Both the position numbers and the translations under genes were made by a program. Source: Sandaracinus amylolyticus (lineage in GTDB: Bacteria; Myxococcota_A; Polyangia; Polyangiales; Sandaracinaceae). Taken from it: a stretch of 64,000 bases of DNA. The stretch's first letter is position 1; every line of letters begins with the position of its first letter. The stretch is from contig NZ_CP070225.1 in assembly GCF_021631985.1 (NCBI RefSeq), positions 8,990,001-9,054,000 of the forward strand. The letters run 5' to 3'. A model generated the notes under the pieces. The model saw only the letters and a list, made by a program, of their open reading frames with translations. It made no database searches and was not told the origin of the DNA. Below, one piece after another: positions 1 through 64,000 of the stretch.

Positions 1-1371
1 CACCAGCACGAGGTACGCGGCGCTGCCCGCGATCGCACCGCCGAGCACGCCGACGGTCTGCGCGATCGCCTGACGCCGCGGCGAGGCGCCGATCAGCACG
101 CCGGTCTTCAGATCGTGCAGCAGCTCGGCGCACTGCGCGGCCGCGCCGCCGGTCACGTTCGCGGCCATCAGGTTCGCGGTCACGCTGCCCGGCTGCAGCA
201 CCGCGAACGCGGCCTGCGTGACCTTGCCCATCGCGCCGACGGGCGTGAGCGTCGTCTCGCCAGACACCCGCCCCGCGACCGCCGCGAGCACGAACGAGAG
301 CAGCACGCCTGCGAGCGCGGCCCACCACGCGATGTCGAAGAGCAGGATCTGTCCGATCACCGCGAGCACCGTGACGACCGCGACGAGCACGAGGTACGCG
401 CGGCGCGGGACCTCGTCGACCATCACGCGCGTCGCGCCGTCCTCGCTCGACGCGTCGACGCTGCCGCCGGTGAAGGTGCGCACGATCGATCGCCACGAGA
501 GCGCGACGGTCGTGAGCGACGACGTGACCATCATCGACACGCCGGGCCACAGGAGCCAGCGCACCATCGGGCCGAACCACGACTGCGTGGGATCGTCGGC
601 GCCGACGTCGGCCCATCCGTTCGCGATCACCCAGGGCCCGAGCACGAGCCACGAGAAGAGCCCGCCGCAGAGCATCGTGATGCCGGTGCGCACGCTGCCG
701 AGCGCGCCCACCGCGATCATCAGCGGCGACGGATCGATCGCGACCGTCAGGTTCATCAGACTCGCGCGGCGCGCTCCCACCGAGAGCGAGCCCGGCAGCG
801 CGACGTTCGCGACGTGCGCGAAGTGCAGCAGCGTCTTCGCGAGCGCCGCGGCCGCGCCCGCGCCGACCAGCGCGCGCACCTTGCGCGCCGCGTCCGCGCC
901 CGCCGCGTACATCTTGTCGAGGGTCTCGGCCGACGCGATCCCGTTCGCGAAGGGCAGCTTGTCGACCTCGACCATCTGGCGTCGCAGCGCGATGCCGACG
1001 GTCACGCCGACCATGCCGATCACGAAGAGCCAGCACGCGAGCTCGGGGTAGGAGAGCTCGCGCCCGGTGAGCATCGTCATCGCGGGGATCGCGGAGACGA
1101 GGCCCGCCGACGAGATCGACGCGCCCGCGCTCGCGCCGGTCTGGTTCAGGTTGTTCTCGAGCTTGGTCAACATCGGGGCACCCGATGCACCGCTGACCAC
1201 CCGCCAGAACCCCCATCCGAGCAGGGCCGCGGTGATCGACATGTTGAAGCCCCAGCCGATCCGCAGCCCGCTGTAGATGTTGCAGAGCGAGAGCACCCCG
1301 CCGAGCACTGCGCCGGTGAGCACCGCGCGCCACGTGAGCTCGGCCTCGGCGGCCTTCGCAGTCGACGTCAT
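1..1371 (-). CDS. OPT family oligopeptide transporter (3' end missing)
   Basis: Read on the minus strand from ATG at 1371, 457 codons stay open to the left edge, so the C-terminal part lies outside the window. The product is polytopic. Its N-terminal region contains LCNIYSGLRIGWGFNMS, and later it carries GGAAAQCAELLHDLKTG and the following LIGASPRRQ stretch, which is characteristic of the OPT (oligopeptide transporter) family. These proteins are proton-coupled importers of peptides or metal chelates in the inner membrane. The gene is divergent from the kinase at 1458 with 86 bp between the starts. The substrate cannot be told from sequence. Confidence 0.88.
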   Translation of the reverse strand, partial: MTSTAKAAEAELTWRAVLTGAVLGGVLSLCNIYSGLRIGWGFNMSITAALLGWGFWRVVSGASGAPMLTKLENNLNQTGASAGASISSAGLVSAIPAMTMLTGRELSYPELACWLFVIGMVGVTVGIALRRQMVEVDKLPFANGIASAETLDKMYAAGADAARKVRALVGAGAAAALAKTLLHFAHVANVALPGSLSVGARRASLMNLTVAIDPSPLMIAVGALGSVRTGITMLCGGLFSWLVLGPWVIANGWADVGADDPTQSWFGPMVRWLLWPGVSMMVTSSLTTVALSWRSIVRTFTGGSVDASSEDGATRVMVDEVPRRAYLVLVAVVTVLAVIGQILLFDIAWWAALAGVLLSFVLAAVAGRVSGETTLTPVGAMGKVTQAAFAVLQPGSVTANLMAANVTGGAAAQCAELLHDLKTGVLIGASPRRQAIAQTVGVLGGAIAGSAAYLVLV

Positions 1372-1442
1372 CGACGCGGACTCTACCTGGCACGTCCAGT
1401 GAGCCGTCACAGAGGATTCGTCTGCCGCTGCGGAAACTCGCG

Positions 1443-1448
1443 TAAGAT
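1443..1448 (+). promoter_or_regulatory. Candidate -10 hexamer (TAAGAT) for a leaderless start
   Basis: TAAGAT lies 9 bp before the ATG at 1458. No Shine-Dalgarno sequence precedes that ATG, so transcription may begin at or next to the start codon. No convincing -35 is seen. Confidence 0.35.
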
Positions 1449-1457
1449 GGGCCCGGG

Positions 1458-4452
<2,995 letters not shown>

Positions 4453-4456
4453 GGGC

Positions 4457-5095
4457 TCACTTCTGCTGCGCATGGAGCGCGGGCAGGAAGTGCTCGAAAT
4501 TCCCCACCTCCTCGACGTTGTGCTTCAGCCAGGCGCGCCCCTTCTCCTCGGGGAACGCCGCCCGCATCAGCGCCGTGTTCACCCCGCGCAACCAGCGCGG
4601 TACCGGCGCGCCGATCGTCATCGAGTTCACGTAGCGGGTCCCGCCCGCGACCCGCTCGAACGCGTAGTCCATGCGCACCAGGCCGCGGATCCCGTGGACC
4701 CGCGGTCGATGCGCGAACCCCCCGACGTCGAGCCGGGTCACGTCGGTGAGCACGTCGACGCGCCACGCGGGGTTGCGCCCGAGCACCTCGTGGATGTGGA
4801 AGATCGAGCCCGGCCCCGCGCCCCCCGGCGGATTGCGCACGTAGCGGTGCCCGACGTGATCGAGCGGGTGCCACACGCGGTAGCGCGGGTACGCGCGGCC
4901 CTCGATCTCGATCGTTCCGTGCATGTTGCGGAACCACCACGAGAGCATCTCGGGCGTCACGCCGTGCAGCACGTCGTGCACGATCGAGAGGTGCATGCGG
5001 CCGTCGTCGAGATGGTCCAGGCGCGCCACCGGCGCGGACTCGAGCGGCTTCATCGTCCAGGGCACCACGATCGGCTCGGGAAGCGGTCTCGTCAT
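4457..5095 (-). CDS. DAPG-hydrolase (PhlG)-like family protein
   Basis: A 212-residue protein starting MTRPLPEPIV. It carries HLSIVHDVLHGVTPEM then SWWFRNMHG and later YRVWHPLDHVGHRY, a pattern of conserved His and acidic residues matching the DAPG/phloretin hydrolase family. Those enzymes are zinc enzymes that cleave C-C bonds in acylphloroglucinols. The family assignment is fairly good; the real substrate is unknown because many members are uncharacterised. The start codon forms the palindrome CATG with a possible ATG of the divergent AraC gene, so the two genes share their promoter region. There is no signal peptide, so the protein is cytoplasmic. Confidence 0.7.
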   Translation of the reverse strand: MTRPLPEPIVVPWTMKPLESAPVARLDHLDDGRMHLSIVHDVLHGVTPEMLSWWFRNMHGTIEIEGRAYPRYRVWHPLDHVGHRYVRNPPGGAGPGSIFHIHEVLGRNPAWRVDVLTDVTRLDVGGFAHRPRVHGIRGLVRMDYAFERVAGGTRYVNSMTIGAPVPRWLRGVNTALMRAAFPEEKGRAWLKHNVEEVGNFEHFLPALHAQQK

Positions 5096-5105
5096 GCGAT
5101 CCACG

Positions 5106-6188
5106 ATGGGCGCGGCGCCGAGCGCGCGCGCCGTCCGTCGCCGCCAATCGATCGACCTCGGCCGCCATCCTCGTGCGAAGCTCGCGCTGCGATCCGTGCC
5201 CGCGACCGTCCTCGCCGCGCTGCCCGCGACCTTGCTCGTGACGCTCGCTCGCCTCGGGCACGACGCCGATGCGGTGCGCGCGCGGGCCGGCATCGATGCG
5301 AGCGCGCTCGGCGATCCCGATGCGCGCATCCCGTTCGCCGCGCACGCGCGGCTCTGGGAGGAGATCGCCGCGCTCGGAGGAGACGTGGGGTTGGCGCTCG
5401 GTGAGCGGCTCGGCACCGCGGCGCTCGGGGTGGTGGGACACGCGATGTCCCGCGCCGAGACCGTCGGCGATGCGTGGTCCGTGCTCGAGCGCTTCCGTCG
5501 TCTCGTGCTCGACGACGCCGTGCCGCGGCTCCGGGTCGAGGGCGACGAAGCGCACCTCGTGCAGCCGCTGCCCGCGCGCTTCGCGAGGCTGCGTCATCCC
5601 GCGGAGTGTCAGGCCGCGACGACGATCACGACGCTGCGTGCGCTCGTCGGCGCGCGCTTCGATGCCCGTCATGTCGCGTTCCAGCACGCGGCGCCGGCGT
5701 CGATCGACGCGCATCGCGCGCTCTTCGGCACCCGAGACGTCGTGTTCGGCGCGGCGGCCAACGAGCTCGTGATCGACGCGTCGATCCGATTGCGGCCCAA
5801 CGTGCGCGCCGACCCCGCGCTCCGCGACTACCTCGTGCGGCGCGCCGGCGCGCTCGAGGCCGAGCTCGGCGAGGACGATCGGCTCGCGGATCGTGCTCGA
5901 CGCGAGATCGCGGCCGCGCTCGCGAGCGGCGAGCCCTCGGCCGACGTCCTCGCGCGCACGCTCGGCACGTCGTCGCGCACCCTGCATCGTCGCCTCGCCG
6001 CCGAGGGCACCAGCGTCGCGGCGCTCCTCGACGAGACGCGCCGCGAGCGTGCGCTCGCGCTGGTCGCCGATCCCGCGCGAAGTGTCGGTGCGATCGCGTT
6101 CGCGCTCGGTTACCGGGATGCCACGACGTTCACCCGCGCGTTCCGTCGATGGACCGGCGTCACACCGGGCGCGTGGCGTCGCGCGTGA
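5106..6188 (+). CDS. AraC-family transcriptional regulator
   Basis: The C-terminal 100 residues contain two helix-turn-helix units ending with the family signature AFALGYRDATTFTRAFRRW followed by TGVTPGAWRR. The N-terminal part (VPATVLAALPATLLVTLARL onward) matches the ligand-binding domain of AraC regulators of the OruR/ArgR type. The start is uncertain: ATG at 5094 would overlap the divergent gene, ATG at 5106 is used here, and GTG at 5196 would begin exactly at the conserved domain and leave a 100-bp intergenic region. No Shine-Dalgarno separates them. The divergent DAPG-hydrolase-like gene is the natural candidate target. Confidence 0.85.
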   Translation: MGAAPSARAVRRRQSIDLGRHPRAKLALRSVPATVLAALPATLLVTLARLGHDADAVRARAGIDASALGDPDARIPFAAHARLWEEIAALGGDVGLALGERLGTAALGVVGHAMSRAETVGDAWSVLERFRRLVLDDAVPRLRVEGDEAHLVQPLPARFARLRHPAECQAATTITTLRALVGARFDARHVAFQHAAPASIDAHRALFGTRDVVFGAAANELVIDASIRLRPNVRADPALRDYLVRRAGALEAELGEDDRLADRARREIAAALASGEPSADVLARTLGTSSRTLHRRLAAEGTSVAALLDETRRERALALVADPARSVGAIAFALGYRDATTFTRAFRRWTGVTPGAWRRA

Positions 6189-6206
6189 CGCCACGAGGTG
6201 CTCTGA

Positions 6207-6212
6207 TATCTT
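6207..6212 (+). promoter_or_regulatory. Candidate -10 hexamer (TATCTT) for a leaderless start
   Basis: TATCTT ends 9 bp before the ATG at 6222. There is no Shine-Dalgarno sequence in front of that ATG. The arrangement matches those at 1443, 7918 and 41042. Confidence 0.35.
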
Positions 6213-6221
6213 CTTGCGCCG

Positions 6222-6596
6222 ATGCCGCGTCTCGACACGCTCAAAGTGCTCCTCGTCGACGATCACGACGATGGTCGCGAGATCCTCGCGCTCTACCTCG
6301 AGTACGAGGGCGCGTCGGTGGCACAGGCGCGCAGCGGGACCGAGGCCCTCGAGCTCGCGGGCGGCGAGCGTCCCGACGTCGTCGTCAGCAACGTCCACAT
6401 GCCCGGCCTCGACGGCCTGGCGTTCCTGCGCGCGCTCCGCGATCAGCCCTTGCTCGCGGGCGTGCCCGCGTTCGCGCTCTCGGGCGATCTGCGGCTCGAG
6501 CGCTCGGGCCGCATCGCCGACGCGGGGTACGCCGGGTTCTTCCCGAAGCCGATCGATCCCGAGATCGTCGTGCGCGAGCTCGCGCACCTGCTCTAG
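6222..6596 (+). CDS. Stand-alone receiver-domain protein with Asn at the phosphorylation site
   Basis: A 124-residue single CheY-like receiver. The acidic pair is present (VLLVDDHDDG), as are the switch Ser (FALSGD) and the conserved Lys (FFPKPIDP). The phospho-acceptor Asp that should sit in PDVVVSDVHMPG is Asn here (codon AAC in PDVVVSNVHMPG, residue about 58). Normal Asp phosphorylation is therefore not expected, and the protein may be a pseudo-receiver acting by binding alone. There is no output domain. It is convergent with the histidine kinase at 6601 (4 bp apart), a plausible functional partner. The TATCTT box suggests a leaderless transcript. Confidence 0.88.
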   Translation: MPRLDTLKVLLVDDHDDGREILALYLEYEGASVAQARSGTEALELAGGERPDVVVSNVHMPGLDGLAFLRALRDQPLLAGVPAFALSGDLRLERSGRIADAGYAGFFPKPIDPEIVVRELAHLL

Positions 6597-6600
6597 CGCG

Positions 6601-7716
6601 TCAATCGTCGGCGCGCGGCAGCCGGCACCACACCGAGGTCCCGCGCGTCGCATCCGACTCGATGCGCAGCTCCGATCCGTGCGCGCGCACGATCTCGCGC
6701 GCGATCGAGAGACCGAGCCCGTGGGGCGAGGCCTGGCCGCGCAGCGCGCGGGTGAGCTCGTCGGCCGGCATCGGCGGGCCGGCGTTCCAGACCTCGAGAT
6801 GGACCTCGTGCGGCTCGCCCCGCGCGATCACGCGCACCGGCTGGAGCGCATCGCCGTGGCGCAGCGCGTTCGAGATCAGGTTGCCGATCGCCTGCGCGAG
6901 GCGCGCGCCGTCCCACGCGCCGCGGAGATCGCCCGCGGTGCGCAGCTCGATCGTGCGCCCCGGCGCCGACGCGCGCAGCTCGTCGACGACGCCGCTCAGA
7001 CAGGCCCCGAGATCCATCGAGCGCGCGGTGATCGGGATCGTCATGCCGACCGCGACCCGCGCGTCGTCGAGCAGATCGCCGATCAGCTGCGCCATCGTCT
7101 GCGCCGAGCGCCGGATGCGCTCCGCGATCGCGCGCTCGTGCGTGCCCAGCACACCGTGCGCGAGGAGCAGCTCGGCGCCGCTGCGCATCGCGTGGAGCGG
7201 GTTGCGCAGGTCGTGCGAGACGATGCCGATGCGGCGATCGTGCGCGTCGCGATCTCCGTCGCGCGTGAGGCGCTCCATCTCGGTCGCCGCGGTCGCGATC
7301 GCCTCCGCGAGCACGTGCTCGACGATCGTGAGGGCGCGCAGCTCGGTGGTCTCGCCCCGCTCGATCAGACGATCGAAGATCGCGAGCCGCAGGTGCGAGA
7401 GCTCGCGCAGCGTCTCGTCCACCGCGTAGCCGTGCGAGATGCGCGACTGCGCGTGCGCGTGCGCCGCCTCGCGCAGCCACGTCTCGCGCATCAGCGCGTC
7501 GACGTCGTCGCTCGCCAGCTCGAGCGCGCGCACGATCACGTCGAGCAGCACCGGCACGTCGTCGAGCCACGCGGCGGGCGGCATCGTGTGTGCGCTCGGG
7601 ATGCGCGGATCGTCGAGCACTCGCTCCCGCCAGCGCGCGATCAGCGCGTCGCGGTCGTCGCGGAGGATCGAATCGATGCTCGGAGCACGGATCGCGGTGA
7701 CGGGAATGCTGGACAT
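6601..7716 (-). CDS. Soluble sensor histidine kinase
   Basis: ATG at 7716 is preceded by a strong AGGAGG, giving 371 residues without membrane helices. Residues about 10-150 form an all-helical N-terminal domain (RWRERVLDDPRIPSAH...) like the RsbRD/RISBIN-type sensor modules. The H-box is IGIVSHDLRNPLHAM, the N-box NLISNALRHGD, and the G-box GLGLSIAREIVRAHGS. It should autophosphorylate on that His. The adjacent receiver protein lacks the acceptor Asp, so the phosphoryl target probably lies elsewhere. An upstream in-frame ATG at 7860 exists but has no ribosome-binding site. Confidence 0.88.
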   Translation of the reverse strand: MSSIPVTAIRAPSIDSILRDDRDALIARWRERVLDDPRIPSAHTMPPAAWLDDVPVLLDVIVRALELASDDVDALMRETWLREAAHAHAQSRISHGYAVDETLRELSHLRLAIFDRLIERGETTELRALTIVEHVLAEAIATAATEMERLTRDGDRDAHDRRIGIVSHDLRNPLHAMRSGAELLLAHGVLGTHERAIAERIRRSAQTMAQLIGDLLDDARVAVGMTIPITARSMDLGACLSGVVDELRASAPGRTIELRTAGDLRGAWDGARLAQAIGNLISNALRHGDALQPVRVIARGEPHEVHLEVWNAGPPMPADELTRALRGQASPHGLGLSIAREIVRAHGSELRIESDATRGTSVWCRLPRADD

Positions 7717-7917
7717 CCGCAGAGGACCTCCTGCCGCGTGGAGACGCACCTCGTCGCCTCCACGCCGATCGCCCGCTTGCCGTGCCCGGCGGTTTGGCGG
7801 TCGGATCGGTGTGGCGTTTCGCTTCGACTCGGAATTGAGCACACGACGGGCCAATGCCAAGCGGCTGCGTTCCAGCGGGTGCCACGTCGCGTTTCGCCAC
7901 GGCGCGTGACCCTCGGG

Positions 7918-7923
7918 TACGCT
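7918..7923 (+). promoter_or_regulatory. Candidate -10 hexamer (TACGCT) for a leaderless start
   Basis: TACGCT ends 8 bp before the GTG at 7932, which has no Shine-Dalgarno sequence. Weak on its own, but it repeats the spacing seen at other starts in this window. Confidence 0.3.
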
Positions 7924-7931
7924 CCGCGGCC

Positions 7932-8399
7932 GTGCGACGAGACGACGATGCGTGCCCGTGCGGCAGCGGCGCGACGTACGCGACGTGCTGCGCTCCCTTC
8001 CACGCGGGGGCCGAGCCGCCCGACGCCGAGCGCCTGATGCGCGCCCGCTACGCGGCGTTCGCGCGGGGCGAGCATCGCTTCCTCCACCGCACGCTGCATC
8101 GCGATCACGAGGATCGCGCGCGGCCCGAGCGCGACTTCGTCGCGTCGCTCGAGAAGCACGCGAAGCGCGCGCGGTATCGCGGGCTGCGCATCCTCGATCA
8201 CGACGGGCCCGATGCCGACGGCATCGCGCGCGTGCTCTTCGCGGTCGACGTCCTGGTCGCAGGCCGCGATGCGTCCTTCGTCGAGCTCTCGAGCTTCGCG
8301 ATCGAGGGCGGCGGATGGCGCTACGTGGGCGGGCGCTCGATGCCGCGCAGCGCCGCCGGCGACCTCGACGCGCTGCGCATCGCGACGTTTCCGCTCTAG
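7932..8399 (+). CDS. YchJ-family (SEC-C motif) protein
   Basis: From GTG at 7932 the protein is 155 residues and opens with the metal-binding SEC-C-like motif CPCGSGATYATCC, followed by PDAERLMRARYAAFARGEHRFL, the usual YchJ/UPF0225 arrangement of a small Cys cluster plus an NTF2-like domain. The Cys residues likely bind zinc. The cellular role of YchJ proteins is not firmly established. An upstream ATG at 7854 is in frame but would add a non-conserved extension. The stop TAG shares the palindrome CTAG with the stop of the opposing gene at 8396. Confidence 0.8.
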   Translation: MRRDDDACPCGSGATYATCCAPFHAGAEPPDAERLMRARYAAFARGEHRFLHRTLHRDHEDRARPERDFVASLEKHAKRARYRGLRILDHDGPDADGIARVLFAVDVLVAGRDASFVELSSFAIEGGGWRYVGGRSMPRSAAGDLDALRIATFPL

Positions 8400-8626
8400 C
8401 GCAGGGTCCCGTTCAAGCGCGTGATCGCGCGCCAGGCGGCGGACGACGGATCTTCGTCGATCCCCACCGCCTCGGCGTGCTCGCCGAGGAAGGGGTCCTC
8501 GGCGCTGACCAGGAATCCCGTGGCGGTCGCGCGCATCGCGATCCGGCGCGCGCCGTGCGCGACGAGCCAGCCGTGCACCAATCCCCACTTGCTGAGCCGC
8601 TGCGAGACGGGGTGTCGTACGTCCAC
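8396..8626 (-). CDS. Small hypothetical protein
   Basis: A 76-residue reading frame from GTG at 8626 (VDVRHPVSQRLSKWGLVHGW). It fills the space between its convergent neighbour and the end of the GH3 gene, and its composition (balanced Ala, Ile, Val, acidic residues, codons ending in G/C) looks more protein-like than the other frames. No domain is recognised, and there is neither signal peptide nor membrane helix. The CTAG at 8396-8399 serves as stop for both this frame and the opposing YchJ gene. It may not be translated. Confidence 0.45.
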   Translation of the reverse strand: MDVRHPVSQRLSKWGLVHGWLVAHGARRIAMRATATGFLVSAEDPFLGEHAEAVGIDEDPSSAAWRAITRLNGTLR

Positions 8627-8681
8627 GATTTCGATCCTGGACGCGTGATCGGTTGCCAGGTGTCGGGGAGCACCCCGACAA

Positions 8682-10826
8682 TCATTCGACGCGGAACGTC
8701 CCGGTCAGGCGTGCGTCCTCGGCGTGCGTGCCGACGCGCAGCTCGTACTCGATCGCCTCGACCTCCATGCGCGACGACGTGGCGTTCCAGTACGCGAGAT
8801 CCTCGGCGCGCAGCTCGAGCGTCACCGTCCCGCTCTCTCCGGCAGCGAGCTCGATCTGGGCGAACGCCCGCAGATCGTAGGGCGCGCGCATCACGCTCGA
8901 CCCCCGCGCGCCCACGTACGCCTGCACCGTCTCCCGCGCCCGCACCGTGCCGTCGTTGGTCACGCGCACCGTCGCCTGCAGGGTGCCGGTCGCGCTCGTG
9001 GTCTCCGCCGAGAGCGTCAGATCCGAGAGCGTGAACGTCGAGTACGAGAGCCCGAATCCGAACGGATAACGCGCCGGGGTCTCGTTCGCGGCGAGGTGTC
9101 GATATCCGTGCAGATATCCGTACTCGACCGTGTGCGACTCGTTGTCGAACTCCGGTAGATCCGACTCCTGCGCGGGAATCGAGAAGGGCAGTCGCCCCGA
9201 GGGCGAGACGTCGCCGAAGAGCACGTCCGCGATCGCACGGCCGCCCTCGCTGCCCGGATAGAACGCGAGCACGAGCGCCTCGATCTCCTCGTCCCACTCG
9301 CCGGTGGTGATCGCGGAGCCGCCCTCGAGCACCACCACGACGCGATCGTGGACCGCCGCGACGGCGCGGATCAGCGCGACCTCTTCGGCGCGCAGCGCGA
9401 GGCTCGCGCGATCGCCCGCGGCGATCTCGGCCTCGCCCTCGTCCTCGGCGTCGAGCCCGGTCACGATCACCGCGACGTCCGCGGCGCGCACCGTCGCTTC
9501 GGCCGCCGCATCGAGGGTGGTCCCCGGCACGTGCGTCACCGTCACCCGCTCGCCGAGCCCTTCCAGCGCGGTCACCACGCCCTGCGGCATCACGCTGCTC
9601 GACCCGAGATCGCCGATGTTCTCCACGTCGGCGTTGCGTCCCAGCAGCACGATCGACGCGTCCGCTGCGATCGGCAGCGCACCGCCCTCGTTGCGCAGGA
9701 GCACCATGCCGCGCCGCGCGACCTCGCGCGCCAGCGCCAGATGCTCGGCGCTGTTGCGCTGCGAGGGCTCGTCCACCGGATGCTGCCGCTCGTCGAGCCC
9801 GAAGCAGAGCTGCGCCCGCAGCACCCGCCGCAGCGACGCGTCGAGCTCGCGCTCCTCGAGCGCACCGCTCGCGATCGCGCCCACCAGACGGCGGAAATTC
9901 GGCCCGAGGGGCATCTCGACGTCGAGCCCTGCGCGCAGCGACTCGACGTCTCCGTGGGTGCCGAGGATCCAGTCGGACTCCACGAACCCCGCGAACTGCC
10001 ACTCTCCGCGCAGGATGTCGGTCAACAAGTGCGACTGCTGATCGCAGTAGAGCCCGTTCACGCGGTTGTACGCGCTCATCACCGAGCCCACGCGCCCCTC
10101 GATCACCACGCGCCGGAAGTGCGGCAGATACACCTCGCGGAGCGTGCGCTCGTCGATCACGACGTCGACCTCGTGACGCGTGTTCTCGATGCTGTTCGCC
10201 GCGAAGTGCTTCGCGCTCGCGATCACGCCCTCCGACTGCGCGCCCTGCACGAACGCGACGCCGAGCGCGCCCATGTGGTGCGAGTCCTCGCCGTACGTCT
10301 CCTGGGCGCGACCCCAGCGCGGATGTCGCAGCACGTTGATCGTCGGCGCGAGCAGCACGTCGACGCCGATCGAGCGCACCTCGCGCGCGATCGCCGCGCC
10401 CACCTCGCGCTCGAGCGCGGGATCCCACGTCGCGCCGCGCATCATCGCGACCGGGAACGCGGTCGCGGGCACCCGCGTGAACCGGCTGAGGCCGCGCGGA
10501 CCGTCGAGCATGCGGAAGCCGGGCACGCCGACGCGCTCGTTGCCGCGCACGAGCCACGAGCGCTCGGTCGCCGAGTATCCGCCGCCGTGCATCAGCGCGA
10601 CCTTCTCGTCGACGGTGAGCGTCGAGAGGATCTCGGTGATGCGCGCCTCGATGGCGGCGTCGTCGCGATCACCGCAGTACGCGCGGGTCGCGTCGGTCGG
10701 CTCGAAGGGCTCGGCGCGGTAGTCGCGGAACGCGTCGGGGCCGGCGTCGGCGGGCGCGTCGTCGCGTGCATCACACGCGGCGATCACGAGGGCGACCACG
10801 ATCAGGATCGGCGAAAAGCGAAGCAT
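8682..10826 (-). CDS. Glycoside hydrolase family 3 lipoprotein (beta-glucosidase-like)
   Basis: A 714-residue protein with a lipoprotein signal (MLRFSPILIVVALVIAAC, lipobox Cys 18) and an Asp/Ala linker. The GH3 catalytic barrel carries KHFAANS (about 206) and the nucleophile in GFVESDWILGT (Asp 285). The second alpha/beta domain is at about 380-560, and a C-terminal fibronectin-III-like domain ends the protein (YPFGFGLSYSTF onward). Such enzymes remove terminal beta-linked sugars from plant or microbial polysaccharides. The lipid anchor puts it in the outer membrane or periplasm. It stands alone without other carbohydrate genes; exact sugar specificity cannot be read. Confidence 0.92.
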   Translation of the reverse strand: MLRFSPILIVVALVIAACDARDDAPADAGPDAFRDYRAEPFEPTDATRAYCGDRDDAAIEARITEILSTLTVDEKVALMHGGGYSATERSWLVRGNERVGVPGFRMLDGPRGLSRFTRVPATAFPVAMMRGATWDPALEREVGAAIAREVRSIGVDVLLAPTINVLRHPRWGRAQETYGEDSHHMGALGVAFVQGAQSEGVIASAKHFAANSIENTRHEVDVVIDERTLREVYLPHFRRVVIEGRVGSVMSAYNRVNGLYCDQQSHLLTDILRGEWQFAGFVESDWILGTHGDVESLRAGLDVEMPLGPNFRRLVGAIASGALEERELDASLRRVLRAQLCFGLDERQHPVDEPSQRNSAEHLALAREVARRGMVLLRNEGGALPIAADASIVLLGRNADVENIGDLGSSSVMPQGVVTALEGLGERVTVTHVPGTTLDAAAEATVRAADVAVIVTGLDAEDEGEAEIAAGDRASLALRAEEVALIRAVAAVHDRVVVVLEGGSAITTGEWDEEIEALVLAFYPGSEGGRAIADVLFGDVSPSGRLPFSIPAQESDLPEFDNESHTVEYGYLHGYRHLAANETPARYPFGFGLSYSTFTLSDLTLSAETTSATGTLQATVRVTNDGTVRARETVQAYVGARGSSVMRAPYDLRAFAQIELAAGESGTVTLELRAEDLAYWNATSSRMEVEAIEYELRVGTHAEDARLTGTFRVE

Positions 10827-10973
10827 GCGCGCACAAGTATCACGGCGGGCGGCGCAGGTGGTGCCCATCGCCGGTGATGGGCGACCCGTCGCCGGTCGCG
10901 GCCTGCGTGCGTTCGCGCTCGTCCTGCGCCGAGCACCGCCGACTCGGAGCGCACGCACGATCGGGCACACGGC

Positions 10974-12917
10974 ATGCTCGGCCCCGTGTCGATGCATGCG
11001 ACTTCCGAGCGACCCCACCTGCGGGAGCTGATCGCGCGATTCGAAGCGCTCGGTCCCCACGTGCGCCGCGAGGATGCGATCGCGCTGCTCGCGGGCGCCG
11101 AGCTGGAGTGGGACGACGTGGCGCCCTTCGTGTCGCCGGGCGAGCACGGGTACACGCGGCGCCGCATCGCGCGCACCGACGCGTTCGAGATGCTCGTGAT
11201 GACGTGGCGGCCCGGACAGCGCAGCGCGCCCCACGATCACGCGGGCTCGCTGTGCGCGCTGCGCGTGATGCGCGGCAGCGTGCACGAGACGCGCTTCTCG
11301 CCCGCGCCCGACGGCCTGGTCGATCCCCGTGTGCGCGGCGAGCTCCGCGAGGGCGAGGTCGCGGTCGACACGACGGAGGACGTGCACGCGCTCTCGAACG
11401 ACGCGGCCGACGGATCGCTGCTCGTCACGCTCCACGTCTATGCGCCGCCGCTGCCCGAGCTGCGCCGGTTCGCCGCCCGTCCGAGCGAGACGCGGGCGCT
11501 GCCGATCTTCGCGCGCCCGCGAGCCGAAGGCGCGCCCACCGTCGCGGTGATCGGCGGCGGCTTCTCGGGGACCCTCGCCGCGGCGCACCTCGTTCGCCTC
11601 GCGAGCCACGAGGGGCGCGCGCTCCACGTGGTGATCGTCGATCGTCAGGCCGCGTTCGGCGAAGGCGCGGCGTATCGCACCGCCGACGCGCGTCATCTCC
11701 TGAACGTGCCCGCGTCGAACATGAGCGCGTGGCCCGATCGCCGCGAGCACTTCCTCGCGTGGGCGCGCCGTCGTGATCCGGAGGTCGCGCCCACCGACTT
11801 CCTGCCGCGCCGTCTCTACGGCGAGTACGTGCGCGACGCGTTCTTCGAGGTCGCCTCGGAGTCCGCGGAGAGCGTGTCGGCGGAGATCGTGCGCGCCGAG
11901 GTGCACGACGTACGGCGCGACGCGGGGCGCTGGATCCTCGACTCCGATCGAGGCGCGGCGATCCACGCCGACGCGATCGTGGTCGCGACCGGACATCGCC
12001 CACCGGAGTGCCCGATCGGCGATCGCTGGTCGGGCTCGCGCTCGCGGTACATCGAAGATCCCTGGGCCTCGCTGGCGCTCTCCGCGATCGCGCCCGACGA
12101 GCCGGTCGTGCTGCTGGGCACCGGGCTCACCGCGGTCGACGTGCTGCTCACGATCGCGCGCGCGCCGCGCGAAGCACCGGTGACCGCGATCTCGCGACGC
12201 GGTCTCGCGCCGGCCTCGCACGCGACCTCGCCGGTGCGCGCGATCGACCCGAGCGAGTGGCTCGATCCGCTGCTCGAGCGCGGGCCCACCGCGCGCACGT
12301 TGGTGCGCGATCTGCGCGGTGCGGTCGCGCGTGCCGAGGACTGGCGCGCGGTGATCGACGGACTGCGCCCGCACACCGCGCGCGTGTGGCGCGCGCTGCC
12401 GGAGCGCGAGGCCACGCGCCTCCTGCGTCATGCGCGCGCGTACTGGGAAGTGCGCCGCCACCGCGTCGCCCCGCCGGTCGCGGCGATCCTGGGAGAGCTC
12501 GAGTCGCGCGGCGTCTTCCGCACCCTCGCGGGGCGCGTGCTCGCCGCCCGTGCCGACGACGAAGGCATCACGCTCGACGTGCGCGCGCGCGGCGCGATCG
12601 ATCCGCACGCGCTGCGCACCGCGTGGATCGTGAACTGTACCGGCCCGGGGTCGGGCGCGCGCCTCGCGGACGCGCCGGGCCTCGGGGCACTGCTGCGCGC
12701 GCGTCACCTCGAGCTCGATCGGCTCGGGCTCGGCGTGCGCACCGACGAGCACGGCCGCGCGCGCGAGGGCGATCGTGTGCGCGGCGACCTCCTGGTGATC
12801 GGCACGCTGCGGAAGCCGGACCTCTGGGAGTCGACCGCGGTGCCCGAGCTGCGCGAGCAGGCGCGCGACGCAGCGCGCACGGTGCTCGATCACCTCGCTG
12901 ATCACGCGCGCGCGTGA
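10974..12917 (+). CDS. Cysteine-dioxygenase-like cupin fused to FAD/NAD(P)-binding oxidoreductase
   Basis: One continuous 647-residue frame. Residues about 30-165 are a cysteine-dioxygenase-type cupin with the iron-binding His pair in APHDHAGSLCALRV (His 87 and 89) and a third His in EDVHAL (138). A new Rossmann motif begins at about 192 (VAVIGGGFSG), followed by GEGAAYRTADARHLLNVPASN, typical of the NAD_binding_9 FAD/NAD(P) family, with a second nucleotide motif VVLLGTGLTAVDVL. The fusion suggests coupled thiol oxygenation and flavin redox chemistry, possibly on cysteine or a related thiol. The start could also be the ATG at 10992. Its end overlaps the convergent gene by 16 bp. Confidence 0.85.
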   Translation: MLGPVSMHATSERPHLRELIARFEALGPHVRREDAIALLAGAELEWDDVAPFVSPGEHGYTRRRIARTDAFEMLVMTWRPGQRSAPHDHAGSLCALRVMRGSVHETRFSPAPDGLVDPRVRGELREGEVAVDTTEDVHALSNDAADGSLLVTLHVYAPPLPELRRFAARPSETRALPIFARPRAEGAPTVAVIGGGFSGTLAAAHLVRLASHEGRALHVVIVDRQAAFGEGAAYRTADARHLLNVPASNMSAWPDRREHFLAWARRRDPEVAPTDFLPRRLYGEYVRDAFFEVASESAESVSAEIVRAEVHDVRRDAGRWILDSDRGAAIHADAIVVATGHRPPECPIGDRWSGSRSRYIEDPWASLALSAIAPDEPVVLLGTGLTAVDVLLTIARAPREAPVTAISRRGLAPASHATSPVRAIDPSEWLDPLLERGPTARTLVRDLRGAVARAEDWRAVIDGLRPHTARVWRALPEREATRLLRHARAYWEVRRHRVAPPVAAILGELESRGVFRTLAGRVLAARADDEGITLDVRARGAIDPHALRTAWIVNCTGPGSGARLADAPGLGALLRARHLELDRLGLGVRTDEHGRAREGDRVRGDLLVIGTLRKPDLWESTAVPELREQARDAARTVLDHLADHARA

Positions 12918-13750
12918 CGGTGCCCGTCGTGGTGCCGCCGCGCGCGCTCCTTCTCGAGATCGACGACCCGCGCCTCTTCGTGCGGCTCGATCCCCATCGC
13001 GCGCGCCCGCGCCCACTGGCTCGCCGCGTACGCCGCGCGCCGTAACGAGTGCACGAACCCGGCGGGACGGATGCCGCGACCCGCGCGATACGGATCGAAG
13101 CGCAGCGCGTCGTCGTCGATCACCACGCGCTCGAGCAGCACCACGTCGGCGACCGGATGCCAGTCGCGGTGTCGCCCCACGTCGATCAACCGTCGATAGG
13201 GCCGACCTTCGAGCACGAAGCGCGCGTGCCCGCGCGCGATCGCGATCGCGAGCTTCTCCTCGCGCGTGTGACCGTCCTCGATCGGCCCGTCGGGCACCAG
13301 CCGCCACTCGACCGCGCCCGCCTCGTGCACCTCGAACGGCGAGACCGCGAAGTAGTCGTTCGCGAAGAAGTCGTGGGCGCGCGTGGTGAGCGGCGCGATC
13401 GGCATCGTCCACGGCCGGCGGATCGTCGCGAACAGGAGATCCTGATCACCGGGCCCGGGACGCGCGCTCATCCGATCCCCGCGCGTGAACCGGATCGCGA
13501 CGCCGAGCACGTCCTTGAGCTCGCCGTGCTTCCACCACGCGCTCGAGAGGCGCACCAGCGCCGGCCCACGAAGCCGCTCCGCGATCGTGTCCCACGGCTC
13601 GAGACGCGCGCGCGGCCGCACGTCGGCGCGTAGCGCGATGCCACGCGGATGGAACATCCGAGCACGACGCACCGCGCTGATCGTGGCAGTGAGCGGCGCC
13701 AGGACGAGACCGCCCGCGCGCCCGAGGACATCGCCGACTCGAGTGGGCAT
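12902..13750 (-). CDS. Catalase-fold-like protein of unknown function
   Basis: From ATG at 13750 (MPTRVGDVLGRAGG) this is 282 residues. Segments such as MFHPRGIALRADVRP, VRLSSAWWKHGELKDVLGVAIRF and DQDLLFATIRRPW resemble a family with a heme-dependent-catalase-like fold often labelled phosphodiesterase or catalase-like in actinobacteria and myxobacteria. I see no clear heme-ligand signature, so catalytic activity is not claimed. The C-terminus is Arg/His-rich (RARRHHDGHRHARA). It overlaps the convergent upstream gene by 16 bp. Confidence 0.55.
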   Translation of the reverse strand: MPTRVGDVLGRAGGLVLAPLTATISAVRRARMFHPRGIALRADVRPRARLEPWDTIAERLRGPALVRLSSAWWKHGELKDVLGVAIRFTRGDRMSARPGPGDQDLLFATIRRPWTMPIAPLTTRAHDFFANDYFAVSPFEVHEAGAVEWRLVPDGPIEDGHTREEKLAIAIARGHARFVLEGRPYRRLIDVGRHRDWHPVADVVLLERVVIDDDALRFDPYRAGRGIRPAGFVHSLRRAAYAASQWARARAMGIEPHEEARVVDLEKERARRHHDGHRHARA

Positions 13751-13782
13751 TGCCCGGACGTAGTCCCCGCGCGCACGGCGTG

Positions 13783-14277
13783 TCAGCGCACGTCTTCGAT
13801 CACCCATTCACGCACTGCGCCGCGCTGCGTGAGCTCGAAGTCGTCGCCCGCGCTACGACCGCAGAGCGCGCGACCCACCGGCGAGACCGGCGTGATCACG
13901 GTGACGCGCGCGCCGTCCACGTCGAGCTCGGTGCCTCCACCCCACGGGACGACGTAGAGCACGCGCTCGTCCTCGCCGTCGATCGACACCCGCACCAGCG
14001 CGCCCGCGGCGATCGGCTCGTCCTCGCGGAACACCCGCACCGGCGTCGACTCGAGGCGCGACAGCTCTTCCGCGAGCTCCTCCGCGCGCATCGCCTGTCC
14101 GCGCGCGATGTAGCTCTGCTCCGTCGCGCGCATGTCCTTGTCGCCCTCGGAGCGATTCTCTTCGTGCGTCGCGCCCTCGGCCGCGTCCTTCGCCGCGTTC
14201 GCCAGCATCGCGAGGGTGCTCGCGAGCGCCGCCCGCAGCGCCTCTTTCACCGCGCTCTTGTCCGGAAGCTTCGTCAT
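13783..14277 (-). CDS. GreA/GreB-family transcript-cleavage-factor-like protein
   Basis: ATG at 14277 (MTKLPDKSAVKEAL) gives 164 residues. The N-terminal half is a charged helical region consistent with a short coiled coil. The C-terminal half is the FKBP-like Gre domain, ending with VTVITPVSPVGRALCGRSAGDDFEL. Gre factors insert the coiled coil into the RNA polymerase secondary channel to rescue backtracked complexes. This may be a GreA/B paralogue with a modified function, as these are common in myxobacteria. The region just upstream holds three copies of a hairpin repeat. Confidence 0.75.
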   Translation of the reverse strand: MTKLPDKSAVKEALRAALASTLAMLANAAKDAAEGATHEENRSEGDKDMRATEQSYIARGQAMRAEELAEELSRLESTPVRVFREDEPIAAGALVRVSIDGEDERVLYVVPWGGGTELDVDGARVTVITPVSPVGRALCGRSAGDDFELTQRGAVREWVIEDVR

Positions 14278-14326
14278 GACGGGAGCGCGAGGATGGCACG
14301 CGAGCGGCGCTCGTGCGTGATCAGCC

Positions 14327-14590
14327 CAGCTGGAGTGCTCGCTCGCGCAGGGCCCGCACGGGAGCGTGCGGAGCACGTGGACGGGAGGGCCCTGAGCGTG
14401 CGAGCCGATGTTGGCTCCAGCTGGAGTGCTCGCTCGCGCAGTGCCCGCACGGGAGCGTGCGGAGCACGTGGACGGGAGGGCCCTGAGCGTGCGAGCCGAT
14501 TTTGGCTCCAGCTGGAGTGCTCGCTCGCGCAGGGCCCGCACGGAGCGTGCGGAGCACGTGGACGGGAGGGCCCTGAGCGTGCGAGCCGAC
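14327..14590 (+). repeat. Nested-hairpin repeat, locus A: three tandem copies, period 91 bp
   Basis: Copies begin with CAGCTGGAGTGCTCG at 14327, 14418 and 14509. Each has outer arms GCTCGCTCGCGCAGGGCCC and GGGCCCTGAGCGTGCGAGC, which pair at 17 of 19 positions, enclosing CGTGC-GGA-GCACG. Copy 2 has G to T in one arm (GTGCCC) and copy 3 lacks one base. The block starts 50 bp upstream of the Gre gene and ends 15 bp from the stop of the ATP-grasp gene. The same element in variant form occurs at 32352, 44855 and 53061. Confidence 0.92.
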
Positions 14591-14605
14591 GTTCTCGACA
14601 GTCTC

Positions 14606-15472
14606 TCAGCCCAGGATGCGCTCGAAGAGATCGCGTGGATCGAGCTGCGCCGGGAGCCACGACACCCCGCCGTCGTTCACCTCGATCACCGTCCATCCGC
14701 CGTCGGGCGTGCGCGCGACGTCGATCGTGAAGAACGGCGAGTCGATGCGCTCACCGAGCGCGCGCATCGGCGCGACGTCGAGCGGCGCGACCTCGACGTC
14801 GTCGTAGGGCGCGTGCGCGATCAGCGCGCCCTCGAAGAAGAAGAGCCGGTGCTCGTCGCTCACCGCGCGCTCGGGCTCGCGATAGCCGAGCGCGCGCAGC
14901 GGCACGAAGCGCCGCACCACGATGCCGCGCTCGAAGCGATCGCCGCGCGCCTCGATCATCGCGCCGCACACCGCGTCGAAGCGCGCGCGCTCCGCGCCCT
15001 CGGGCACGAAGCACGCGTCCAGCCAGTGCTCCTTCACCGACTTCACGTGGTCCTTCACGATCCACGGCCCATCGCCGAGCGCGCGCGCCGCGTCCCACGC
15101 CTCGTCGAGATCGGTGCCCTCGATCCAGCGCGACGCGGGCGTGACGTCCTCGAGCTCCGGATACCACTCCGGCAGATAGGTCGCGCGCGCATACGAGCGC
15201 GCGTCGGTGATCAAGCGCCCGCGCCGCGCGTCGACGCCTTCTTCGAGCGACTCGTACTCCTCCTCCTTCAGCATCCACGAGCGCAGCAGCCAGTCACGCC
15301 CGCGCGGCAGCCGCGCGCAGGCGCGCTCGGCATCGCCGTCGACGACGAGATCGAGATCGATGACGTGGGTCTCGATCCCGAGCTCTTCCGCCGCGAGCGC
15401 CTCGGCCTCGAAGTCGTCTTCGATCTCCTGCTCGGCGCGCGGACGGGCGAACAAGATCGCGAGTCTCGACAT
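14606..15472 (-). CDS. ATP-grasp domain protein
   Basis: A 288-residue protein with AGGAGG 5 bp before its ATG. It shows the ATP-grasp pattern: PWIVKDHVKSVKEHW (nucleotide-binding lysines), an acidic strand and the terminal metal site WTVIEVNDGGVSWLPAQL. It resembles the R2K clade, whose members are predicted ATP-dependent amide ligases working on peptides or small molecules. No partner peptide or ligase gene is adjacent, so the substrate is open. Its stop lies 15 bp from the three-copy hairpin repeat, which may terminate or process its transcript. Confidence 0.82.
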   Translation of the reverse strand: MSRLAILFARPRAEQEIEDDFEAEALAAEELGIETHVIDLDLVVDGDAERACARLPRGRDWLLRSWMLKEEEYESLEEGVDARRGRLITDARSYARATYLPEWYPELEDVTPASRWIEGTDLDEAWDAARALGDGPWIVKDHVKSVKEHWLDACFVPEGAERARFDAVCGAMIEARGDRFERGIVVRRFVPLRALGYREPERAVSDEHRLFFFEGALIAHAPYDDVEVAPLDVAPMRALGERIDSPFFTIDVARTPDGGWTVIEVNDGGVSWLPAQLDPRDLFERILG

Positions 15473-15795
15473 GACACCTCCTCGGTCGAAAAGGGCCGGT
15501 GAAGGTGGTCAATCGCGGGGAAAAATCGAGTCTTGTTCTTTTCGTGCGAATCGACGACAAACGGCCTGGCATTCGACGGGGTGCGCGCTCCCCACCGGAG
15601 CCCGGCGCGCTCCGCGATCTCCCGGCGACCCGCTCCGCCCCTGCGATCCCGCGCACACGCGAACGGCACGTCGTTCGCAATGTCGTCGACGACACAGCCG
15701 ACCTGTCACGCTGCGCGCCGGTCGTGCCTCCGATGGGGCGCGGCCTCGAGTCGTTGCGCGTGTCCACCCGTTCTCGTGCCCCGAGGGTCAACACC
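15473..15795. other. Intergenic region between divergent genes
   Basis: This 323-bp stretch separates the ATP-grasp gene (minus) from the gene at 15796 (plus). Bases 15488-15575 are clearly poorer in GC than their surroundings (GGGGAAAAATCGAGTC, TTGTTCTTTTC), consistent with the ATP-grasp promoter. The rest is GC-rich, contains frames with many Arg codons on both strands, and holds no convincing gene. Confidence 0.5.
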
Positions 15796-16284
15796 ATGTC
15801 GAACTGCGACCCCTCTTCGCTCGACATCGAGCTCGAGTCGTCCGCCGGCGGGCGCCGTCGTCTCTCCGCGCACCGCGGGCGCGTCGTCGTGGTCTTCTGG
15901 GAGGACCGCGATCACCTCGGGGACAATCGCGCGCTCAAGGACGCGCTCACCGCGATCTCGCACGACCGCGAGCTCGGCCGCGAGCTCTCGATCGTCGCGA
16001 TCGGCGACGTGAAGGCGTTCGACTTCGTTCCCGCGCGCAACGTCGTGCGCGGCGCGATCGCCGCGATCGCCCGCACGATCGGGGTGGAGATCCTCTTCGA
16101 CTGGCAGGGCGCGATGACCGCCGCGCCGTTCGGGTTCGTGCCGGGCGAGAGCAACGTGCTGGTGCTCGATCGCGACGGGCGCCCGCTGGTGCGCGGCCGC
16201 GGCCCGCTCGACCTGCGCCAGCAGCGCCACGTGCTCGATCGCGTGCGCATCGCGATCGGTCCGCGCACCCGCATCGCCGCGTGA
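15796..16284 (+). CDS. Thioredoxin-fold-like hypothetical protein
   Basis: ATG at 15796 gives 162 residues (MSNCDPSSLDIELESS). The stretch RGRVVVVFWEDRDHLGDNRAL, then a later beta strand ESNVLVLDRDGRPLVRGRG, has the layout of a thioredoxin/peroxiredoxin fold, with WEDRDH where a CxxC or TxxC site would be expected. It is therefore unlikely to be a redox enzyme of the usual kind. There is no signal peptide from this start. It abuts the convergent phosphatase: their stops are directly adjacent (TGATCA). The assignment rests on fold impression only. Confidence 0.5.
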   Translation: MSNCDPSSLDIELESSAGGRRRLSAHRGRVVVVFWEDRDHLGDNRALKDALTAISHDRELGRELSIVAIGDVKAFDFVPARNVVRGAIAAIARTIGVEILFDWQGAMTAAPFGFVPGESNVLVLDRDGRPLVRGRGPLDLRQQRHVLDRVRIAIGPRTRIAA

Positions 16285-17877
16285 TCACACGCGCCGCGGC
16301 AGCGCGACCAGCGGATCGAGGAGGAACCGCGCGTCGTCGAGCACCGCCGCGACGGGCTCGCGCACCGTGCTCATCACGCGGAAGTCGGCACGACCGAGCG
16401 CGGGCGTGAGCGTCACGCGCGTGTAGCCGCGCCAGCGTCCGGTCGCGTAGCGGAAGACCGGGTTGCTCGCGACGAGCGCGCGCCCTTCGTCGTCCTGCCC
16501 GGGGGCGCCGTCGCCGCCGGTCGAGATCGACGTGCACTGCAGCTCGACCGCGACGGCGTCGCTCTCGGGGTCGCGCGGATCGCGGTGCACCACCGTGCAG
16601 TACGCGGCGTGTCGGTCGCCCGAGAGCACGAGCACGCCCGAGGTCTCACCGAACGCCTCGGTGAGCCGTCGCCGCTGCGACGGATAACCTTCCCATGCAT
16701 CGGGATGCGCGGGATCGCCGCCGAAGAACGTGTCGACCATCGGGAGCTGCTGCGCGACGAGGACCCACGGCGCGCGCGCCGCGCGCAGGCCCTCGAGCAG
16801 CCAATCCTCCTGCGTTTCGCCGAGCAGCGAGCCGTGCTCGTCCGCGAGCTCCGCGCAGGGCGGGCCGATGACGTCGCCGCAGAGCTGATCGGTGCGGTGC
16901 TGTCGCGTGTCGAGCACGAAGCCATCCACGAGCGCGCCCCAGCGGAGCGCACGATGGACCCGCAACGCGCCCTCGATCGGCGGCCCTCCACGCATCGGCG
17001 TGTGCTCCCAGAACGCCTGGTACGCCGCGGCGCGGCGCGCCTCGAAGCCGTCCTGCGCGTGCTCGGGGATCGTGCCCGCGTAGTTGTTCTCCACCTCGTG
17101 ATCGTCGAACGTCACGAACCACGGCGCGCGCGCGTGCGCGGCCTGCAGCGACGCATCGGAGCGCGCGATCGCGTAGCGCGCGCGGTAGCCCGCGAGATCG
17201 ATCGGCGTCGGGTCGGGCAGCGGCCGCACGCCGTGTGGGTTCGAGGTCTCGTAGACGTAGTCGCCGAGGAAGATCACGAAGTCGATCGACTCCTCCGCGA
17301 TCGCCGCGTGCGCGGTGTAGAAGCCGTCGTCGTAGCGCTGACAGCTGGCGATCACGAAGCGCAGCCGCTCGGGCATCACGTCGTCGCCCGGCGCGGTGCG
17401 AGCGCGCCCGGTCGCGCTCACGAAGCCCGAGACCGCGAAGCGATAGAAGACCTCGACGTCCGCGGGCAGCCCCTCGACCTCGACGTGCAGCGAGTGCGCG
17501 TGCTCGGGCCGCGCGGCGATGATCTGGCTCGCGATCACGTGCTCGAACGCGTCGTCGGCCGCGACCTCCCACCGCACGTCGATCGCACGATCGGGCAGAC
17601 CACCCGCGCGCGGATCGAAGCAGAGCCGCGTCCAGATCACGACGCCGCTCGAGGTGGAATCCCCCGACGCGACGCCGAGCGTGAACGGATCGCGATCGAT
17701 CGCGTCGTCGCTCGGTGGCGCTTCGGGCGTGATCGCGGGCGCGGCGAACGCATCTCCGGCTGGGACGATCGGCGCGTCGAGCCCGTGCTCGTCGTCGCGC
17801 GCGACCTCGGGCGCGCATGCCGGGATCGCCGCCGCGACCGCGAGCGTTGCGAGGAACTCTCGTCGCGACGCGTCCAT
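16285..17877 (-). CDS. phoD: PhoD-family alkaline phosphatase/phosphodiesterase
   Basis: A 530-residue protein opening with SRREFLATLAVAAAIPAC, a Tat-type signal ending in a possible lipobox Cys, as expected for PhoD enzymes exported folded. It has the PhoD N-terminal domain (FTLGVASGDSTSSGVVIWTR), then metallophosphoesterase motifs: IASCQRYDDGFY, DFVIFLGDYVYE, FVTFDDHEVENNY and LVLSGDRHAAY. These enzymes bind iron and calcium and release phosphate from phosphomonoesters or diesters outside the cytoplasm. No PHO-box-like site was recognised upstream. The gene is monocistronic. Confidence 0.9.
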   Translation of the reverse strand: MDASRREFLATLAVAAAIPACAPEVARDDEHGLDAPIVPAGDAFAAPAITPEAPPSDDAIDRDPFTLGVASGDSTSSGVVIWTRLCFDPRAGGLPDRAIDVRWEVAADDAFEHVIASQIIAARPEHAHSLHVEVEGLPADVEVFYRFAVSGFVSATGRARTAPGDDVMPERLRFVIASCQRYDDGFYTAHAAIAEESIDFVIFLGDYVYETSNPHGVRPLPDPTPIDLAGYRARYAIARSDASLQAAHARAPWFVTFDDHEVENNYAGTIPEHAQDGFEARRAAAYQAFWEHTPMRGGPPIEGALRVHRALRWGALVDGFVLDTRQHRTDQLCGDVIGPPCAELADEHGSLLGETQEDWLLEGLRAARAPWVLVAQQLPMVDTFFGGDPAHPDAWEGYPSQRRRLTEAFGETSGVLVLSGDRHAAYCTVVHRDPRDPESDAVAVELQCTSISTGGDGAPGQDDEGRALVASNPVFRYATGRWRGYTRVTLTPALGRADFRVMSTVREPVAAVLDDARFLLDPLVALPRRV

Positions 17878-17996
17878 CGGCGCGCCAGCGTGGCGTGGCC
17901 GCGTGGGCTGCGTCGACGTCCTCCCCGTGGTTGTCTCGCGATCGTCGCCCGCACGGCACGTTGCGAGCGCGGCGCGGTGTCTCCATGTCGCGCCCC

Positions 17997-18482
17997 ATGA
18001 CGGATCGTGACGACGCGCTCCCTTCCTACGTCGTGCACCGCGACGAGGTCGCGGAGGTCGAGGGCACGTACCCGCCGCCGTTCGACGCGGAGAAGCTCTC
18101 GCTCTATCGCGACCTCGGACGCGCCGCGGGCTCGACGCGCGTGGGCTTCTCGGTCGAGCGCCTGCTGCCGGGACGCCGCACCAGCTTCACCCACGCCCAC
18201 CTGCGCGAAGAGGAGCTGATCTACGTCGTCTCCGGGACCTGCCACGTGCGTGTGATCGAGCCGGGTCGCGAGCCCCGCGAGATCCCGCTGCGCGAGGGCC
18301 ACTTCGTCGCGTTCCCGCCCGGCACCGGCATCGCGCACACCTTCGTGAACCACGGCGACGCGGAGTGCACGCTCGTGATCGTCGGCGAGCGAAGCCCCGA
18401 GGAGCGCGCGTTCTACGCCGACGATCTCGAGTACGACGCGCACGTCGCGCGCACGCGCCCCGAGGCCCACTGGAAGCGCTGA
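17997..18482 (+). CDS. Cupin-domain protein
   Basis: A 161-residue protein (from [17 protein letters not shown] at 17985 is an equally possible start). A single cupin is evident: [20 protein letters not shown] supplies motif 1 (His, His, Glu) and [11 protein letters not shown] motif 2. It should bind one metal ion. Cupins of this size may be isomerases, dioxygenases or sensors, and nothing here decides between them. The helicase start follows 48 bp downstream on the same strand, so the two may be co-transcribed. Confidence 0.8.
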
Positions 18483-18529
18483 TCGCGAGATCCTGCTTGC
18501 AATCCGGCGGATCCGTGCGACCTAGCCGC

Positions 18530-20062
18530 GTGCAGTTCCGTGACCTGGGCCTCTCGGCCCCCCTCCTCCGCGCGATCGAACAGACCGGCTACGAGACGCC
18601 GACCCCGATCCAGCGCGAGGCCATTCCTCCCGCCATCACCGGCCGCGACGTCCTCGGATGCGCGCAGACCGGCACCGGCAAGACCGCAGCGTTCGCGCTG
18701 CCTCTCCTCCAGCGCCTCGACGGCAGCGCGGGCGACGAGCCCAAGCTCCGTGCCCTCGTCCTCACGCCCACGCGCGAGCTCGCGATCCAGATCGGCGACT
18801 CGTTCACGACGTACGGCAAGGGCCTCGACCTCTGGCACACCGTCATCTTCGGTGGCGTCAACGAGAAGCCCCAGATCGCCGAGCTCCGCGACGGAGTCGA
18901 CGCGCTCATCGCGACCCCGGGCCGCCTGCTCGACCTCATGAACCAGGGGCACGTCCGCCTCTCGGACGTCGAGATCTTCGTGCTCGACGAGGCCGATCGC
19001 ATGCTCGACATGGGCTTCCTGCCCGACGTGAAGCGCGTGATCGCGAAGCTCCCGCGCGAGCGCCAGACGCTCTTCTTCTCGGCGACGATGCCGCCCGACA
19101 TCCGCGCGCTCGCGGACTCGCTGCTGCGTGATCCGGTGAGCGTCGCGGTGACGCCGGTCTCGTCGACCGCGGAGCGCATCGATCAGCAGGTCTACTTCGT
19201 CGACAAGGGCAACAAGCCGCGCCTGCTCGTCGAGCTGCTCAAGAAGGATCCCGCGATCGAGCACACGCTCGTCTTCACGCGCACCAAGCACGGCGCGAAC
19301 AAGGTCGTGCAGCAGCTCGAGAAGGCGGGCCTCAAGGCCGCGGCGATCCACGGCAACAAGTCGCAGAACGCGCGCGAGCGCGCGATGACCGGCTTCCGCA
19401 CCGGCGAGCTGCGGCTGCTGGTCGCGACCGACATCGCGGCGCGCGGCATCGACGTCGAGGGGATCACCCACGTGATCAACTACGACCTGCCGAACATCCC
19501 CGAGACCTACGTGCATCGCATCGGTCGCACCGGGCGTGCGGGCGCGGCGGGCATCGCGATCTCGTTCTGCGAGAGCGAGGAGCGCCCCTATCTCGTCGAC
19601 ATCGAGCGGCTGATCGGCAAGCACGTGCCGCGCGTCGAGCAGCACGCGTATCCGCCGAGCGAGGCGCTGCCGCCGATGACCGATCTCGCGCGTCGCGGTG
19701 GCGGCGGTGGCGGTGCGCGGCCCGCTCAGCGCCCGAGCGGCGGCGGTGGTGGTGGACGACCGCAGCACGCACGCGGCGGCGGACCCTCGCGCGGGCAGTC
19801 GCACGGCGGTGGGCAGTCGCGCGGACAGGCGCCGTCGCGCGGGCAGGGCCCGATCGTCGAGCGCGTGTCGCGCGGGCAGGGCGACGGCGGGCGTGGCCCG
19901 ATCGTCGAGCGCAAGGTCGAGCGCGGTCCGGCCGTCGAGCGCGGGGCCGCCGCGGAGGGCGCGCCGGAGGGCGGCGGCGGTCGTCGCAAGCGCCGCCGCG
20001 GGGGCCGCGGTCGTCGCCCCGGGGGCCCGCGCCCCGAGGCCCAGGGCGCTCCGACGCGTTGA
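18530..20062 (+). CDS. DEAD-box RNA helicase with Gly/Arg-rich tail (RhlE-like)
   Basis: From GTG at 18530 the protein is 510 residues. All helicase motifs are present: Q-motif ([10 protein letters not shown]), AQTGTGKT (45-52), [29 protein letters not shown] and [10 protein letters not shown]. The last ~125 residues are low-complexity, with Gly-rich runs, repeated SRGQ and the near-duplicate GPIVER units, ending in a basic [13 protein letters not shown] segment that probably binds RNA nonspecifically. RhlE-type helicases act in ribosome assembly and RNA turnover. A textbook terminator follows. Confidence 0.92.
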
Positions 20063-20100
20063 AACACACCGCTGCCTGCGCGCAGCGCTGACGACCCTCG

Positions 20101-20134
20101 AACGGGCGCGGACTTCGGTCTGCGCCCGTTTTCA
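20101..20134 (+). terminator. Intrinsic terminator with UUCG tetraloop
   Basis: AACGGGCGC pairs perfectly with GCGCCCGTT. Inside it are a G-T pair, then GAC/GTC closing a TTCG loop (cTTCGg), and the stem is followed by TTTT at 20129-20132. It terminates the DEAD-box helicase transcript. Confidence 0.9.
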
Positions 20135-20169
20135 TTCGAGAAATTCACCGACCGTCCGTTTCCTGCGAT

Positions 20170-20184
20170 TGACAATCGTTCTCA
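20170..20184. promoter_or_regulatory. Fur-box-like palindrome
   Basis: TGACAATCGTTCTCA matches the 7-1-7 Fur-type box form TGAGAATCATTCTCA at 13 of 15 positions. It lies in AT-richer sequence 41 bp upstream of the TTG start at 20226 and after the helicase terminator, which is where an operator for the two small genes would be. Confidence 0.5.
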
Positions 20185-20225
20185 ACTAGCGCAGCTTCCT
20201 GCTCGTCCGAGGGAAGGAGGCCGCC

Positions 20226-20489
20226 TTGTCCGATCCGCGTACCCCCGACCGCTCTGCGCCCACGTCCGACTCCGCGCGTCGCTGCGCGCGCGCCCTGATC
20301 GAGCTCGCCGACGAAGCCCAGTCGCTCGGGATGCGCCACGCGGCGCGCGCGCTCGCGACCGCGGCGCTCGCCCGGGTCGCCGCCGCGCCCCGCACCACGT
20401 CCGACGACCTCGCGTTCGCGGCGCTGCTCACCCGCGCCCGTCGCGCCCACGGCGTCGACGTCGACACCCTCGCCGACGCCGCGGAGTGA
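20226..20489 (+). CDS. Small helical hypothetical protein, first gene of a putative Fur-controlled pair
   Basis: An unusual TTG start is chosen because GGAAGGAGG lies 5 bp upstream and the frame is 87 residues of helix-forming sequence (CARALIELADEAQSLGMRHAARALATAAL). There is no Cys pair, membrane helix or signal peptide. The next gene starts 6 bp after its stop. The product is not recognised. The Fur-like box upstream points to iron or metal control, which is an inference. Confidence 0.7.
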   Translation: MSDPRTPDRSAPTSDSARRCARALIELADEAQSLGMRHAARALATAALARVAAAPRTTSDDLAFAALLTRARRAHGVDVDTLADAAE

Positions 20490-20495
20490 ACGCGC

Positions 20496-20960
20496 ATGCG
20501 CACCGAGCTGCTGCCTTCGTTCCCCGCGTTCGCCGAGCACCCCTGCTCGATGCCGCTGGTCGAGCACCTCGCGCGCGCGCGTCTCGTCGAGGCGAACCGC
20601 GCCAAGCGCGCCCTCTCGGGGCTGCTCGACGTCGTCGATGCGCGCCGTCCGATCGCGTCGGGGCGCGCCGCGGTGCGCGCGTTCGCGCTCGCGGCGCATC
20701 GCCTCGCCTCGCTCGAGCGCGCCGCGGGCTCGCACGCCGCGGCCGAGCGCGCGCTCTCCGACGCCCTCACGCGCCTGCTCGGGCTCGCGATCGATCGTCA
20801 CGCCCAGCCCGAGCTGCGCCTCGCCGCGGCGAACGCCGCCGAGTCGTGCGCCGACGATCTCGCGACGCTCTACGATGATCACGAGCTCGCGGAGCACGCC
20901 GGCTACGCGCGCCGGGCGATCGTCATGGCGCAGCGCGCAGCGCGCACCGCGATGAGCTAG
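20496..20960 (+). CDS. Helical hypothetical protein
   Basis: A 154-residue, almost entirely alpha-helical protein with repeated Ala/Leu/Arg heptads (LVEHLARARLVEANRAKRAL; AALRLAAANAAESC-like segments). It follows the 87-residue gene by 6 bp and is surely co-transcribed with it. Three His and two Cys are spread through the sequence without a clear metal motif. No family is recognised. Its TAG stop and the stop of the convergent histidine kinase share the palindrome CTAG. Confidence 0.7.
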   Translation: MRTELLPSFPAFAEHPCSMPLVEHLARARLVEANRAKRALSGLLDVVDARRPIASGRAAVRAFALAAHRLASLERAAGSHAAAERALSDALTRLLGLAIDRHAQPELRLAAANAAESCADDLATLYDDHELAEHAGYARRAIVMAQRAARTAMS

Positions 20961-22252
20961 GCGTCGCGCTCGCGCGCGCCTCGGATCATCGCGATCGTCG
21001 CGTCGCTCTCGTGCGCGAGCTCGAAGGACCACCCTGCTTCGTCGCACACGCCGCGGGTGATCCCGAGCCCCAGGCCGCTGCCCGCGCGCGCGGTCGCGCC
21101 CTCGCCCGCCGCGTCGTCGCTCTGCACCACGAGCTCGAAGTGATCAGCCTCGGCCACGAGCCCGATCGTGACCGCGCTGTCGGCGCGACCGTGCACGACG
21201 CCGTTCTCCACGACGTTCGAGATCGCACGCTCGACCGCCAGCGAGGCGCAACGTGCAGGCAACGGCGCGTCGGGCAGACGCACCTCGAAGCGAATGCCCT
21301 TGCGCCGCGCGAGCACCCCCGCGCGCGCGGCGACGCGCTCCACGACGTCGCGCAGATCGACCACCGCGGCCTCGCCGCCGTACGTGCCGGTCTCGCGCCG
21401 GCGCGCGCTGAGCCGCAGGTTCTCGGTGAGGCCGGTGAGGTACACGCTCTCCTGGAGCGCGGTCGTGAGCGCGCGGCGCGTGTCGTCGCCCTGCGCGTGG
21501 CCGCTCGCTTCCTCGACGCAGAGCTGCAGCGCCGTGAGCGGCGTGCGGAAGTCGTGCGCGATCTCGGTGAGGTGCTGCTCGAGCGCGCGCACCCGATCGC
21601 GGGCGCGCGCGTCGGCGGCGGTGATGCGCCGGTGCGAGGTCGCGAGCGCGTCGACGATGTGCTCGAGCTCGCGCGGCTCGAGGTCCCGCGGCGCGCGATA
21701 TCCGTCGGGATCGCCGACGGTGTGCGCCGACGTGGCGACGCGCTCGATCGAGCGCATGGTCGGGCGCACCATCAGGGCCACTCCGAGGGCCGTGGTGAGC
21801 GCGAGCCCGAGCGCGATCGCCGCGGCGCCGACCGACGCGACGGTGTTGCCGCGGACGCGTCGCGGCCAGCGCCGCTGGAGGATCGCGCAGGGACCCTCGT
21901 TGCGCGCGCGCAGCACGATCGTCGTCGCGCCGAAGGGCGTGGCCGCGGCGCGGATGTCGATCGTCCCGAGCGGCAGATCGCGTGGGCCCGCGTACTCGGG
22001 CGCCGAGCGGTTCGCGGATCGCAGCGTGCGCGCGTCGTACGCGAACGTGCGCGGCTCGCCGTCGCTCGCCCACGACGCAGGATCCTGCTCGCACGCCGCG
22101 ATCTCGTCGGTCGCGATCGCGCGCAGCGCGTCCGATGCGTCGCGCTCGCTGGCGCGAGAGAGCACGCGCGCCGCGCCGATGCCTGCGCCGAGCCCCACCG
22201 CCGACGCGAGCACCGCGAGCACGAGCGCGCGCACTCCGAGGATCCGGGTCAC
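20957..22252 (-). CDS. Membrane sensor histidine kinase
   Basis: GTG at 22252 overlaps the response-regulator stop (GTGA), giving 431 residues. An N-terminal helix (VLAVLASAVGLGAGIGAARV), a roughly 120-residue extracytoplasmic sensor region and a second helix (AAAIALGLALTTALGVALMV) lead to a HAMP-like linker and the H-box LTEIAHDFRTPLTALQL. The N-box is AISNVVENGVVHG and the G-box GSGLGLGITRGVC. It is the second gene of a classic two-component operon with the regulator at 22249. The stimulus is not evident. Confidence 0.88.
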   Translation of the reverse strand: MTRILGVRALVLAVLASAVGLGAGIGAARVLSRASERDASDALRAIATDEIAACEQDPASWASDGEPRTFAYDARTLRSANRSAPEYAGPRDLPLGTIDIRAAATPFGATTIVLRARNEGPCAILQRRWPRRVRGNTVASVGAAAIALGLALTTALGVALMVRPTMRSIERVATSAHTVGDPDGYRAPRDLEPRELEHIVDALATSHRRITAADARARDRVRALEQHLTEIAHDFRTPLTALQLCVEEASGHAQGDDTRRALTTALQESVYLTGLTENLRLSARRRETGTYGGEAAVVDLRDVVERVAARAGVLARRKGIRFEVRLPDAPLPARCASLAVERAISNVVENGVVHGRADSAVTIGLVAEADHFELVVQSDDAAGEGATARAGSGLGLGITRGVCDEAGWSFELAHESDATIAMIRGARERDA

Positions 22253-22917
22253 GACGTGCTCGGCGGGTTGAACCGATAGCCCACCGACCAGACCGTCTCG
22301 ATCGCGCGCCCGGCCGGGCCGAGCTTCCGTCGCAGGTGCGCGACGTGCGAGTCGATCGTGCGCTCCGAGGGCACGGCGTCGGAGGGCAGCGCGTGCTCGG
22401 CGAGCGCAGCGCGCGACACCGGACGTCCCGCGCGCCGCGCGAGATAGACCAGCAGGTCCATCTCCGCCGCGGTGACGGGGAGCGCGACGCCGTCGCGCAG
22501 GATCATCCGCCGATCGACCTGGAGCTCGACGCCGTCCCACGCGATGCGCGGCGCCGCGTCGCGCCCGCGCATCCGCGCCCGGAGCCGCGCCACCAGCTCC
22601 TCCATGAAGAACGGCTTCGCCAGGAAGTCCGCGGCTCCTCTCGCGAAGCACGCGAGGCGCGTCGGGAGCTCGCCGTCCGCGGTGAGCACCACCACCACGA
22701 GATCGCGCTCCGCGCAGCGCGGCAGGAGCGCGTCGCCGCGCAGCCTCGGGAGCCCGAGGTCGAGCACCACCGCGTCGAACCGCTCGCGCTCGATCGCGCT
22801 CAGCGCGAGCTCGCCGTCGGTCGCGAGCTCCACCTCGAAGCCCGCCGCACGCAGGCCGCGCACCACCGTCGCCGCGACGCTCGCATCGTCCTCCACCACC
22901 AGGATGCGCGAGCTCAT
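22249..22917 (-). CDS. OmpR-family response regulator
   Basis: A 222-residue protein. The receiver has the acidic pair (VVEDDAS), acceptor Asp in FDAVVLDLGLPRLRG and Lys in FLAKPFF. The C-terminal winged helix ends with ERTIDSHVAHLRRKLG and VWSVGYRF, typical of OmpR/PhoB regulators. It is translationally coupled to the downstream histidine kinase through GTGA. It starts 7 bp after the copper-monooxygenase gene's stop on the same strand, so the monooxygenase may be in the same transcript. Confidence 0.9.
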   Translation of the reverse strand: MSSRILVVEDDASVAATVVRGLRAAGFEVELATDGELALSAIERERFDAVVLDLGLPRLRGDALLPRCAERDLVVVVLTADGELPTRLACFARGAADFLAKPFFMEELVARLRARMRGRDAAPRIAWDGVELQVDRRMILRDGVALPVTAAEMDLLVYLARRAGRPVSRAALAEHALPSDAVPSERTIDSHVAHLRRKLGPAGRAIETVWSVGYRFNPPSTS

Positions 22918-22924
22918 CCCTGCC

Positions 22925-24181
22925 TCACAGCGTGACGAAGAGGCCCGTGACGCACATCTCGTCCATCGTGCCCTCGCCCCACGTGGTCGTGCTCTCGCGA
23001 TCGCGCGTGTCGTAGGTGCATCGGATCGTGATCGCGTCGTCGGGCTGCACGAGCATGCCCGAGCCCTCGTAGAAGTAGAGCATCTGCCAGTCGAAGTCCC
23101 AGCGCGGCACGTCGACCAGGCACTCGCGCGACGCGTCCGCGCGCTCCACGTCGATCCGCAGCGTGCGCCCGAGCGTGTGCATGTGCGGGAACACGCCGCG
23201 CACGCGGAACGGCGTGCGGACCGTGGTGTGATCGGAGACGCGGAGCGTGGTGCTCCACGTCACCTCTTCCTCGCGCGGCGGTAGCTCGAGCGCGAGATCG
23301 GCGAGCGGTAGGAAGCGGCCCGGCGTGACGCCGCTCGTCGCGACCGCGACGTCGACGCGGGTGCGGTCGGGCGCGCCGTCGCTCGCGAGGGTGTTGTAGT
23401 GCATCTGCACGATCAGCGGCCGCCCGCCGCGGAGCTGCACGCCGGTCCCGTCGGGGTAGAACGTCGCGCCACCGCCGGGCGCCCACGCCGCCACCGCGCT
23501 GGCCCGCACCCCCGACGCGCCGAAGCACTCGTAGCCCGGCGCGGGATCGGCGTCGTCGAGCGCGCGCGCCGCGACGACCTCGTCGTCGCTCGCGGGATGG
23601 AAGACGATGACGTGGTGTGCGACGCGCGCGTTGCCCGGGTGCACGTCGAACCCGGTCACGTAGTAGGTGTCCTCGGTGGCCGGCGCGTCGACGAAGAAGC
23701 ACCGGTAGTCATCGGGTCGATCGGTGCGCGGCTGGTACTCGACGCCGATGTCGAGCGTGCGGACGTCGCCTTCGAGCCGCGGCAGCGCGATCGGCGCCGG
23801 CGGAGGCGTGCTGGGATCGCCCTCGGGCGCACCGTCGTGGTGCCATCGCTCGAGCGTCGCGAGCTCGTCGTCGCTCAGCCATCGCGCGCCGCGGAACGTG
23901 TTGCACTCGCCCGAGCCGTCGACGGGATAGGGCGGCATCGTGCGCGCGCGCGTCACCTCGGCGATGCGGGCCGCGAGCGGGCGCACCGCGTCGTAGGTGT
24001 CGAGCGCGAGCGGCGCGATCCCGCCCTCGACGTGGCAGCCCGCGCAGTGACGCGCGAGGATCGGGCGCACGTGCTCGTGGTAGCTCGGCGCGAGCGGCGC
24101 GCCGCCGTCGGGCGTCGCGTCGTCCGATGGGTGGTCACAGGCCGCGAGCATCACGGCCACCAGGATCAGCGTGCGTCGCAT
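22925..24181 (-). CDS. Cytochrome c / copper type II monooxygenase fusion lipoprotein
   Basis: 418 residues. The lipoprotein signal (MRRTLILVAVMLAAC) is followed by a c-type heme site HCAGCHVEGG (CAGCH at 46-50). The rest resembles the copper type II, ascorbate-dependent monooxygenase family (PHM/DBM): AHHVIVFHP (His 189-190), QMHYN (259-263), FPHMHTLGRTLRI (333 onward) and GTMDEMC (404-410) supply the two expected copper sites. The attached heme could act as electron donor in place of ascorbate. The substrate is unknown. It is directly upstream of, and in the same direction as, the two-component pair. Confidence 0.82.
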   Translation of the reverse strand: MRRTLILVAVMLAACDHPSDDATPDGGAPLAPSYHEHVRPILARHCAGCHVEGGIAPLALDTYDAVRPLAARIAEVTRARTMPPYPVDGSGECNTFRGARWLSDDELATLERWHHDGAPEGDPSTPPPAPIALPRLEGDVRTLDIGVEYQPRTDRPDDYRCFFVDAPATEDTYYVTGFDVHPGNARVAHHVIVFHPASDDEVVAARALDDADPAPGYECFGASGVRASAVAAWAPGGGATFYPDGTGVQLRGGRPLIVQMHYNTLASDGAPDRTRVDVAVATSGVTPGRFLPLADLALELPPREEEVTWSTTLRVSDHTTVRTPFRVRGVFPHMHTLGRTLRIDVERADASRECLVDVPRWDFDWQMLYFYEGSGMLVQPDDAITIRCTYDTRDRESTTTWGEGTMDEMCVTGLFVTL

Positions 24182-24247
24182 CGGGCTCCTCCGTCGTCAC
24201 GGGGAGCGAGCATGGCGAGCACCTGTGGAGGCCCGGTGGAGCGCCGA

Positions 24248-24373
24248 TCACTCGGCGGCGGTCTCGACCGCGATCGCGGTCGGCGCGCAGACGCGCAGCA
24301 CGCCGGCGCCCACGACGGTGGCCACCAGCAAGAACACGACTCGGACCACGAACGGGGAGCGCGCGTCGGGCAC
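24248..24373 (-). CDS. Small single-helix membrane protein (41 residues)
   Basis: GTG at 24373 is preceded by AAAGGAG with 6 bp spacing. The frame reads VPDARSPFVVRVVFLLVATV and continues to a TGA at 24248. One hydrophobic helix (VVRVVFLLVATVVGAGVL) and a short tail are all it contains. It lies 66 bp upstream of the monooxygenase on the same strand, so it may be a membrane partner or subunit. Support is the ribosome-binding site, the helix and the position; no homologue is recognised. Confidence 0.5.
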   Translation of the reverse strand: MPDARSPFVVRVVFLLVATVVGAGVLRVCAPTAIAVETAAE

Positions 24374-24540
24374 CTCCAGCTCCTTTCGCGACCAGTGAAT
24401 GATCGGATCTGGGGCTCCGCCGTCGGTCGTCCATTCCCGGAGAAACGCGCGGATCCCATCGGAATTACCGATGGGTCGGCGGTGGTGTTCGCGCTTGTCC
24501 CGGTCGCTCGTGCGCCCTATCTGCGCACGAGCGCCGACGC

Positions 24541-26229
24541 ATGCCTCACGAGCTCCCTCTCGTCTTCACCATCACCGGCGGCCTCGTCGCCGCGCTCTTC
24601 GCGGGCCTCGGCGCGCAGCGGCTCGGTGTCTCGCCGATCGTCGGCTACCTCCTCGCCGGGGTCGCGATCGGCCCGTTCACACCGGGCTTCGTCGCCGACA
24701 CTCACATCGCGGAGCAGCTCGCCGAGCTCGGCGTCGTGCTCCTGATGTTCGGCGTCGGGCTGCACTTCCACGCGCGCGATCTGATCGCGGTGCGCGCCGT
24801 CGCGATTCCCGGCGCGGTGGTGCAGATCGCGGTGGCGACCGGCCTCGGCGTGCTCGTCGCGATCGCGTTCGGGTGGAGCATCGCCGCAGGGCTGGTGTTC
24901 GGTGTCGCGATTTCCGTCGCGAGCACCGTCGTGCTCACGCGCGTGCTCTCGGACAACGACGCGCTGCACACGCCCGCGGGGCACCTCGCGGTCGGTTGGC
25001 TGATCGTCGAGGACCTCTTCACGGTCGTCGTGCTCGTGCTGATGCCGGTGCTCGGCTCGGGCGAGGCGCAGGGCGCCGGGGACGTCCTGTGGGCCCTCGC
25101 CGCGGCGATCCTGAAGCTCGCGGTGCTCGTCGTGTTCACGATGGTCGTCGGTCGGCGCGCGCTGCCCTGGTTGCTCGCGCGGGTCGCGCGCACCCGCTCG
25201 CGCGAGCTCTTCACGCTCACGGTGCTCGCGATCGCGCTCGGCATCGCGGTGGGCTCGATGGTGGTCTTCGGCGCGTCGATGGCGCTCGGCGCGTTCCTCG
25301 CGGGCATGGTCGTCGGGCAGTCGGAATTCAGCACCAGCGCGGCGTCGGAGGCGCTGCCGATGCGCGACGCGTTCGCGGTGCTCTTCTTCGTGTCGGTCGG
25401 GATGTTGCTCGACCCGAGCGAGCTCGCGACGAACGCGCTGCCGATCCTCGCCACGCTCGCGGTCGTGCTGATCGCCAAGCCGCTCGCGGCGTACTTCGTC
25501 GTGCGGGTGCTGCGGCGACCGCGGCGCACCGCGCTGACCGTCGGGCTCGCGCTCGCGCAGATCGGCGAGTTCTCGTTCATCGTCGCGGTGCTCGGCGGCG
25601 AGCTCGGTCTCCTGCCGCCGAGCGCGATGCAGGTGATGGTCGCGACGTCGATCATCACGATCGCGCTCAATCCGTTCGTGTTCCGCGTGCTTCCGCGGAT
25701 CGCCGCGCGCTGGCCCGAGACGAGCTCCGAGCCCGATGTCGCGCCGCTCGAGCCGTCGGAGCACCCGGTGATCGTCGTCGGTTGCGGTCCGGTCGGGAAG
25801 ACGCTCGTGCACCTGCTCCGCGAGAACGGCGTCGCGGCGACGGTGATCGAGCTGAACCTCGAGACGGTGCGCGCGCTGCGCGAGGAGGGCGTTCGCGCGA
25901 TCTACGGCGATGCGGCGCAGAAGGAAGTGCTCGAGCAGGCCGGGGTGCGCACCGCGCGCGGCTTGGTGTTCGCGGCGGTGGGCACGCCCGCCGACGCGGT
26001 GATCCGCGCCGCGCGCGACCTGAGCCCGGCGCTCCGCGTCATCGCGCGCGCGCCGTACCTCTCCGAGGCGAGCGCGGCGCGCCAGGCGGGCGCCGACGTG
26101 GTGGTCACCGCCGAGGCCGAGGTCGCGCTCGCGATGACCGAGGTGCTGCTCGAGGGCCTCGGCGCGACGCGCGAGCAGCTCGATCGGACGCGCGACCGCG
26201 TCCGCGAGGAGCTCGCGCAGAGCATCTGA
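24541..26229 (+). CDS. Kef/CPA2-type cation:proton antiporter with TrkA-N domain
   Basis: 562 residues. About 12 hydrophobic helices (residues 5-395) contain GYLLAGVAIGPFTPGF and the CPA2 signature region GWLIVEDLFTVVVLVL. A Rossmann TrkA-N domain starts at about 408 (VIVVGCGPVGKTLVHLL) and contains IYGDAAQKEVLEQAG, the pattern of the YbaL/KefB group. The nucleotide- or glutathione-responsive domain gates potassium or sodium efflux in this family. It is monocistronic, and I see no ancillary KefF/G gene. Confidence 0.9.
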   Translation: MPHELPLVFTITGGLVAALFAGLGAQRLGVSPIVGYLLAGVAIGPFTPGFVADTHIAEQLAELGVVLLMFGVGLHFHARDLIAVRAVAIPGAVVQIAVATGLGVLVAIAFGWSIAAGLVFGVAISVASTVVLTRVLSDNDALHTPAGHLAVGWLIVEDLFTVVVLVLMPVLGSGEAQGAGDVLWALAAAILKLAVLVVFTMVVGRRALPWLLARVARTRSRELFTLTVLAIALGIAVGSMVVFGASMALGAFLAGMVVGQSEFSTSAASEALPMRDAFAVLFFVSVGMLLDPSELATNALPILATLAVVLIAKPLAAYFVVRVLRRPRRTALTVGLALAQIGEFSFIVAVLGGELGLLPPSAMQVMVATSIITIALNPFVFRVLPRIAARWPETSSEPDVAPLEPSEHPVIVVGCGPVGKTLVHLLRENGVAATVIELNLETVRALREEGVRAIYGDAAQKEVLEQAGVRTARGLVFAAVGTPADAVIRAARDLSPALRVIARAPYLSEASAARQAGADVVVTAEAEVALAMTEVLLEGLGATREQLDRTRDRVREELAQSI

Positions 26230-26248
26230 TCGCGACGCGCTCTCGCGG

Positions 26249-27802
26249 TCAGGGCCCGCAGATCGCGCCGCTGCCCGCGGTCTCGCCGGTCACGACGTCG
26301 TCGATCCACACGCGGTCCGAGCCGCCGGTCTGGCTGCTGTCCTTCGAGTAACGCCACTCGATCACGTGCTCGCCCGCGCTCAGCGCGAGCGCGACGCGCG
26401 TCCACGCGGTCTCGCCCGACCACTCGCCGCGCGCGGTGCCGTCGACCAGGAGCTCGAGGACGTCGTACGTGCGCTCGGTCGAGGTGCGCACCCAGAACGA
26501 GAGCTCGCCCGCCGCCGCGAGCGTCACGATCCGCAAGAGCGTCGACGTGCCCGAGTGGCCCACCGCCGCGCTGCGCGCCGCGAAGGCACCGGCGTGCGTG
26601 CTGCTGCCGTCGACGAGCCAGCCGGTCGTGCTCGAGGTCGTGAACGCGGTCGGCATCACGCCGCTCTCGAAGCCCGCGCTCGGCTGGAGGTGCTCGACGC
26701 GCACGTCGTCGATCCACACGCGATCGCTGCCCTGCGAGGTCTCGTCGTCCTTCTCGTAGCGCCACTCGACGACGTGGGTCCCCGCGGGGATCACCACCGC
26801 GGCCTGCATCCACGCGGTGTCACCCGACCAGCCCCACTGATCGACCCCGTCGACCGCGACGTAGAGCCAGTCCCAGCTGCGCTCGCTCGACGTCGAGAGA
26901 CGGAACGTGACCAGCGAGCGCTCGCGCACCGTGATGCTCGCGCGCATCCACGACGTGCCACCGTGCCCGGTCGCGCCGCTGCGCGCGGCCATCGCGCCCG
27001 CGAACACCCGCGAGCCGTCGATCACCCAGCCGCCACCGCCGCCGCCCACGGTCCATCCGCCGGGCAGGCCCGACTCGAAGCCGTAGTGCAGCGTCGAGGG
27101 CGCCGCGCCGCACGTCCCCGCGGCGCACACGCCGCCGCCGCACGTGGTGCAGTCGTTCGCGGTCGTGGCGCTGCAGGTGCCGGCGCGGCAGGTCTGGCTC
27201 ACGCAGTCGGTCGCGTCGGGATCGCAGGACGTGCCGTCGGTCACCGGCGTCGCGACGCACGCGCCGGTCGCGGCGTTGCAGGTGCCGCGGGCGCAGAGCC
27301 CGTCGAGCGACGTGCAGTCGAGCGCGGTGCCGTGGCAGGCGCCGGCGCTGCACGCGTCGTTCGTGGTGCAGCGATCCCCGTCGTCGCAGCCGGTGCCGTT
27401 GGCACGCGGCTCGGTGCGGCACGCGCCGCTCACCGGGTTGCACACGCCGACCACACACGGGCCGTCGAGGCCGCCGCAGTCGACGCTCGCGCAGCGATCG
27501 ATCGTGCCGGCGTCGGTCCCCGCGTCGACCACCGGCGTCGTTGCGTCGAGGGTCGATGCGTCGGGCATCTCGCTCGACGCATCGATCTCGCCCGCGTCGT
27601 CGCTCCCGACCTCGCCCGCGTCGTCGCTCGCCGCGTCCTCGGCCTCCCCCGCGTCGCTCGCAGGTGCGGCGTCGATGGATGGAACGCGCCCCCCATCCAG
27701 GCCATCCGCGCCGCCCCGCGCACAACCACCCACGGTGAGCGCGATCGCGAAAAGGCCGAACAACGACGATGGGCGACCACTCGGAGCGGACTTGTGAGGC
27801 AC
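26249..27802 (-). CDS. Large Cys-rich lipoprotein with two jelly-roll-like domains
   Basis: 517 residues. The lipoprotein signal (LFAIALTVGGC) is followed by a 70-residue linker rich in Asp, Ala and Glu (DAGEAEDAASDDAGEV). A Cys-rich segment (about 105-235) has repeated C-x-C-x-GAC units resembling those in many myxobacterial surface proteins. Two ~120-residue repeats then share the ends HVVEWRYEKDDE...SDRVWIDDV and HVIEWRYSKDSS...SDRVWIDDV, a concanavalin-like beta-sandwich pattern. It is a predicted surface or outer-membrane protein, possibly binding glycans; no catalytic motif is seen. Confidence 0.75.
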   Translation of the reverse strand: MPHKSAPSGRPSSLFGLFAIALTVGGCARGGADGLDGGRVPSIDAAPASDAGEAEDAASDDAGEVGSDDAGEIDASSEMPDASTLDATTPVVDAGTDAGTIDRCASVDCGGLDGPCVVGVCNPVSGACRTEPRANGTGCDDGDRCTTNDACSAGACHGTALDCTSLDGLCARGTCNAATGACVATPVTDGTSCDPDATDCVSQTCRAGTCSATTANDCTTCGGGVCAAGTCGAAPSTLHYGFESGLPGGWTVGGGGGGWVIDGSRVFAGAMAARSGATGHGGTSWMRASITVRERSLVTFRLSTSSERSWDWLYVAVDGVDQWGWSGDTAWMQAAVVIPAGTHVVEWRYEKDDETSQGSDRVWIDDVRVEHLQPSAGFESGVMPTAFTTSSTTGWLVDGSSTHAGAFAARSAAVGHSGTSTLLRIVTLAAAGELSFWVRTSTERTYDVLELLVDGTARGEWSGETAWTRVALALSAGEHVIEWRYSKDSSQTGGSDRVWIDDVVTGETAGSGAICGP

Positions 27803-27849
27803 GGTCGGACAACGTCGCTCGCATGACGCGACGTGTCAAACGCGATCGC

Positions 27850-28545
27850 TCACGCTGCGTGGGACACGCGCCCCATCACCGGCGCGAGGGCCGCGAAGTC
27901 CTCCGCGCTCAGCACCCGGGCCGCGAGCGCGACCACCGCGTCGAAGACCTGCGGGGGCGCGCCGGTGCGCATCGCGGTCAGCATCCGCGTTCGCTCCGGC
28001 ATGCTCATCGCGGGCAGCATCCAGCGGTAGAACGCGAACGCGGTCTCGGGCGGGATCGAGCGCACCAGCGCGTGGTGCACCGCCTCGAGCTCCGGGTCGC
28101 TCAGCGCGTTCCAGAGCGCCGGCATCGCGATCTCTTCCTCGTCCGCCATGTGGATCGCGAGCTCGCCCGCGAAGCGCGAGAGCGCGACCACGAGCTCGTG
28201 CCCGAGATCCGCGGCGCGCGCGCCACCGCGCTCGGCCGCGACGAGCGTCGAGATCATCAGCCGCATGCGCTCGTGGTGCTCGACGTGCGCCGCGCCGAGG
28301 TCGGCCGCGGTCGCGGGCGCGTGGGTGCGGAGCAGCGGGCCGACGTGCTCGTCCTCGTGGTGCGCGTGCGCCTCGAGCAGCGCGAAGATCTCGACGGTCT
28401 CGTTGCGCAGGCGCGCGACGCTCGCGGCCTCGGCGAAGTCGGTGCGACCGGCGCGCTCGACCAGCGCGCCCAGCATCATGCGAATGCCCTTGTGGACCTC
28501 GCGGTAGAAGCTCGGGCGCGGGTGCGAAGTCGTCGTCGTCGTCAT
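27850..28545 (-). CDS. Hemerythrin-like domain protein
   Basis: 231 residues with a hemerythrin HHE pattern: EVHKGIRMMLGAL, LEAHAHHEDEHVGPLL, AAHVEHHERM and AIHMADEEEIAMP supply the His/Glu ligands for a di-iron centre. The extra C-terminal ~60 residues are helical. Such cytoplasmic proteins bind oxygen or nitric oxide or act in redox and iron handling. GAGGAG lies upstream of the ATG. It is monocistronic between a lipoprotein gene and an aldo/keto reductase, all on the minus strand. Confidence 0.85.
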   Translation of the reverse strand: MTTTTTSHPRPSFYREVHKGIRMMLGALVERAGRTDFAEAASVARLRNETVEIFALLEAHAHHEDEHVGPLLRTHAPATAADLGAAHVEHHERMRLMISTLVAAERGGARAADLGHELVVALSRFAGELAIHMADEEEIAMPALWNALSDPELEAVHHALVRSIPPETAFAFYRWMLPAMSMPERTRMLTAMRTGAPPQVFDAVVALAARVLSAEDFAALAPVMGRVSHAA

Positions 28546-28649
28546 GGCCTCTCGGTCTCCTCGCCCGCGGTGTCGATGCGGGACGCGAGTGGATTGGCCC
28601 GGCGTGGATCGATCCGTTTCCTACGAGCTTCCTAACGGACCTGAAGAGA

Positions 28650-29690
28650 TCACTCGCGCGGCACGGGCGGCGGATTGCGCTCGGCGAATTGCTCCTGGTG
28701 CCAGTACGGATACGGGCGCGGCGTCGCGCTCGCCGCGTCGAGCTTGGCCATCTGCGCGTCGCTCAGCGACCAGCCGAGCGCGCCGAGGTTCTGTCGCAGC
28801 TGGGCCTCGTCGCGCGCGCCGATCACGATCGTGGAGACCGTCGGGCGCTGGAGCAGCCAGCGGATCGCGATCTGCGGCACGGTCCTGCCGGTCTCGCGCG
28901 CGACCTCGTCGATCGCGTCGACCACACGATAGAGGTGCTCCTCGGGGATCTGCGGGCCACCGGCGCGCGTCGCCTCGTTGCGCAGGCGGCTCGTCTCGGG
29001 GAGCGGCTGACCGCGCCGGATCTTGCCGGTGAGGCGCGCCCATCCGAGCGGGCTCCACACCACGGTGCCGACGCGCTGATCGATCGCGAGCGGCATCAGC
29101 TCCCACTCGAAGTCGCGCGCCACGAGCGAGTAGAACGCCTGCTGCGCGACGTAGCGCGCCCAGCCGTGGCGCTCGGCGATCGCGAGCGACTTCATCAGGT
29201 GCCAGCCCGAGAAGTTCGAGCAGCCGACGTAGCGGATCTTCCCGGCGCGCACGAGAGCGTCGAGCGTGCTCACCGTCTCCTCGATCGGCGTGAGCGCGTC
29301 GAAGCCGTGGAGCTGGAAGAGGTCGACGTAGTCGGTGCCGAGGCGTCGCAGCGCGGCGTCGACGCTGCGCACGAGGTGGTGGCGCGACGAGCCCACGTCG
29401 TTGGGGCCCGTGCCGTTGCGGAACGTCGCCTTCGTGGAGATGAGCACGCGATCGCGACGGCCGCGGATCGCCTGGCCGAGGATCTCCTCGGAGACGCCGC
29501 TCGAGTAGACGTCGGCGGTGTCGAACATCGTGAGCCCCGCGTCGAGGCACACGTCGACGAGCCGTGTCGCTTCGGCGACGTCGCTCTGGCCGAAGCCGCG
29601 GAAGAACTCGTTCGTGCCGCCGAACGTCCCGGTCCCGAGCGTCAGCACCGGCACCTTCAGGCCCGAGCCGCCGAGCAGTCTGTGCTCCAT
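28650..29690 (-). CDS. Aldo/keto reductase
   Basis: ATG at 29690 has AGGAGG 5 bp upstream and gives 346 residues. The catalytic tetrad is visible: Asp and Tyr in MFDTADVYSSG, Lys in VLISTKATF and His in VDLFQLHGFD. The NADPH-binding end is RPTVSTIVIGARDEAQLRQN. It resembles the YajO/Tas-type subgroup that reduces small aldehydes and ketones with NADPH. The enzyme is cytoplasmic; its physiological substrate is unknown. Confidence 0.92.
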   Translation of the reverse strand: MEHRLLGGSGLKVPVLTLGTGTFGGTNEFFRGFGQSDVAEATRLVDVCLDAGLTMFDTADVYSSGVSEEILGQAIRGRRDRVLISTKATFRNGTGPNDVGSSRHHLVRSVDAALRRLGTDYVDLFQLHGFDALTPIEETVSTLDALVRAGKIRYVGCSNFSGWHLMKSLAIAERHGWARYVAQQAFYSLVARDFEWELMPLAIDQRVGTVVWSPLGWARLTGKIRRGQPLPETSRLRNEATRAGGPQIPEEHLYRVVDAIDEVARETGRTVPQIAIRWLLQRPTVSTIVIGARDEAQLRQNLGALGWSLSDAQMAKLDAASATPRPYPYWHQEQFAERNPPPVPRE

Positions 29691-29749
29691 CCGATCCTCC
29701 TGTGGGCGGCGCATCTGGAGCCGCGAGGAGGCGACCGCAACGGCGGCGA

Positions 29750-30649
29750 TCAGAAGCGCACGATCGGCCCGTCGACCGCGGTGTGATCGCTCTGCTGCGA
29801 GCCCACCGTCGACACCAGCCCGAGCACGGCCGCGGTCACGACGAGCACGCCGACCGACACGCCGACCACCCACACCAGCGTGTCGTCACCGCCGCTGGGC
29901 TCGGTCGTCGCGACCTCGCCGGCGGGTGTGCCCGCGAAGCGCTCGGGGCTCGACGCGGTGCCGCGCGTCGCGAGGACGATGCCGCGCGGACCGAGGAGCT
30001 CGACCGCGAGCTCGAGCGTGTCGAGCGGCTCGACCGGGACCGTCACCTCGTCGCCGTGCAGCACCTGCCACCGTCCATCGCGCGCGCTGCGCGCGCTGAC
30101 GCGCACGTCCTGCACGAGCCCGTTCGGCGCATGGCGCGCATGGACGCGCACCACCGCGCGCCCGGCGGCCCGCTGCACGTCCACGTCGATCGCGAGGCCG
30201 CCACCGAGCGCGGCGCGCTCTTCGTCGAGCGCACGTCGCAGCTCGAGCGTCGCGCTCGCGGGCAGATCGCGACCCGGCTCGAGCGCTGCGAGACGGCGCA
30301 GATCGATCCGCGCCGCGTCGTGCGCGCCCAGCGCGTCGCGGAGCTCCGCGCGCAGCGCGTGGAGCGTCACCAGCTCGCCTCGCGCGCGCACCTCGTCCGA
30401 CTCCGCGTGCTCGAGACGCTCGATCGCTTCGCTCGCGCGACCGGCGCGCGCGAGCTCGATCGCCTCGGACTCCCACGCCTGCGCCGAAGCGCTCGACACG
30501 TCGCACACGAGCGCCGTCACGACCACGAGCCACACGGAGCCGAGCGCGCTCCGGGCGGGAGCGGAGCGCGATCCGTCCCTCGTGATCGCGCCCGTCGGGC
30601 ACCACGATTCGAGCGCGTCTTCGCCGATGATCGAAGTGGATCGCGTCAT
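29750..30649 (-). CDS. Exported hypothetical protein with C-terminal membrane helix
   Basis: From ATG at 30649 there are 299 residues. A hydrophobic segment (ALGSVWLVVVTALVCDVSSASAQA) looks like a signal peptide with a long leader, so the true start may be internal. A helical repeat region (AIELARAGRASEAIERLEHA) of TPR type follows, then a beta-rich domain and a C-terminal helix (LVWVVGVSVGVLVVTAAVLGLV). The same order of parts (signal, TPR-like, beta domain, terminal helices) recurs in the protein at 42257, which is paired with a Ser/Thr kinase. The function is unknown. Confidence 0.6.
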   Translation of the reverse strand: MTRSTSIIGEDALESWCPTGAITRDGSRSAPARSALGSVWLVVVTALVCDVSSASAQAWESEAIELARAGRASEAIERLEHAESDEVRARGELVTLHALRAELRDALGAHDAARIDLRRLAALEPGRDLPASATLELRRALDEERAALGGGLAIDVDVQRAAGRAVVRVHARHAPNGLVQDVRVSARSARDGRWQVLHGDEVTVPVEPLDTLELAVELLGPRGIVLATRGTASSPERFAGTPAGEVATTEPSGGDDTLVWVVGVSVGVLVVTAAVLGLVSTVGSQQSDHTAVDGPIVRF

Positions 30650-30717
30650 CGCACCGTGACGCACGTAGCGACGCTCGTGCCGAGGCATGCGCGCTGCACG
30701 AGCGTCGTCGTCGAGCG

Positions 30718-32346
30718 ATGCGCCAGCCTCTCGAGCCATCGATCCGGACGACCGTGCTCGCGGCCTTCGCGTTGCTCGGTGTGCTCGGGTGTGCGTCGCC
30801 GCGGCGCGCCACGTTCGAGATCTCGTTCGCGAGCGCGTCGCTCGCGCAGCGCGCGGTGCGCGTGTCGGTGACGGTGTCGGACGGCAGCTGCCGCGGGAGC
30901 GTGCTGCACCAGGACGCGTTCGACGTGCGCGAGCAGGGCGCGCCGATCGCGCCGCTGCCGCCGGGCACCTACGGCTTCCGCGTGCAGGTCTCCGATGCGT
31001 CGTGCGCGGTGTACGCCGAGGGATGCACGCAGATGGTGCTGCCCACGGACGACGCGCACGTCGTGGTCGTCGTCGCGGAGCGCACGTCCCAGTCGACGTG
31101 CGACCCGACGAGCTGCCGCGCCGGCGTGTGCGGCGGTCCGATCGCGCCCGGCGACGACGCGGGTGAGGTCGTGCTCGACGCGGGCATCGAGAGCGATGCC
31201 GGCGCGCGCGACGGCGGCGTGCCGCCTCCCCCGATCGACGCCGGGACCGACGCCGGTGCACCTCCGGGCGAGCTCATCCCGAGCAACATCCCGCCGACGC
31301 TGGTGTCGATCGGCGCGGCCGAGCTCGTGGTGCGCGCCTCCGACTCCGTGGTGCTGATCGACACCGACATCGGGACGATCGAGCGCCTCTCCGACGGCTC
31401 GAACCGGAGGCCTGCGGGCGCGGTGATCTCGTGGCTGCCGCAGCTCGGTGGCGCGCCCGATCTGATGATCGTCTCGCTGGGCTCGCTGCGGATCGAAGCG
31501 GGCGCGGAGCTCCGCGTGGTGGGCAGCACGGCGCTCGTGCTCGCGGTGAACGGCGCGGCGCGGATCGAAGGGCGGCTCGATGCCGACGCCGACGGCGCGG
31601 ATCCCGGGCCCGGTGGGTTCGCGGGCGGCACCGAGTCGTCGCGCGCGGGGCGTGGTCCGTGTGGAGGCGGCGCGGGGCCGAGCTCGACGGATGTCGGTGG
31701 TGGGGGCGGGGGGCACGCCGCGACGGGCGGCGAGGGGGGCGATCATGGGAGCACACGTGGTGGCGCCGCCGGAGCGCGGTGTGGTGACGACGATCTCGCG
31801 CCGCTCTCGGGGGGCAGCGGAGGGGCGGCCGGTGGCGGATCCGATGCGCCGGGCGAGGGCGGCGGAGGCGGCGGCGCGGTGCAGATCGTCGCGGATTCCA
31901 TCGTGATCGCGGCGGGCGGTGCGATCGACTGCGCGGGCGGCGGCGGGCGCGGCGGATCGCTCGACGACGGCGCGGGCGGCGGCGGCGCGGGCGGCGCGAT
32001 CCTGCTCGAGGCGCGCACCCTCGACGTGCACGGCGCGCTCGTCGCGAACGGAGGCGGCGGCGGTGCGGGCGCGGATCTCTCGCGTCGCGGCGCCGACGGC
32101 GAGCCCGGTCAGACCGCGGCGCGGGTCGCGCGAGGCGGCACCGGCAGCGGCGAGGGCGCGTCGGGCGGCGCCGGCGGCGCGAGCGGGGCGCTCACCGGCG
32201 TCGCGGGCGCCGATGCGAGCGGCAGCCTCGACAACGCCGGTGGCGGGGGTGGGGCAGGCGGCCGCCTGCGGCTGCGCGCCGCGACGATGTCGCTCGATGG
32301 CGCGGTGATCTCACCGCGTGAAGCGACCACGTTCGCGGGTCTCTGA
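30718..32346 (+). CDS. Glycine-rich surface lipoprotein
   Basis: 542 residues. The lipobox is VLAAFALLGVLGC. A ~110-residue N-terminal domain is followed by a Pro/Asp/Ala linker (DAGIESDAGARDGG) and a long Gly-rich region from about 270 (GGGGGAVQIVADSIVIAAGG and many similar turns). Alternating beta strands of the type IEGRLDADADG and LDVHGALVANGG suggest a right-handed beta helix. It is divergent from the gene at 29750. Three hairpin repeats begin 5 bp after its stop. It probably has an adhesion or matrix role, by inference only. Confidence 0.72.
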   Translation: MRQPLEPSIRTTVLAAFALLGVLGCASPRRATFEISFASASLAQRAVRVSVTVSDGSCRGSVLHQDAFDVREQGAPIAPLPPGTYGFRVQVSDASCAVYAEGCTQMVLPTDDAHVVVVVAERTSQSTCDPTSCRAGVCGGPIAPGDDAGEVVLDAGIESDAGARDGGVPPPPIDAGTDAGAPPGELIPSNIPPTLVSIGAAELVVRASDSVVLIDTDIGTIERLSDGSNRRPAGAVISWLPQLGGAPDLMIVSLGSLRIEAGAELRVVGSTALVLAVNGAARIEGRLDADADGADPGPGGFAGGTESSRAGRGPCGGGAGPSSTDVGGGGGGHAATGGEGGDHGSTRGGAAGARCGDDDLAPLSGGSGGAAGGGSDAPGEGGGGGGAVQIVADSIVIAAGGAIDCAGGGGRGGSLDDGAGGGGAGGAILLEARTLDVHGALVANGGGGGAGADLSRRGADGEPGQTAARVARGGTGSGEGASGGAGGASGALTGVAGADASGSLDNAGGGGGAGGRLRLRAATMSLDGAVISPREATTFAGL

Positions 32347-32351
32347 GCCTA

Positions 32352-32598
32352 CCGGAGTGCTCGTCCCGCGGGTCGCGTACGGGAGCGCGCGGAGCGCGCG
32401 GACGGTAGGGACCTGCGGGCGAGCCGATGCTCAACCGGAGTGCTCGTCCCGCGGGTCGCGTACGGGAGCGCGCGGAGCGCGCGGACGGTAGGGACCTGCG
32501 GGCGAGCCGATGCTCAACCGGAGTGCTCGTCCCGCGGGTCGCGTACGGGAGCGCGCGGAGCGCGCGGACGGTAGGGACCTGCGGGCGAGCCGATTTTT
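32352..32598 (+). repeat. Nested-hairpin repeat, locus B: three exact tandem copies, period 83 bp
   Basis: Copies start with CCGGAGTGCTCG at 32352, 32435 and 32518 and appear identical. The outer arms GCTCGTCCCGCGGGTC and GACCTGCGGGCGAGC pair with one bulged T and one G-T pair, and the inner hairpin is GCGCGC-GGA-GCGCGC. The last copy ends CGAGCCGATTTTT, a stem followed by a T run. It lies between two convergent genes, with its first copy 5 bp after one stop and its last copy 3 bp from the other, so it may serve as a bidirectional terminator. Confidence 0.93.
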
Positions 32599-32601
32599 CA
32601 G

Positions 32602-33219
32602 TCACTCGAGCGCGAACGATCCGTAGGTCGGCTTCCCGATCCGCCGGTACACGCTCATCACCACGCCGCTCGGGCTCGTGCTCGAGCGCACCATCGCCAG
32701 CGCGGTCGGCGCCACGCCGGGCTCGAAGAGACGACGGCCGCTCCCGAGCACGATCGGGAACTGCAGCACGTTGAGCTCGTCGATCAGATCGCTCCGCAGC
32801 AGCGTCTGCAGCAGCCCCGCGCTGCCGTGCACCTGGAGCTCGCGCGCGTACTTCTGCTTCAGCGCGGCGACCGCCTCGATCACGTCGCCCTGGATCACGC
32901 TCGAGGCGTTCCACGACGCCTCGCGCCGCGTTCGCGACGCGACGTGCTTCGGCAGCGCGTTGAGCTTCGTCGCGATCGGGTCGTTCGGGTCGGTCACCTT
33001 CGGCCAGTGTCCGGCGAACGTGTCGTAGGTGAAGCGACCGAGCAGGAACGCGTCGGCGCGCGAGAACACGTCGACGATGAACGCGCCCATCGCGTCGTCG
33101 AAGTGGGGCACCACCCAGCCGCCGTGGGTGAACCCTCCGCGCGGGTCCTCCTCGGGCCCGCCGGGTCCCTGCATCACGCCGTCGAGCGTCACGAACGTCG
33201 TCACCGTCAGCTTTCCCAT
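32602..33219 (-). CDS. RibD C-terminal / dihydrofolate-reductase-like protein
   Basis: 205 residues with the typical start KLTVTTFVTLDGVMQGPGG, the middle FLLGRFTYDTFAGHWPK, and the NADPH-side motif ELQVHGSAGLLQTLLRSDLIDEL followed by FPIVLGSGRRLFE. Members bind NADPH but most lack a proven substrate. The promoter region 33243-33271 resembles the ECF-type promoter in front of the DGPF/ECF42 cluster at 53 kb, suggesting common control. A Shine-Dalgarno-like GAGGA precedes the ATG. Confidence 0.88.
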   Translation of the reverse strand: MGKLTVTTFVTLDGVMQGPGGPEEDPRGGFTHGGWVVPHFDDAMGAFIVDVFSRADAFLLGRFTYDTFAGHWPKVTDPNDPIATKLNALPKHVASRTRREASWNASSVIQGDVIEAVAALKQKYARELQVHGSAGLLQTLLRSDLIDELNVLQFPIVLGSGRRLFEPGVAPTALAMVRSSTSPSGVVMSVYRRIGKPTYGSFALE

Positions 33220-33242
33220 CGCGTCCTCGCTTCCTCGTAGAC

Positions 33243-33271
33243 ACGACGAACGGGCGGCGCGGGATCCGACA
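33243..33271 (-). promoter_or_regulatory. ECF-type promoter candidate (TGTCGG - 17 - CGTCGT)
   Basis: On the minus strand TGTCGG (33271-33266) and CGTCGT (33248-33243) are separated by 17 bp. The A-run GCGAAAAAGATCGCGAG lies just upstream. The layout, spacing and A-run match the site at 53164-53192. Transcription would start about 15 bp before the ATG at 33219. Confidence 0.55.
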
Positions 33272-33350
33272 TCGCTCGCGATCTTTTTCGCGTCGCTTGT
33301 GTGCCCTGCTTCGGGACCAACCTCACGGGTGATTCAGCACGGAGCACTCG

Positions 33351-34310
33351 ATGCCTGAGATCGTCCTCGAGCCGGCTGCGCAGGACCTGGCGAACGCCTC
33401 CTCGAAGCCGCCGTTCCTCTACCAGCTCTCGCCGACCGACGCGCGCAAGGTGCTCGACGGCCTGCAGTCCGGCCCGCTCGACCTACCGGCGATCGACGAG
33501 CGGTGGATCACCGTGCCCGCCGACGTCGGCGACGTCCGGGTGCGCATCGTGAAGCCGAAGGGCGTGTCCGGCGCGCTGCCGGTCGTGCTCTACGTGCACG
33601 GCGGCGGCTGGGTCCTCGGCAACGCCATGACCCACGATCGACTGGTGCGCGAGATCGCGGTCGGCGTGCGCGCCGCGGTCGTGTTCGTCGAGTACACGCC
33701 CTCGCCCGAGGCGCACTATCCGGTCGCGATCGAGCAGGTCTACGCGACCGCGCGATGGATCGTGCGCGAGGGCGCGAGCGCCGGGCTCGACGCGAGCCGC
33801 ATGGCGATCGCGGGGGACTCGGTCGGCGGCAACATGACCGCGGCGGTCGCGCTGCTCGCGAAGAAGCGCGGCGACGTGCGCTTCGTGCAGCACTCGATGT
33901 ACTACCCGGTCACCGACGCCGGCATGAACACGCCGAGCTACGCGCAGTTCGCGGCCGGGCCCTTCCTCACCGCGAAGAACATGGAGTGGTTCTGGAACGC
34001 GTACGCGCCCGACGTCGCGAAGCGCTCCGAGATCACCGCGTCGCCGCTGCGCGCGAGCGCCGACGATCTGAAGGGCCTGCCCCCGGCGTTCCTGCTCGTC
34101 GACGAGGCCGACGTGCTGCGCGACGAGGGCGAGGCCTACGCCGCGAAGCTGCGCGAGGCCGGCGTGACGGTCACGACCGTGCGCTACGACGGCATCTGCC
34201 ACGACTTCATGATGCTCAACCCGCTGCGCGACACCCAGGCCGCGAAGGCCGCGACCGCGCAGGCGATCGAGGTGCTGCAGAACGCGCTCGGCACCCGCGC
34301 TCACCAGTAG
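33351..34310 (+). CDS. Alpha/beta hydrolase (hormone-sensitive-lipase type)
   Basis: 319 residues. The oxyanion motif HGGGW is at 83-87, the nucleophile motif GDSVGG at about 155, an acid in LVDEADVLRDEGEAYA and the His in DGICHDFMML. This is the bacterial HSL esterase pattern, acting on short acyl esters. There is no signal peptide. It is divergent from the reductase at 32602 and its end overlaps the ECF sigma factor gene by 10 bp. Substrate not determinable. Confidence 0.9.
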   Translation: MPEIVLEPAAQDLANASSKPPFLYQLSPTDARKVLDGLQSGPLDLPAIDERWITVPADVGDVRVRIVKPKGVSGALPVVLYVHGGGWVLGNAMTHDRLVREIAVGVRAAVVFVEYTPSPEAHYPVAIEQVYATARWIVREGASAGLDASRMAIAGDSVGGNMTAAVALLAKKRGDVRFVQHSMYYPVTDAGMNTPSYAQFAAGPFLTAKNMEWFWNAYAPDVAKRSEITASPLRASADDLKGLPPAFLLVDEADVLRDEGEAYAAKLREAGVTVTTVRYDGICHDFMMLNPLRDTQAAKAATAQAIEVLQNALGTRAHQ

Positions 34311-35278
34311 CGATAGCCGTTCACCCGGAACGGCAGGCCGAGCTCGCGACACACCTCGGCGATCACGTCGGGCGAGAAGAAGTAGTTGCGCAGCCGCGCG
34401 ATGCGGTCGCCCTCGGTCTCGACCGTCATCAGCGCGCGCACCGCCGGGCCGTCCTCGTGGTCGTACCAGAAGACGAGGATCGGCTCGCCGCGGTGGGTGC
34501 GCACCTCGCAGCGCGCGAGGCCGCCGCGATACCCCTCGAGATGCTCGGGCCGCACGCCGCCGCGCTCGTCGTAGGTGATCGGGGAGAGCGATCCCGCGAA
34601 CGATCCGGTGCGCGGATCGCGCGGCATGTCGGGGCCGTACTCGGTCACGACGCCGACGATCTCGACGATCGCTCCGTCGAGCAGGAGCGCCGCGAGGCGA
34701 TCGACGTCGCGTGCGTCGAACGCCTCCTGGAACGCGTCGAGCACGCCGGGCGCGGGCGCGCGTCCGCTCGGCTCGTCGTCGGTCGCCAGCTTGCCTCGTC
34801 CGCGATGCAGCGCTGCCTTCACCGATCCCACCGTCGTCGAGAGGGACTCCGCGATCTCCTCGAGCGAGAGATCGAGCACGTCCTTGAGGACCACCGCCGC
34901 GCGCTCCTGCGGTGCGAGCCGCACCATCAGCGCGCCCGCGGCCTCACGCATCGCGCGCGGCTCGCTCGAGTTCGACGCGACGTCGTCCTGCTCCACGCCG
35001 AGCACCTCGCGCCGCGCGCGGCGGGCCCGGTCGATCCAGAGGTTCGACGCGACGCGGAAGAGCCAGGCGCGCGGCTGCGGCACCTCGTGGAACATCGTGC
35101 CCAGCGTCACGAACGCGCGCGCGAGCGTGTCCTGCACGAGGTCCTCCGCGTCCCACGGGCTGCGGGTGAGGTGCCGGCAGTATCGATGGAGCTCGGGCCG
35201 CACCGGCTCGAACGTGTCGAGGAAGCGCTGCCACGACGTCTTCACGCCGTCGCCGAGGACCACGAGATCGTTCTTCAT
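34301..35278 (-). CDS. ECF sigma factor with C-terminal SnoaL-like domain
   Basis: 325 residues starting MKNDLVVLGDGVK. Region 2 is at about 30-95 (DAEDLVQDTLARAFVTLG) and region 4 at about 125-180 (LSLEEIAESLSTTVGSVKAALHRGR). The remaining ~130 residues form an NTF2/SnoaL-like domain (VLDAFQEAFDARDVDRLAALL onward), as in ECF41-type and related sigma factors where the extension controls activity. Its ATG overlaps the stop of the reductase at 35275 (ATGA), so the two are one operon. No anti-sigma gene is adjacent. Confidence 0.88.
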   Translation of the reverse strand: MKNDLVVLGDGVKTSWQRFLDTFEPVRPELHRYCRHLTRSPWDAEDLVQDTLARAFVTLGTMFHEVPQPRAWLFRVASNLWIDRARRARREVLGVEQDDVASNSSEPRAMREAAGALMVRLAPQERAAVVLKDVLDLSLEEIAESLSTTVGSVKAALHRGRGKLATDDEPSGRAPAPGVLDAFQEAFDARDVDRLAALLLDGAIVEIVGVVTEYGPDMPRDPRTGSFAGSLSPITYDERGGVRPEHLEGYRGGLARCEVRTHRGEPILVFWYDHEDGPAVRALMTVETEGDRIARLRNYFFSPDVIAEVCRELGLPFRVNGYRYW

Positions 35279-35868
35279 CGTCGATCGGGCTCGTAACACA
35301 GCACGACGAGCCGCTGCCCGAGCTGGGTCGTGCGCACCAGCTTCAGCCCGCGCCGCTGCTCGATGCCCTTCCACATCGGGGTCCCGCCGCCGAGCAGCAC
35401 CGGGTGCACGATCAGCCGGTACTCGTCGACGAGATCGAGCGCGCCCAGCGTCGCCACCAGGCCCGCCCCCGCCCACGCGACGATGGGCTTTCCCGGCTGC
35501 TGCTTGAGCTCGCGGATCGTCTCGCCCACCCGATCGTGCACCACGCGGGTGCTCTGCCAGTCGGCGCGCTCGAGGGTGCGCGAGAGCACGATCTTCGGCA
35601 GCGCGTTCATCTTGCGCGCGAACGCGAGATCCGCGGGCGAGCGCGGGTTGCGCTCGGCGTCGGGCCAGTAGCGGAACATCAGCTCGTAGGAGCGCCGCCC
35701 GTAGATCGCGAGCCCCACCGAGTCGATCATCTCGTCGCAGTACTGCTCGAACTGCGGATCGCCGTCGTGGAACCAGTCGAGCTCGCGATTCGGGCCCTCG
35801 ATGTAGCCGTCGAGCGAGACGATCATCGAGACGAAGAGCCGCCGGCCTGCCTGTGCTTCGGTCGTCAT
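35275..35868 (-). CDS. RibD C-terminal / dihydrofolate-reductase-like protein
   Basis: 197 residues, starting at ATG 35868 (MTTEAQAGRRLFVSMIVSLDGYI). Further family marks are LAIYGRRSYELMFRYWPD, a KIVLSRTLERADWQSTRVV stretch and AGLVATLGALDLVDEYRLIVHPVLLGGGTPM. It is the first gene of an operon with the ECF sigma factor (ATGA overlap). It is a distant relative of the protein at 32602, so the window holds two members within 3 kb. Reductase activity is inferred from the family only. Confidence 0.88.
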   Translation of the reverse strand: MTTEAQAGRRLFVSMIVSLDGYIEGPNRELDWFHDGDPQFEQYCDEMIDSVGLAIYGRRSYELMFRYWPDAERNPRSPADLAFARKMNALPKIVLSRTLERADWQSTRVVHDRVGETIRELKQQPGKPIVAWAGAGLVATLGALDLVDEYRLIVHPVLLGGGTPMWKGIEQRRGLKLVRTTQLGQRLVVLCYEPDRR

Positions 35869-35934
35869 GACCGAAGAACGAACGAGACCGGCGCGAGGAT
35901 ACGGAGCCCGGCGAAAAAAGATGGTCGCCTGCCG

Positions 35935-35977
35935 TGCTTGACAAGCAAGCGTTCCGCCGTGCAAGGAGCGCTTGTCA
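35935..35977. promoter_or_regulatory. Palindromic operator candidate upstream of the mod operon
   Basis: TGCTTGACAAGCA (35935-35947) is a perfect 13-bp palindrome. A further half site GCTTGTCA (35970-35977) repeats its arm and touches the ATG of the HTH regulator. The position suits autoregulation by that protein. AAGGAG for the gene lies between the two sites. Confidence 0.5.
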
Positions 35978-37038
35978 TGTCTCCGAACCGACTGCGCGCG
36001 CTGCGGGAGGCGCGGGGGCTCTCCCAGATCGCGCTCGCCGCGGCGGCGAGCCTCTCGCGGCAGAGCATCGGCGCGATCGAGGCGGGACGGGCGGTGCCGG
36101 GCGTCGACGTCGCGCTGCGCTTGGCGCGCGTGCTCGACACGACGGTCGAGGAGCTCTTCGGGGCCGCGCCGAGCGAGCAGACGATCTCGACCGAGCCGTG
36201 GGGCGCGACGCGTCCCGGTCGGGTCGCGCTCGCGAAGATCGGCGGGCGCTGGGTCTCGTACGCGCTGCACGGCGGCGCGCTGCGCGCGGCCGACGGGATC
36301 GCGGGCGCGCCGGCGAAGGGCCGGGTCGCCGTCGAGCCGGTGCGCCCGATCGCGGAGAGCGCGGAGAACCTGATCGTGATGGGCTGCGCCGCCGCGCTCG
36401 GCGTCCTCGCCGCGCGATCGTCGCGCGTGGTGTGGATCCCGAGCTCGAGCACCCGCGCGCTCGAGGCGCTCGCGTCGCGCCGCACCCACCTCGCGGGCGT
36501 GCACCTCGTCGACGGCCGCACCGGCGAGGCGAACGTGCCCGACGTGCGCCGCCACGCGGGCGAGGGGCGCTTCGTGCTGATCACGCTCGCGCGCTGGGAG
36601 GCGGGGCTGGTGATCGCGCCCGAGCGCGCGAAGACGATCCGCGGGCCCGGCGATCTCGGGCGCCGGGGGATCCGCATCGTCACCCGCGAGCCCGGCTCGG
36701 GCGCGCGACGCCTGCTCGATCGCGCGCTGCGCGACGCGGGGTGCGCGCCCCCGAGCTTCCAGGCGAGCGGTCACCTCGAGGTCGCGCACGCGGTCTCGCT
36801 CGGCGCCGCCGACGCCGGCATCGCGACCCGCGACGCGGCGATCGCGTACGGGCTCGACTTCGTCGCGCTCGCCGAGGAGCGCTACGACCTCGTGGTGCCG
36901 CGCGCGCTGCTCGCGGATCCGCGGGTCGAGCGCTTCTTCGACGTGATGACGGCGGGCCCCTCGCGCCGCGAGCTCGCGGCGCTGGGCTACGACGTGAGCT
37001 CGTGCGGCACGCGCGTCGCGGAGGTGAGCGCGGCATGA
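35977..37038 (+). CDS. HTH (XRE-type) regulator with periplasmic-binding-protein-like ligand domain
   Basis: 353 residues. Residues 4-57 are a Cro/CI helix-turn-helix (LRALREARGLSQIALAAAASLSRQSIGAIEAG). From about 95 the protein has a type-2 PBP-like domain (VVWIPSSSTRALEALASRRTHLAGVHLVD; REPGSGARRLLDRALRDAG), the family linked to molybdate or tungstate sensing in several bacteria. It heads an operon with an outer-membrane barrel and modABC, and its stop overlaps the next start (ATGA). It is therefore likely a one-component oxyanion sensor controlling its own operon through the upstream palindrome. Confidence 0.88.
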   Translation: MSPNRLRALREARGLSQIALAAAASLSRQSIGAIEAGRAVPGVDVALRLARVLDTTVEELFGAAPSEQTISTEPWGATRPGRVALAKIGGRWVSYALHGGALRAADGIAGAPAKGRVAVEPVRPIAESAENLIVMGCAAALGVLAARSSRVVWIPSSSTRALEALASRRTHLAGVHLVDGRTGEANVPDVRRHAGEGRFVLITLARWEAGLVIAPERAKTIRGPGDLGRRGIRIVTREPGSGARRLLDRALRDAGCAPPSFQASGHLEVAHAVSLGAADAGIATRDAAIAYGLDFVALAEERYDLVVPRALLADPRVERFFDVMTAGPSRRELAALGYDVSSCGTRVAEVSAA

Positions 37039-38396
37039 GGGCGATCGCGCTCCTCGTGCTGCTCGTCGCGGGCAGCGCGCAAGCGCAAGCCACCGAGCGC
37101 CGTCCGTGGCGCTTCGTCGAGGCGGTCGGGGCGCCATCGTGGCTCGGCCTCGGGCTCGAGCACCGCGCGCGCTTCGAGCACCTCGCGAACGACTTCCGCG
37201 CGACCGCGATCGGCGACTCGACCGCGCTCTCGCTGCGCACGCTCGCCTCCGCGGAGCTGCGCTTCGAGCCGCTCTCGATCGCCGTCGAGGCCCAGGACTC
37301 GCGCGCATTCGCCACCGAGCCGACGCCGCTCAACCCGACGATCGTCGACGCGCTCGAGCTCTTGCGCGCATACGCGTCGCTGCGCCTCCCGAACGCGCTC
37401 GAGCCCGGCGATCACCTCGCGATCTCCCTCGGGCGCATGACCCTCGACGTCGGCAGCCGGCGGCTCGTCGCGCGCAACGACTTCCGCAACACCATCAACA
37501 GCTTCACCGGGCTCGACCTCGCGTGGTCGAGCGCGAGCGGACACGCGGTGCGCTTCTTCGCGGTGGTGCCGGTGGTGCGCCTGCCGAGCGACGCGAGCGC
37601 GCTCGCCGACAACACGATCGAGCTCGATCGCGAGAACCTCGACGCGCTCTTCTGGGGCGTGGTCTACGGCACGCCGCTGCTCGCGCTCGACGTGCAGGTC
37701 GAGGCCTACCTCTTCGAGCTGAACGAACGCGACGGCGCGACCGCGCCCTCGTCGGATCGCCGACTCTACACGCCGGGCCTCCGCCTGCTCCGCGCGCCCG
37801 CCCCCGAACGTCTCGATCTGCAGCTCGAGCTGATGCTCCAGCTCGGGCGCTCGCGCGCGACCGCGGCGGCCACCGACACCGACGACCTCTCGCACCTCGC
37901 GTTCTCGGGGCACGTCTCGCTCGGGTATCGGTTCGCGGTCGCGTGGTCGCCGCGCCTCGTGCTCCAGTACGACTACGCCACCGGTGACGAGTCGCCGAGC
38001 GACGACGCGAACAACCGCTTCGATCCGCTCTTCGGCGCGCGGCGCTTCGACTTCGGACCGACCGGGCTCTACGGCGCGATCGCGCGCAGCAACGTCAGCT
38101 CGCCGGGGGCACGCGTCGAGATCGTGCCCGATCGCACGATCGACGCCTTCGTCGGATATCGCCTCGTGTGGCTCGCGTCGCCGCGCGATGCGTGGACCAC
38201 GGCGGGCCTGCGCGATCCGAGCGGGCTCTCCGGCGCGTTCGTCGGACAGCAGCTCGAAGGGCGCGTCCGGTGGCAGCCGTTCCCGCGCAACCTCGCGCTC
38301 GAGCTCGGCGCGGCGTGCCTCTTCCGCGGCGAGCGTCCCGGTGTGCGCTCCGAGCCCGCCGCGTACGTCTACAGCCAGATCACGACGGGCCTCTGA
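37035..38396 (+). CDS. Outer-membrane beta-barrel of the alginate-export family
   Basis: 453 residues with a signal peptide (MRAIALLVLLVAGSAQAQA). The rest alternates amphipathic strands and turns, with GLEHRARFEHLANDFR, GRMTLDVGSRRLVARNDFRNTINSF and ATGDESPSDDANNRFDPLFG, all typical of the AlgE-like alginate-export family (PF13372). The barrel sits between regulator and modA with 4-bp and 1-bp overlaps, so it belongs to the transport operon. The best guess is a pore that admits molybdate or a chelate; alginate export is unlikely because no alginate genes are present. Confidence 0.82.
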   Translation: MRAIALLVLLVAGSAQAQATERRPWRFVEAVGAPSWLGLGLEHRARFEHLANDFRATAIGDSTALSLRTLASAELRFEPLSIAVEAQDSRAFATEPTPLNPTIVDALELLRAYASLRLPNALEPGDHLAISLGRMTLDVGSRRLVARNDFRNTINSFTGLDLAWSSASGHAVRFFAVVPVVRLPSDASALADNTIELDRENLDALFWGVVYGTPLLALDVQVEAYLFELNERDGATAPSSDRRLYTPGLRLLRAPAPERLDLQLELMLQLGRSRATAAATDTDDLSHLAFSGHVSLGYRFAVAWSPRLVLQYDYATGDESPSDDANNRFDPLFGARRFDFGPTGLYGAIARSNVSSPGARVEIVPDRTIDAFVGYRLVWLASPRDAWTTAGLRDPSGLSGAFVGQQLEGRVRWQPFPRNLALELGAACLFRGERPGVRSEPAAYVYSQITTGL

Positions 38397-39139
38397 TGAC
38401 GACCATCCTGCGTGCGATCCTGGTGATCGCCCTCCTCGCCGCGTGCAGCGCGCCTCCACGCGAGGAGCGCCTCGTGGTGTTCGCGGCGTCCTCGCTGCGC
38501 GATGCGTTCACCGAGATCGGCGACGACTTCGAGCGCGCGCATCCCGACGTCGAGCTCACGTTCCAGTTCGCGGGGACGCAGCAGCTGCGCGCGCAGATCG
38601 AGCAGGGCGCGCCCGCCGACGTGCTCGCGTCCGCCGACGTGCAGCACGTGGACGAGCTGGTGCGCGCCGGGCACGTCGCAGCGCCGATCGTCTTCGCGCG
38701 CAACGAGCCGGTGATCGTCGTGGGGCGCGACGTGCCGGTGCGCTCGTTCGACGATCTGCCCGGGGCCGGACGCATCGTGATCGGCGCGGAGACGGTGCCG
38801 ATCGGGCGCTACACCCGGCGCATCCTCGAGCGCGCGCCCGCCGACTTCCGCGCGCAGGTCGAGGCCCACGTCGTGTCGAACGAGCTCGACGTGCGCGCGG
38901 TGCTCGCGAAGGTGCGCCTCGGCGAGGCCGACGCCGGCATCGTGTACCGGACCGACGCGCGCATCGCGGGCGACGACGTGCGGGTGGTGAGCATCCCGCC
39001 CGAGCGAAACGTGATCGCCGAGTACCCGATCGCCATCACGTCGCACCCCGCGCACCCGACGCTGGCGCGCGAATTCGTCGAGCTCGTCCGCTCGGAGCGC
39101 GGCCAGCAGGTGCTCGCCGAGCACGGCTTCGCGCCATGA
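38396..39139 (+). CDS. modA: Molybdate ABC transporter substrate-binding lipoprotein
   Basis: 247 residues beginning at an ATG that shares one base with the previous stop. The export signal ends in a lipobox (ILVIALLAACSAPP), so the protein is probably membrane-tethered rather than free in the periplasm. ModA marks include VFAASSLRDAFTEIGDDFE, FQFAGTQQLRAQIEQGAPADV, VLASADVQHVDELV and EADAGIVYRTDA. It captures molybdate or tungstate and delivers it to ModB. The modA-modB junction is an ATGA overlap. Confidence 0.92.
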   Translation: MTTILRAILVIALLAACSAPPREERLVVFAASSLRDAFTEIGDDFERAHPDVELTFQFAGTQQLRAQIEQGAPADVLASADVQHVDELVRAGHVAAPIVFARNEPVIVVGRDVPVRSFDDLPGAGRIVIGAETVPIGRYTRRILERAPADFRAQVEAHVVSNELDVRAVLAKVRLGEADAGIVYRTDARIAGDDVRVVSIPPERNVIAEYPIAITSHPAHPTLAREFVELVRSERGQQVLAEHGFAP

Positions 39140-39897
39140 GCCGCGCGCAGCACCTGCTCGTCGCCGCGCTCGGCGGCGCGCTCGCGATCTTCCTCGTGCT
39201 TCCGCTGGTCGCGCTGGTCGCGACCACGAGCGATCTCGCAGCGGGACTCGCGAGCCCGCTGGTCGCGCCCGCGCTCCGGCTCAGCCTGCTCACCACGCTG
39301 GTCAGCCTCGCGATCGTCGTGGTGCTCGGGACGCCGCTCGCCTGGGCGCTGCGCAGCGCGCGCGGCCCGCTGGCGCGCGTCGTCGAGACGATCGTGCAGC
39401 TCCCGATCGTCGTGCCTCCCGCGGTCGCGGGGGTCGCGCTCCTTCTCGCGTTCGGCCGTCGCGGGCTCGTGGGGTCGTGGCTGGGATCGCCGGCGTTCAC
39501 GACGGTCGCGGTGGTGATGGCCGAGGTGTTCGTGTCGGCCCCGTTCTTCGTGCAGGCCGCGCTCGGCGCGTTCCGCCGGGTGGACGAGCGCCTGATCGTC
39601 GTGGCGCGCACCTTCGGCGCGTCGCCGCTGCGAGTGCTGGTGCGGGTCGCGCTGCCCCTCGCGGCACCGGGCCTGCTCGCGGGCGCGGCGATGTCGTGGG
39701 CGCGCGCGCTGGGAGAGTTCGGCGCGACCCTGATGTTCGCGGGCAACCTCGAGGGCGTGACCCAGACGATGCCGCTCGCGATCTACACCGCGATGGAGTC
39801 GGACCTGCGCGCCGCGCAGGCGATGTCGATCGTGCTCGTCCTCGTCGCGTCGGTGCTCTTCGTGGCGATGCGCACGCTGCTGCGGCGGACGTCGTGA
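39136..39897 (+). CDS. modB: Molybdate ABC transporter permease
   Basis: 253 residues with about six membrane helices. The permease EAA-like loop is visible as ARTFGASPLRVLVRVALPLAAPGLLAG, followed by SWARALGEFGATLMFAGN, the highly conserved ModB/CysT signature. It is a homodimeric inner-membrane channel. It overlaps modA by 4 bp and modC by 4 bp (GTGA). Confidence 0.94.
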   Translation: MSRAQHLLVAALGGALAIFLVLPLVALVATTSDLAAGLASPLVAPALRLSLLTTLVSLAIVVVLGTPLAWALRSARGPLARVVETIVQLPIVVPPAVAGVALLLAFGRRGLVGSWLGSPAFTTVAVVMAEVFVSAPFFVQAALGAFRRVDERLIVVARTFGASPLRVLVRVALPLAAPGLLAGAAMSWARALGEFGATLMFAGNLEGVTQTMPLAIYTAMESDLRAAQAMSIVLVLVASVLFVAMRTLLRRTS

Positions 39898-40607
39898 GCC
39901 TGCATGCCCGCATCGAGGCGCGGGTGGGGCGCCTGGTGATCGACGTCGAGCTCGACACCGGACCGGGCGTGCTCGCGATCGTCGGGCCCAACGGCGCGGG
40001 CAAGACCACGCTGCTCTCGCTGCTGCTCGGCGTGGTGCCGGTCACGCGCGGGCGCGTCGAGGTCGGTGGGGTCGTGCTGCTCGACACGAGCGCGTCGCTC
40101 GATGTGCCGGTCGAGGCGCGTCGTCTCGGCTACGCGCCCCAGGACCACGCGCTCTTCCCGCACCTCGACGTGCGCGGGAACGTGGAGTTCGCGGTGTCGA
40201 GCGCATTGCCGCGCGCCGAGCGGGCGCGCCGGGTCGACGAGGTGCTGCGCGATCTCCGGATCGAGCACCTCGCGTCACGAAGGCCGAGCACGCTCTCGGG
40301 CGGGGAGCGCCAGCGCGTCGCGCTGGCGCGTGCGCTCTCGATCTCGCCGCGCGCGCTGCTCCTCGACGAGCCGCTCGCCGCGCTCGACGCCCGCGCTCGC
40401 CGCGAGGTGCGCGACTTCCTCGCGACCACGCTGCGCACCCTCGCGATCCCCAGCATCGTCGTCACCCACGACGCGGCCGAGGCGCGCGCGCTGGGCCAGC
40501 GCATCGCGGTGATGGAGGCGGGACGCATCGTGCAGCAGGGCACGTGGGACGAGCTCGTCGCGGCCCCGGCGACGCCCTTCGTCGCCGAGCTAACTGCAGA
40601 CGCCTGA
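39894..40607 (+). CDS. modC: Molybdate ABC transporter ATPase (short, no MOP domain)
   Basis: GTG at 39894 overlaps the modB stop. The 237-residue protein has Walker A GPNGAGKTT, Q-loop YAPQDHALFPHL, signature LSGGERQRVALARAL, Walker B ALLLDEPLAALD and the switch His in VVTHDAAEA. Canonical ModC is about 350 residues with a C-terminal molybdate-binding MOP domain. That domain is absent here, so feedback inhibition by molybdate is not expected in this protein. Its end overlaps the convergent gene by 18 bp. Confidence 0.93.
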   Translation: MSLHARIEARVGRLVIDVELDTGPGVLAIVGPNGAGKTTLLSLLLGVVPVTRGRVEVGGVVLLDTSASLDVPVEARRLGYAPQDHALFPHLDVRGNVEFAVSSALPRAERARRVDEVLRDLRIEHLASRRPSTLSGGERQRVALARALSISPRALLLDEPLAALDARARREVRDFLATTLRTLAIPSIVVTHDAAEARALGQRIAVMEAGRIVQQGTWDELVAAPATPFVAELTADA

Positions 40608-41015
40608 TCGGCAGACGCTGGTCCCGCAGCACCCGGTCGACGTGTCGCACGCCTGGCCCGACTCCGCGCAGCACACCCTCCGGGTGCCCGAGGTCGACGT
40701 CGTCGCGCAGATCAGCCGCCCGCAGCAGTCCTCGCCGTCGAGGAACGAGCAGGGATGGGTCGCCTGCCCGCAGCACACCCTGCGCTCGGGCCCCGAGGTC
40801 GCGGTGGACGCGCACGCCAGGTCCCCACAGCACTCCGACCCGCTCGCGCAGGCGCGCGTCGCCTCGATGCACATCCACGCGTCGGGCGGCGCGTCGATCG
40901 CGCCGTCGCTCGCGCGCGCGTCCATCTCGTCGCCGCCGTCGAACGGAAGGAGCCTCGGCGTCGTGCACGCCGCGAGGAGCAGCGAGACGAGCAGCGCTGT
41001 CGAGGATCGGTGCAT
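40590..41015 (-). CDS. Small Cys-rich lipoprotein with three knot-like repeats
   Basis: 141 residues. The lipoprotein signal is MHRSSTALLVSLLLAAC. After an Asp-rich linker come three ~25-residue repeats each with the pattern C-x(6)-C-x(5)-CCG-x-x-x-C (for example ASGSECCGDLACAS, DGEDCCGRLICAT, DTSTGCCGTSVCR). Adjacent Cys pairs and small loops suggest disulfide-knotted modules outside the cell. Its function is unknown, and it lies opposite the operon end and divergent from the kinase at 41058. Confidence 0.78.
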   Translation of the reverse strand: MHRSSTALLVSLLLAACTTPRLLPFDGGDEMDARASDGAIDAPPDAWMCIEATRACASGSECCGDLACASTATSGPERRVCCGQATHPCSFLDGEDCCGRLICATTSTSGTRRVCCAESGQACDTSTGCCGTSVCRSGVCS

Positions 41016-41041
41016 CGTCGGGTCCGGCGCTCCCGATGGAG

Positions 41042-41047
41042 TACCAT
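41042..41047 (+). promoter_or_regulatory. Candidate -10 hexamer (TACCAT) for a leaderless start
   Basis: TACCAT ends 10 bp before the GTG at 41058, and there is no Shine-Dalgarno sequence in between. Confidence 0.35.
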
Positions 41048-41057
41048 AGACCGCGAC

Positions 41058-42269
41058 GTGACAGCCCCGGGCGACACCCTCGGACCTTACGTCATCGAAG
41101 CGGAGATCGCGTCGGGCGGCATGGGCGTCGTCTATCGCGCGCGCAACCGCGTCACCGGACAACTGCGCGCGCTGAAGGTGGTGCGCCCCGAGCTCGGGCG
41201 GGATCCCGACTTCGTCGATCGCTTCGTGCGCGAGGCGACGATCGCGTCGCAGCTCCAGCACCCGAACCTGGTCGAGTCGCACGAGCCGGGCATCGACGGC
41301 GACACGATCTACCTGCCGATGGAGCTGCTCGAGGGCGAGACCCTGGCGTCGCGGCTGCGTCGTGTGACGCGGTTCACCCCGGCCGAGGCGGCGGCGATCC
41401 TGGTGCCGATCGCCGAGGCGGTGCAGCTGCTGAACGACCGCGGCCTGGTGCACCGCGACCTCAAGCCGGGCAACGTCTTCCTCGCGCGCACCGAGGCCGG
41501 CGAGACCCCGAAGGTCATCGACCTCGGCACCGCGCGCGACGTCGACGACGACGAGCACACCCGCACCGGCATGGTGATCGGCTCGCCGTTCTACATGGCG
41601 ATCGAGCAGGCCGAGGGGCGGCGCGACATCGACGCGCGCGCCGATCAGTACGCGCTCGGGGTGATCGCGTACCAGATGCTCACCGGCGCGCGGCCCTACG
41701 AGTCCGACGACTCGCGGAGCGCGCTCGCGAAGCTGCTGCGCGGCGATCCCTACGCGCCGCCGAGCACGATCGCGTACGTCGGGCCGCAGCTCGAGCGGGT
41801 GATCGAGCGCGCGCTGCAGCACGATCGCGAGCGTCGATATCCGACGACGCTCGAGCTGGCGCGCGCGTTCGCCCAGGCGGCGCGCGAGGAGCTGCCCGAT
41901 CGCGAGCCGCCGACCTCGGTGCACCGTCGCACTGCGCCGCGCTCGCGTCGCGCGCTGGTCGGCGCGGCGATCGTCGCGGCGCTCACGGCGTTCGGAGGGA
42001 TCGCGGCGCTCGTCGTGACCGAGCGCGACGAGCCTCCTGCGATGACGGTCACTCCGCTCGAGCCGCCGCGCGCGATCGCGACCCCGCCGGCTCCGATCGT
42101 GATCGAGCCCGCGCCGCCCGCCGAGCCCGCAGTCGCACCCGCTGCGAGCACCGCGCTGGCCGCGGAGCCCGAGCCGCGACCCACCCGTCGTCGTGCCCGC
42201 GCGCGGCGCGATCGTGCGCCTTCCGACGCGGACTGCGGCGCCGCGACCGGCATCCCGTGCCTCGACTGA
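41058..42269 (+). CDS. Ser/Thr protein kinase with C-terminal membrane helix
   Basis: GTG at 41058 gives 403 residues. The kinase domain comes first: IASGGMGVVYRARN, a Lys in RALKVVRPEL, HRDLKPGN and GSPFYMAIEQ. The magnesium loop reads VIDLGTARD, that is DLG instead of DFG, which is tolerated in many active kinases. A helix (LVGAAIVAALTAFGGIAALVV) at about 300-322 is followed by a Pro/Ala-rich outer segment and a basic RPTRRRARARRDR stretch. It overlaps the next gene by 13 bp and heads a three-gene operon. Confidence 0.88.
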   Translation: MTAPGDTLGPYVIEAEIASGGMGVVYRARNRVTGQLRALKVVRPELGRDPDFVDRFVREATIASQLQHPNLVESHEPGIDGDTIYLPMELLEGETLASRLRRVTRFTPAEAAAILVPIAEAVQLLNDRGLVHRDLKPGNVFLARTEAGETPKVIDLGTARDVDDDEHTRTGMVIGSPFYMAIEQAEGRRDIDARADQYALGVIAYQMLTGARPYESDDSRSALAKLLRGDPYAPPSTIAYVGPQLERVIERALQHDRERRYPTTLELARAFAQAAREELPDREPPTSVHRRTAPRSRRALVGAAIVAALTAFGGIAALVVTERDEPPAMTVTPLEPPRAIATPPAPIVIEPAPPAEPAVAPAASTALAAEPEPRPTRRRARARRDRAPSDADCGAATGIPCLD

Positions 42270-43216
42270 TCACATCGCTCGCCGCGTTCGCGATCGCGCT
42301 CTCGTCGGCGTGTCTTCCATCGGCGCTCGCCGCGCAGGATTTGCCCGAGTGCGACGGGGCCGATCCTCGGGGCGCGCGCGCCGCGCTCGCCGAGGGCACC
42401 GCGCTCCTGCAGGAGGCGATCGCCGAGGCGCGACGCCGCGGACCGCGGGTGCGCGCGATCGCCGAAGGCGCGCTCGCGCGCTTCGATCGCCAGTGCGCGC
42501 TCGGCGATCCCGCCGCGCTCGCCGAGCGAGGCGCCGCGCTGATGTTGATGGGCGAGCCGCTGCGCTCGGCGCAGAGCTACGACGCGTTCCTGCGCGTGCA
42601 CCCGCTCTCGTCGCTCGATGGGCGCCGTCGTCGGCGCATCGAGGCGAACCTCCAGCCCGGCGAGGCGATCGTCGAGCTCGATCGCGGGAGCGCGCGCCTG
42701 GTGGTCGACGGGCTCGACTTCGGCCCGCTTCCGCGCAGCACCGCGGTGCGGCTGCCGCCCGGCGAGCATCGCTTCGAGGCCCGCGACGACGCGGGCGTGG
42801 TGCTCGCGAGCGCGAGCGCGACGCTGGCCATCGGCGAGGCGCCGGCGCTGGTGCGTCTCGCGGCGCCGCCGATCGCGGCCGAGGACGCTTCCTCGGATCT
42901 CACCGCGTGGTACGTCGCGTCCGCCGCGCTGGGCGCGGCGTCGCTCGCCGCGGGGATCGGCTTCTTCTTCGCGGTCGACGAGCGACAGCGCGCCTACGAC
43001 GAGATCTGCACGCTCGGTCTTCCCGCCACCGGCTGCGAGGCGGTGCTGGTCGAGCGCGATGCTGCGCTCGGCGCGAGCATCGCCGGGTTCGTCCTCGCAG
43101 GGCTCTCGGTGGCCGCGCTGGTCACGCTCGTGGTGCTCGATCTCGAGCACCACGATCAGCCGATCGCCCTTCGCGTCGGAGCCGCGTCGCTCGCGCTCGA
43201 GGGGACGTTCCGATGA
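42257..43216 (+). CDS. Exported membrane protein with PEGA-like domain
   Basis: GTG at 42257 lies inside the end of the kinase gene. The 319-residue product has a signal peptide (LITSLAAFAIALSSACLPSALAAQ), a helical TPR-like part, a ~70-residue beta domain of PEGA type (LVVDGLDFGPLPRSTAVRLPPGEHRFEARDD), and two C-terminal helices flanking a Cys-containing loop. Such proteins often accompany myxobacterial kinases, perhaps as extracytoplasmic sensors. It shares its layout with the protein at 29750. It is coupled to the next gene by an ATGA overlap. Confidence 0.78.
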   Translation: MPRLITSLAAFAIALSSACLPSALAAQDLPECDGADPRGARAALAEGTALLQEAIAEARRRGPRVRAIAEGALARFDRQCALGDPAALAERGAALMLMGEPLRSAQSYDAFLRVHPLSSLDGRRRRRIEANLQPGEAIVELDRGSARLVVDGLDFGPLPRSTAVRLPPGEHRFEARDDAGVVLASASATLAIGEAPALVRLAAPPIAAEDASSDLTAWYVASAALGAASLAAGIGFFFAVDERQRAYDEICTLGLPATGCEAVLVERDAALGASIAGFVLAGLSVAALVTLVVLDLEHHDQPIALRVGAASLALEGTFR

Positions 43217-44844
43217 CCGAGCGTGCCTACGCCGCGCTGATCCGAGGGACGCTCGACGATGCGGCGCTCGTTCTCTCGCGCCCTGCGCCCACCGCGCTCG
43301 AGCACGCGTGGTCGCTCGCGCTGCGCGCCGCGGGATCGCTGCTCGATCCCGAGGCGTTCGCGCCGCCCTCGCTCGACGAGATCGCGCCCCATCGTGTCGC
43401 GCCGTTCGAGGTGCGTGCCGTCGCCGCGCTCGCGTGCGCCCACCTCGCGCGCCGCGCCGTGCTGGGCTTCGCGTGCGAGGAGCTCGAGCGCGTCGTCGCG
43501 CTCCACGGCGCGCTCGTGCCCGACGCCCCCGAGTCCTCGGAGCCCCGGCTCTGGCTCGCGCTCGGCCACGCATGGTCGGCGTGGATGCGTGGTGATCCTC
43601 GCGACGACGACACGTCGCTCGCCGCGATCGAACGCCTCGCGCGCGAGGCGGGCGGCGCGCCGCTGGTGATCGACGCGGGCACCCTGCGCGCGCTGCGCGC
43701 CGAGAGCCGCGGTGACGTGACGTCGATGCTCGCCCATGCCCGCCGTGCCTCGCGCATGGCGCGCACCGAGGCGCTCCCCGCGCACGAGCACCTCGCACAT
43801 CTCGTCCTCGCGCGAGCCCGTCGCAGCGCGCGCCATCCCCACCTCGCGCTGCGCATCCTCGGCGCGCTCGAGCGCTTCGTCGCCGAGCCCTGCCGTCCAT
43901 GGGTCCGCTGGGAGCGCCTGCTCGCGGGCGATCCCGAGGCGCTCGAGGGCATGCGACCCGGGCCTGATGCGACCCGCGCCGAGCGCGGCGCGGCAGCGCT
44001 CGCCGCCGTGCTCCGCGCCGCGACCGCCGGTGAGGAGGCCGCGCTCGATCGCGCTGCCCACGCGCTCTTCGACGCCGCCGCCCCGATCGCGTTCGCCGCG
44101 CGCGAGGCGCGCCAGGTGATGGTCGCGCTCGATGCCCGCCTCGATCCGCGCGCCGAAGATCCCGAGCTCGCGGCGTGGTGCAGCGGCGAGACCCTCACCG
44201 CGCCCCCGTCGATCCACGGCCTCTGCATGCGCATCGACGCCGAGTCGCGCGACGCGAGCGAGGCGATCGTGCTCGCTGCGCCCGGCGCATCACCGCGTCG
44301 CGTGCTCGGCGCGGCAGGCCCGCTGATCGCGCACCATGCTCGGGTCCATCTCCGCAAGACGCTCCGCCGTCGCGGTCGCGTCGAGACGCTCGTCGCCGTG
44401 CTCGCGTGCGCCGGCCCCGAGGGCCTGACCGACGCCGAGTGTTTCCTGCGCACCTACGAGATGCCCTACGACGCGGTGGTGCATCGCGGCGTGTTCGAGG
44501 TGCTCGTCACCCGCGCCCGGCTCTACCTCGAGAGCGCGGGCGAGATCGTGCGCGGCCAGGGCCTCATCACGCTGCGCCTGCGCGCGCCGATCGCGGTGCC
44601 CGATCCGCGCTGCGCCGCGCCGATCCACGATCGCGTGCTGCGCGTGCTCGCGCACGACGGTCGTGTCACCGCGAGCGACGCCGCCAAGCGCGTCGGGCTC
44701 TCGCTGCGCGCGGTGCAGCAGGCGCTGCGCTCGCTCGCCGAGGACGGCGTGTGCGTGGGCGAGAAAGAAGGCCGGCAGATCGTCTACGCCGTCGAGGACA
44801 CGACGTTCTCCGAGCCGACCTACCTCCTCGCCCGCCGCTCGTGA
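43213..44844 (+). CDS. Helical-repeat protein with C-terminal winged helix
   Basis: 543 residues without membrane segments. Most of it is alpha-helical repeat-like sequence, similar in feel to the C-terminal half of bacterial signal-ATPase or LuxR-type regulators. A transcriptional-regulator-like region around 400-440 (RKTLRRRGRVETLVAVLACAGPEGLTDAECF) is followed by a winged-helix segment near the end (DRVLRVLAHDGRVTASDAAKRVGLSLRAVQQALRSL). It overlaps the membrane protein gene by 4 bp, so it may be a direct substrate or output of the kinase. No known family is identified. Confidence 0.72.
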   Translation: MTERAYAALIRGTLDDAALVLSRPAPTALEHAWSLALRAAGSLLDPEAFAPPSLDEIAPHRVAPFEVRAVAALACAHLARRAVLGFACEELERVVALHGALVPDAPESSEPRLWLALGHAWSAWMRGDPRDDDTSLAAIERLAREAGGAPLVIDAGTLRALRAESRGDVTSMLAHARRASRMARTEALPAHEHLAHLVLARARRSARHPHLALRILGALERFVAEPCRPWVRWERLLAGDPEALEGMRPGPDATRAERGAAALAAVLRAATAGEEAALDRAAHALFDAAAPIAFAAREARQVMVALDARLDPRAEDPELAAWCSGETLTAPPSIHGLCMRIDAESRDASEAIVLAAPGASPRRVLGAAGPLIAHHARVHLRKTLRRRGRVETLVAVLACAGPEGLTDAECFLRTYEMPYDAVVHRGVFEVLVTRARLYLESAGEIVRGQGLITLRLRAPIAVPDPRCAAPIHDRVLRVLAHDGRVTASDAAKRVGLSLRAVQQALRSLAEDGVCVGEKEGRQIVYAVEDTTFSEPTYLLARRS

Positions 44845-44854
44845 ATCGAAGAGC

Positions 44855-44934
44855 AAAATCGGCTCGCCCGCCGGTCCCTACCGTCCGCGCGCGTCGCGCG
44901 CTCCCGTCCGGGACCAGCGGGACGAGCACTCCGG
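44855..44934 (-). repeat. Nested-hairpin repeat, locus C: single copy on the minus strand
   Basis: Read on the minus strand it begins CCGGAGTGCTCGTCCCGC and ends GGCGAGCCGATTTTGCTC. The arms GCTCGTCCCGCTGGTCCC and GGGACCGGCGGGCGAGC pair with one bulged T and one G-T pair, and the centre is GCGCGC-GAC-GCGCGC. It starts 3 bp after the stop of the YfcC-type gene, lies in a convergent gap, and ends in TTTT, so it is a good intrinsic terminator candidate for that gene. Confidence 0.92.
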
Positions 44935-44937
44935 CAC

Positions 44938-46524
44938 TCACGAGAGGATCGCCGCGCCGACGAGCACGACCGCGAGCACGGCCCAGAGGATCCCGAAGAG
45001 CGGCAGGGCGAACTTGAAGTACTTGTCGAACTTCACGCCCGCCATCGCGATGCCGACGACCGCGACGATGTTCGTCGGCGAGATGAACATGATCATCGCG
45101 CCGCCGGTCATGAACGCGGTGATCACCAGCGAGCGCCCGACGCCCGCGAAGTCGCCGAGCGGCGCCATGATCGGCATCGCCAGCGTCGCGACGCCCGAGG
45201 TCGACGGAATCAGGAACGAGAGCGGCATGCCCACGACCGCGACGAGCGTCGCGAAGACGCCGGTGGACGCCCCGGACACCGCGCGCTCCATCGCGCTCAG
45301 CACGCTGTCGATCGTCTGGGTGTTGTTCAGCATCGCGGTGATGCCGCGCGCGATGATGATCACGAGGCCGGGCGCCATCATGCCGGCGGCGCCCTTCACG
45401 ATGAGCCCCGAGAGCTTCTTCTCGTCGTAACGCGCCACCAGCCCGACGACGATCGCGGCGATGAAGAACAGCATGATCAGCTCGGGGAACCACCAGTCGA
45501 GCTGGAACCACGGATCGTCGACGCCCGCGACGTCGTGCTGGTGCTCGTACTCCGCCGGACCGGTCGCCGCGCCGAGCAGGCTGCCCCAGGGAATGACCGA
45601 GAACACGAGGAGGCCGAAGGTCGCCGCGGTGATCGCGAGGACGAGCTTCTGCGAGCCGGTGAGGGGCTCGATCGGACCGGACTCGGCGAGCGAGATCTCG
45701 GAGTCGGTGATCTCGCTCTCCGGCGTCATCGAGCGCGCCGGGTCCTTCTTCACTCTCGCGGCGTAGCGCAGCACGTACGCGACCGTGATCGCGGTGAAGA
45801 GCACCCAGAGCACGAGCCGCACCACGATTCCGTCGCCGAGCGTCACGCCCGCGGCTGCCGACGCCACGCCGATCGAGAACGGGTTCACCGTCGACGCCGC
45901 GACGCCCGCGGTCGAGCTCAGCACGATGACGCCGATCGCCGTCATCCGGTCGTAGCCGAGCGCGATCACCAAGGGCACGAGCAGGCCGTAGAAGCCGAAC
46001 GTCTCGACCGAGAACCCCATCGTCGATCCGAGCAGCGAGAAGAGCACCATCACGACGACGATGACGAGCCAACCGCGATCGCCGAGCCGCTGCGCCAGCC
46101 GGCCCACGCCGGTCTCGAGCGCGCGCGTGGAGAACGTCACCTCGAGGAAGGCGCCGAGCGCCAGCACGAAGAGGAACACGTCGGCCGCGCCGAAGAGGCT
46201 CCCCGACTCGAAGGGCCCGATGCCTTCGTCGCCCTGGATGCCGAAGAGCCCGTTGACCAGCGCGAAGACGAGCTGCTCCAAGCGCCCGACGAAGTCGAGC
46301 GGTGAGTCGATCCGCGTGAAGGTGCCGGGGATCGGCGCGCCGTCTTCGTCGTGCTGGTAGACGCCCGACGGGATGAAGCTCACCGCGATCCACACGACGA
46401 CCGCGACGAGCGTCAGCGTGCCGACTGCGGTCGGGAACTGGAGCTTGCGCTTCTTGCGCGCGGGCGGCGCCTCGCTCTCCGCCACGGCGGGTGCGCCGGT
46501 CATCGTGGGGCTCGTCGTCGCCAT
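44938..46524 (-). CDS. YfcC-type (ArcD/DcuC superfamily) permease
   Basis: 528 residues with about 12 membrane helices. The segment QFPTAVGTLTLVAVVVWIAVSFIPSGVY, a re-entrant-type motif VIVLSSTAGVAASTVNPFSIGVASA, and MPLSFLIPSTSGVATLAMPIMAPLGDFAGV near the end match the YfcC family of predicted basic amino-acid or dicarboxylate carriers. It starts 2 bp after the stop of the M20 peptidase and must be co-expressed with it. A product of peptide hydrolysis could be exchanged or exported. A hairpin repeat follows 3 bp downstream. Confidence 0.88.
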   Translation of the reverse strand: MATTSPTMTGAPAVAESEAPPARKKRKLQFPTAVGTLTLVAVVVWIAVSFIPSGVYQHDEDGAPIPGTFTRIDSPLDFVGRLEQLVFALVNGLFGIQGDEGIGPFESGSLFGAADVFLFVLALGAFLEVTFSTRALETGVGRLAQRLGDRGWLVIVVVMVLFSLLGSTMGFSVETFGFYGLLVPLVIALGYDRMTAIGVIVLSSTAGVAASTVNPFSIGVASAAAGVTLGDGIVVRLVLWVLFTAITVAYVLRYAARVKKDPARSMTPESEITDSEISLAESGPIEPLTGSQKLVLAITAATFGLLVFSVIPWGSLLGAATGPAEYEHQHDVAGVDDPWFQLDWWFPELIMLFFIAAIVVGLVARYDEKKLSGLIVKGAAGMMAPGLVIIIARGITAMLNNTQTIDSVLSAMERAVSGASTGVFATLVAVVGMPLSFLIPSTSGVATLAMPIMAPLGDFAGVGRSLVITAFMTGGAMIMFISPTNIVAVVGIAMAGVKFDKYFKFALPLFGILWAVLAVVLVGAAILS

Positions 46525-46526
46525 GC

Positions 46527-47879
46527 TCACGCTCCGTAGGTGCGGAAGAACTCGGCCTTCGCGATCGTCGCCTTCTCGAGCTCGTCGAGGAGCACGCGCT
46601 CGTTCGGACCGTGGATGTTGCTGTGTCCGTCGGTGGCGCCCATCAGCAGCATCTCGGCGTCGGGCACGGCGCGCGCCAACGACATGACGATCGGGATCGA
46701 GCCGCCTCCCGCCACATCCACGGGATCGGCGCCCCACGCCTCACGGAGGGCGCGGAGCATCAGCTGGTGCGCGCGACCTCCGGCGCTCATCGAGAAGCCG
46801 TTGCCGTTCTCGCCCGCGGCGGAGACCTCGAGCTCGATGCCGAAGGGCCGCTGCGCCCGGAGGTGCGCGATGACCGCAGCCTGCGCCTCGGCCGCGTCCT
46901 GATCGGGATGCACGCGGATGTTGAGCGAGGCGCGCGCGCTCGAGGCGACGGCGTTGATCGGCGCGCTCACCGGCGGGCTGTCGAAGCCGGTGATCGTGAT
47001 CGCAGGGCCGGACCAGATCCGCTCGCCGATCGTGCCCGTTCCCTGGAGCGGCGCGCCGGGCACCACCTCGCCGAGCTCGCGGAATTCGTGCTCGCGGTAG
47101 TCCATGCCGCGCCACGGCGTGCGCAGCAGACCGGGCACCGCGACGTCGCCCTTCTCGTCGTGGAGGCTCGCCAGCGCGTGCACCAGCGCGATGCGCGCGT
47201 CGGGCGCGGCGCCGCCGTACTGCCCGCTGTGCTTGTCGGCGGCGAGCGTGCGCGCCGAGACGGTCACCGCGGCCGACCCGCGCAGGCTGATCGTCAGCGC
47301 GGGAACGCCGGGGCGAACACTCCCGTTGTCCGCGATGATCATCGCGTCCGATCGGAAGATCTCCGGCGCTTCGGGAGGATAGAAGTCGAACGGACTGCCC
47401 ACCTCCTCCTGACCTTCGAAGACGATCGTCACCGAGACCGGCGGCGCCCCGTCGAACACGCGCAGCGCGCCGATCGTGGCGAGGATGTTCGCCTTCGAGT
47501 CCGAGATGCCGCGGCCGTAGATCGCGCCGTTGCGCCGGGTCGGCTCGAAGGGCGGTGTCTCCCAGAGATCGAGATCGCCTGCGGGCACCACGTCGTAGTG
47601 CGTGTAGAGCAGCACGGTCGGCCTGCTCTCGGCCGCGTGGGTCCGCGCGATGATGACCGGCGCGACCTTGCCGGGGATCCGGAGATCCTGGATGTCGGTG
47701 AGGCCTGCCTCGCGGAGCAACTTCACGACGTAGTCGTGCGCCTCGAAGAGGGGCTTCGGATCGGCCCCTTCGCCCGAGATCGAAGGAATGCGCGTCAGCG
47801 TCATCAGCTCGTCGACGAGGCGAGGCATCTGATCGCGAACCGCGCGACGAACGGTGTCGGAGTCCATCGGAGCCGTCAT
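46527..47879 (-). CDS. M20-family metallopeptidase
   Basis: From ATG at 47879 (MTAPMDSDTVRRAVRDQMPR) there are 450 residues; ATG codons at 47969, 47891 and 47867 are alternatives. Zinc-site motifs are LLYTHYDVVPAG, GRGISDSKANI and FEGQEEVGSP, with the downstream GATDGHSNIHGPNER. The dimerisation domain lies in the middle. M20 enzymes remove C-terminal or N-acyl amino acids and include the AbgA/AbgB subunits that split p-aminobenzoyl-glutamate. Its company (AbgT, glutaminase) favours release of glutamate. It is divergent from glsA. Confidence 0.9.
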   Translation of the reverse strand: MTAPMDSDTVRRAVRDQMPRLVDELMTLTRIPSISGEGADPKPLFEAHDYVVKLLREAGLTDIQDLRIPGKVAPVIIARTHAAESRPTVLLYTHYDVVPAGDLDLWETPPFEPTRRNGAIYGRGISDSKANILATIGALRVFDGAPPVSVTIVFEGQEEVGSPFDFYPPEAPEIFRSDAMIIADNGSVRPGVPALTISLRGSAAVTVSARTLAADKHSGQYGGAAPDARIALVHALASLHDEKGDVAVPGLLRTPWRGMDYREHEFRELGEVVPGAPLQGTGTIGERIWSGPAITITGFDSPPVSAPINAVASSARASLNIRVHPDQDAAEAQAAVIAHLRAQRPFGIELEVSAAGENGNGFSMSAGGRAHQLMLRALREAWGADPVDVAGGGSIPIVMSLARAVPDAEMLLMGATDGHSNIHGPNERVLLDELEKATIAKAEFFRTYGA

Positions 47880-47890
47880 GCGCGGCGACA

Positions 47891-47922
47891 TCGCCACGTG
47901 CGGGACCCCGCCAACGTGGCGA
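47891..47922. promoter_or_regulatory. 32-bp dyad symmetry between peptidase and glutaminase genes
   Basis: TCGCCACGT (47891-47899) and ACGTGGCGA (47914-47922) are perfect inverted repeats, and between them GCGGG-AC-CCCGC forms an inner dyad. The dyad lies in the 88-bp gap between the divergent starts at 47879 and 47968, the expected place for an operator controlling both. Confidence 0.5.
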
Positions 47923-47967
47923 TGAGCGCCATTGCCGTCGCTCGGCACGGGCGCATCTGGCGATTCC

Positions 47968-49026
47968 ATGCCGCCCTCTTCCGCGGAGCCCGACGACGAG
48001 AGCCTCTACGTCTCGACGGGGCACCTGCCGCCCCCCGCCGACGTGCAGCGCCGCGTGCAGGCCGCGTTCGAGCACGCGCGCGTCCACACCGAGGGCGCGT
48101 GCTCGGAGGTCTACCCGGCCCTCGCGCGCGTCTCACCCGAGCTCTTCGGCGTCAGCTTGGCCGGTGTCGACGGAAGCCTCGTGTCGATCGGCGACGCACG
48201 ACACCCGTTCACGCTGATGAGCGTCGCGAAGCCCTTCACGTTCGCGCTGCTCTGCGAGGCGCTGGGCCCGGCTGCGTGCCGGCGCCTCATCGGCGCGAAC
48301 GCGACGGGCATGCCGTTCAACTCCGCCGCCGCGATCGACTTCGGCGACGAAGGGCGCACCAACCCGATGGTCAACTCGGGCGCGCTCGCCGCCGCGAGCC
48401 ATCTGCCCGGCGAGGGCCTCGAGGCGAAGTGGGCGCACCTGAGCGAAGGCCTCGCGCGCTTCGCCGGGCATCCCGTCGTGCTCGACGACGAGATGTACGG
48501 GTCCGCGATGCAGACGCACCACCGCAACCACGGCTTGGCGTGGCTGCTCCACGGGCTCGGTCGATTGGGCATGCATCCGACCGAGGCGACCGAGCTCTAC
48601 ACGCGCCAGTCGTGCGTGCAGGTGACCGCCGAGGACCTGGCGTTCATGGGCGCGACCCTCGCCGACGGCGGCGTGCACCCGAAGACGCGCGAGCGCGTCG
48701 TCTCGGTGGAGAGCTGCGCGTACGCGCTCGCGGTGATGACGACCGCCGGCATGTACGAGACGTCCGGCGACTGGCTCTACGAGGTCGGCCTCCCCGGCAA
48801 GAGCGGGATCGCCGGAGGCATCGTCGCGGTCGCGCCGGGGAAGGGCGCGCTCGGCTCGTTCGCGCCGCTGCTCGACGCCGCCGGCAACAGCGTCCGAGGA
48901 CAGCTCGTCGCGCGCGAGCTCTCGAGGAGCCTCGGGCTCAGCCTCTTCACGTCGTCTCCGGTCGAGGCGCCGCGCGCCGAAGCCCGCGCCGCGCCGCCTT
49001 CGTCCCAGTGGGCGCGCGGCTGGTGA
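47968..49026 (+). CDS. glsA: Glutaminase (serine-dependent, GlsA type)
   Basis: 352 residues from ATG at 47968. Glutaminase marks are FTLMSVAKPFTFALLCE (the SxxK catalytic Ser-Lys), NPMVNSGALAAASHL, a Tyr in DDEMYGSAMQTHHRNHGLAW, and the C-terminal GLPGKSGIAGGIVAVAPGKGALGSFAPLLD. It hydrolyses glutamine to glutamate and ammonia in the cytoplasm. The protein is about 40 residues longer than usual, mostly a Pro/Ala tail (VEAPRAEARAAPPSSQ). The AbgT gene follows 15 bp downstream. Confidence 0.93.
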   Translation: MPPSSAEPDDESLYVSTGHLPPPADVQRRVQAAFEHARVHTEGACSEVYPALARVSPELFGVSLAGVDGSLVSIGDARHPFTLMSVAKPFTFALLCEALGPAACRRLIGANATGMPFNSAAAIDFGDEGRTNPMVNSGALAAASHLPGEGLEAKWAHLSEGLARFAGHPVVLDDEMYGSAMQTHHRNHGLAWLLHGLGRLGMHPTEATELYTRQSCVQVTAEDLAFMGATLADGGVHPKTRERVVSVESCAYALAVMTTAGMYETSGDWLYEVGLPGKSGIAGGIVAVAPGKGALGSFAPLLDAAGNSVRGQLVARELSRSLGLSLFTSSPVEAPRAEARAAPPSSQWARGW

Positions 49027-49041
49027 TGGAGGAGCGACCCC

Positions 49042-50643
49042 GTGAGCGTCGGGACGTACGAGGCCGGGCGAGACGAAGGACGCGAGGAGCCGCGCTCCGA
49101 GCGCGGCGTGCTCCAGCGCGCTCTCACCGTCGTCGAGCGCATCGGGAACAAGGTCCCGCACCCCGCGGTGATCTTCGTGCTGCTGACCGTGGTGCTCGCG
49201 CTCGCCTCCCACTTGGTCGCGAGCCTCGGCGCGAGCGTGACGTACACCGCGATCAACCCGGAGACGCACGCTGCCGAGCAGATGACGACCGCGGCGAAGA
49301 GCCTCTTCAGCGCCGACGGGATCCGGTTCGCCTACGGCTCGGTCGTCGAGAGCTTCATGAGCTTCACGGCCCTCGGCGTCGTCATCGTGGCGATGCTCGG
49401 CGTCGGAGTGGCGGAGTCCGCGGGCCTCATCAACGCGCTCATCCGCAAGCTCGTGCGCGTCGCGCCTGCGAAGGCCCTCACGTACATCATCGTGTTCGTC
49501 GGCATCCTCTCGAGCGTCGCCGCCGACGCGGGCTACCTCGTGCTCGTCCCGCTCGCTGCCAGCGCCTACGCGAGCGTCGGTCGTCATCCGCTCGCCGGGC
49601 TCGCCGCCTCGTTCGCCGGCGTCGCTGCGGTCTTCGGCGTGAACCTCCTCGTGAAGCCCGCCGACGGGATCCTCACCGAGATCACCAACGACGCGATCCG
49701 TCTGGTCGAGCCGACGCGGTCGATCACCATCACGTCGAACTGGTGGTTCGGCGCCGCCTCCGTCGTGCTGCTCACCGTCCTCTGCGGCGTCATCACCGAT
49801 CGGATCGTCGAGCCCCGGCTCGGACGGTGGAGAGGTGGCGCGGTCGGGCTCGGGCCCGACGGCGAGTCGCTGGAGCCCGCAGCGGCCGACCACTCGCGCG
49901 CGGCCGAGTCGCGCGGTCTCCGCTTCGCGGGGCTCGGCACGCTCGTGGTGCTCGCGATCGTCGCGCTGCTCTCGCTCCCGAGCGGCGCGCCGCTGCGCAA
50001 CCAGGAGACGGGCGCGCTCATCGGCGACTCGCCGCTGATGAACGGGCTCATCGTCGCGATCACCCTGGTCTTCTTCGCGGCCGGCGTCGGCTACGGGATC
50101 GGCGCGCGCTCGTTCGGCTCGATGAAGGACGTCATCGCCGCGATGGAGAAGGCGGTGACCGGGCTCGGCGGGCTGATCTTCCTGCTCTTCTTCATCAGCC
50201 AGTTCATCGCGCTCTTCAACTTCACGAACCTGCCGACGCTGCTCGCGGTCGGGATGGGTGATCGCCTCGAGCACTCGGGTGTCGGCGCGATCCCGCTGCT
50301 CGTCGGACTGCTCCTCGTCACCCTCGCGCTCGACCTCTTCATGTCGGGCATCATCCCGAAGTGGGCGATCTTCGCGCCGGTGTTCGTGCCGCTCCTCATG
50401 CGGCTCGGCGTGTCACCGGAGGCGGCGCTGGCGGCGTACCGCGTGGGCGACAGCCCGTTCAACGTGCTGTCGCCGCTCATGCCGTACTTCGCGCTCATCG
50501 TGACGTTCGCGCAGCGCTACCAGAAGAGCGCCGGCGTCGGCACGTTGGTCGCGTTGATGCTGCCGTATGTCGTCGGGGTGCTGGTGGCGTGGACGGGGCT
50601 TCTGCTCGTGTGGGAAGCGCTCGGGCTGCCGTGGGGCTTCTGA
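49042..50643 (+). CDS. abgT: AbgT-family transporter
   Basis: GTG at 49042 follows GGAGGAG. The 533-residue protein has about 13 hydrophobic segments and typical AbgT marks: ERIGNKVPHPAVIFVLLTVVL, SVAADAGYLVLVPLAA, FAGVAAVFGVNLLVKPADGILTE and SGIIPKWAIFAPVFVPLLMRLGVSPEAALAAYR. Members carry p-aminobenzoyl-glutamate, some exporting sulfonamides. Adjacent M20 peptidase and glutaminase genes support import and hydrolysis of acyl-glutamate. A long hairpin lies 30 bp after the stop. Confidence 0.92.
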   Translation: MSVGTYEAGRDEGREEPRSERGVLQRALTVVERIGNKVPHPAVIFVLLTVVLALASHLVASLGASVTYTAINPETHAAEQMTTAAKSLFSADGIRFAYGSVVESFMSFTALGVVIVAMLGVGVAESAGLINALIRKLVRVAPAKALTYIIVFVGILSSVAADAGYLVLVPLAASAYASVGRHPLAGLAASFAGVAAVFGVNLLVKPADGILTEITNDAIRLVEPTRSITITSNWWFGAASVVLLTVLCGVITDRIVEPRLGRWRGGAVGLGPDGESLEPAAADHSRAAESRGLRFAGLGTLVVLAIVALLSLPSGAPLRNQETGALIGDSPLMNGLIVAITLVFFAAGVGYGIGARSFGSMKDVIAAMEKAVTGLGGLIFLLFFISQFIALFNFTNLPTLLAVGMGDRLEHSGVGAIPLLVGLLLVTLALDLFMSGIIPKWAIFAPVFVPLLMRLGVSPEAALAAYRVGDSPFNVLSPLMPYFALIVTFAQRYQKSAGVGTLVALMLPYVVGVLVAWTGLLLVWEALGLPWGF

Positions 50644-50673
50644 GCGATCGAGAGAACGACCGTCGCCGTTCAC

Positions 50674-50736
50674 GTCGCCGTCCACGACCACGACCACGTC
50701 GTTGACGTCGACGTGAACGTGGTCGTGGACGGCGAC
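50674..50736. terminator. 26-bp near-perfect hairpin between convergent genes
   Basis: Arms GTCGCCGTCCACGACCACG (50674-50692) and its exact complement (50718-50736) form a 19-bp perfect stem. A second 7-bp stem CACGTCG/CGACGTG is separated by a 2-nt internal loop, and the tip is TTGACGT. No T run follows. It lies between the abgT stop (50643) and the stop of the minus-strand gene (50753), so it probably protects or ends both transcripts. Confidence 0.75.
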
Positions 50737-50752
50737 GGCGACGGCGACCCTC

Positions 50753-52984
50753 TCAGCGTCGACGACGACGCGTCACCACCGCGATCATCGCCGCCATCAC
50801 CATCCACCACGCGCTCGCGCTCGATCCCGACGACACCGCGCAGCCGCCGTCGACCCGAGTGCGCCCGCCGCCCGTCCCGCCGTCGCCGCGCGGCGTCGGC
50901 ACCCCACCGTCGCTCTCGTCGATCGTGCACGAGAGCCCGTCGTCCGCGGTGCCATCGCAGTCGTCGTCGCGCCCGTTGCACAGCTCGCCGCTCGCGTTCT
51001 CGTCGACCAGCTCGTCGCAGTCGTCGTCCACGCCGTTGCAGATCTCGTCCGCCGCGTGCTCGTCGACCTCGCCGTCGCAGTCGTCGTCGCGCCCGTTGCA
51101 CGCCTCCATCTCGCTGCGGCACGTGCGGCTGCTCGAGAGGATCGTCGTCCAGTAGCGCGCGTCGGTCCAACCCTGATCGTTGCTCATGTCGCCGAGCTCG
51201 ATCACCGCGCCGAACGAGTCGCCCGCCGAGGGCTGACAGATCCATCCCACCGCGGCGCGCGCGCAGATGTCGTCGAGCCCGTCGCCGCTCACGTCGGCGA
51301 GCTGGATCGTGTCGTAGTAGTGGGCCGCGCTCCATCCGTTCGCGTCGTCCCACGCCGGCCCGGCGTGCCCGACGAACGCGTCGCCGTCCCACGTCCAGCA
51401 GTGCACCTGCGCGTTCGCGCGCGCGCACAGATCGTCGGCGCCGTCGCCGTTCACGTCGCCCACCCGCAGCGTCGCGTAGTTCGAGCGATCGCTCCATCCG
51501 CTCCCGTTCGACAGCGGAGCGACGATCACCGTCTCACCGAAGCCGCTCTCCGTCGCGAGCACGCAGCGCAGATCGGTCGAGCTCCGCGCGCACACGTCGG
51601 CGCGTCCATCGCCGTTCACGTCGGCGAGCCGCATCGTGCTCCAGTAGTGCATCGCGCCCCAGCCGCTCTCGTCGCTCCACGCCGGGCCCATCACGCGCGT
51701 CGGGAAGCCCTCGCCGTCGGCGAGCCAGCACTCGACGCCCGCCGAGCTCCGCGCGCACACGTCGCTGCGACGATCGCCGTTGACGTCGCCCATGCGCAGC
51801 GTCCCGTAGAACCGCGCCGCGCCCCAGCCCGCGGCGTCCGACCACCGCGGCCCGTCGATCCGGCGATCGAAGCGCGTGCCGTCGGAGAGCCAGCACCCGA
51901 AGCCCTGACTGTCGCGCGCGCACAGATCCTCGCGGCGATCGCCGTTCACGTCGGCGAGGCGCAGCGTCGTGTAGAAGCGCGGGTTGCCCCACCCGTTGGC
52001 GTCGGAGATCGCAGGGCGCCACACCGCGGGCGCGGCGAACCCGTCGGCGGTCGCGACCGCGCACCACACGTCGTCGTTCGCGCGCGCGCACAGATCGGCG
52101 CGTCCGTCCGCGTTGACGTCGCCCATGCGGATCGTCGCGTAGTTCGCGACGTCGCCCCAGCCGCCCGCATCGCTCCACGCCGCGGCGAGCACCGCCTCGT
52201 TCCATCCGCCCTCGCGCGAGGTCCAGCAGCGCACGCCGGAGGCGCCGCGCGCGCACACGTCGGCGCGTCCGTCGGCGTTCACGTCGGTCGTGGTCGGAGG
52301 CGCGTACGCGTGGGGCTGCTCCTGCAGCAGCGCGACCTCGCACACCTCGTCCTCGTCGCTGCTGCCGTCGCAGTCGTCGTCGCGCCCGTTGCAGACCTCG
52401 GCGCCGGGCGTGCAGCTCGCGCCGCACACGTTCCGCTCGACGGGGTGCGTGTAGCGCCAGGGATCGACCCCGCGGTCGTAGTCGCCGTCGGGATAGATCG
52501 AGTAGTGCAGGTGCACCACGCCGTTCGACGCGGTGCCGGTGCGGCCCACGTAGCCGATCACCTGGCCCGCGGTCACGCGCACTCCGTCGCGGATCCCCGG
52601 CGCGATGCGCTGCAGGTGGCAGTAGAAGTGGTACCAGCCGCAGTCGTCGATGACCGTGACCTTGTTGCCCGAGTAGTTCGAGAAGCCGACGAGGGTCAGG
52701 CGCCCCGCGCTCGTCGCGACGACCGGCGTGCCCTCGGCCGCCCAGATGTCGTTGCCGATGTGATCGCCCGCGATGAAGTCCTCGTTGGAGTAGGCGTCGT
52801 CGCAGGTCCACAGGCTCGAGTTGCCCGCGTTCCGGTCGTAGCCGTGGTTGTGACGGCCGCGCACGGGATACACGGTGACGACCGGGTTGCATCGCACCGC
52901 TTCGGTCGCGACGTCCACCTCTGGCGCATTGGTGCACGCGCCCAGCACGAGAACGACGACGAGCGCGGTCGAGAGTCTGCCCAT
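50753..52984 (-). CDS. M23 metallopeptidase with VCBS/FG-GAP repeats and MYXO-CTERM tail
   Basis: 743 residues; GGAGGAGG precedes the ATG at 52984. The lipoprotein-type signal (STALVVVLVLGAC) leads to an M23 domain (GRHNHGYDRNAG; IAGDHIGNDIWAAEGTPVVA; HLHYSIYPDG), a lysostaphin-type zinc endopeptidase. Then come CNGRDDDCDG metal-binding motifs, at least six ~60-residue repeats with DVNGDGRADVCAR calcium-type loops, three further CNGRDDDCDG-type motifs, and a C-terminal GCAVSSGSSASAWWMVMAAM, then IAVVTRRRRR. That last part is a MYXO-CTERM-type sorting signal. Probable role: cell-wall or murein cleavage at the cell surface. Confidence 0.88.
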   Translation of the reverse strand: MGRLSTALVVVLVLGACTNAPEVDVATEAVRCNPVVTVYPVRGRHNHGYDRNAGNSSLWTCDDAYSNEDFIAGDHIGNDIWAAEGTPVVATSAGRLTLVGFSNYSGNKVTVIDDCGWYHFYCHLQRIAPGIRDGVRVTAGQVIGYVGRTGTASNGVVHLHYSIYPDGDYDRGVDPWRYTHPVERNVCGASCTPGAEVCNGRDDDCDGSSDEDEVCEVALLQEQPHAYAPPTTTDVNADGRADVCARGASGVRCWTSREGGWNEAVLAAAWSDAGGWGDVANYATIRMGDVNADGRADLCARANDDVWCAVATADGFAAPAVWRPAISDANGWGNPRFYTTLRLADVNGDRREDLCARDSQGFGCWLSDGTRFDRRIDGPRWSDAAGWGAARFYGTLRMGDVNGDRRSDVCARSSAGVECWLADGEGFPTRVMGPAWSDESGWGAMHYWSTMRLADVNGDGRADVCARSSTDLRCVLATESGFGETVIVAPLSNGSGWSDRSNYATLRVGDVNGDGADDLCARANAQVHCWTWDGDAFVGHAGPAWDDANGWSAAHYYDTIQLADVSGDGLDDICARAAVGWICQPSAGDSFGAVIELGDMSNDQGWTDARYWTTILSSSRTCRSEMEACNGRDDDCDGEVDEHAADEICNGVDDDCDELVDENASGELCNGRDDDCDGTADDGLSCTIDESDGGVPTPRGDGGTGGGRTRVDGGCAVSSGSSASAWWMVMAAMIAVVTRRRRR

Positions 52985-53060
52985 GGAGTGCCTCCTCCGG
53001 CTCGACCGGGTACCACCCGAGCCGGGCGGCGGGCACTTACCGATGCTTCGCGAACCGCGC

Positions 53061-53138
53061 CCGAGTGCTAGTCCCGGAGGGCCCGAACGGGAGCGCGCGG
53101 AGCGCGCGGACGGAAGGGACCGGAGCGGCGAGCCGATC
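53061..53138 (+). repeat. Nested-hairpin repeat, locus D: single divergent copy
   Basis: CCGAGTGCTAGTCCCGGAGGGCCC through GGCGAGCCGAT, with central GCGCGC-GGA-GCGCGC. It shares the ends and centre with loci A-C but its outer arms pair less well, so it is the most degenerate copy. It lies in the divergent gap upstream of the DGPF gene, 25 bp before the ECF-type promoter. Confidence 0.85.
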
Positions 53139-53163
53139 CTCTTCGCGAAAAAAGATCGGGCGA

Positions 53164-53192
53164 TGTCGATTCGGGGCTCGCTGGTTCGTCGT
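53164..53192 (+). promoter_or_regulatory. ECF-type promoter candidate (TGTCGA - 17 - CGTCGT)
   Basis: TGTCGA (53164-53169) and CGTCGT (53187-53192) are 17 bp apart, with GCGAAAAAAGATCGGGCGA immediately upstream. The published ECF42 target motif, as I recall it, has TGTCGA in the -35 region and a CG(T/A)-type -10. It precedes the DGPF gene at 53240 with a ~45-bp leader. The site at 33243-33271 is nearly the same. Confidence 0.65.
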
Positions 53193-53239
53193 TCCATCGA
53201 AGGGCAGGCGCAGGGCCTGCCGAAGCGGAGGAAGAAGAC

Positions 53240-53683
53240 ATGCGCGTTCTCGTGATCATCAAGGCGAACAAGGCGTCCGAGGCGGGTCAGATGCCGAGCG
53301 AGAAGGTCCTGACCGAGATGGGCAAGTTCAACGAGGACCTGCTCAAGGCGGGCGTGCTCCTCGGGGGCGAGGGCCTGCACCCGAGCGCGCAGGGCAAGCG
53401 CGTCGTGTGCTCGCCGAGCGGCAAGAAGCGCGTCGTCGACGGACCCTTCGCCGAGACCAAGGAGCTCATCGCGGGCTTCTGGATCTGGAAGGTCGCCTCG
53501 CTGGACGAGGCGGTCGAGTGGGTGGGCCGCGTCCCGATGCCCGAGGGCGAGACCGAGGACTCGACCATCGAGATCCGCCGCATCTTCGAGGCCGAGGACT
53601 TCGGCGCGGAATTCACGCCCGAGGAGCGCGCGCGCGAGGACCGCATGCGCGCCGAGCTCGACGCCCGCGCCGCGAAGAAGTGA
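53240..53683 (+). CDS. DGPF-domain (YciI-like) protein 1
   Basis: 147 residues with the DGPF motif in RVVDGPFAETKELIAGFWIW and the typical opening MRVLVIIKAN. GGAGGAAG precedes the ATG. These small alpha/beta ferredoxin-like proteins accompany ECF42 sigma factors in actinobacteria and proteobacteria and are thought to be part of that regulon. It is the first gene of a cluster with a second DGPF protein, an NmrA-like reductase and the sigma factor, all on the plus strand, with a matching ECF promoter upstream. Confidence 0.9.
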   Translation: MRVLVIIKANKASEAGQMPSEKVLTEMGKFNEDLLKAGVLLGGEGLHPSAQGKRVVCSPSGKKRVVDGPFAETKELIAGFWIWKVASLDEAVEWVGRVPMPEGETEDSTIEIRRIFEAEDFGAEFTPEERAREDRMRAELDARAAKK

Positions 53684-53695
53684 GCGGAGCGACCC

Positions 53696-54100
53696 ATGCG
53701 CTTCATGCTCATCATGATCCCGAAGGGCTACGAGACCGCGCCGCCGGGCACGATCCCCGACGACGTCGAGCGCGTGGCCGCGATGGCGAAGTACAACGAG
53801 TCGCTGCAGAAGGCGGGCGTGCTGCTCGCGCTCGACGGGCTGCATCCGCCGTCGATGGGCGCGCGGGTGTCGTTCCGCGGCGGCAAGCCCAAGGTGACCG
53901 ACGGACCCTTCGCCGAGGCGAAGGAAGTGATCGGCGGCTACTGGCTGATCCAGGTGCGCTCGCGCGACGAGGCGATCGAGTGGGCGCGTCGTTGCCCGGC
54001 GAGCGACGACGAGGTGATCGAGGTGCGCCAGGTGCAGGAGTGGTCGGAGTACCCGGCCGACGTGCGTGAGGTGATCGCGCCGGATCTCACGACGCGGTGA
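53696..54100 (+). CDS. DGPF-domain (YciI-like) protein 2
   Basis: 134 residues, a tandem relative of the previous gene: MRFMLIMIPKGYETAPPG opening and VTDGPFAEAKEVIGGYWLI with the DGPF motif. It lies 12 bp after the first DGPF gene. The pair may form a hetero-oligomer; the family's biochemical function is not settled. Translation is probably coupled with the first gene. Confidence 0.9.
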   Translation: MRFMLIMIPKGYETAPPGTIPDDVERVAAMAKYNESLQKAGVLLALDGLHPPSMGARVSFRGGKPKVTDGPFAEAKEVIGGYWLIQVRSRDEAIEWARRCPASDDEVIEVRQVQEWSEYPADVREVIAPDLTTR

Positions 54101-54172
54101 AGCGGAGAAGAGCGGCGTCAGCGTTGACACCGGACGCCGGCGCACCGACGTCCCCTCGGGAGGTCGGCGTCG

Positions 54173-55090
54173 ATGGCAGACGAAGCTCCGATCCTGGTCA
54201 CCGGCGCCGCGGGACGGGTCGGCTCGATCGGTCGTATGGTGGTGGAGCGCCTCCGAGAGCGAGGCCTCGCGGTGCGCGCGCTCGTCCATCGGGAGGACGC
54301 GCGCGCCGAGGCCCTGCGTGCGATGGGGGCCGAGGTCGTGATCGGCGATCTCACGCGCACCGAGGACGTGGCGCGCGCCCTCGCGGGATGCCGTCGTGTC
54401 TACTTCGGCATGAGCGTGTCCGAGCAGTACCTCGAGGCCACCACCGCGGTCGCCGCAGCGGCGCGCGCGCAGGGCGACCTCGAGGTGCTGGTCAACATCT
54501 CGCAGATGACCGTCTCGCAGATGAGCCTGACCGACCAGACCGACTCGCCGCAGCAGCGGCAGCACTGGCTCGCGGAGCGAGTGCTCGAGTGGTCGGGGCT
54601 GCCGGTGGTGGAGGTCCGCCCGACCGTCCTCTTCGAGAACCCGTTCTTCCTCGCGTGGGCGGCCGAGTCGATCCGGCGCGACGGCACGATCCGCCTGCCC
54701 TTCGGCGCGGGCCGGACCTCGCCGGTCGCCGCCCGCGACGTGGTGGACGCGGTCACCGTGATCCTGACCGATCCCGCGCCGCACATCGGTCGGATCTACG
54801 AGCTCACCGGGCCGCGATCGCAGGACATGCGCGCGATCGCCGCGCAGTACGCCGCCGCGCTGCATCGTCCGGTGACCTACGTCGACGTGCCGTTCGAGCA
54901 GTGGCGCGACCAGGAGCTCCGGCCTCGGAACCTGCCGGAGCACCTGCGGCACCACATCGAGGTGATGGCCAGCCTCCACGCCGCGAACCGGTACGATCGC
55001 TCGACGTGCGACGTGGAATCGATCACCGGTCACCCCGCGGCCGACATCGTCCAGGACGTCGCTCGCCACGTCGCGGAGTTCGGGCCGTGA
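54173..55090 (+). CDS. NmrA-like NAD(P)-binding reductase
   Basis: 305 residues. The Rossmann motif is APILVTGAAGRVGSIGRMVVE, followed by VVIGDLTRTEDVARALAGC, LVNISQMTVSQM and an atypical-SDR C-terminal part (YELTGPRSQDMRAIAAQYA). NmrA/atypical-SDR proteins sense or use NADP in redox response. GGGAGG precedes the ATG. It lies 72 bp after the second DGPF gene and 22 bp before the ECF sigma gene, so it is part of the same cluster. Confidence 0.88.
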   Translation: MADEAPILVTGAAGRVGSIGRMVVERLRERGLAVRALVHREDARAEALRAMGAEVVIGDLTRTEDVARALAGCRRVYFGMSVSEQYLEATTAVAAAARAQGDLEVLVNISQMTVSQMSLTDQTDSPQQRQHWLAERVLEWSGLPVVEVRPTVLFENPFFLAWAAESIRRDGTIRLPFGAGRTSPVAARDVVDAVTVILTDPAPHIGRIYELTGPRSQDMRAIAAQYAAALHRPVTYVDVPFEQWRDQELRPRNLPEHLRHHIEVMASLHAANRYDRSTCDVESITGHPAADIVQDVARHVAEFGP

Positions 55091-55112
55091 CGCGTCGAGA
55101 GAGGGAGGCGCG

Positions 55113-56366
55113 GTGAGCGAGGACGTGAGCAGGACGATCGACGCGGTCTGGAGGATCGAGTCGCCGCGCATCGTCGGTGCGCTGCTCCGCATCACACGCG
55201 ACGTGGCGCTCGCCGAGGAGCTCGCGCAGGAGGCGCTGCTCGCGGCGCTCGAGCGCTGGCCCGAGCAGGGCATTCCCGACAACCCGAGCGCGTGGCTCGT
55301 GGTGACCGCGAAGAACCGCGCGCTCGACGAGCTCCGCCGCCGCAAGATGCTGGCGCGCAAGCACGAGGAGATCGGGCGCGAGCTCGACGAGCGCGACGCG
55401 CCGGACTTCGAGACCGCGCTGGACGAGGACGTGGGCGACGACGTGCTGCGCCTCGTGCTCATCGCGTGTCATCCCGTGCTCTCCACCGAGGCGCGGGTCG
55501 CGCTCACGCTGCGGCTCGTCGCGGGCCTCACGACCGAGGAGATCGCGCGCGCGTTCCTGGTCGCCGAGCCCACCGTCGCGCAGCGCATCGTGCGCGCGAA
55601 GCGCACCCTCGCCGAGGCGCGCGTGCCATTCGAGGTGCCGCGCGGCGCCGAGCTCGCGGAGCGCCTGGGGTCGGTGCTCGAGGTCGTCTATCTGGTGTTC
55701 AACGAGGGCTATCTCGCGACGTCGGGCGACGACCTGATGCGCCCTCAGCTCTGCGACGACGCGCTGCGCCTCGGGCGCATCCTCGCCGCGCTGGTGCCCG
55801 ACGAGCCCGAGGTGCACGGCCTGGTCGCGCTGATGGAGCTCTCGGCCTCGCGCGCCGATGCACGCGTCGACGGCAAGGGCGACCCGGTGCTCTTGCTCGA
55901 TCAGGATCGCGCGCGGTGGAGCCCGCTCTTGATCCGTCGTGGCCTCGAAGCGCTGGCGCGCGCCGAGCAGCTCGGACGACCGCTCGGCCCGTACACGATC
56001 CAAGCGGCGATCGCGGCGTGCCACGCGCGTGCCCGCGCCCCGGAGGAGACCGACTGGACGCGCATCGTCGCGCTCTACGACGCGCTGGCGCAGATCACCG
56101 GATCGCCGGTGGTCGAGCTCAACCGTGCGGTCGCGGTCGGCATGGCGTTCGGCCCGGAGCAAGCGCTCGAGCTCGTGGATGCGCTCGAGGAGGAGCCGGT
56201 GCTGCGGGGCTATCACCTGCTCCACGCGGTGCGCGCGGATCTGTTGATCAAGCTGGGTCGCACTCGCGAAGCACGCCCCGAGCTCGAGCGCGCCGCGTTC
56301 CTCGCGAAGAACACCCGCGACAAGCAGATGCTGCTGGCGCGAGCCGCGAGCCTGCCCGAGCGCTGA
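55113..56366 (+). CDS. ECF42-type sigma factor
   Basis: GTG at 55113 with upstream GAGGGAGG. Region 2 is AEELAQEALLAALERWPEQG and region 4 is LTTEEIARAFLVAEPTVAQRIVRAK. The long C-terminal extension (about 200-417) begins VYLVFNEGYLATSG and is TPR-like (PAQAALERA type repeats), matching ECF42 (DUF6596). This group pairs with DGPF proteins and has no anti-sigma factor; the C-terminal extension is needed for activity. Presence of both partners and an ECF promoter supports positive autoregulation of the cluster. Confidence 0.92.
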   Translation: MSEDVSRTIDAVWRIESPRIVGALLRITRDVALAEELAQEALLAALERWPEQGIPDNPSAWLVVTAKNRALDELRRRKMLARKHEEIGRELDERDAPDFETALDEDVGDDVLRLVLIACHPVLSTEARVALTLRLVAGLTTEEIARAFLVAEPTVAQRIVRAKRTLAEARVPFEVPRGAELAERLGSVLEVVYLVFNEGYLATSGDDLMRPQLCDDALRLGRILAALVPDEPEVHGLVALMELSASRADARVDGKGDPVLLLDQDRARWSPLLIRRGLEALARAEQLGRPLGPYTIQAAIAACHARARAPEETDWTRIVALYDALAQITGSPVVELNRAVAVGMAFGPEQALELVDALEEEPVLRGYHLLHAVRADLLIKLGRTREARPELERAAFLAKNTRDKQMLLARAASLPER

Positions 56367-56384
56367 GCGTCTGTGGCCGACGAA

Positions 56385-56747
56385 TCAGAGGTCACCGCGA
56401 CGGTACGTTTCGACGCAGCCTCCTTCGACGCTGCAATCGAGAATCGCCCGCTCAGGCAATCCCGCGTGAAAGCACTCCACCGCAGCGTCGGAGTCGCAGC
56501 ACGTGATGCGATCCGCATAGTCACAGTGCTGAACGGGATACGTGACGCAGCCGTCCGAGGTGCTCTCGCCGGCCAGCACGACGTAGTCACGGTCGCCGCA
56601 GACACCGGTGCAGCGGAGAACATCCACGAGAGCGGTCCGAAATCGGACCTCGAGGGGCACCTGTTCGGGCGCCGGGCTCACGTGTGCGCACGACGACAGA
56701 AACAGGACGAGGAGTGGATGGCTCACGCCACGATGGCTGATCGTCAT
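56385..56747 (-). CDS. Small Cys-rich lipoprotein
   Basis: 120 residues. Signal MTISHRGVSHPLLVLFLSSC (lipobox LSSC), then about nine further Cys including CTGVCGD, HCDYADRITCCDSDAAVEC and DCSVEGGC, so it is probably disulfide-bonded and extracellular. The region (about 56370-56780) is visibly less GC-rich and less codon-biased than its neighbours, suggesting a recently acquired or weakly selected gene. Function unknown. Confidence 0.65.
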   Translation of the reverse strand: MTISHRGVSHPLLVLFLSSCAHVSPAPEQVPLEVRFRTALVDVLRCTGVCGDRDYVVLAGESTSDGCVTYPVQHCDYADRITCCDSDAAVECFHAGLPERAILDCSVEGGCVETYRRGDL

Positions 56748-56826
56748 ATCGGTAGACGGCCCTGACTGATCCAGTGCGCGTCATCGTTCGAGCATCGTAG
56801 CCGCACACCTCGCATGCTCGCTCGCG

Positions 56827-56832
56827 TAGTCT
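56827..56832 (+). promoter_or_regulatory. Candidate -10 hexamer (TAGTCT) for a leaderless start
   Basis: TAGTCT ends 6 bp before the ATG at 56839, and no Shine-Dalgarno sequence is present. This is the closest-spaced of the five candidate sites. Confidence 0.3.
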
Positions 56833-56838
56833 CGCTCC

Positions 56839-58050
56839 ATGCGTGTCGTGCTCGCGACCGTCGGGACCCGAGGGGACGTCCAGCCCATGCTCGCCCTCGC
56901 CCAGGCGCTCACGCGCCGCGGGCACCATGCGATCGTCGCGTGCCCCGAGAGCTTCGCGCCGTGGGTGCGCTCGCTCGGCGTCGAGCACCGTGCGCTCGGC
57001 GAAGATCTCCAGGCGCTCATGGCCGAGAAGGGCGCATCGTTCGAGCGCTCGCTCGCAAGCATGAAGTCGTACTTCCGCGAGCAGCTGCTCCTCCAAGCGC
57101 CCGCGCTGCTCGACATCGCGCGCGACGCCGACGCAATCGTCGGCACCGCGATGGCGTGGATGGCGCCCTCGGTCGCGGAGAAGCTCGGCATCGCCGCGCT
57201 CGAGCTCTTTCCCTCGTCGTGCGCGCCCTCGCGATTGCACCCACCGCCGCTGATGCCGTTCTACGGCCTGCCGCAGTGGCTCAACGCGCTCTTGTGGTGG
57301 ACCAGCGATCGCATCCAGAACGGGCTCATGGGCGCGCCGGTCAACGAGGCGCGCGCGACGCTCGAGCTGCCGCCGATCGCGTCGTTCACGAACCACCTCT
57401 TCGTCGACGTGCCCGCGGTGATCGCGGCCGACGACGTGCTGCTCCCGCCCGACCCCGCGTGGCAGGGACGTTATCCCTACGCGGGCTTTCTGTTCCTCGA
57501 CGATCCCGCGCCGCTCGATCCCGCGCTCGACGCGTGGCTCGCGCGCGGGGAGCCGCCGATCCACGTCGGCTTCGGCAGCATGGCGGGCGGTCATCCCGAG
57601 CGCGTCGTGACGATGCTCCACGACGTCGCGCGCGCGACCGGCCGGCGCGTGCTGATCTCGGCGGGCTCCGCGAAGCTCGGTGCGTTGCCCGACGAGCTCC
57701 ACGTCGTTCCGAGCGCGCCGCACGCGAAGCTGTTCCCGCGGGTCGCGGTCGCGGTGCACCACGGCGGCTCGGGCACCACCGCAGCCGCGCTGCGCGCGGG
57801 CGTCCCTCAGGTCGTGCTCCCGATGATGCTCGACCAGTTCCACCACGCGCACCACCTCGCGCGCGCCGGCCTCGCGCCCAAGGCGCCGAGCATGGCGAAG
57901 GTCACCGCGAAGACGCTCACCCGCGCGATCGAGGAAGCGCTCGCGCTCCCCGAGGCACCGCGCCGCGCGATGTCGGAGCGGCTCCGCGCGAGCGACGCGG
58001 GGAGCGTGATCGTCGATCGCCTCGAGCAGATGACGCAGCGAGGCGCGTGA
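56839..58050 (+). CDS. Glycosyltransferase (GT1-like, MGT/sterol-glucosyltransferase type)
   Basis: 403 residues with the GT-B fold. The N-terminal motif is MRVVLATVGTRGDVQPMLALAQAL, a mark of GT28/GT1-type enzymes such as those acting on lipids or macrolides. The donor-binding part is PIHVGFGSMAGGHPERVV, FPRVAVAVHHGGSGTTAAALRAGVPQVVLP (HGGSGT) and DQFHHAHHL. It likely transfers a sugar from a UDP-sugar to a lipid or natural product. It is monocistronic. Confidence 0.88.
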   Translation: MRVVLATVGTRGDVQPMLALAQALTRRGHHAIVACPESFAPWVRSLGVEHRALGEDLQALMAEKGASFERSLASMKSYFREQLLLQAPALLDIARDADAIVGTAMAWMAPSVAEKLGIAALELFPSSCAPSRLHPPPLMPFYGLPQWLNALLWWTSDRIQNGLMGAPVNEARATLELPPIASFTNHLFVDVPAVIAADDVLLPPDPAWQGRYPYAGFLFLDDPAPLDPALDAWLARGEPPIHVGFGSMAGGHPERVVTMLHDVARATGRRVLISAGSAKLGALPDELHVVPSAPHAKLFPRVAVAVHHGGSGTTAAALRAGVPQVVLPMMLDQFHHAHHLARAGLAPKAPSMAKVTAKTLTRAIEEALALPEAPRRAMSERLRASDAGSVIVDRLEQMTQRGA

Positions 58051-58117
58051 CCGCAATCGTGCACGGCCACGCGCGAATCACGCTCGCCGCGTGCCTGCGC
58101 GGCGCTACACGCGCACG

Positions 58118-58566
58118 ATGACCGACGACGAGTCCGAGGCCCTCGATCGCGCGCTCAGCGCCGGACAGGCCGCCGACGAGGCGATCGCCGCGCTCGACAG
58201 CGCGGTCAGCTCCACCGCTTCGCGCGCGAGTACGACGTCAACGACGGCAACCTGCCGATCTACGCGGTGCTCGCGCATCCACGCTGCGACGAGGGCACCG
58301 CGCTCTACTTCGACTGGCAGTTCCACGACCTGCTCGGCGACGACCAGGCGCTCGAGGAGCAGCGCGCCTACGATCGCGCCTGGAACGCCGCCGCGCTGCT
58401 CGAGACGATCGAAGCGCGCCTCGACGCCCGCGACTTCGCGACGTCGGACATCCACTTCGATCCCATCGCGCACTTCGCGCTCGATGCGCAGCAGGTCGCG
58501 TCCTACCGCCGGAAGGTCCCGCCCGAGCGCCTGCGCGCGGTCGGCCACCTCCGCGTCGATCACTGA
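58118..58566 (+). pseudogene. DUF4274-like gene broken by a -1 frameshift
   Basis: The start MTDDESEALDRALSAGQ (ATG 58118) lies in one frame up to about 58205, while the natural continuation LHRFAREYDVNDGNLPIYAV then LAHPRCDEGTALYFDWQF lies in the -1 frame from about 58208 to the TGA at 58566. Joined, they read as one ~150-residue protein like DUF4274 proteins, which contain LHxFAxxYxxxDG and HPxCDxGTAL. A single missing base near GTCAGCTC would explain it. It could instead be a sequencing error or a programmed shift. GTG at 58267 could start a 99-residue fragment. Confidence 0.6.
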
Positions 58567-58579
58567 GCTGCGCGCGACG

Positions 58580-59074
58580 TCAGGGCGCGGGCTGGGCCCG
58601 CGCCTCGCCGCCCGCGAGCAGACGATCGAGCGCCGCGTAGCTCTGCGCGAGGCCGTCTTCCATGCCGGCGCCGAGCATTCCGTCGCGCTCCTCGGTGGTG
58701 TGGAAGAGCGAGTCGTTCACGACGCGCGTGCGCCCGCCCTCGAGCTCCTCGAACCGCACGGTGTCGATCGACACGTAGCCCGGCATCCCGTCCCACTCGA
58801 ACGTCCACACGATGCGCTCCTTCGGCGTGATCTCGCGGAAGCGCCCCTCGAAGCCGTGCACGCCGTCGCTCGCGTGCTCGACGAAGCGCCAGTGTCCGCC
58901 GCGCTCCGGCTCGAAGCGCTCGATCACCAGCCGATTGCCGCGCCCCCACCACGACGCGAGCTGCGCGGCATCGGTGAACGCGCGCCACACGCGATCGCGC
59001 GGTGCGTCGAACACGCGCTCGATGTGGATCTCGCGGTCGCTCGGCGTCGTCACCGTCATCGCTCGATGGGCCAT
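58580..59074 (-). CDS. SRPBCC / AHSA1-type START-fold protein
   Basis: 164 residues. IHIERVFDAPRDRVWRAFTDAAQLASWWG is the standard opening of the AHSA1/YdjH-like group, with GFEGRFREITPKERIVWTFEW and HTTEERDGM further in. These small cytoplasmic proteins form a hydrophobic cavity for ligands. They are often encoded with an ArsR repressor or DGPF genes; here the next gene on the same strand is a GFA-domain protein 41 bp upstream, possibly one transcript. Confidence 0.88.
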   Translation of the reverse strand: MAHRAMTVTTPSDREIHIERVFDAPRDRVWRAFTDAAQLASWWGRGNRLVIERFEPERGGHWRFVEHASDGVHGFEGRFREITPKERIVWTFEWDGMPGYVSIDTVRFEELEGGRTRVVNDSLFHTTEERDGMLGAGMEDGLAQSYAALDRLLAGGEARAQPAP

Positions 59075-59115
59075 GTCTCCTCACCTCTGCGCGGCCGGAG
59101 CACGTCCAAGCGTCG

Positions 59116-59535
59116 TCAGAAGTAGTGATGCGGCTGGGCGTGGTCCCAGTCGTCGTTCGCGCCGTCGGCCCAGTGGATGGGCGCGCTCGCGAGCTCCTCG
59201 TGTGTCGCGTCGTCGAGGCACATCACGTTCACCGCGTGGAACGAGTCGCCGAACTGCGGCAGGTACCCGCCGCGCGCGAACGGGCGCACCCCGCAGGTCC
59301 GGCAGAACGTGAGGTGCAGGAACGGCTCCGACAGCTTCGGCGGCGTGTGTCGGTAGTCGGTGAGCGCGTCCTCGCCCGAGAGCAGCCGGAAGTCGGGCCC
59401 GGGCGCGAACGCGAGCCAATTGCGCGCCTTGCGACAGAACGAGCAGTTGCAGCGCAGCGTGCCCTTGGCGAGATCGAGATCGGCTTCGAAGCGCACGGCG
59501 CCGCAGTGACAGGAACCGCGATAGGTCTTCTTCAT
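59116..59535 (-). CDS. GFA-family (Gfa-like/CENP-V) zinc protein
   Basis: 139 residues. Zinc-binding Cys motifs are GSCHCGAVRFE, RCNCSFCRKAR and TFCRTCGVRPF. This is the glutathione-dependent formaldehyde-activating-enzyme domain; many members are not formaldehyde enzymes. It precedes the SRPBCC gene on the same strand (41 bp apart). The array of inverted short repeats begins about 45 bp upstream of its start. Confidence 0.9.
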   Translation of the reverse strand: MKKTYRGSCHCGAVRFEADLDLAKGTLRCNCSFCRKARNWLAFAPGPDFRLLSGEDALTDYRHTPPKLSEPFLHLTFCRTCGVRPFARGGYLPQFGDSFHAVNVMCLDDATHEELASAPIHWADGANDDWDHAQPHHYF

Positions 59536-59580
59536 GAGATAGGAGACGGGTGAGAAGGGGGAAAATCATCGGTCGGGGGC

Positions 59581-60016
59581 GGCGTCATGGCGTCGGCGTC
59601 AGGGCGTCGGCGTCAGGGCGTCGGCGTCTGCGTCAGGGCGTCTGCGTCTGCGTCAGGGCGTCGGCGTCTGCGTCAGGGCGTCGGCGTCTGCGTCTGCGTC
59701 AGGGCGTCTGCGTCTGCGTCAGGGTGTCTGCGTCACGCCTCGGTGTCGGCGAGAGATGCGATGCCCATTCGTCGTTCGCAGCCGGGCTCGCCGTGTCACG
59801 GCACCCCGCTGCGCCGACGCCACGACGGCGACGCCACGACGCCGACGCCACGACGGCGACGCCACGACGCCGACGCCACGACGCCGACGCCCTGACGCCC
59901 TGACGCCCTGACGCCCTGACGCCCTGACGCCCTGACGCCCTGACGCCGATGCTGACGCCCTGACGCCCTGACGCCCTGACGCCGATGCTGACGCCCTGAC
60001 GCCCTGACGCCGACGC
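59581..60016. repeat. Opposed short-repeat array (8-bp/6-bp units), inverted pair
   Basis: Left half (59581-59734) is built of AGGGCGTC, GGCGTC and TGCGTC units; AGGGCGTC occurs six times. Right half (about 59814-60016) is built of GACGCCCT (about 12 copies, seven in a row from 59886 at 8-bp steps), GACGCC, GACGCCAC and GACGGC. The right units are the reverse complement of the left ones, so the halves can pair as a very long hairpin around a ~75-bp spacer (59735-59813). It fills the gap between the GFA gene (minus) and the gene at 60252 (plus). Confidence 0.92.
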
Positions 60017-60251
60017 TCGTCTCCGCTTCGCGTCGACCTCGCGGCCAACCGTCTCACGCGGAAGCCGGTGTGTTCCCGCTCGGGGCTTCTCGAGCATGCC
60101 GGCGTGCTCGACCGCCTCAACGATGACCGCTTCGCGGTCACCCGTGCTCGCCTCCTCCGCTGCGCTTCGTGCGGCTCCGCGCGGGCGCTTCGACGGTCTG
60201 CGCGCGCCGGCGGGTGGGCGGGGCCCCGAGTCGGGCGAAACGGAGGACGAG

Positions 60252-60569
60252 ATGCTGAAGATCACGGAGAACGCGATCGAGTGCTGTCGTGACGTGGGTC
60301 GGATCGCGAAGCAGGTCGCGAAGCACGATCGGTCGCTCGCGGATCAGCTGCGGCGCGCGATGGCGTCGGTCGCGCTGAACGCGGCGGAAGGAAGCGTGAC
60401 GCGCGATGGCAACGGGCGGCTGCGATTCCGAACCGCGCTCGGAAGCGCGCGAGAGGTCGATGTCGCGCTGCGCGTCGCCGAGGCGTTCGGGTACGTCGAC
60501 GCGCTCGATGCGGAGCTGATGAAGCGTCTCGACGGCATCTGCGCTGCGCTGTGGAAGCTGACGCGATGA
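60252..60569 (+). CDS. Four-helix bundle protein (23S rRNA-intervening-sequence type)
   Basis: 105 residues from ATG at 60252, with GGAGGA upstream. [46 protein letters not shown] and the closing [14 protein letters not shown] are the standard pattern of the S23/four-helix-bundle family. Members occur in 23S rRNA insertions, beside retroelement reverse transcriptases (Avd) or alone. No reverse transcriptase or rRNA is present here. It sits between the two inverted repeat arrays. The region 60030-60250 upstream contains several small dyads (for example TGACCGC-TTC-GCGGTCA). Confidence 0.85.
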
Positions 60570-60663
60570 ACGCGACGCGGCCGGGCGACGAGCTCGGCCG
60601 CCTTCGACCCTCGATCACGGTGCTGCCGCGCTGCACCCTGCTGTAACGATCGGATGGTCGAGC

Positions 60664-61017
60664 ATGGACAAGAAGCCGCGAGTCTTCGGGATCTCCTTCG
60701 CGAGCGTGTATCCGCTCTACGTGCAGAAGGCCGAGAAGAAGGGGCGGACGAAGGACGAGGTCGACGAGATCATCGCCTGGCTCACCGGCTATCGCGGTGA
60801 GCAGCTCCAGCGCGCGATCGACACCAAGGTCGACCTCGAGACGTTCTTCGCCCAGGCGCCCCGGATGAACCCGAACGCGGGGCTCATCAAAGGCGTCGTC
60901 TGCGGCGTGCGCGTGGAAGACGTCGCCGACCCGCTGATGCAGAAGATCCGCTACCTCGACAAGCTCGTCGACGAGCTCGCCAAGGGAAAGAAGATGACGA
61001 GCATCCTCCGCGGGTAG
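60664..61017 (+). CDS. DUF2200-family protein
   Basis: 117 residues with the DUF2200 signature [36 protein letters not shown] near the start. The family is small, cytoplasmic, widely distributed and of unknown function. The 94-bp gap before it holds no gene. Its stop is followed within 10-15 bp by the second repeat array. Confidence 0.88.
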
Positions 61018-61024
61018 CGACCGG

Positions 61025-61600
61025 CGCGCGATCCCCCAAGGAACGAAGGCAGTCCCCGATGATGCGCGCGCGCTCCCCTGCGCTGGAGCTGCGGTCCCCA
61101 GCGCCATCCGCCGGGTCCCCTCGCATCGAGAGTGACGTCCCCTCGATCGACATGCGGGGTCACCGCCGTCGATGACGGCATCCCCTCCGACGAGCTCGTG
61201 GGTCCCTCGCGACGCGGTCGCGCTCCCTCGCTTCGCGCCCGCAATCCCTCGCGTCTCGTCGCGTGTCCCCGCGAGGAGCATGAAGACGTTCGGAAGGGAA
61301 CGCGCCGACGATCGAAGGAGGGCGGTCCCGCTCGGGCGCATCGTGGCTGGCGATGCGAGGGACGTCGTCGGCGAAGCGAGGAGCGCGGTGCGTGAAGCGC
61401 GGGACGTCGTCGGCGAAGGGAGGAGCGCGGTGCGCGATGCGCGGGACGCCCTCGGCGGAGCGAGGAACGCGGTGCGTGAAGCGCGGGACGTCGTCGGTCA
61501 CGCAGGGGACGCGACGCAACGACCGAGCGCCTCGCGCGATGAGGGCAGCGTCGGCGCGACGCGAGGGGACGCGGTCGTCCCGCGCGAGACGCAGTCAGCT
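61025..61600. repeat. Opposed array of degenerate 21-bp units, inverted pair
   Basis: Left half (about 61025-61290) shows units of 21-22 bp each opening with GTCCC-type bases (GTCCCC, CTCCCC, GTCCCT). Right half (about 61295-61600) shows 21-bp units with GGGAC/GAGG ends; six neighbouring ones make a near-perfect 42-bp repeat starting GGGACGTCGTCGGCGAAGC at about 61359. The right units are the reverse complement of the left ones. No protein is claimed: all frames stay open because 21 is a multiple of 3. The array fills the 611-bp gap before the gene at 61629. Confidence 0.75.
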
Positions 61601-61628
61601 CTCACCTCGAGAAAGGATCGGTTCGGTC

Positions 61629-62384
61629 ATGGCCAGGCTCACCTACGGACAGAAGGCGAAGCGCGTGCTCGTCTTCCTGCTCGCGCTGCGCAACCGCAGC
61701 ATCGCCAGCTCGCTCGCGCGCTACGGGTTCGACGACGCCGAGCTCAAGCTCGGCTGGGAGCACCTCAGCAACTTGAGCCGCGGTCGTCTCGACGTGGTCA
61801 CCACCGCGAGCCCCAAGCTCGTGAACGACGTCGACGCGTTCGAGAACGAGTGGTTCCCGGTCGTCGGCGCGACGCTGCAGCACAAGCACCCCGACGCGCA
61901 CGAGCTCGTGTTCCGCAACCTCTCGCAGGCGACCGGCGCGGGCGCGGTGATCAACGTGCGCACGTTCCTCGAGCGCCTCGAGCGACTGCCGAAGTCGAAG
62001 ACCGAAGGCGGCCTCGGCCGCGAGGGCAAGGTCGCGATGGACCTGCTCGCGAAGCGCGGCCTCACGCCGGACGTCATCGCACCGGTGAAGAAGACGCTCG
62101 ATCGGATCGCGCAGATCGAGCCCGCGACCGCCGCGCCCGAGCGCAATGCGGAACAGGACGCGATCGCCGAGCGGGAGATGTGGGAGTGGTACCTGCAGTG
62201 GAGCGCGATCGCGCGAATCGCCGTGAAGGAGCGGCGACTCTTGAAGCTGATGGGCTTCCTGCAGACGAGCGCAGGAGTCGTGGTGGATCCGGAGCTGGAA
62301 GAAGAGGAGGACGAGGAAGACGGCGGGGAGAGTGACGAGGACGGCGGAGAGGAGGAGGAGAAGCCGGTGACGCCGGCGGCGTGA
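61629..62384 (+). CDS. Hypothetical protein with acidic tail
   Basis: 251 residues, starting MARLTYGQKAKRVLVFLLAL. About 215 residues are helical, with ASSLARYGFDDAELKLGWEHL and WEWYLQWSAIARIAVKERRLLKLMGF as recognisable conserved-looking blocks, but no known domain is identified. The last 35 residues are almost all Glu, Asp and Gly (EEEEDEEDGGESDEDGG), and may interact with basic partners or ions. Earlier in-frame sequence belongs to the repeat array. A perfect terminator follows. Confidence 0.75.
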   Translation: MARLTYGQKAKRVLVFLLALRNRSIASSLARYGFDDAELKLGWEHLSNLSRGRLDVVTTASPKLVNDVDAFENEWFPVVGATLQHKHPDAHELVFRNLSQATGAGAVINVRTFLERLERLPKSKTEGGLGREGKVAMDLLAKRGLTPDVIAPVKKTLDRIAQIEPATAAPERNAEQDAIAEREMWEWYLQWSAIARIAVKERRLLKLMGFLQTSAGVVVDPELEEEEDEEDGGESDEDGGEEEEKPVTPAA

Positions 62385-62405
62385 GAGTGAGAAGGGGAGA
62401 AACGA

Positions 62406-62435
62406 ACGAGCCCGCGGCGTCAGCCGCGGGCTCGT
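62406..62435 (+). terminator. Intrinsic terminator-like hairpin
   Basis: ACGAGCCCGCGGC pairs perfectly with GCCGCGGGCTCGT around a GTCA loop (13 bp), followed by CTTGTAGTTG. It ends the gene at 61629. Confidence 0.8.
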
Positions 62436-62467
62436 CTTGTAGTTGCAGTGGATGCCAGACTCTGCCG

Positions 62468-62929
62468 ATGGGTTCGGATCGGATTGCGTCGCTCGTGGCC
62501 GAGCTGAGCGCGAGGCGCGGAACGCGCGCGTGTCCGTGCTCCGATGTCGAGATCGACACCCTCGAGCGCTCGCTCGGAGCGAAGCTTCCGCGGGCGTATC
62601 GCAGCCTGCTCGCGTGTGATGGCCGCGGCGGGCACCGCATCCTCGAGGGCACGGATTGGACGTACCCATCCATCGTCGAGATCCAGCGTTGGGCGCGGGC
62701 GCTCGCGGAGCGTGACGGGCTCGCGCTTCCGGCTCGCACCCTGATCGTCGCGATGCACCAGGGATATCAGTTCTTCTTCGTCGACCTCGACGACGGAGAA
62801 GACCCTCGTGTCTGGCACTACCTCGAGCGCCGTGGTCGAGCAGTCGAGTTCGCGCCCACGCTCACGGCGGCCGTCGAGGAGCTCGTCGAGTCGGAGCTCG
62901 GGAACAGCGACGACCTTTTCGGCAGATGA
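62468..62929 (+). CDS. SMI1/KNR4-family protein
   Basis: 153 residues. The SMI1/KNR4 pattern is visible: EIDTLERSLGAKLPRAYRSLLACDGRGGHRIL, later IVAMHQGYQFFFVDL and DPRVWHYLERRG. Members often act as immunity proteins against contact-dependent toxins or as scaffold proteins. No toxin gene is next to it here, so an orphan immunity role is only one option. There is no signal peptide. Confidence 0.82.
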   Translation: MGSDRIASLVAELSARRGTRACPCSDVEIDTLERSLGAKLPRAYRSLLACDGRGGHRILEGTDWTYPSIVEIQRWARALAERDGLALPARTLIVAMHQGYQFFFVDLDDGEDPRVWHYLERRGRAVEFAPTLTAAVEELVESELGNSDDLFGR

Positions 62930-62932
62930 GCC

Positions 62933-63313
62933 TCAGCCCTCGGGAATCCGATACACCGCGACCACTCGCTCCCGCGTCGCGTCCACCGCGACCACTGCGG
63001 TGCCGGTCATTCGCGCGGGGAACATCACCGACCAGACTCGCGTCGTGCGCGTCACGTCGGCTTCGGTGCCGCGCAGGTGCTCCCATCCGTGCTCGCGCGC
63101 TTCGCGCGCCAGCTCCGCGCCGGTCGTGAGCGTCGCGCGTGGTGTCGCGCTTCGATCCGCGCCCGGGAGCGCGCTCAGGTGTGACTGCCACGCGCTTCTC
63201 GCGAGCTCGATCGCGCGTGCTTCGGTGACTGGCACGTTCGGTTGGGCGCTCGCGATCGCGCAGCAGAAGAGGGTCGCGAGGATGAGCATCGCGCGGGTCA
63301 TGTCCTTCTTCAC
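62933..63313 (-). CDS. Exported hypothetical protein
   Basis: From GTG at 63313, whose bases GTGA overlap the stop of the next gene (63310), there are 126 residues. The signal peptide runs KKDMTRAMLILATLFCCAIASA, cut before QPNVPV. The mature part (about 100 residues) has an acidic/aromatic mix with strands (VWSVMFPARMTGTAVVAVDA), similar in feel to the PepSY or YpeB-like fold. Function unknown. It is the second gene of a minus-strand pair with the gene at 63310-64000. ATG at 63301 is an alternative start. Confidence 0.65.
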   Translation of the reverse strand: MKKDMTRAMLILATLFCCAIASAQPNVPVTEARAIELARSAWQSHLSALPGADRSATPRATLTTGAELAREAREHGWEHLRGTEADVTRTTRVWSVMFPARMTGTAVVAVDATRERVVAVYRIPEG

Positions 63314-64000
63314 TCCTGCGTGAACACCAGTGAGAGCAGGCTGATGATCGCGACGATCACCAGGATCGCGATCACCGTGTAACAGCCGCGCTGGGCGTTG
63401 CGCTCGTCGCGCAGCTGCTTGCGCGCCTTCACGTCGGCGACCTCGTCGCGGCGGGCTCGGTCCATCGACGTCGCGCTCGGGCCGTCGCGGTAGGCGCTGC
63501 GGGTTCGCGCGTCGCGATCCGCGGCCTCGAACGCCTGGGGTGCTCGCCGCGCGATCGCGACCGCGAGGATGACCAGCGCGCGCACGACCTTCGGGTCCTC
63601 GAGCCAGCTCGGCTTGTCGAGCACGAGGCCTTCGGGGCGCGTGTGCAGGCCGAGCGGCTTCAGCGCGAGCATCTGCTTGCGAACCCGCGCGTCGAGCAGC
63701 GCTTTCACGACGTCGCTCGGGCCCGCCTCGACCAGGAACACGGGATCGAACTGCGGATCGTCGAGGACCAGATCGGTGCCGAGCTGCTCCTCCTCGACGT
63801 CCTTCGCGTCGCGGTCGGTCTGCGCGATCACGCCGAGGTGCAGGTCGTCGCGCACCGCCTGTCCGAGCACCACGATCTCGGTCCACGGATCACGGGTCGA
63901 TCCCGAGCCGCGATCGACGAGACGGATCTCGACGTCGAGCCCGTCGAACGTGCCGCGCGCCGCGTCGTGCTCGCGCGCTCTCACGTCCTCCAGCACGCCG
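63310..64000 (-). CDS. Hypothetical membrane-anchored protein (start beyond right edge)
   Basis: The minus-strand frame is open from 63310 to the right edge, so at least 228 residues are present and the N-terminus may be missing. The N-terminal 130 residues have mixed alpha/beta sequence (DPWTEIVVLGQAVRDDLHLGVIAQTDRD), the rest is charged helix, and the C-terminus is one hydrophobic helix (CYTVIAILVIVAIISLLSLVF) that anchors it. No family recognised. It is linked by GTGA overlap to the next gene. GTG at 63996 is a possible internal start. Confidence 0.65.
   Translation of the reverse strand, partial: GVLEDVRAREHDAARGTFDGLDVEIRLVDRGSGSTRDPWTEIVVLGQAVRDDLHLGVIAQTDRDAKDVEEEQLGTDLVLDDPQFDPVFLVEAGPSDVVKALLDARVRKQMLALKPLGLHTRPEGLVLDKPSWLEDPKVVRALVILAVAIARRAPQAFEAADRDARTRSAYRDGPSATSMDRARRDEVADVKARKQLRDERNAQRGCYTVIAILVIVAIISLLSLVFTQE

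Follow-up and report, generated by a model that had tools for sequence, protein, structure and literature searches.

A ModABC operon with an Alginate_exp-family outer-membrane barrel and an Xre-PBP regulator in Sandaracinus amylolyticus

The DNA analysed here, a stretch of 64,000 nucleotides of the Sandaracinus amylolyticus contig NZ_CP070225.1 (positions 8,990,001 to 9,054,000; hereafter the window), contains a real and recurrent variant of the ModABC system, in which the transporter is encoded together with a TaoR-like sensor and an outer-membrane barrel of its own. The modABC genes themselves are ordinary and the regulator is also of a known kind; the parts of interest are the partnership with the barrel and the suspected oxyanion role of the Alginate_exp family. 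We consider it likely that the five genes form one operon for the acquisition of molybdate, and probably of tungstate, across both membranes, by means of a barrel channel, ModABC and an Xre-PBP sensor. The barrel would be a passive, porin-like channel for anions, lined with arginines, through which the outer membrane becomes more permeable to the oxyanion; the lipoprotein ModA would capture the oxyanion in the periplasm and ModBC would pump it inward. The cytoplasmic Xre-PBP sensor, encoded by the first gene, would answer bound molybdate or tungstate and control its own operon from a palindromic promoter, taking over the sensing that elsewhere falls to MOP domains or ModE, and the barrel would be a module optionally added to a regulator-modABC operon that is itself widespread. 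The direct basis of this proposal is the gene content, the overlaps, the family memberships, the recurrent linkage, the modularity and a conserved promoter motif; the channel function, the substrate, the passive transport, the ligand and the mode of regulation are what we infer. The crossing of the outer membrane by trace oxyanions, molybdate included, is usually ascribed to general porins, and a barrel that recurs in mod operons, and is gained or lost as a module among close relatives, offers a direct test of a dedicated route.

Gene content of the operon

Five genes on the + strand occupy positions 35977-40607 in the order regulator, barrel, modA, modB and modC, overlapping by 4, 1, 4 and 4 bp, just as an earlier note on this DNA had described a five-gene set joined by overlaps of 1-4 bp; the element as a whole is taken to start at 35935, with an upstream palindrome, and its first coding base is 35977. 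The first gene (35977-37038, 353 aa) encodes a one-component regulator with an Xre-type HTH_3 domain (PF01381) and a PBP_like domain (PF12727), and the second (37035-38396, 453 aa) an outer-membrane beta-barrel of the Alginate_exp family (PF13372) with a signal peptide. ModA, the molybdate-binding protein (38396-39139, 247 aa), matches the NCBIfam model TIGR01256 with 146.3 bits against a cut-off of 62.5, and its closest solved structures are ModA proteins; its N-terminus, MTTILRAILVIALLAAC-S, carries a lipobox (LLAAC-S), which bears out the claim of the same note that it is a lipoprotein. The ModB permease (39136-39897, 253 aa) reaches 206 bits with TIGR02141 (NCBIfam cut-off 182.6) and is the sole ModB above the cut-off in the whole genome. 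The ModC ATPase (39894-40607, 237 aa, GTG start) matches TIGR02142 in part, with 206.4 bits, under the cut-off of 285.05, and over positions 2-228 of the 353 of the model. Because this match stops at position 228, and since neither Pfam nor NCBIfam returns a TOBE/MOP match in ModC, the protein lacks the C-terminal MOP domain, as had been noted; its ATPase domain is complete and the regulatory domain alone is missing.

In comparison with the ModABC/ModE system of the E. coli type, the ModA, ModB and ModC families and their gene order are the same, whereas the window genome has no ModE above the cut-off, ModC is devoid of MOP, and both an Xre-PBP regulator and an outer-membrane barrel are encoded within the operon. 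The flanking genes encode RibD_C proteins, a sigma factor, a hydrolase and a kinase. Just upstream, on the - strand (32602-35868), lie the genes of two RibD_C-domain proteins, one of which overlaps the gene of a sigma-70-family factor by 4 bp, and on the other side a small ORF encoding a Cys-rich, lipoprotein-like product (40590-41015, - strand), with no Pfam match, shares an 18-bp end overlap with the 3' end of modC.

Recurrence and modularity of the barrel in Myxococcota

The neighbourhoods of the barrel were surveyed in 33 Myxococcota genomes carrying homologues of it, namely 26 of the 377 sampled across the phylum and 7 additional ones from the 11 found among 183 in the order. Up to 20 kb were fetched around the homologues, genes were called by a simple codon-model caller, which reproduced the ORFs of the five window genes, and neighbours were labelled by BLAST and by Pfam/NCBIfam. 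The survey, which had been proposed in the earlier note as a check on the barrel-mod association, showed that the linkage recurs and that the two are not separated in all relatives. In particular, the same five-gene order is present in L122 (genome G421), with 4-bp overlaps on both sides of the barrel, and in L033 (G056), with short gaps between the genes, and a variant occurs in L034 (G115), where regulator, barrel, substrate-binding protein, permease and ATPase genes overlap and the ATPase is WtpC-like. As for the remark of the note that it did not know the exact order from well-studied systems, the order is not confined to the window, being present in at least two other genomes besides the variant.

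Other arrangements are barrel-modABC (L124 and L054), modB-modC-barrel (L052), modA-barrel (L053), a barrel about 2 kb from modABC (L050 and L051), a TupB-type tungstate permease convergent to the barrel (L043) and a regulator-barrel pair only (L055); in L001 the barrel does not adjoin mod genes. Of 31 barrel-bearing Myxococcota genomes, 10 have a permease of the ModB/TupB type no more than 4 kb from the barrel, against 0.07 expected from the density of such permeases (45 matches in 208 Mb), for a Poisson P of about 5e-19 that is to be read with the genomes not being independent. In the barrel tree, the window protein falls within a fully supported clade (100/100) of 14 rows, 7 of which are mod-linked, and since at least five arrangements are found in several families, shared ancestry alone is an unlikely explanation. 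More than half of the barrel loci have no oxyanion gene adjoining, in some cases through contig ends. The barrel is no chance neighbour of the mod genes, because its order with them is found in two further genomes, with a variant in a third, and because of the permease linkage in 10 of 31 genomes. Outside Myxococcota, two Pseudomonadota have the barrel divergent from modA (on an Agarilytica plasmid) and from modABC (on a Methylosinus plasmid); the Methylosinus barrel (L145:4734-7196) is 820 aa long and has an OMP_b-brl domain as a second domain at its C-terminus.

The barrel is not essential to the operon, as many relatives do without it: the regulator-modABC set without a barrel is found in at least 12 of them (L092, L093, L094, L097, L101, L102, L103, L108, L109, L111, L136 and L141). 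The five-gene order amounts to the regulator-modABC operon of four genes, which is common in the phylum, plus a barrel module inserted in the order after the regulator and before modA. The most telling of these relatives is the congener G177 (L092), whose regulator is 91% identical to that of the window and whose ModA is about 84% identical; no barrel is found anywhere in its genome at E<=1e-15. Over its first 42 bases, the modA of G177 agrees with the beginning of the window barrel gene at 33 positions, the highest score among 153 signal-like gene starts (mean 17), and the sequence switches to that of modA at the lipobox (L092:7474-9263). The start of modA in G177 is probably the scar of a deletion running from one signal-peptide coding region to the other, by which the first codons of the barrel gene were fused to modA, with the reservations of the stretch being short and similar signal peptides being possible by chance in GC-rich DNA. 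Such a scar would imply loss in G177, so the five-gene operon may be ancestral in the genus. The horizontal insertion of the barrel into the window operon was also considered and set aside, the signal-sequence scar favouring loss in G177.

The barrel protein and the explanations of its role

The window barrel matches PF13372 over nearly its whole length (E=2.5e-50, 171.9 bits against a cut-off of 25.2, positions 2-379 of 395), and this is its sole Pfam match, with neither a TonB plug domain nor a Porin_O_P match in Pfam; passive diffusion is proposed because of the missing plug. It contains 45 arginines and 0 lysines, and in an alignment of 12 barrel relatives arginine accounts for 17 of the 62 invariant columns against 6.2 expected (p=1.4e-5). 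Anion channels, OprP and AlgE among them, typically have lumens rich in arginine; other porins for anions or carboxylates should show the same enrichment, which does not identify the substrate. Searched with a sequence profile of the barrel clade, the PDB yielded no chain at E up to 1, and an AlphaFold model built on a 2-row alignment (window and L001) was of very low confidence, with a pLDDT of 29 and a pTM of 0.26. The best reading of these sequences is that the barrel would be a dedicated, Arg-rich, passive anion channel for molybdate/tungstate.

Several known systems are comparable. AlgE gives its name to the family that the window barrel matches full-length (Alginate Export OMPP family, PF13372, TCDB 1.B.13), and differs in that the window barrel has no alginate or polysaccharide genes nearby and is linked to molybdate transport. 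The phosphate-selective porins OprP/OprO (TCDB 1.B.5) belong to a different family; they are substrate-dedicated anion porins paired with an ABC importer, and the proposed barrel would work likewise. In Pseudomonas aeruginosa, as described in PMC8602904, molybdate is obtained by a T6SS-ModA-IcmP route made of a secreted ModA and a metalloproteinase outer-membrane protein (Wang et al., 2021); a special outer-membrane step for molybdate is common to both cases, and the window uses instead a porin-like barrel within the mod operon. In Bacteroides thetaiotaomicron, the alginate export family protein BT1414 belongs to the nrfAH operon for nitrite reduction (BT1414-BT1418; PMC10434189), and so the family is again found in an oxyanion operon, devoted to nitrite respiration rather than to molybdate transport, with a barrel role that is putative in both.

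Barrels of the same family adjoin other oxyanion genes. In the genome of the window, the gene of a second Alginate_exp barrel comes immediately after nitrate ABC transporter genes of the NtrB/NtrCD type and before corA (L059:6309-10546), and that of a third is flanked by a hemerythrin gene and SCO1, with a copper nitrite reductase in the vicinity (L058:8265-13301). A SulP-family sulfate permease adjoins the barrel on the same strand in L044:532-3719 and L048:7287-10634, overlapping it in L044. On plasmids of Pseudomonadota, the barrels are found in chromate (chrBA) and arsenic (ars) clusters (L143, L147 and L144): the barrel follows chrB-chrA-sod in Sphingobium xenophagum, is divergent from chrBA in S. 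yanoikuyae and ends an ars operon in Asticcacaulis (L144), where it is annotated as two overlapping ORFs. Plasmid barrels are also found after a CusA-type RND pump, and all 10 barrels scanned match PF13372. Two CusA-type RND operons end with one ORF (L146:4464-5996 and L151:3464-4996) in which an EamA-like transporter domain and a truncated Alginate_exp barrel are fused.

It may be that PF13372 consists mainly of outer-membrane channels for small inorganic oxyanions (molybdate, tungstate, sulfate, nitrate, nitrite, chromate and arsenate), and that each of these dedicated channels is encoded together with an inner-membrane transporter or a reductase of its own, across Myxococcota, Pseudomonadota and Bacteroidota, with the window operon as the molybdate version; we hold this generalization to be evenly balanced, several PF13372 barrels being without an oxyanion neighbour and plasmids being rich in resistance genes. 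In a partial coverage of the literature, which makes this weak evidence, no paper was found that links PF13372 to molybdate or chromate or states the oxyanion pattern. If the pattern is true across the family, many annotations as 'alginate export family protein' would need a new functional label, and PF13372 would offer matched pairs of channel and transporter in which the discrimination of similarly sized oxyanions by barrels could be studied.

The same variety of neighbours bears on what the barrel does in the window. That PF13372 is linked to many different oxyanions, that orphan barrels of the family adjoin unrelated genes and that closely related operons do without it would all suit a general small-anion porin, co-expressed in anion operons and raising the overall anion permeability with no preference for molybdate. 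We regard this as possible, and clearly less probable than a dedicated channel, as the repeated and variously arranged mod/tup linkage and the overlapping genes in the window, L034 and L122 speak for a specific benefit. The name of the family, and the presence of its barrels in chrBA, ars and RND metal-efflux plasmid clusters, could instead suggest an exporter, either a pore for alginate or polysaccharide secretion or the outer-membrane part of an oxyanion detoxification (efflux) system; this is improbable, since all the partners in the window are importers (ModABC), no polysaccharide genes are adjacent and plasmids are biased towards resistance genes.

The identity of the substrate admits two further explanations. 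Tungstate, or another group-6 oxyanion, might be the true substrate rather than molybdate: TaoR-type PBP_like regulators control tungstoenzymes and Mo/W transport (PMC11980592), the ATPase of L034 is WtpC-like and the permease of L043 is TupB-type. This is rather unlikely for the window, where the scores of ModA and ModB exceed the curated cut-offs for molybdate and fall well short of those for WtpA/WtpB and TupB. The import of a molybdenum chelate (metallophore) instead of the free oxyanion, which had been suggested in the earlier note, would account for an outer-membrane protein in the operon, and a low environmental molybdate would make chelates plausible by inference only. It has become highly improbable, as the barrel is of the porin-type PF13372 only, with no TonB-dependent plug, the genes next door encode a sigma factor, RibD_C proteins and a kinase and none for metallophore synthesis, and relatives of the barrel adjoin systems for free inorganic oxyanions.

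The regulator and the promoter region

The regulator combines HTH_3 (1.6e-14) with PBP_like PF12727 (1.2e-51) in Pfam, and its homologues head modABC operons across Myxococcota whether the barrel is present or absent. It does not match TIGR00637, the DNA-binding profile of ModE, of which the whole genome has no match above the cut-off. According to PMC11980592, TaoR (Rajeev et al., 2019) has HTH and PBP-like domains, PBP_like regulators of its type control tungstoenzymes and Mo/W transport, and TaoR-like proteins carry HTH_17. The regulator of the operon is likewise a one-component protein with a PBP-like domain, linked to Mo/W transport genes; unlike TaoR-like proteins, it has no HTH_17 match in Pfam, matching HTH_3/HTH_31 (Xre type) instead, and it has no TOBE domain. 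The earlier suggestion that the PBP domain may sense molybdate or tungstate directly is in keeping with TaoR, since this characterised regulator has HTH and PBP-like domains, and by this analogy the domain is a plausible Mo/W sensor.

Upstream of the regulator, a 13-bp palindrome, TGCTTGACAAGCA, with a TTGAC -35-like element (35935-35947) is a candidate operator/promoter, and a second half-site, GCTTGTCATG (35970-35979), extends into the start codon and is the partner of 35939-35946. The two form a perfect 8-bp inverted repeat, TGACAAGC/GCTTGTCA, at 35939-35946 and 35970-35977, spanning the start of the regulator gene. The congener G177 has an identical palindrome, equally far from the start codon, and both half-sites are exactly common to the window and G177. 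CTTGAC is found upstream of 8 of the 18 regulator homologues and of 11 of the 626 control genes (p=4e-9); for TGTCAT, which reaches into the start codon, the counts are 7 of 18 homologues and 6 of 626 controls. The simplest reading of these motifs would be a promoter-operator with an almost leaderless transcript and autoregulation by the first gene. A further motif, TTACAT, is present in 4 of 18 regulator upstreams (L097, L102, L103 and L111) and in 1 of 626 controls, hinting at a second type of operator in other lineages.
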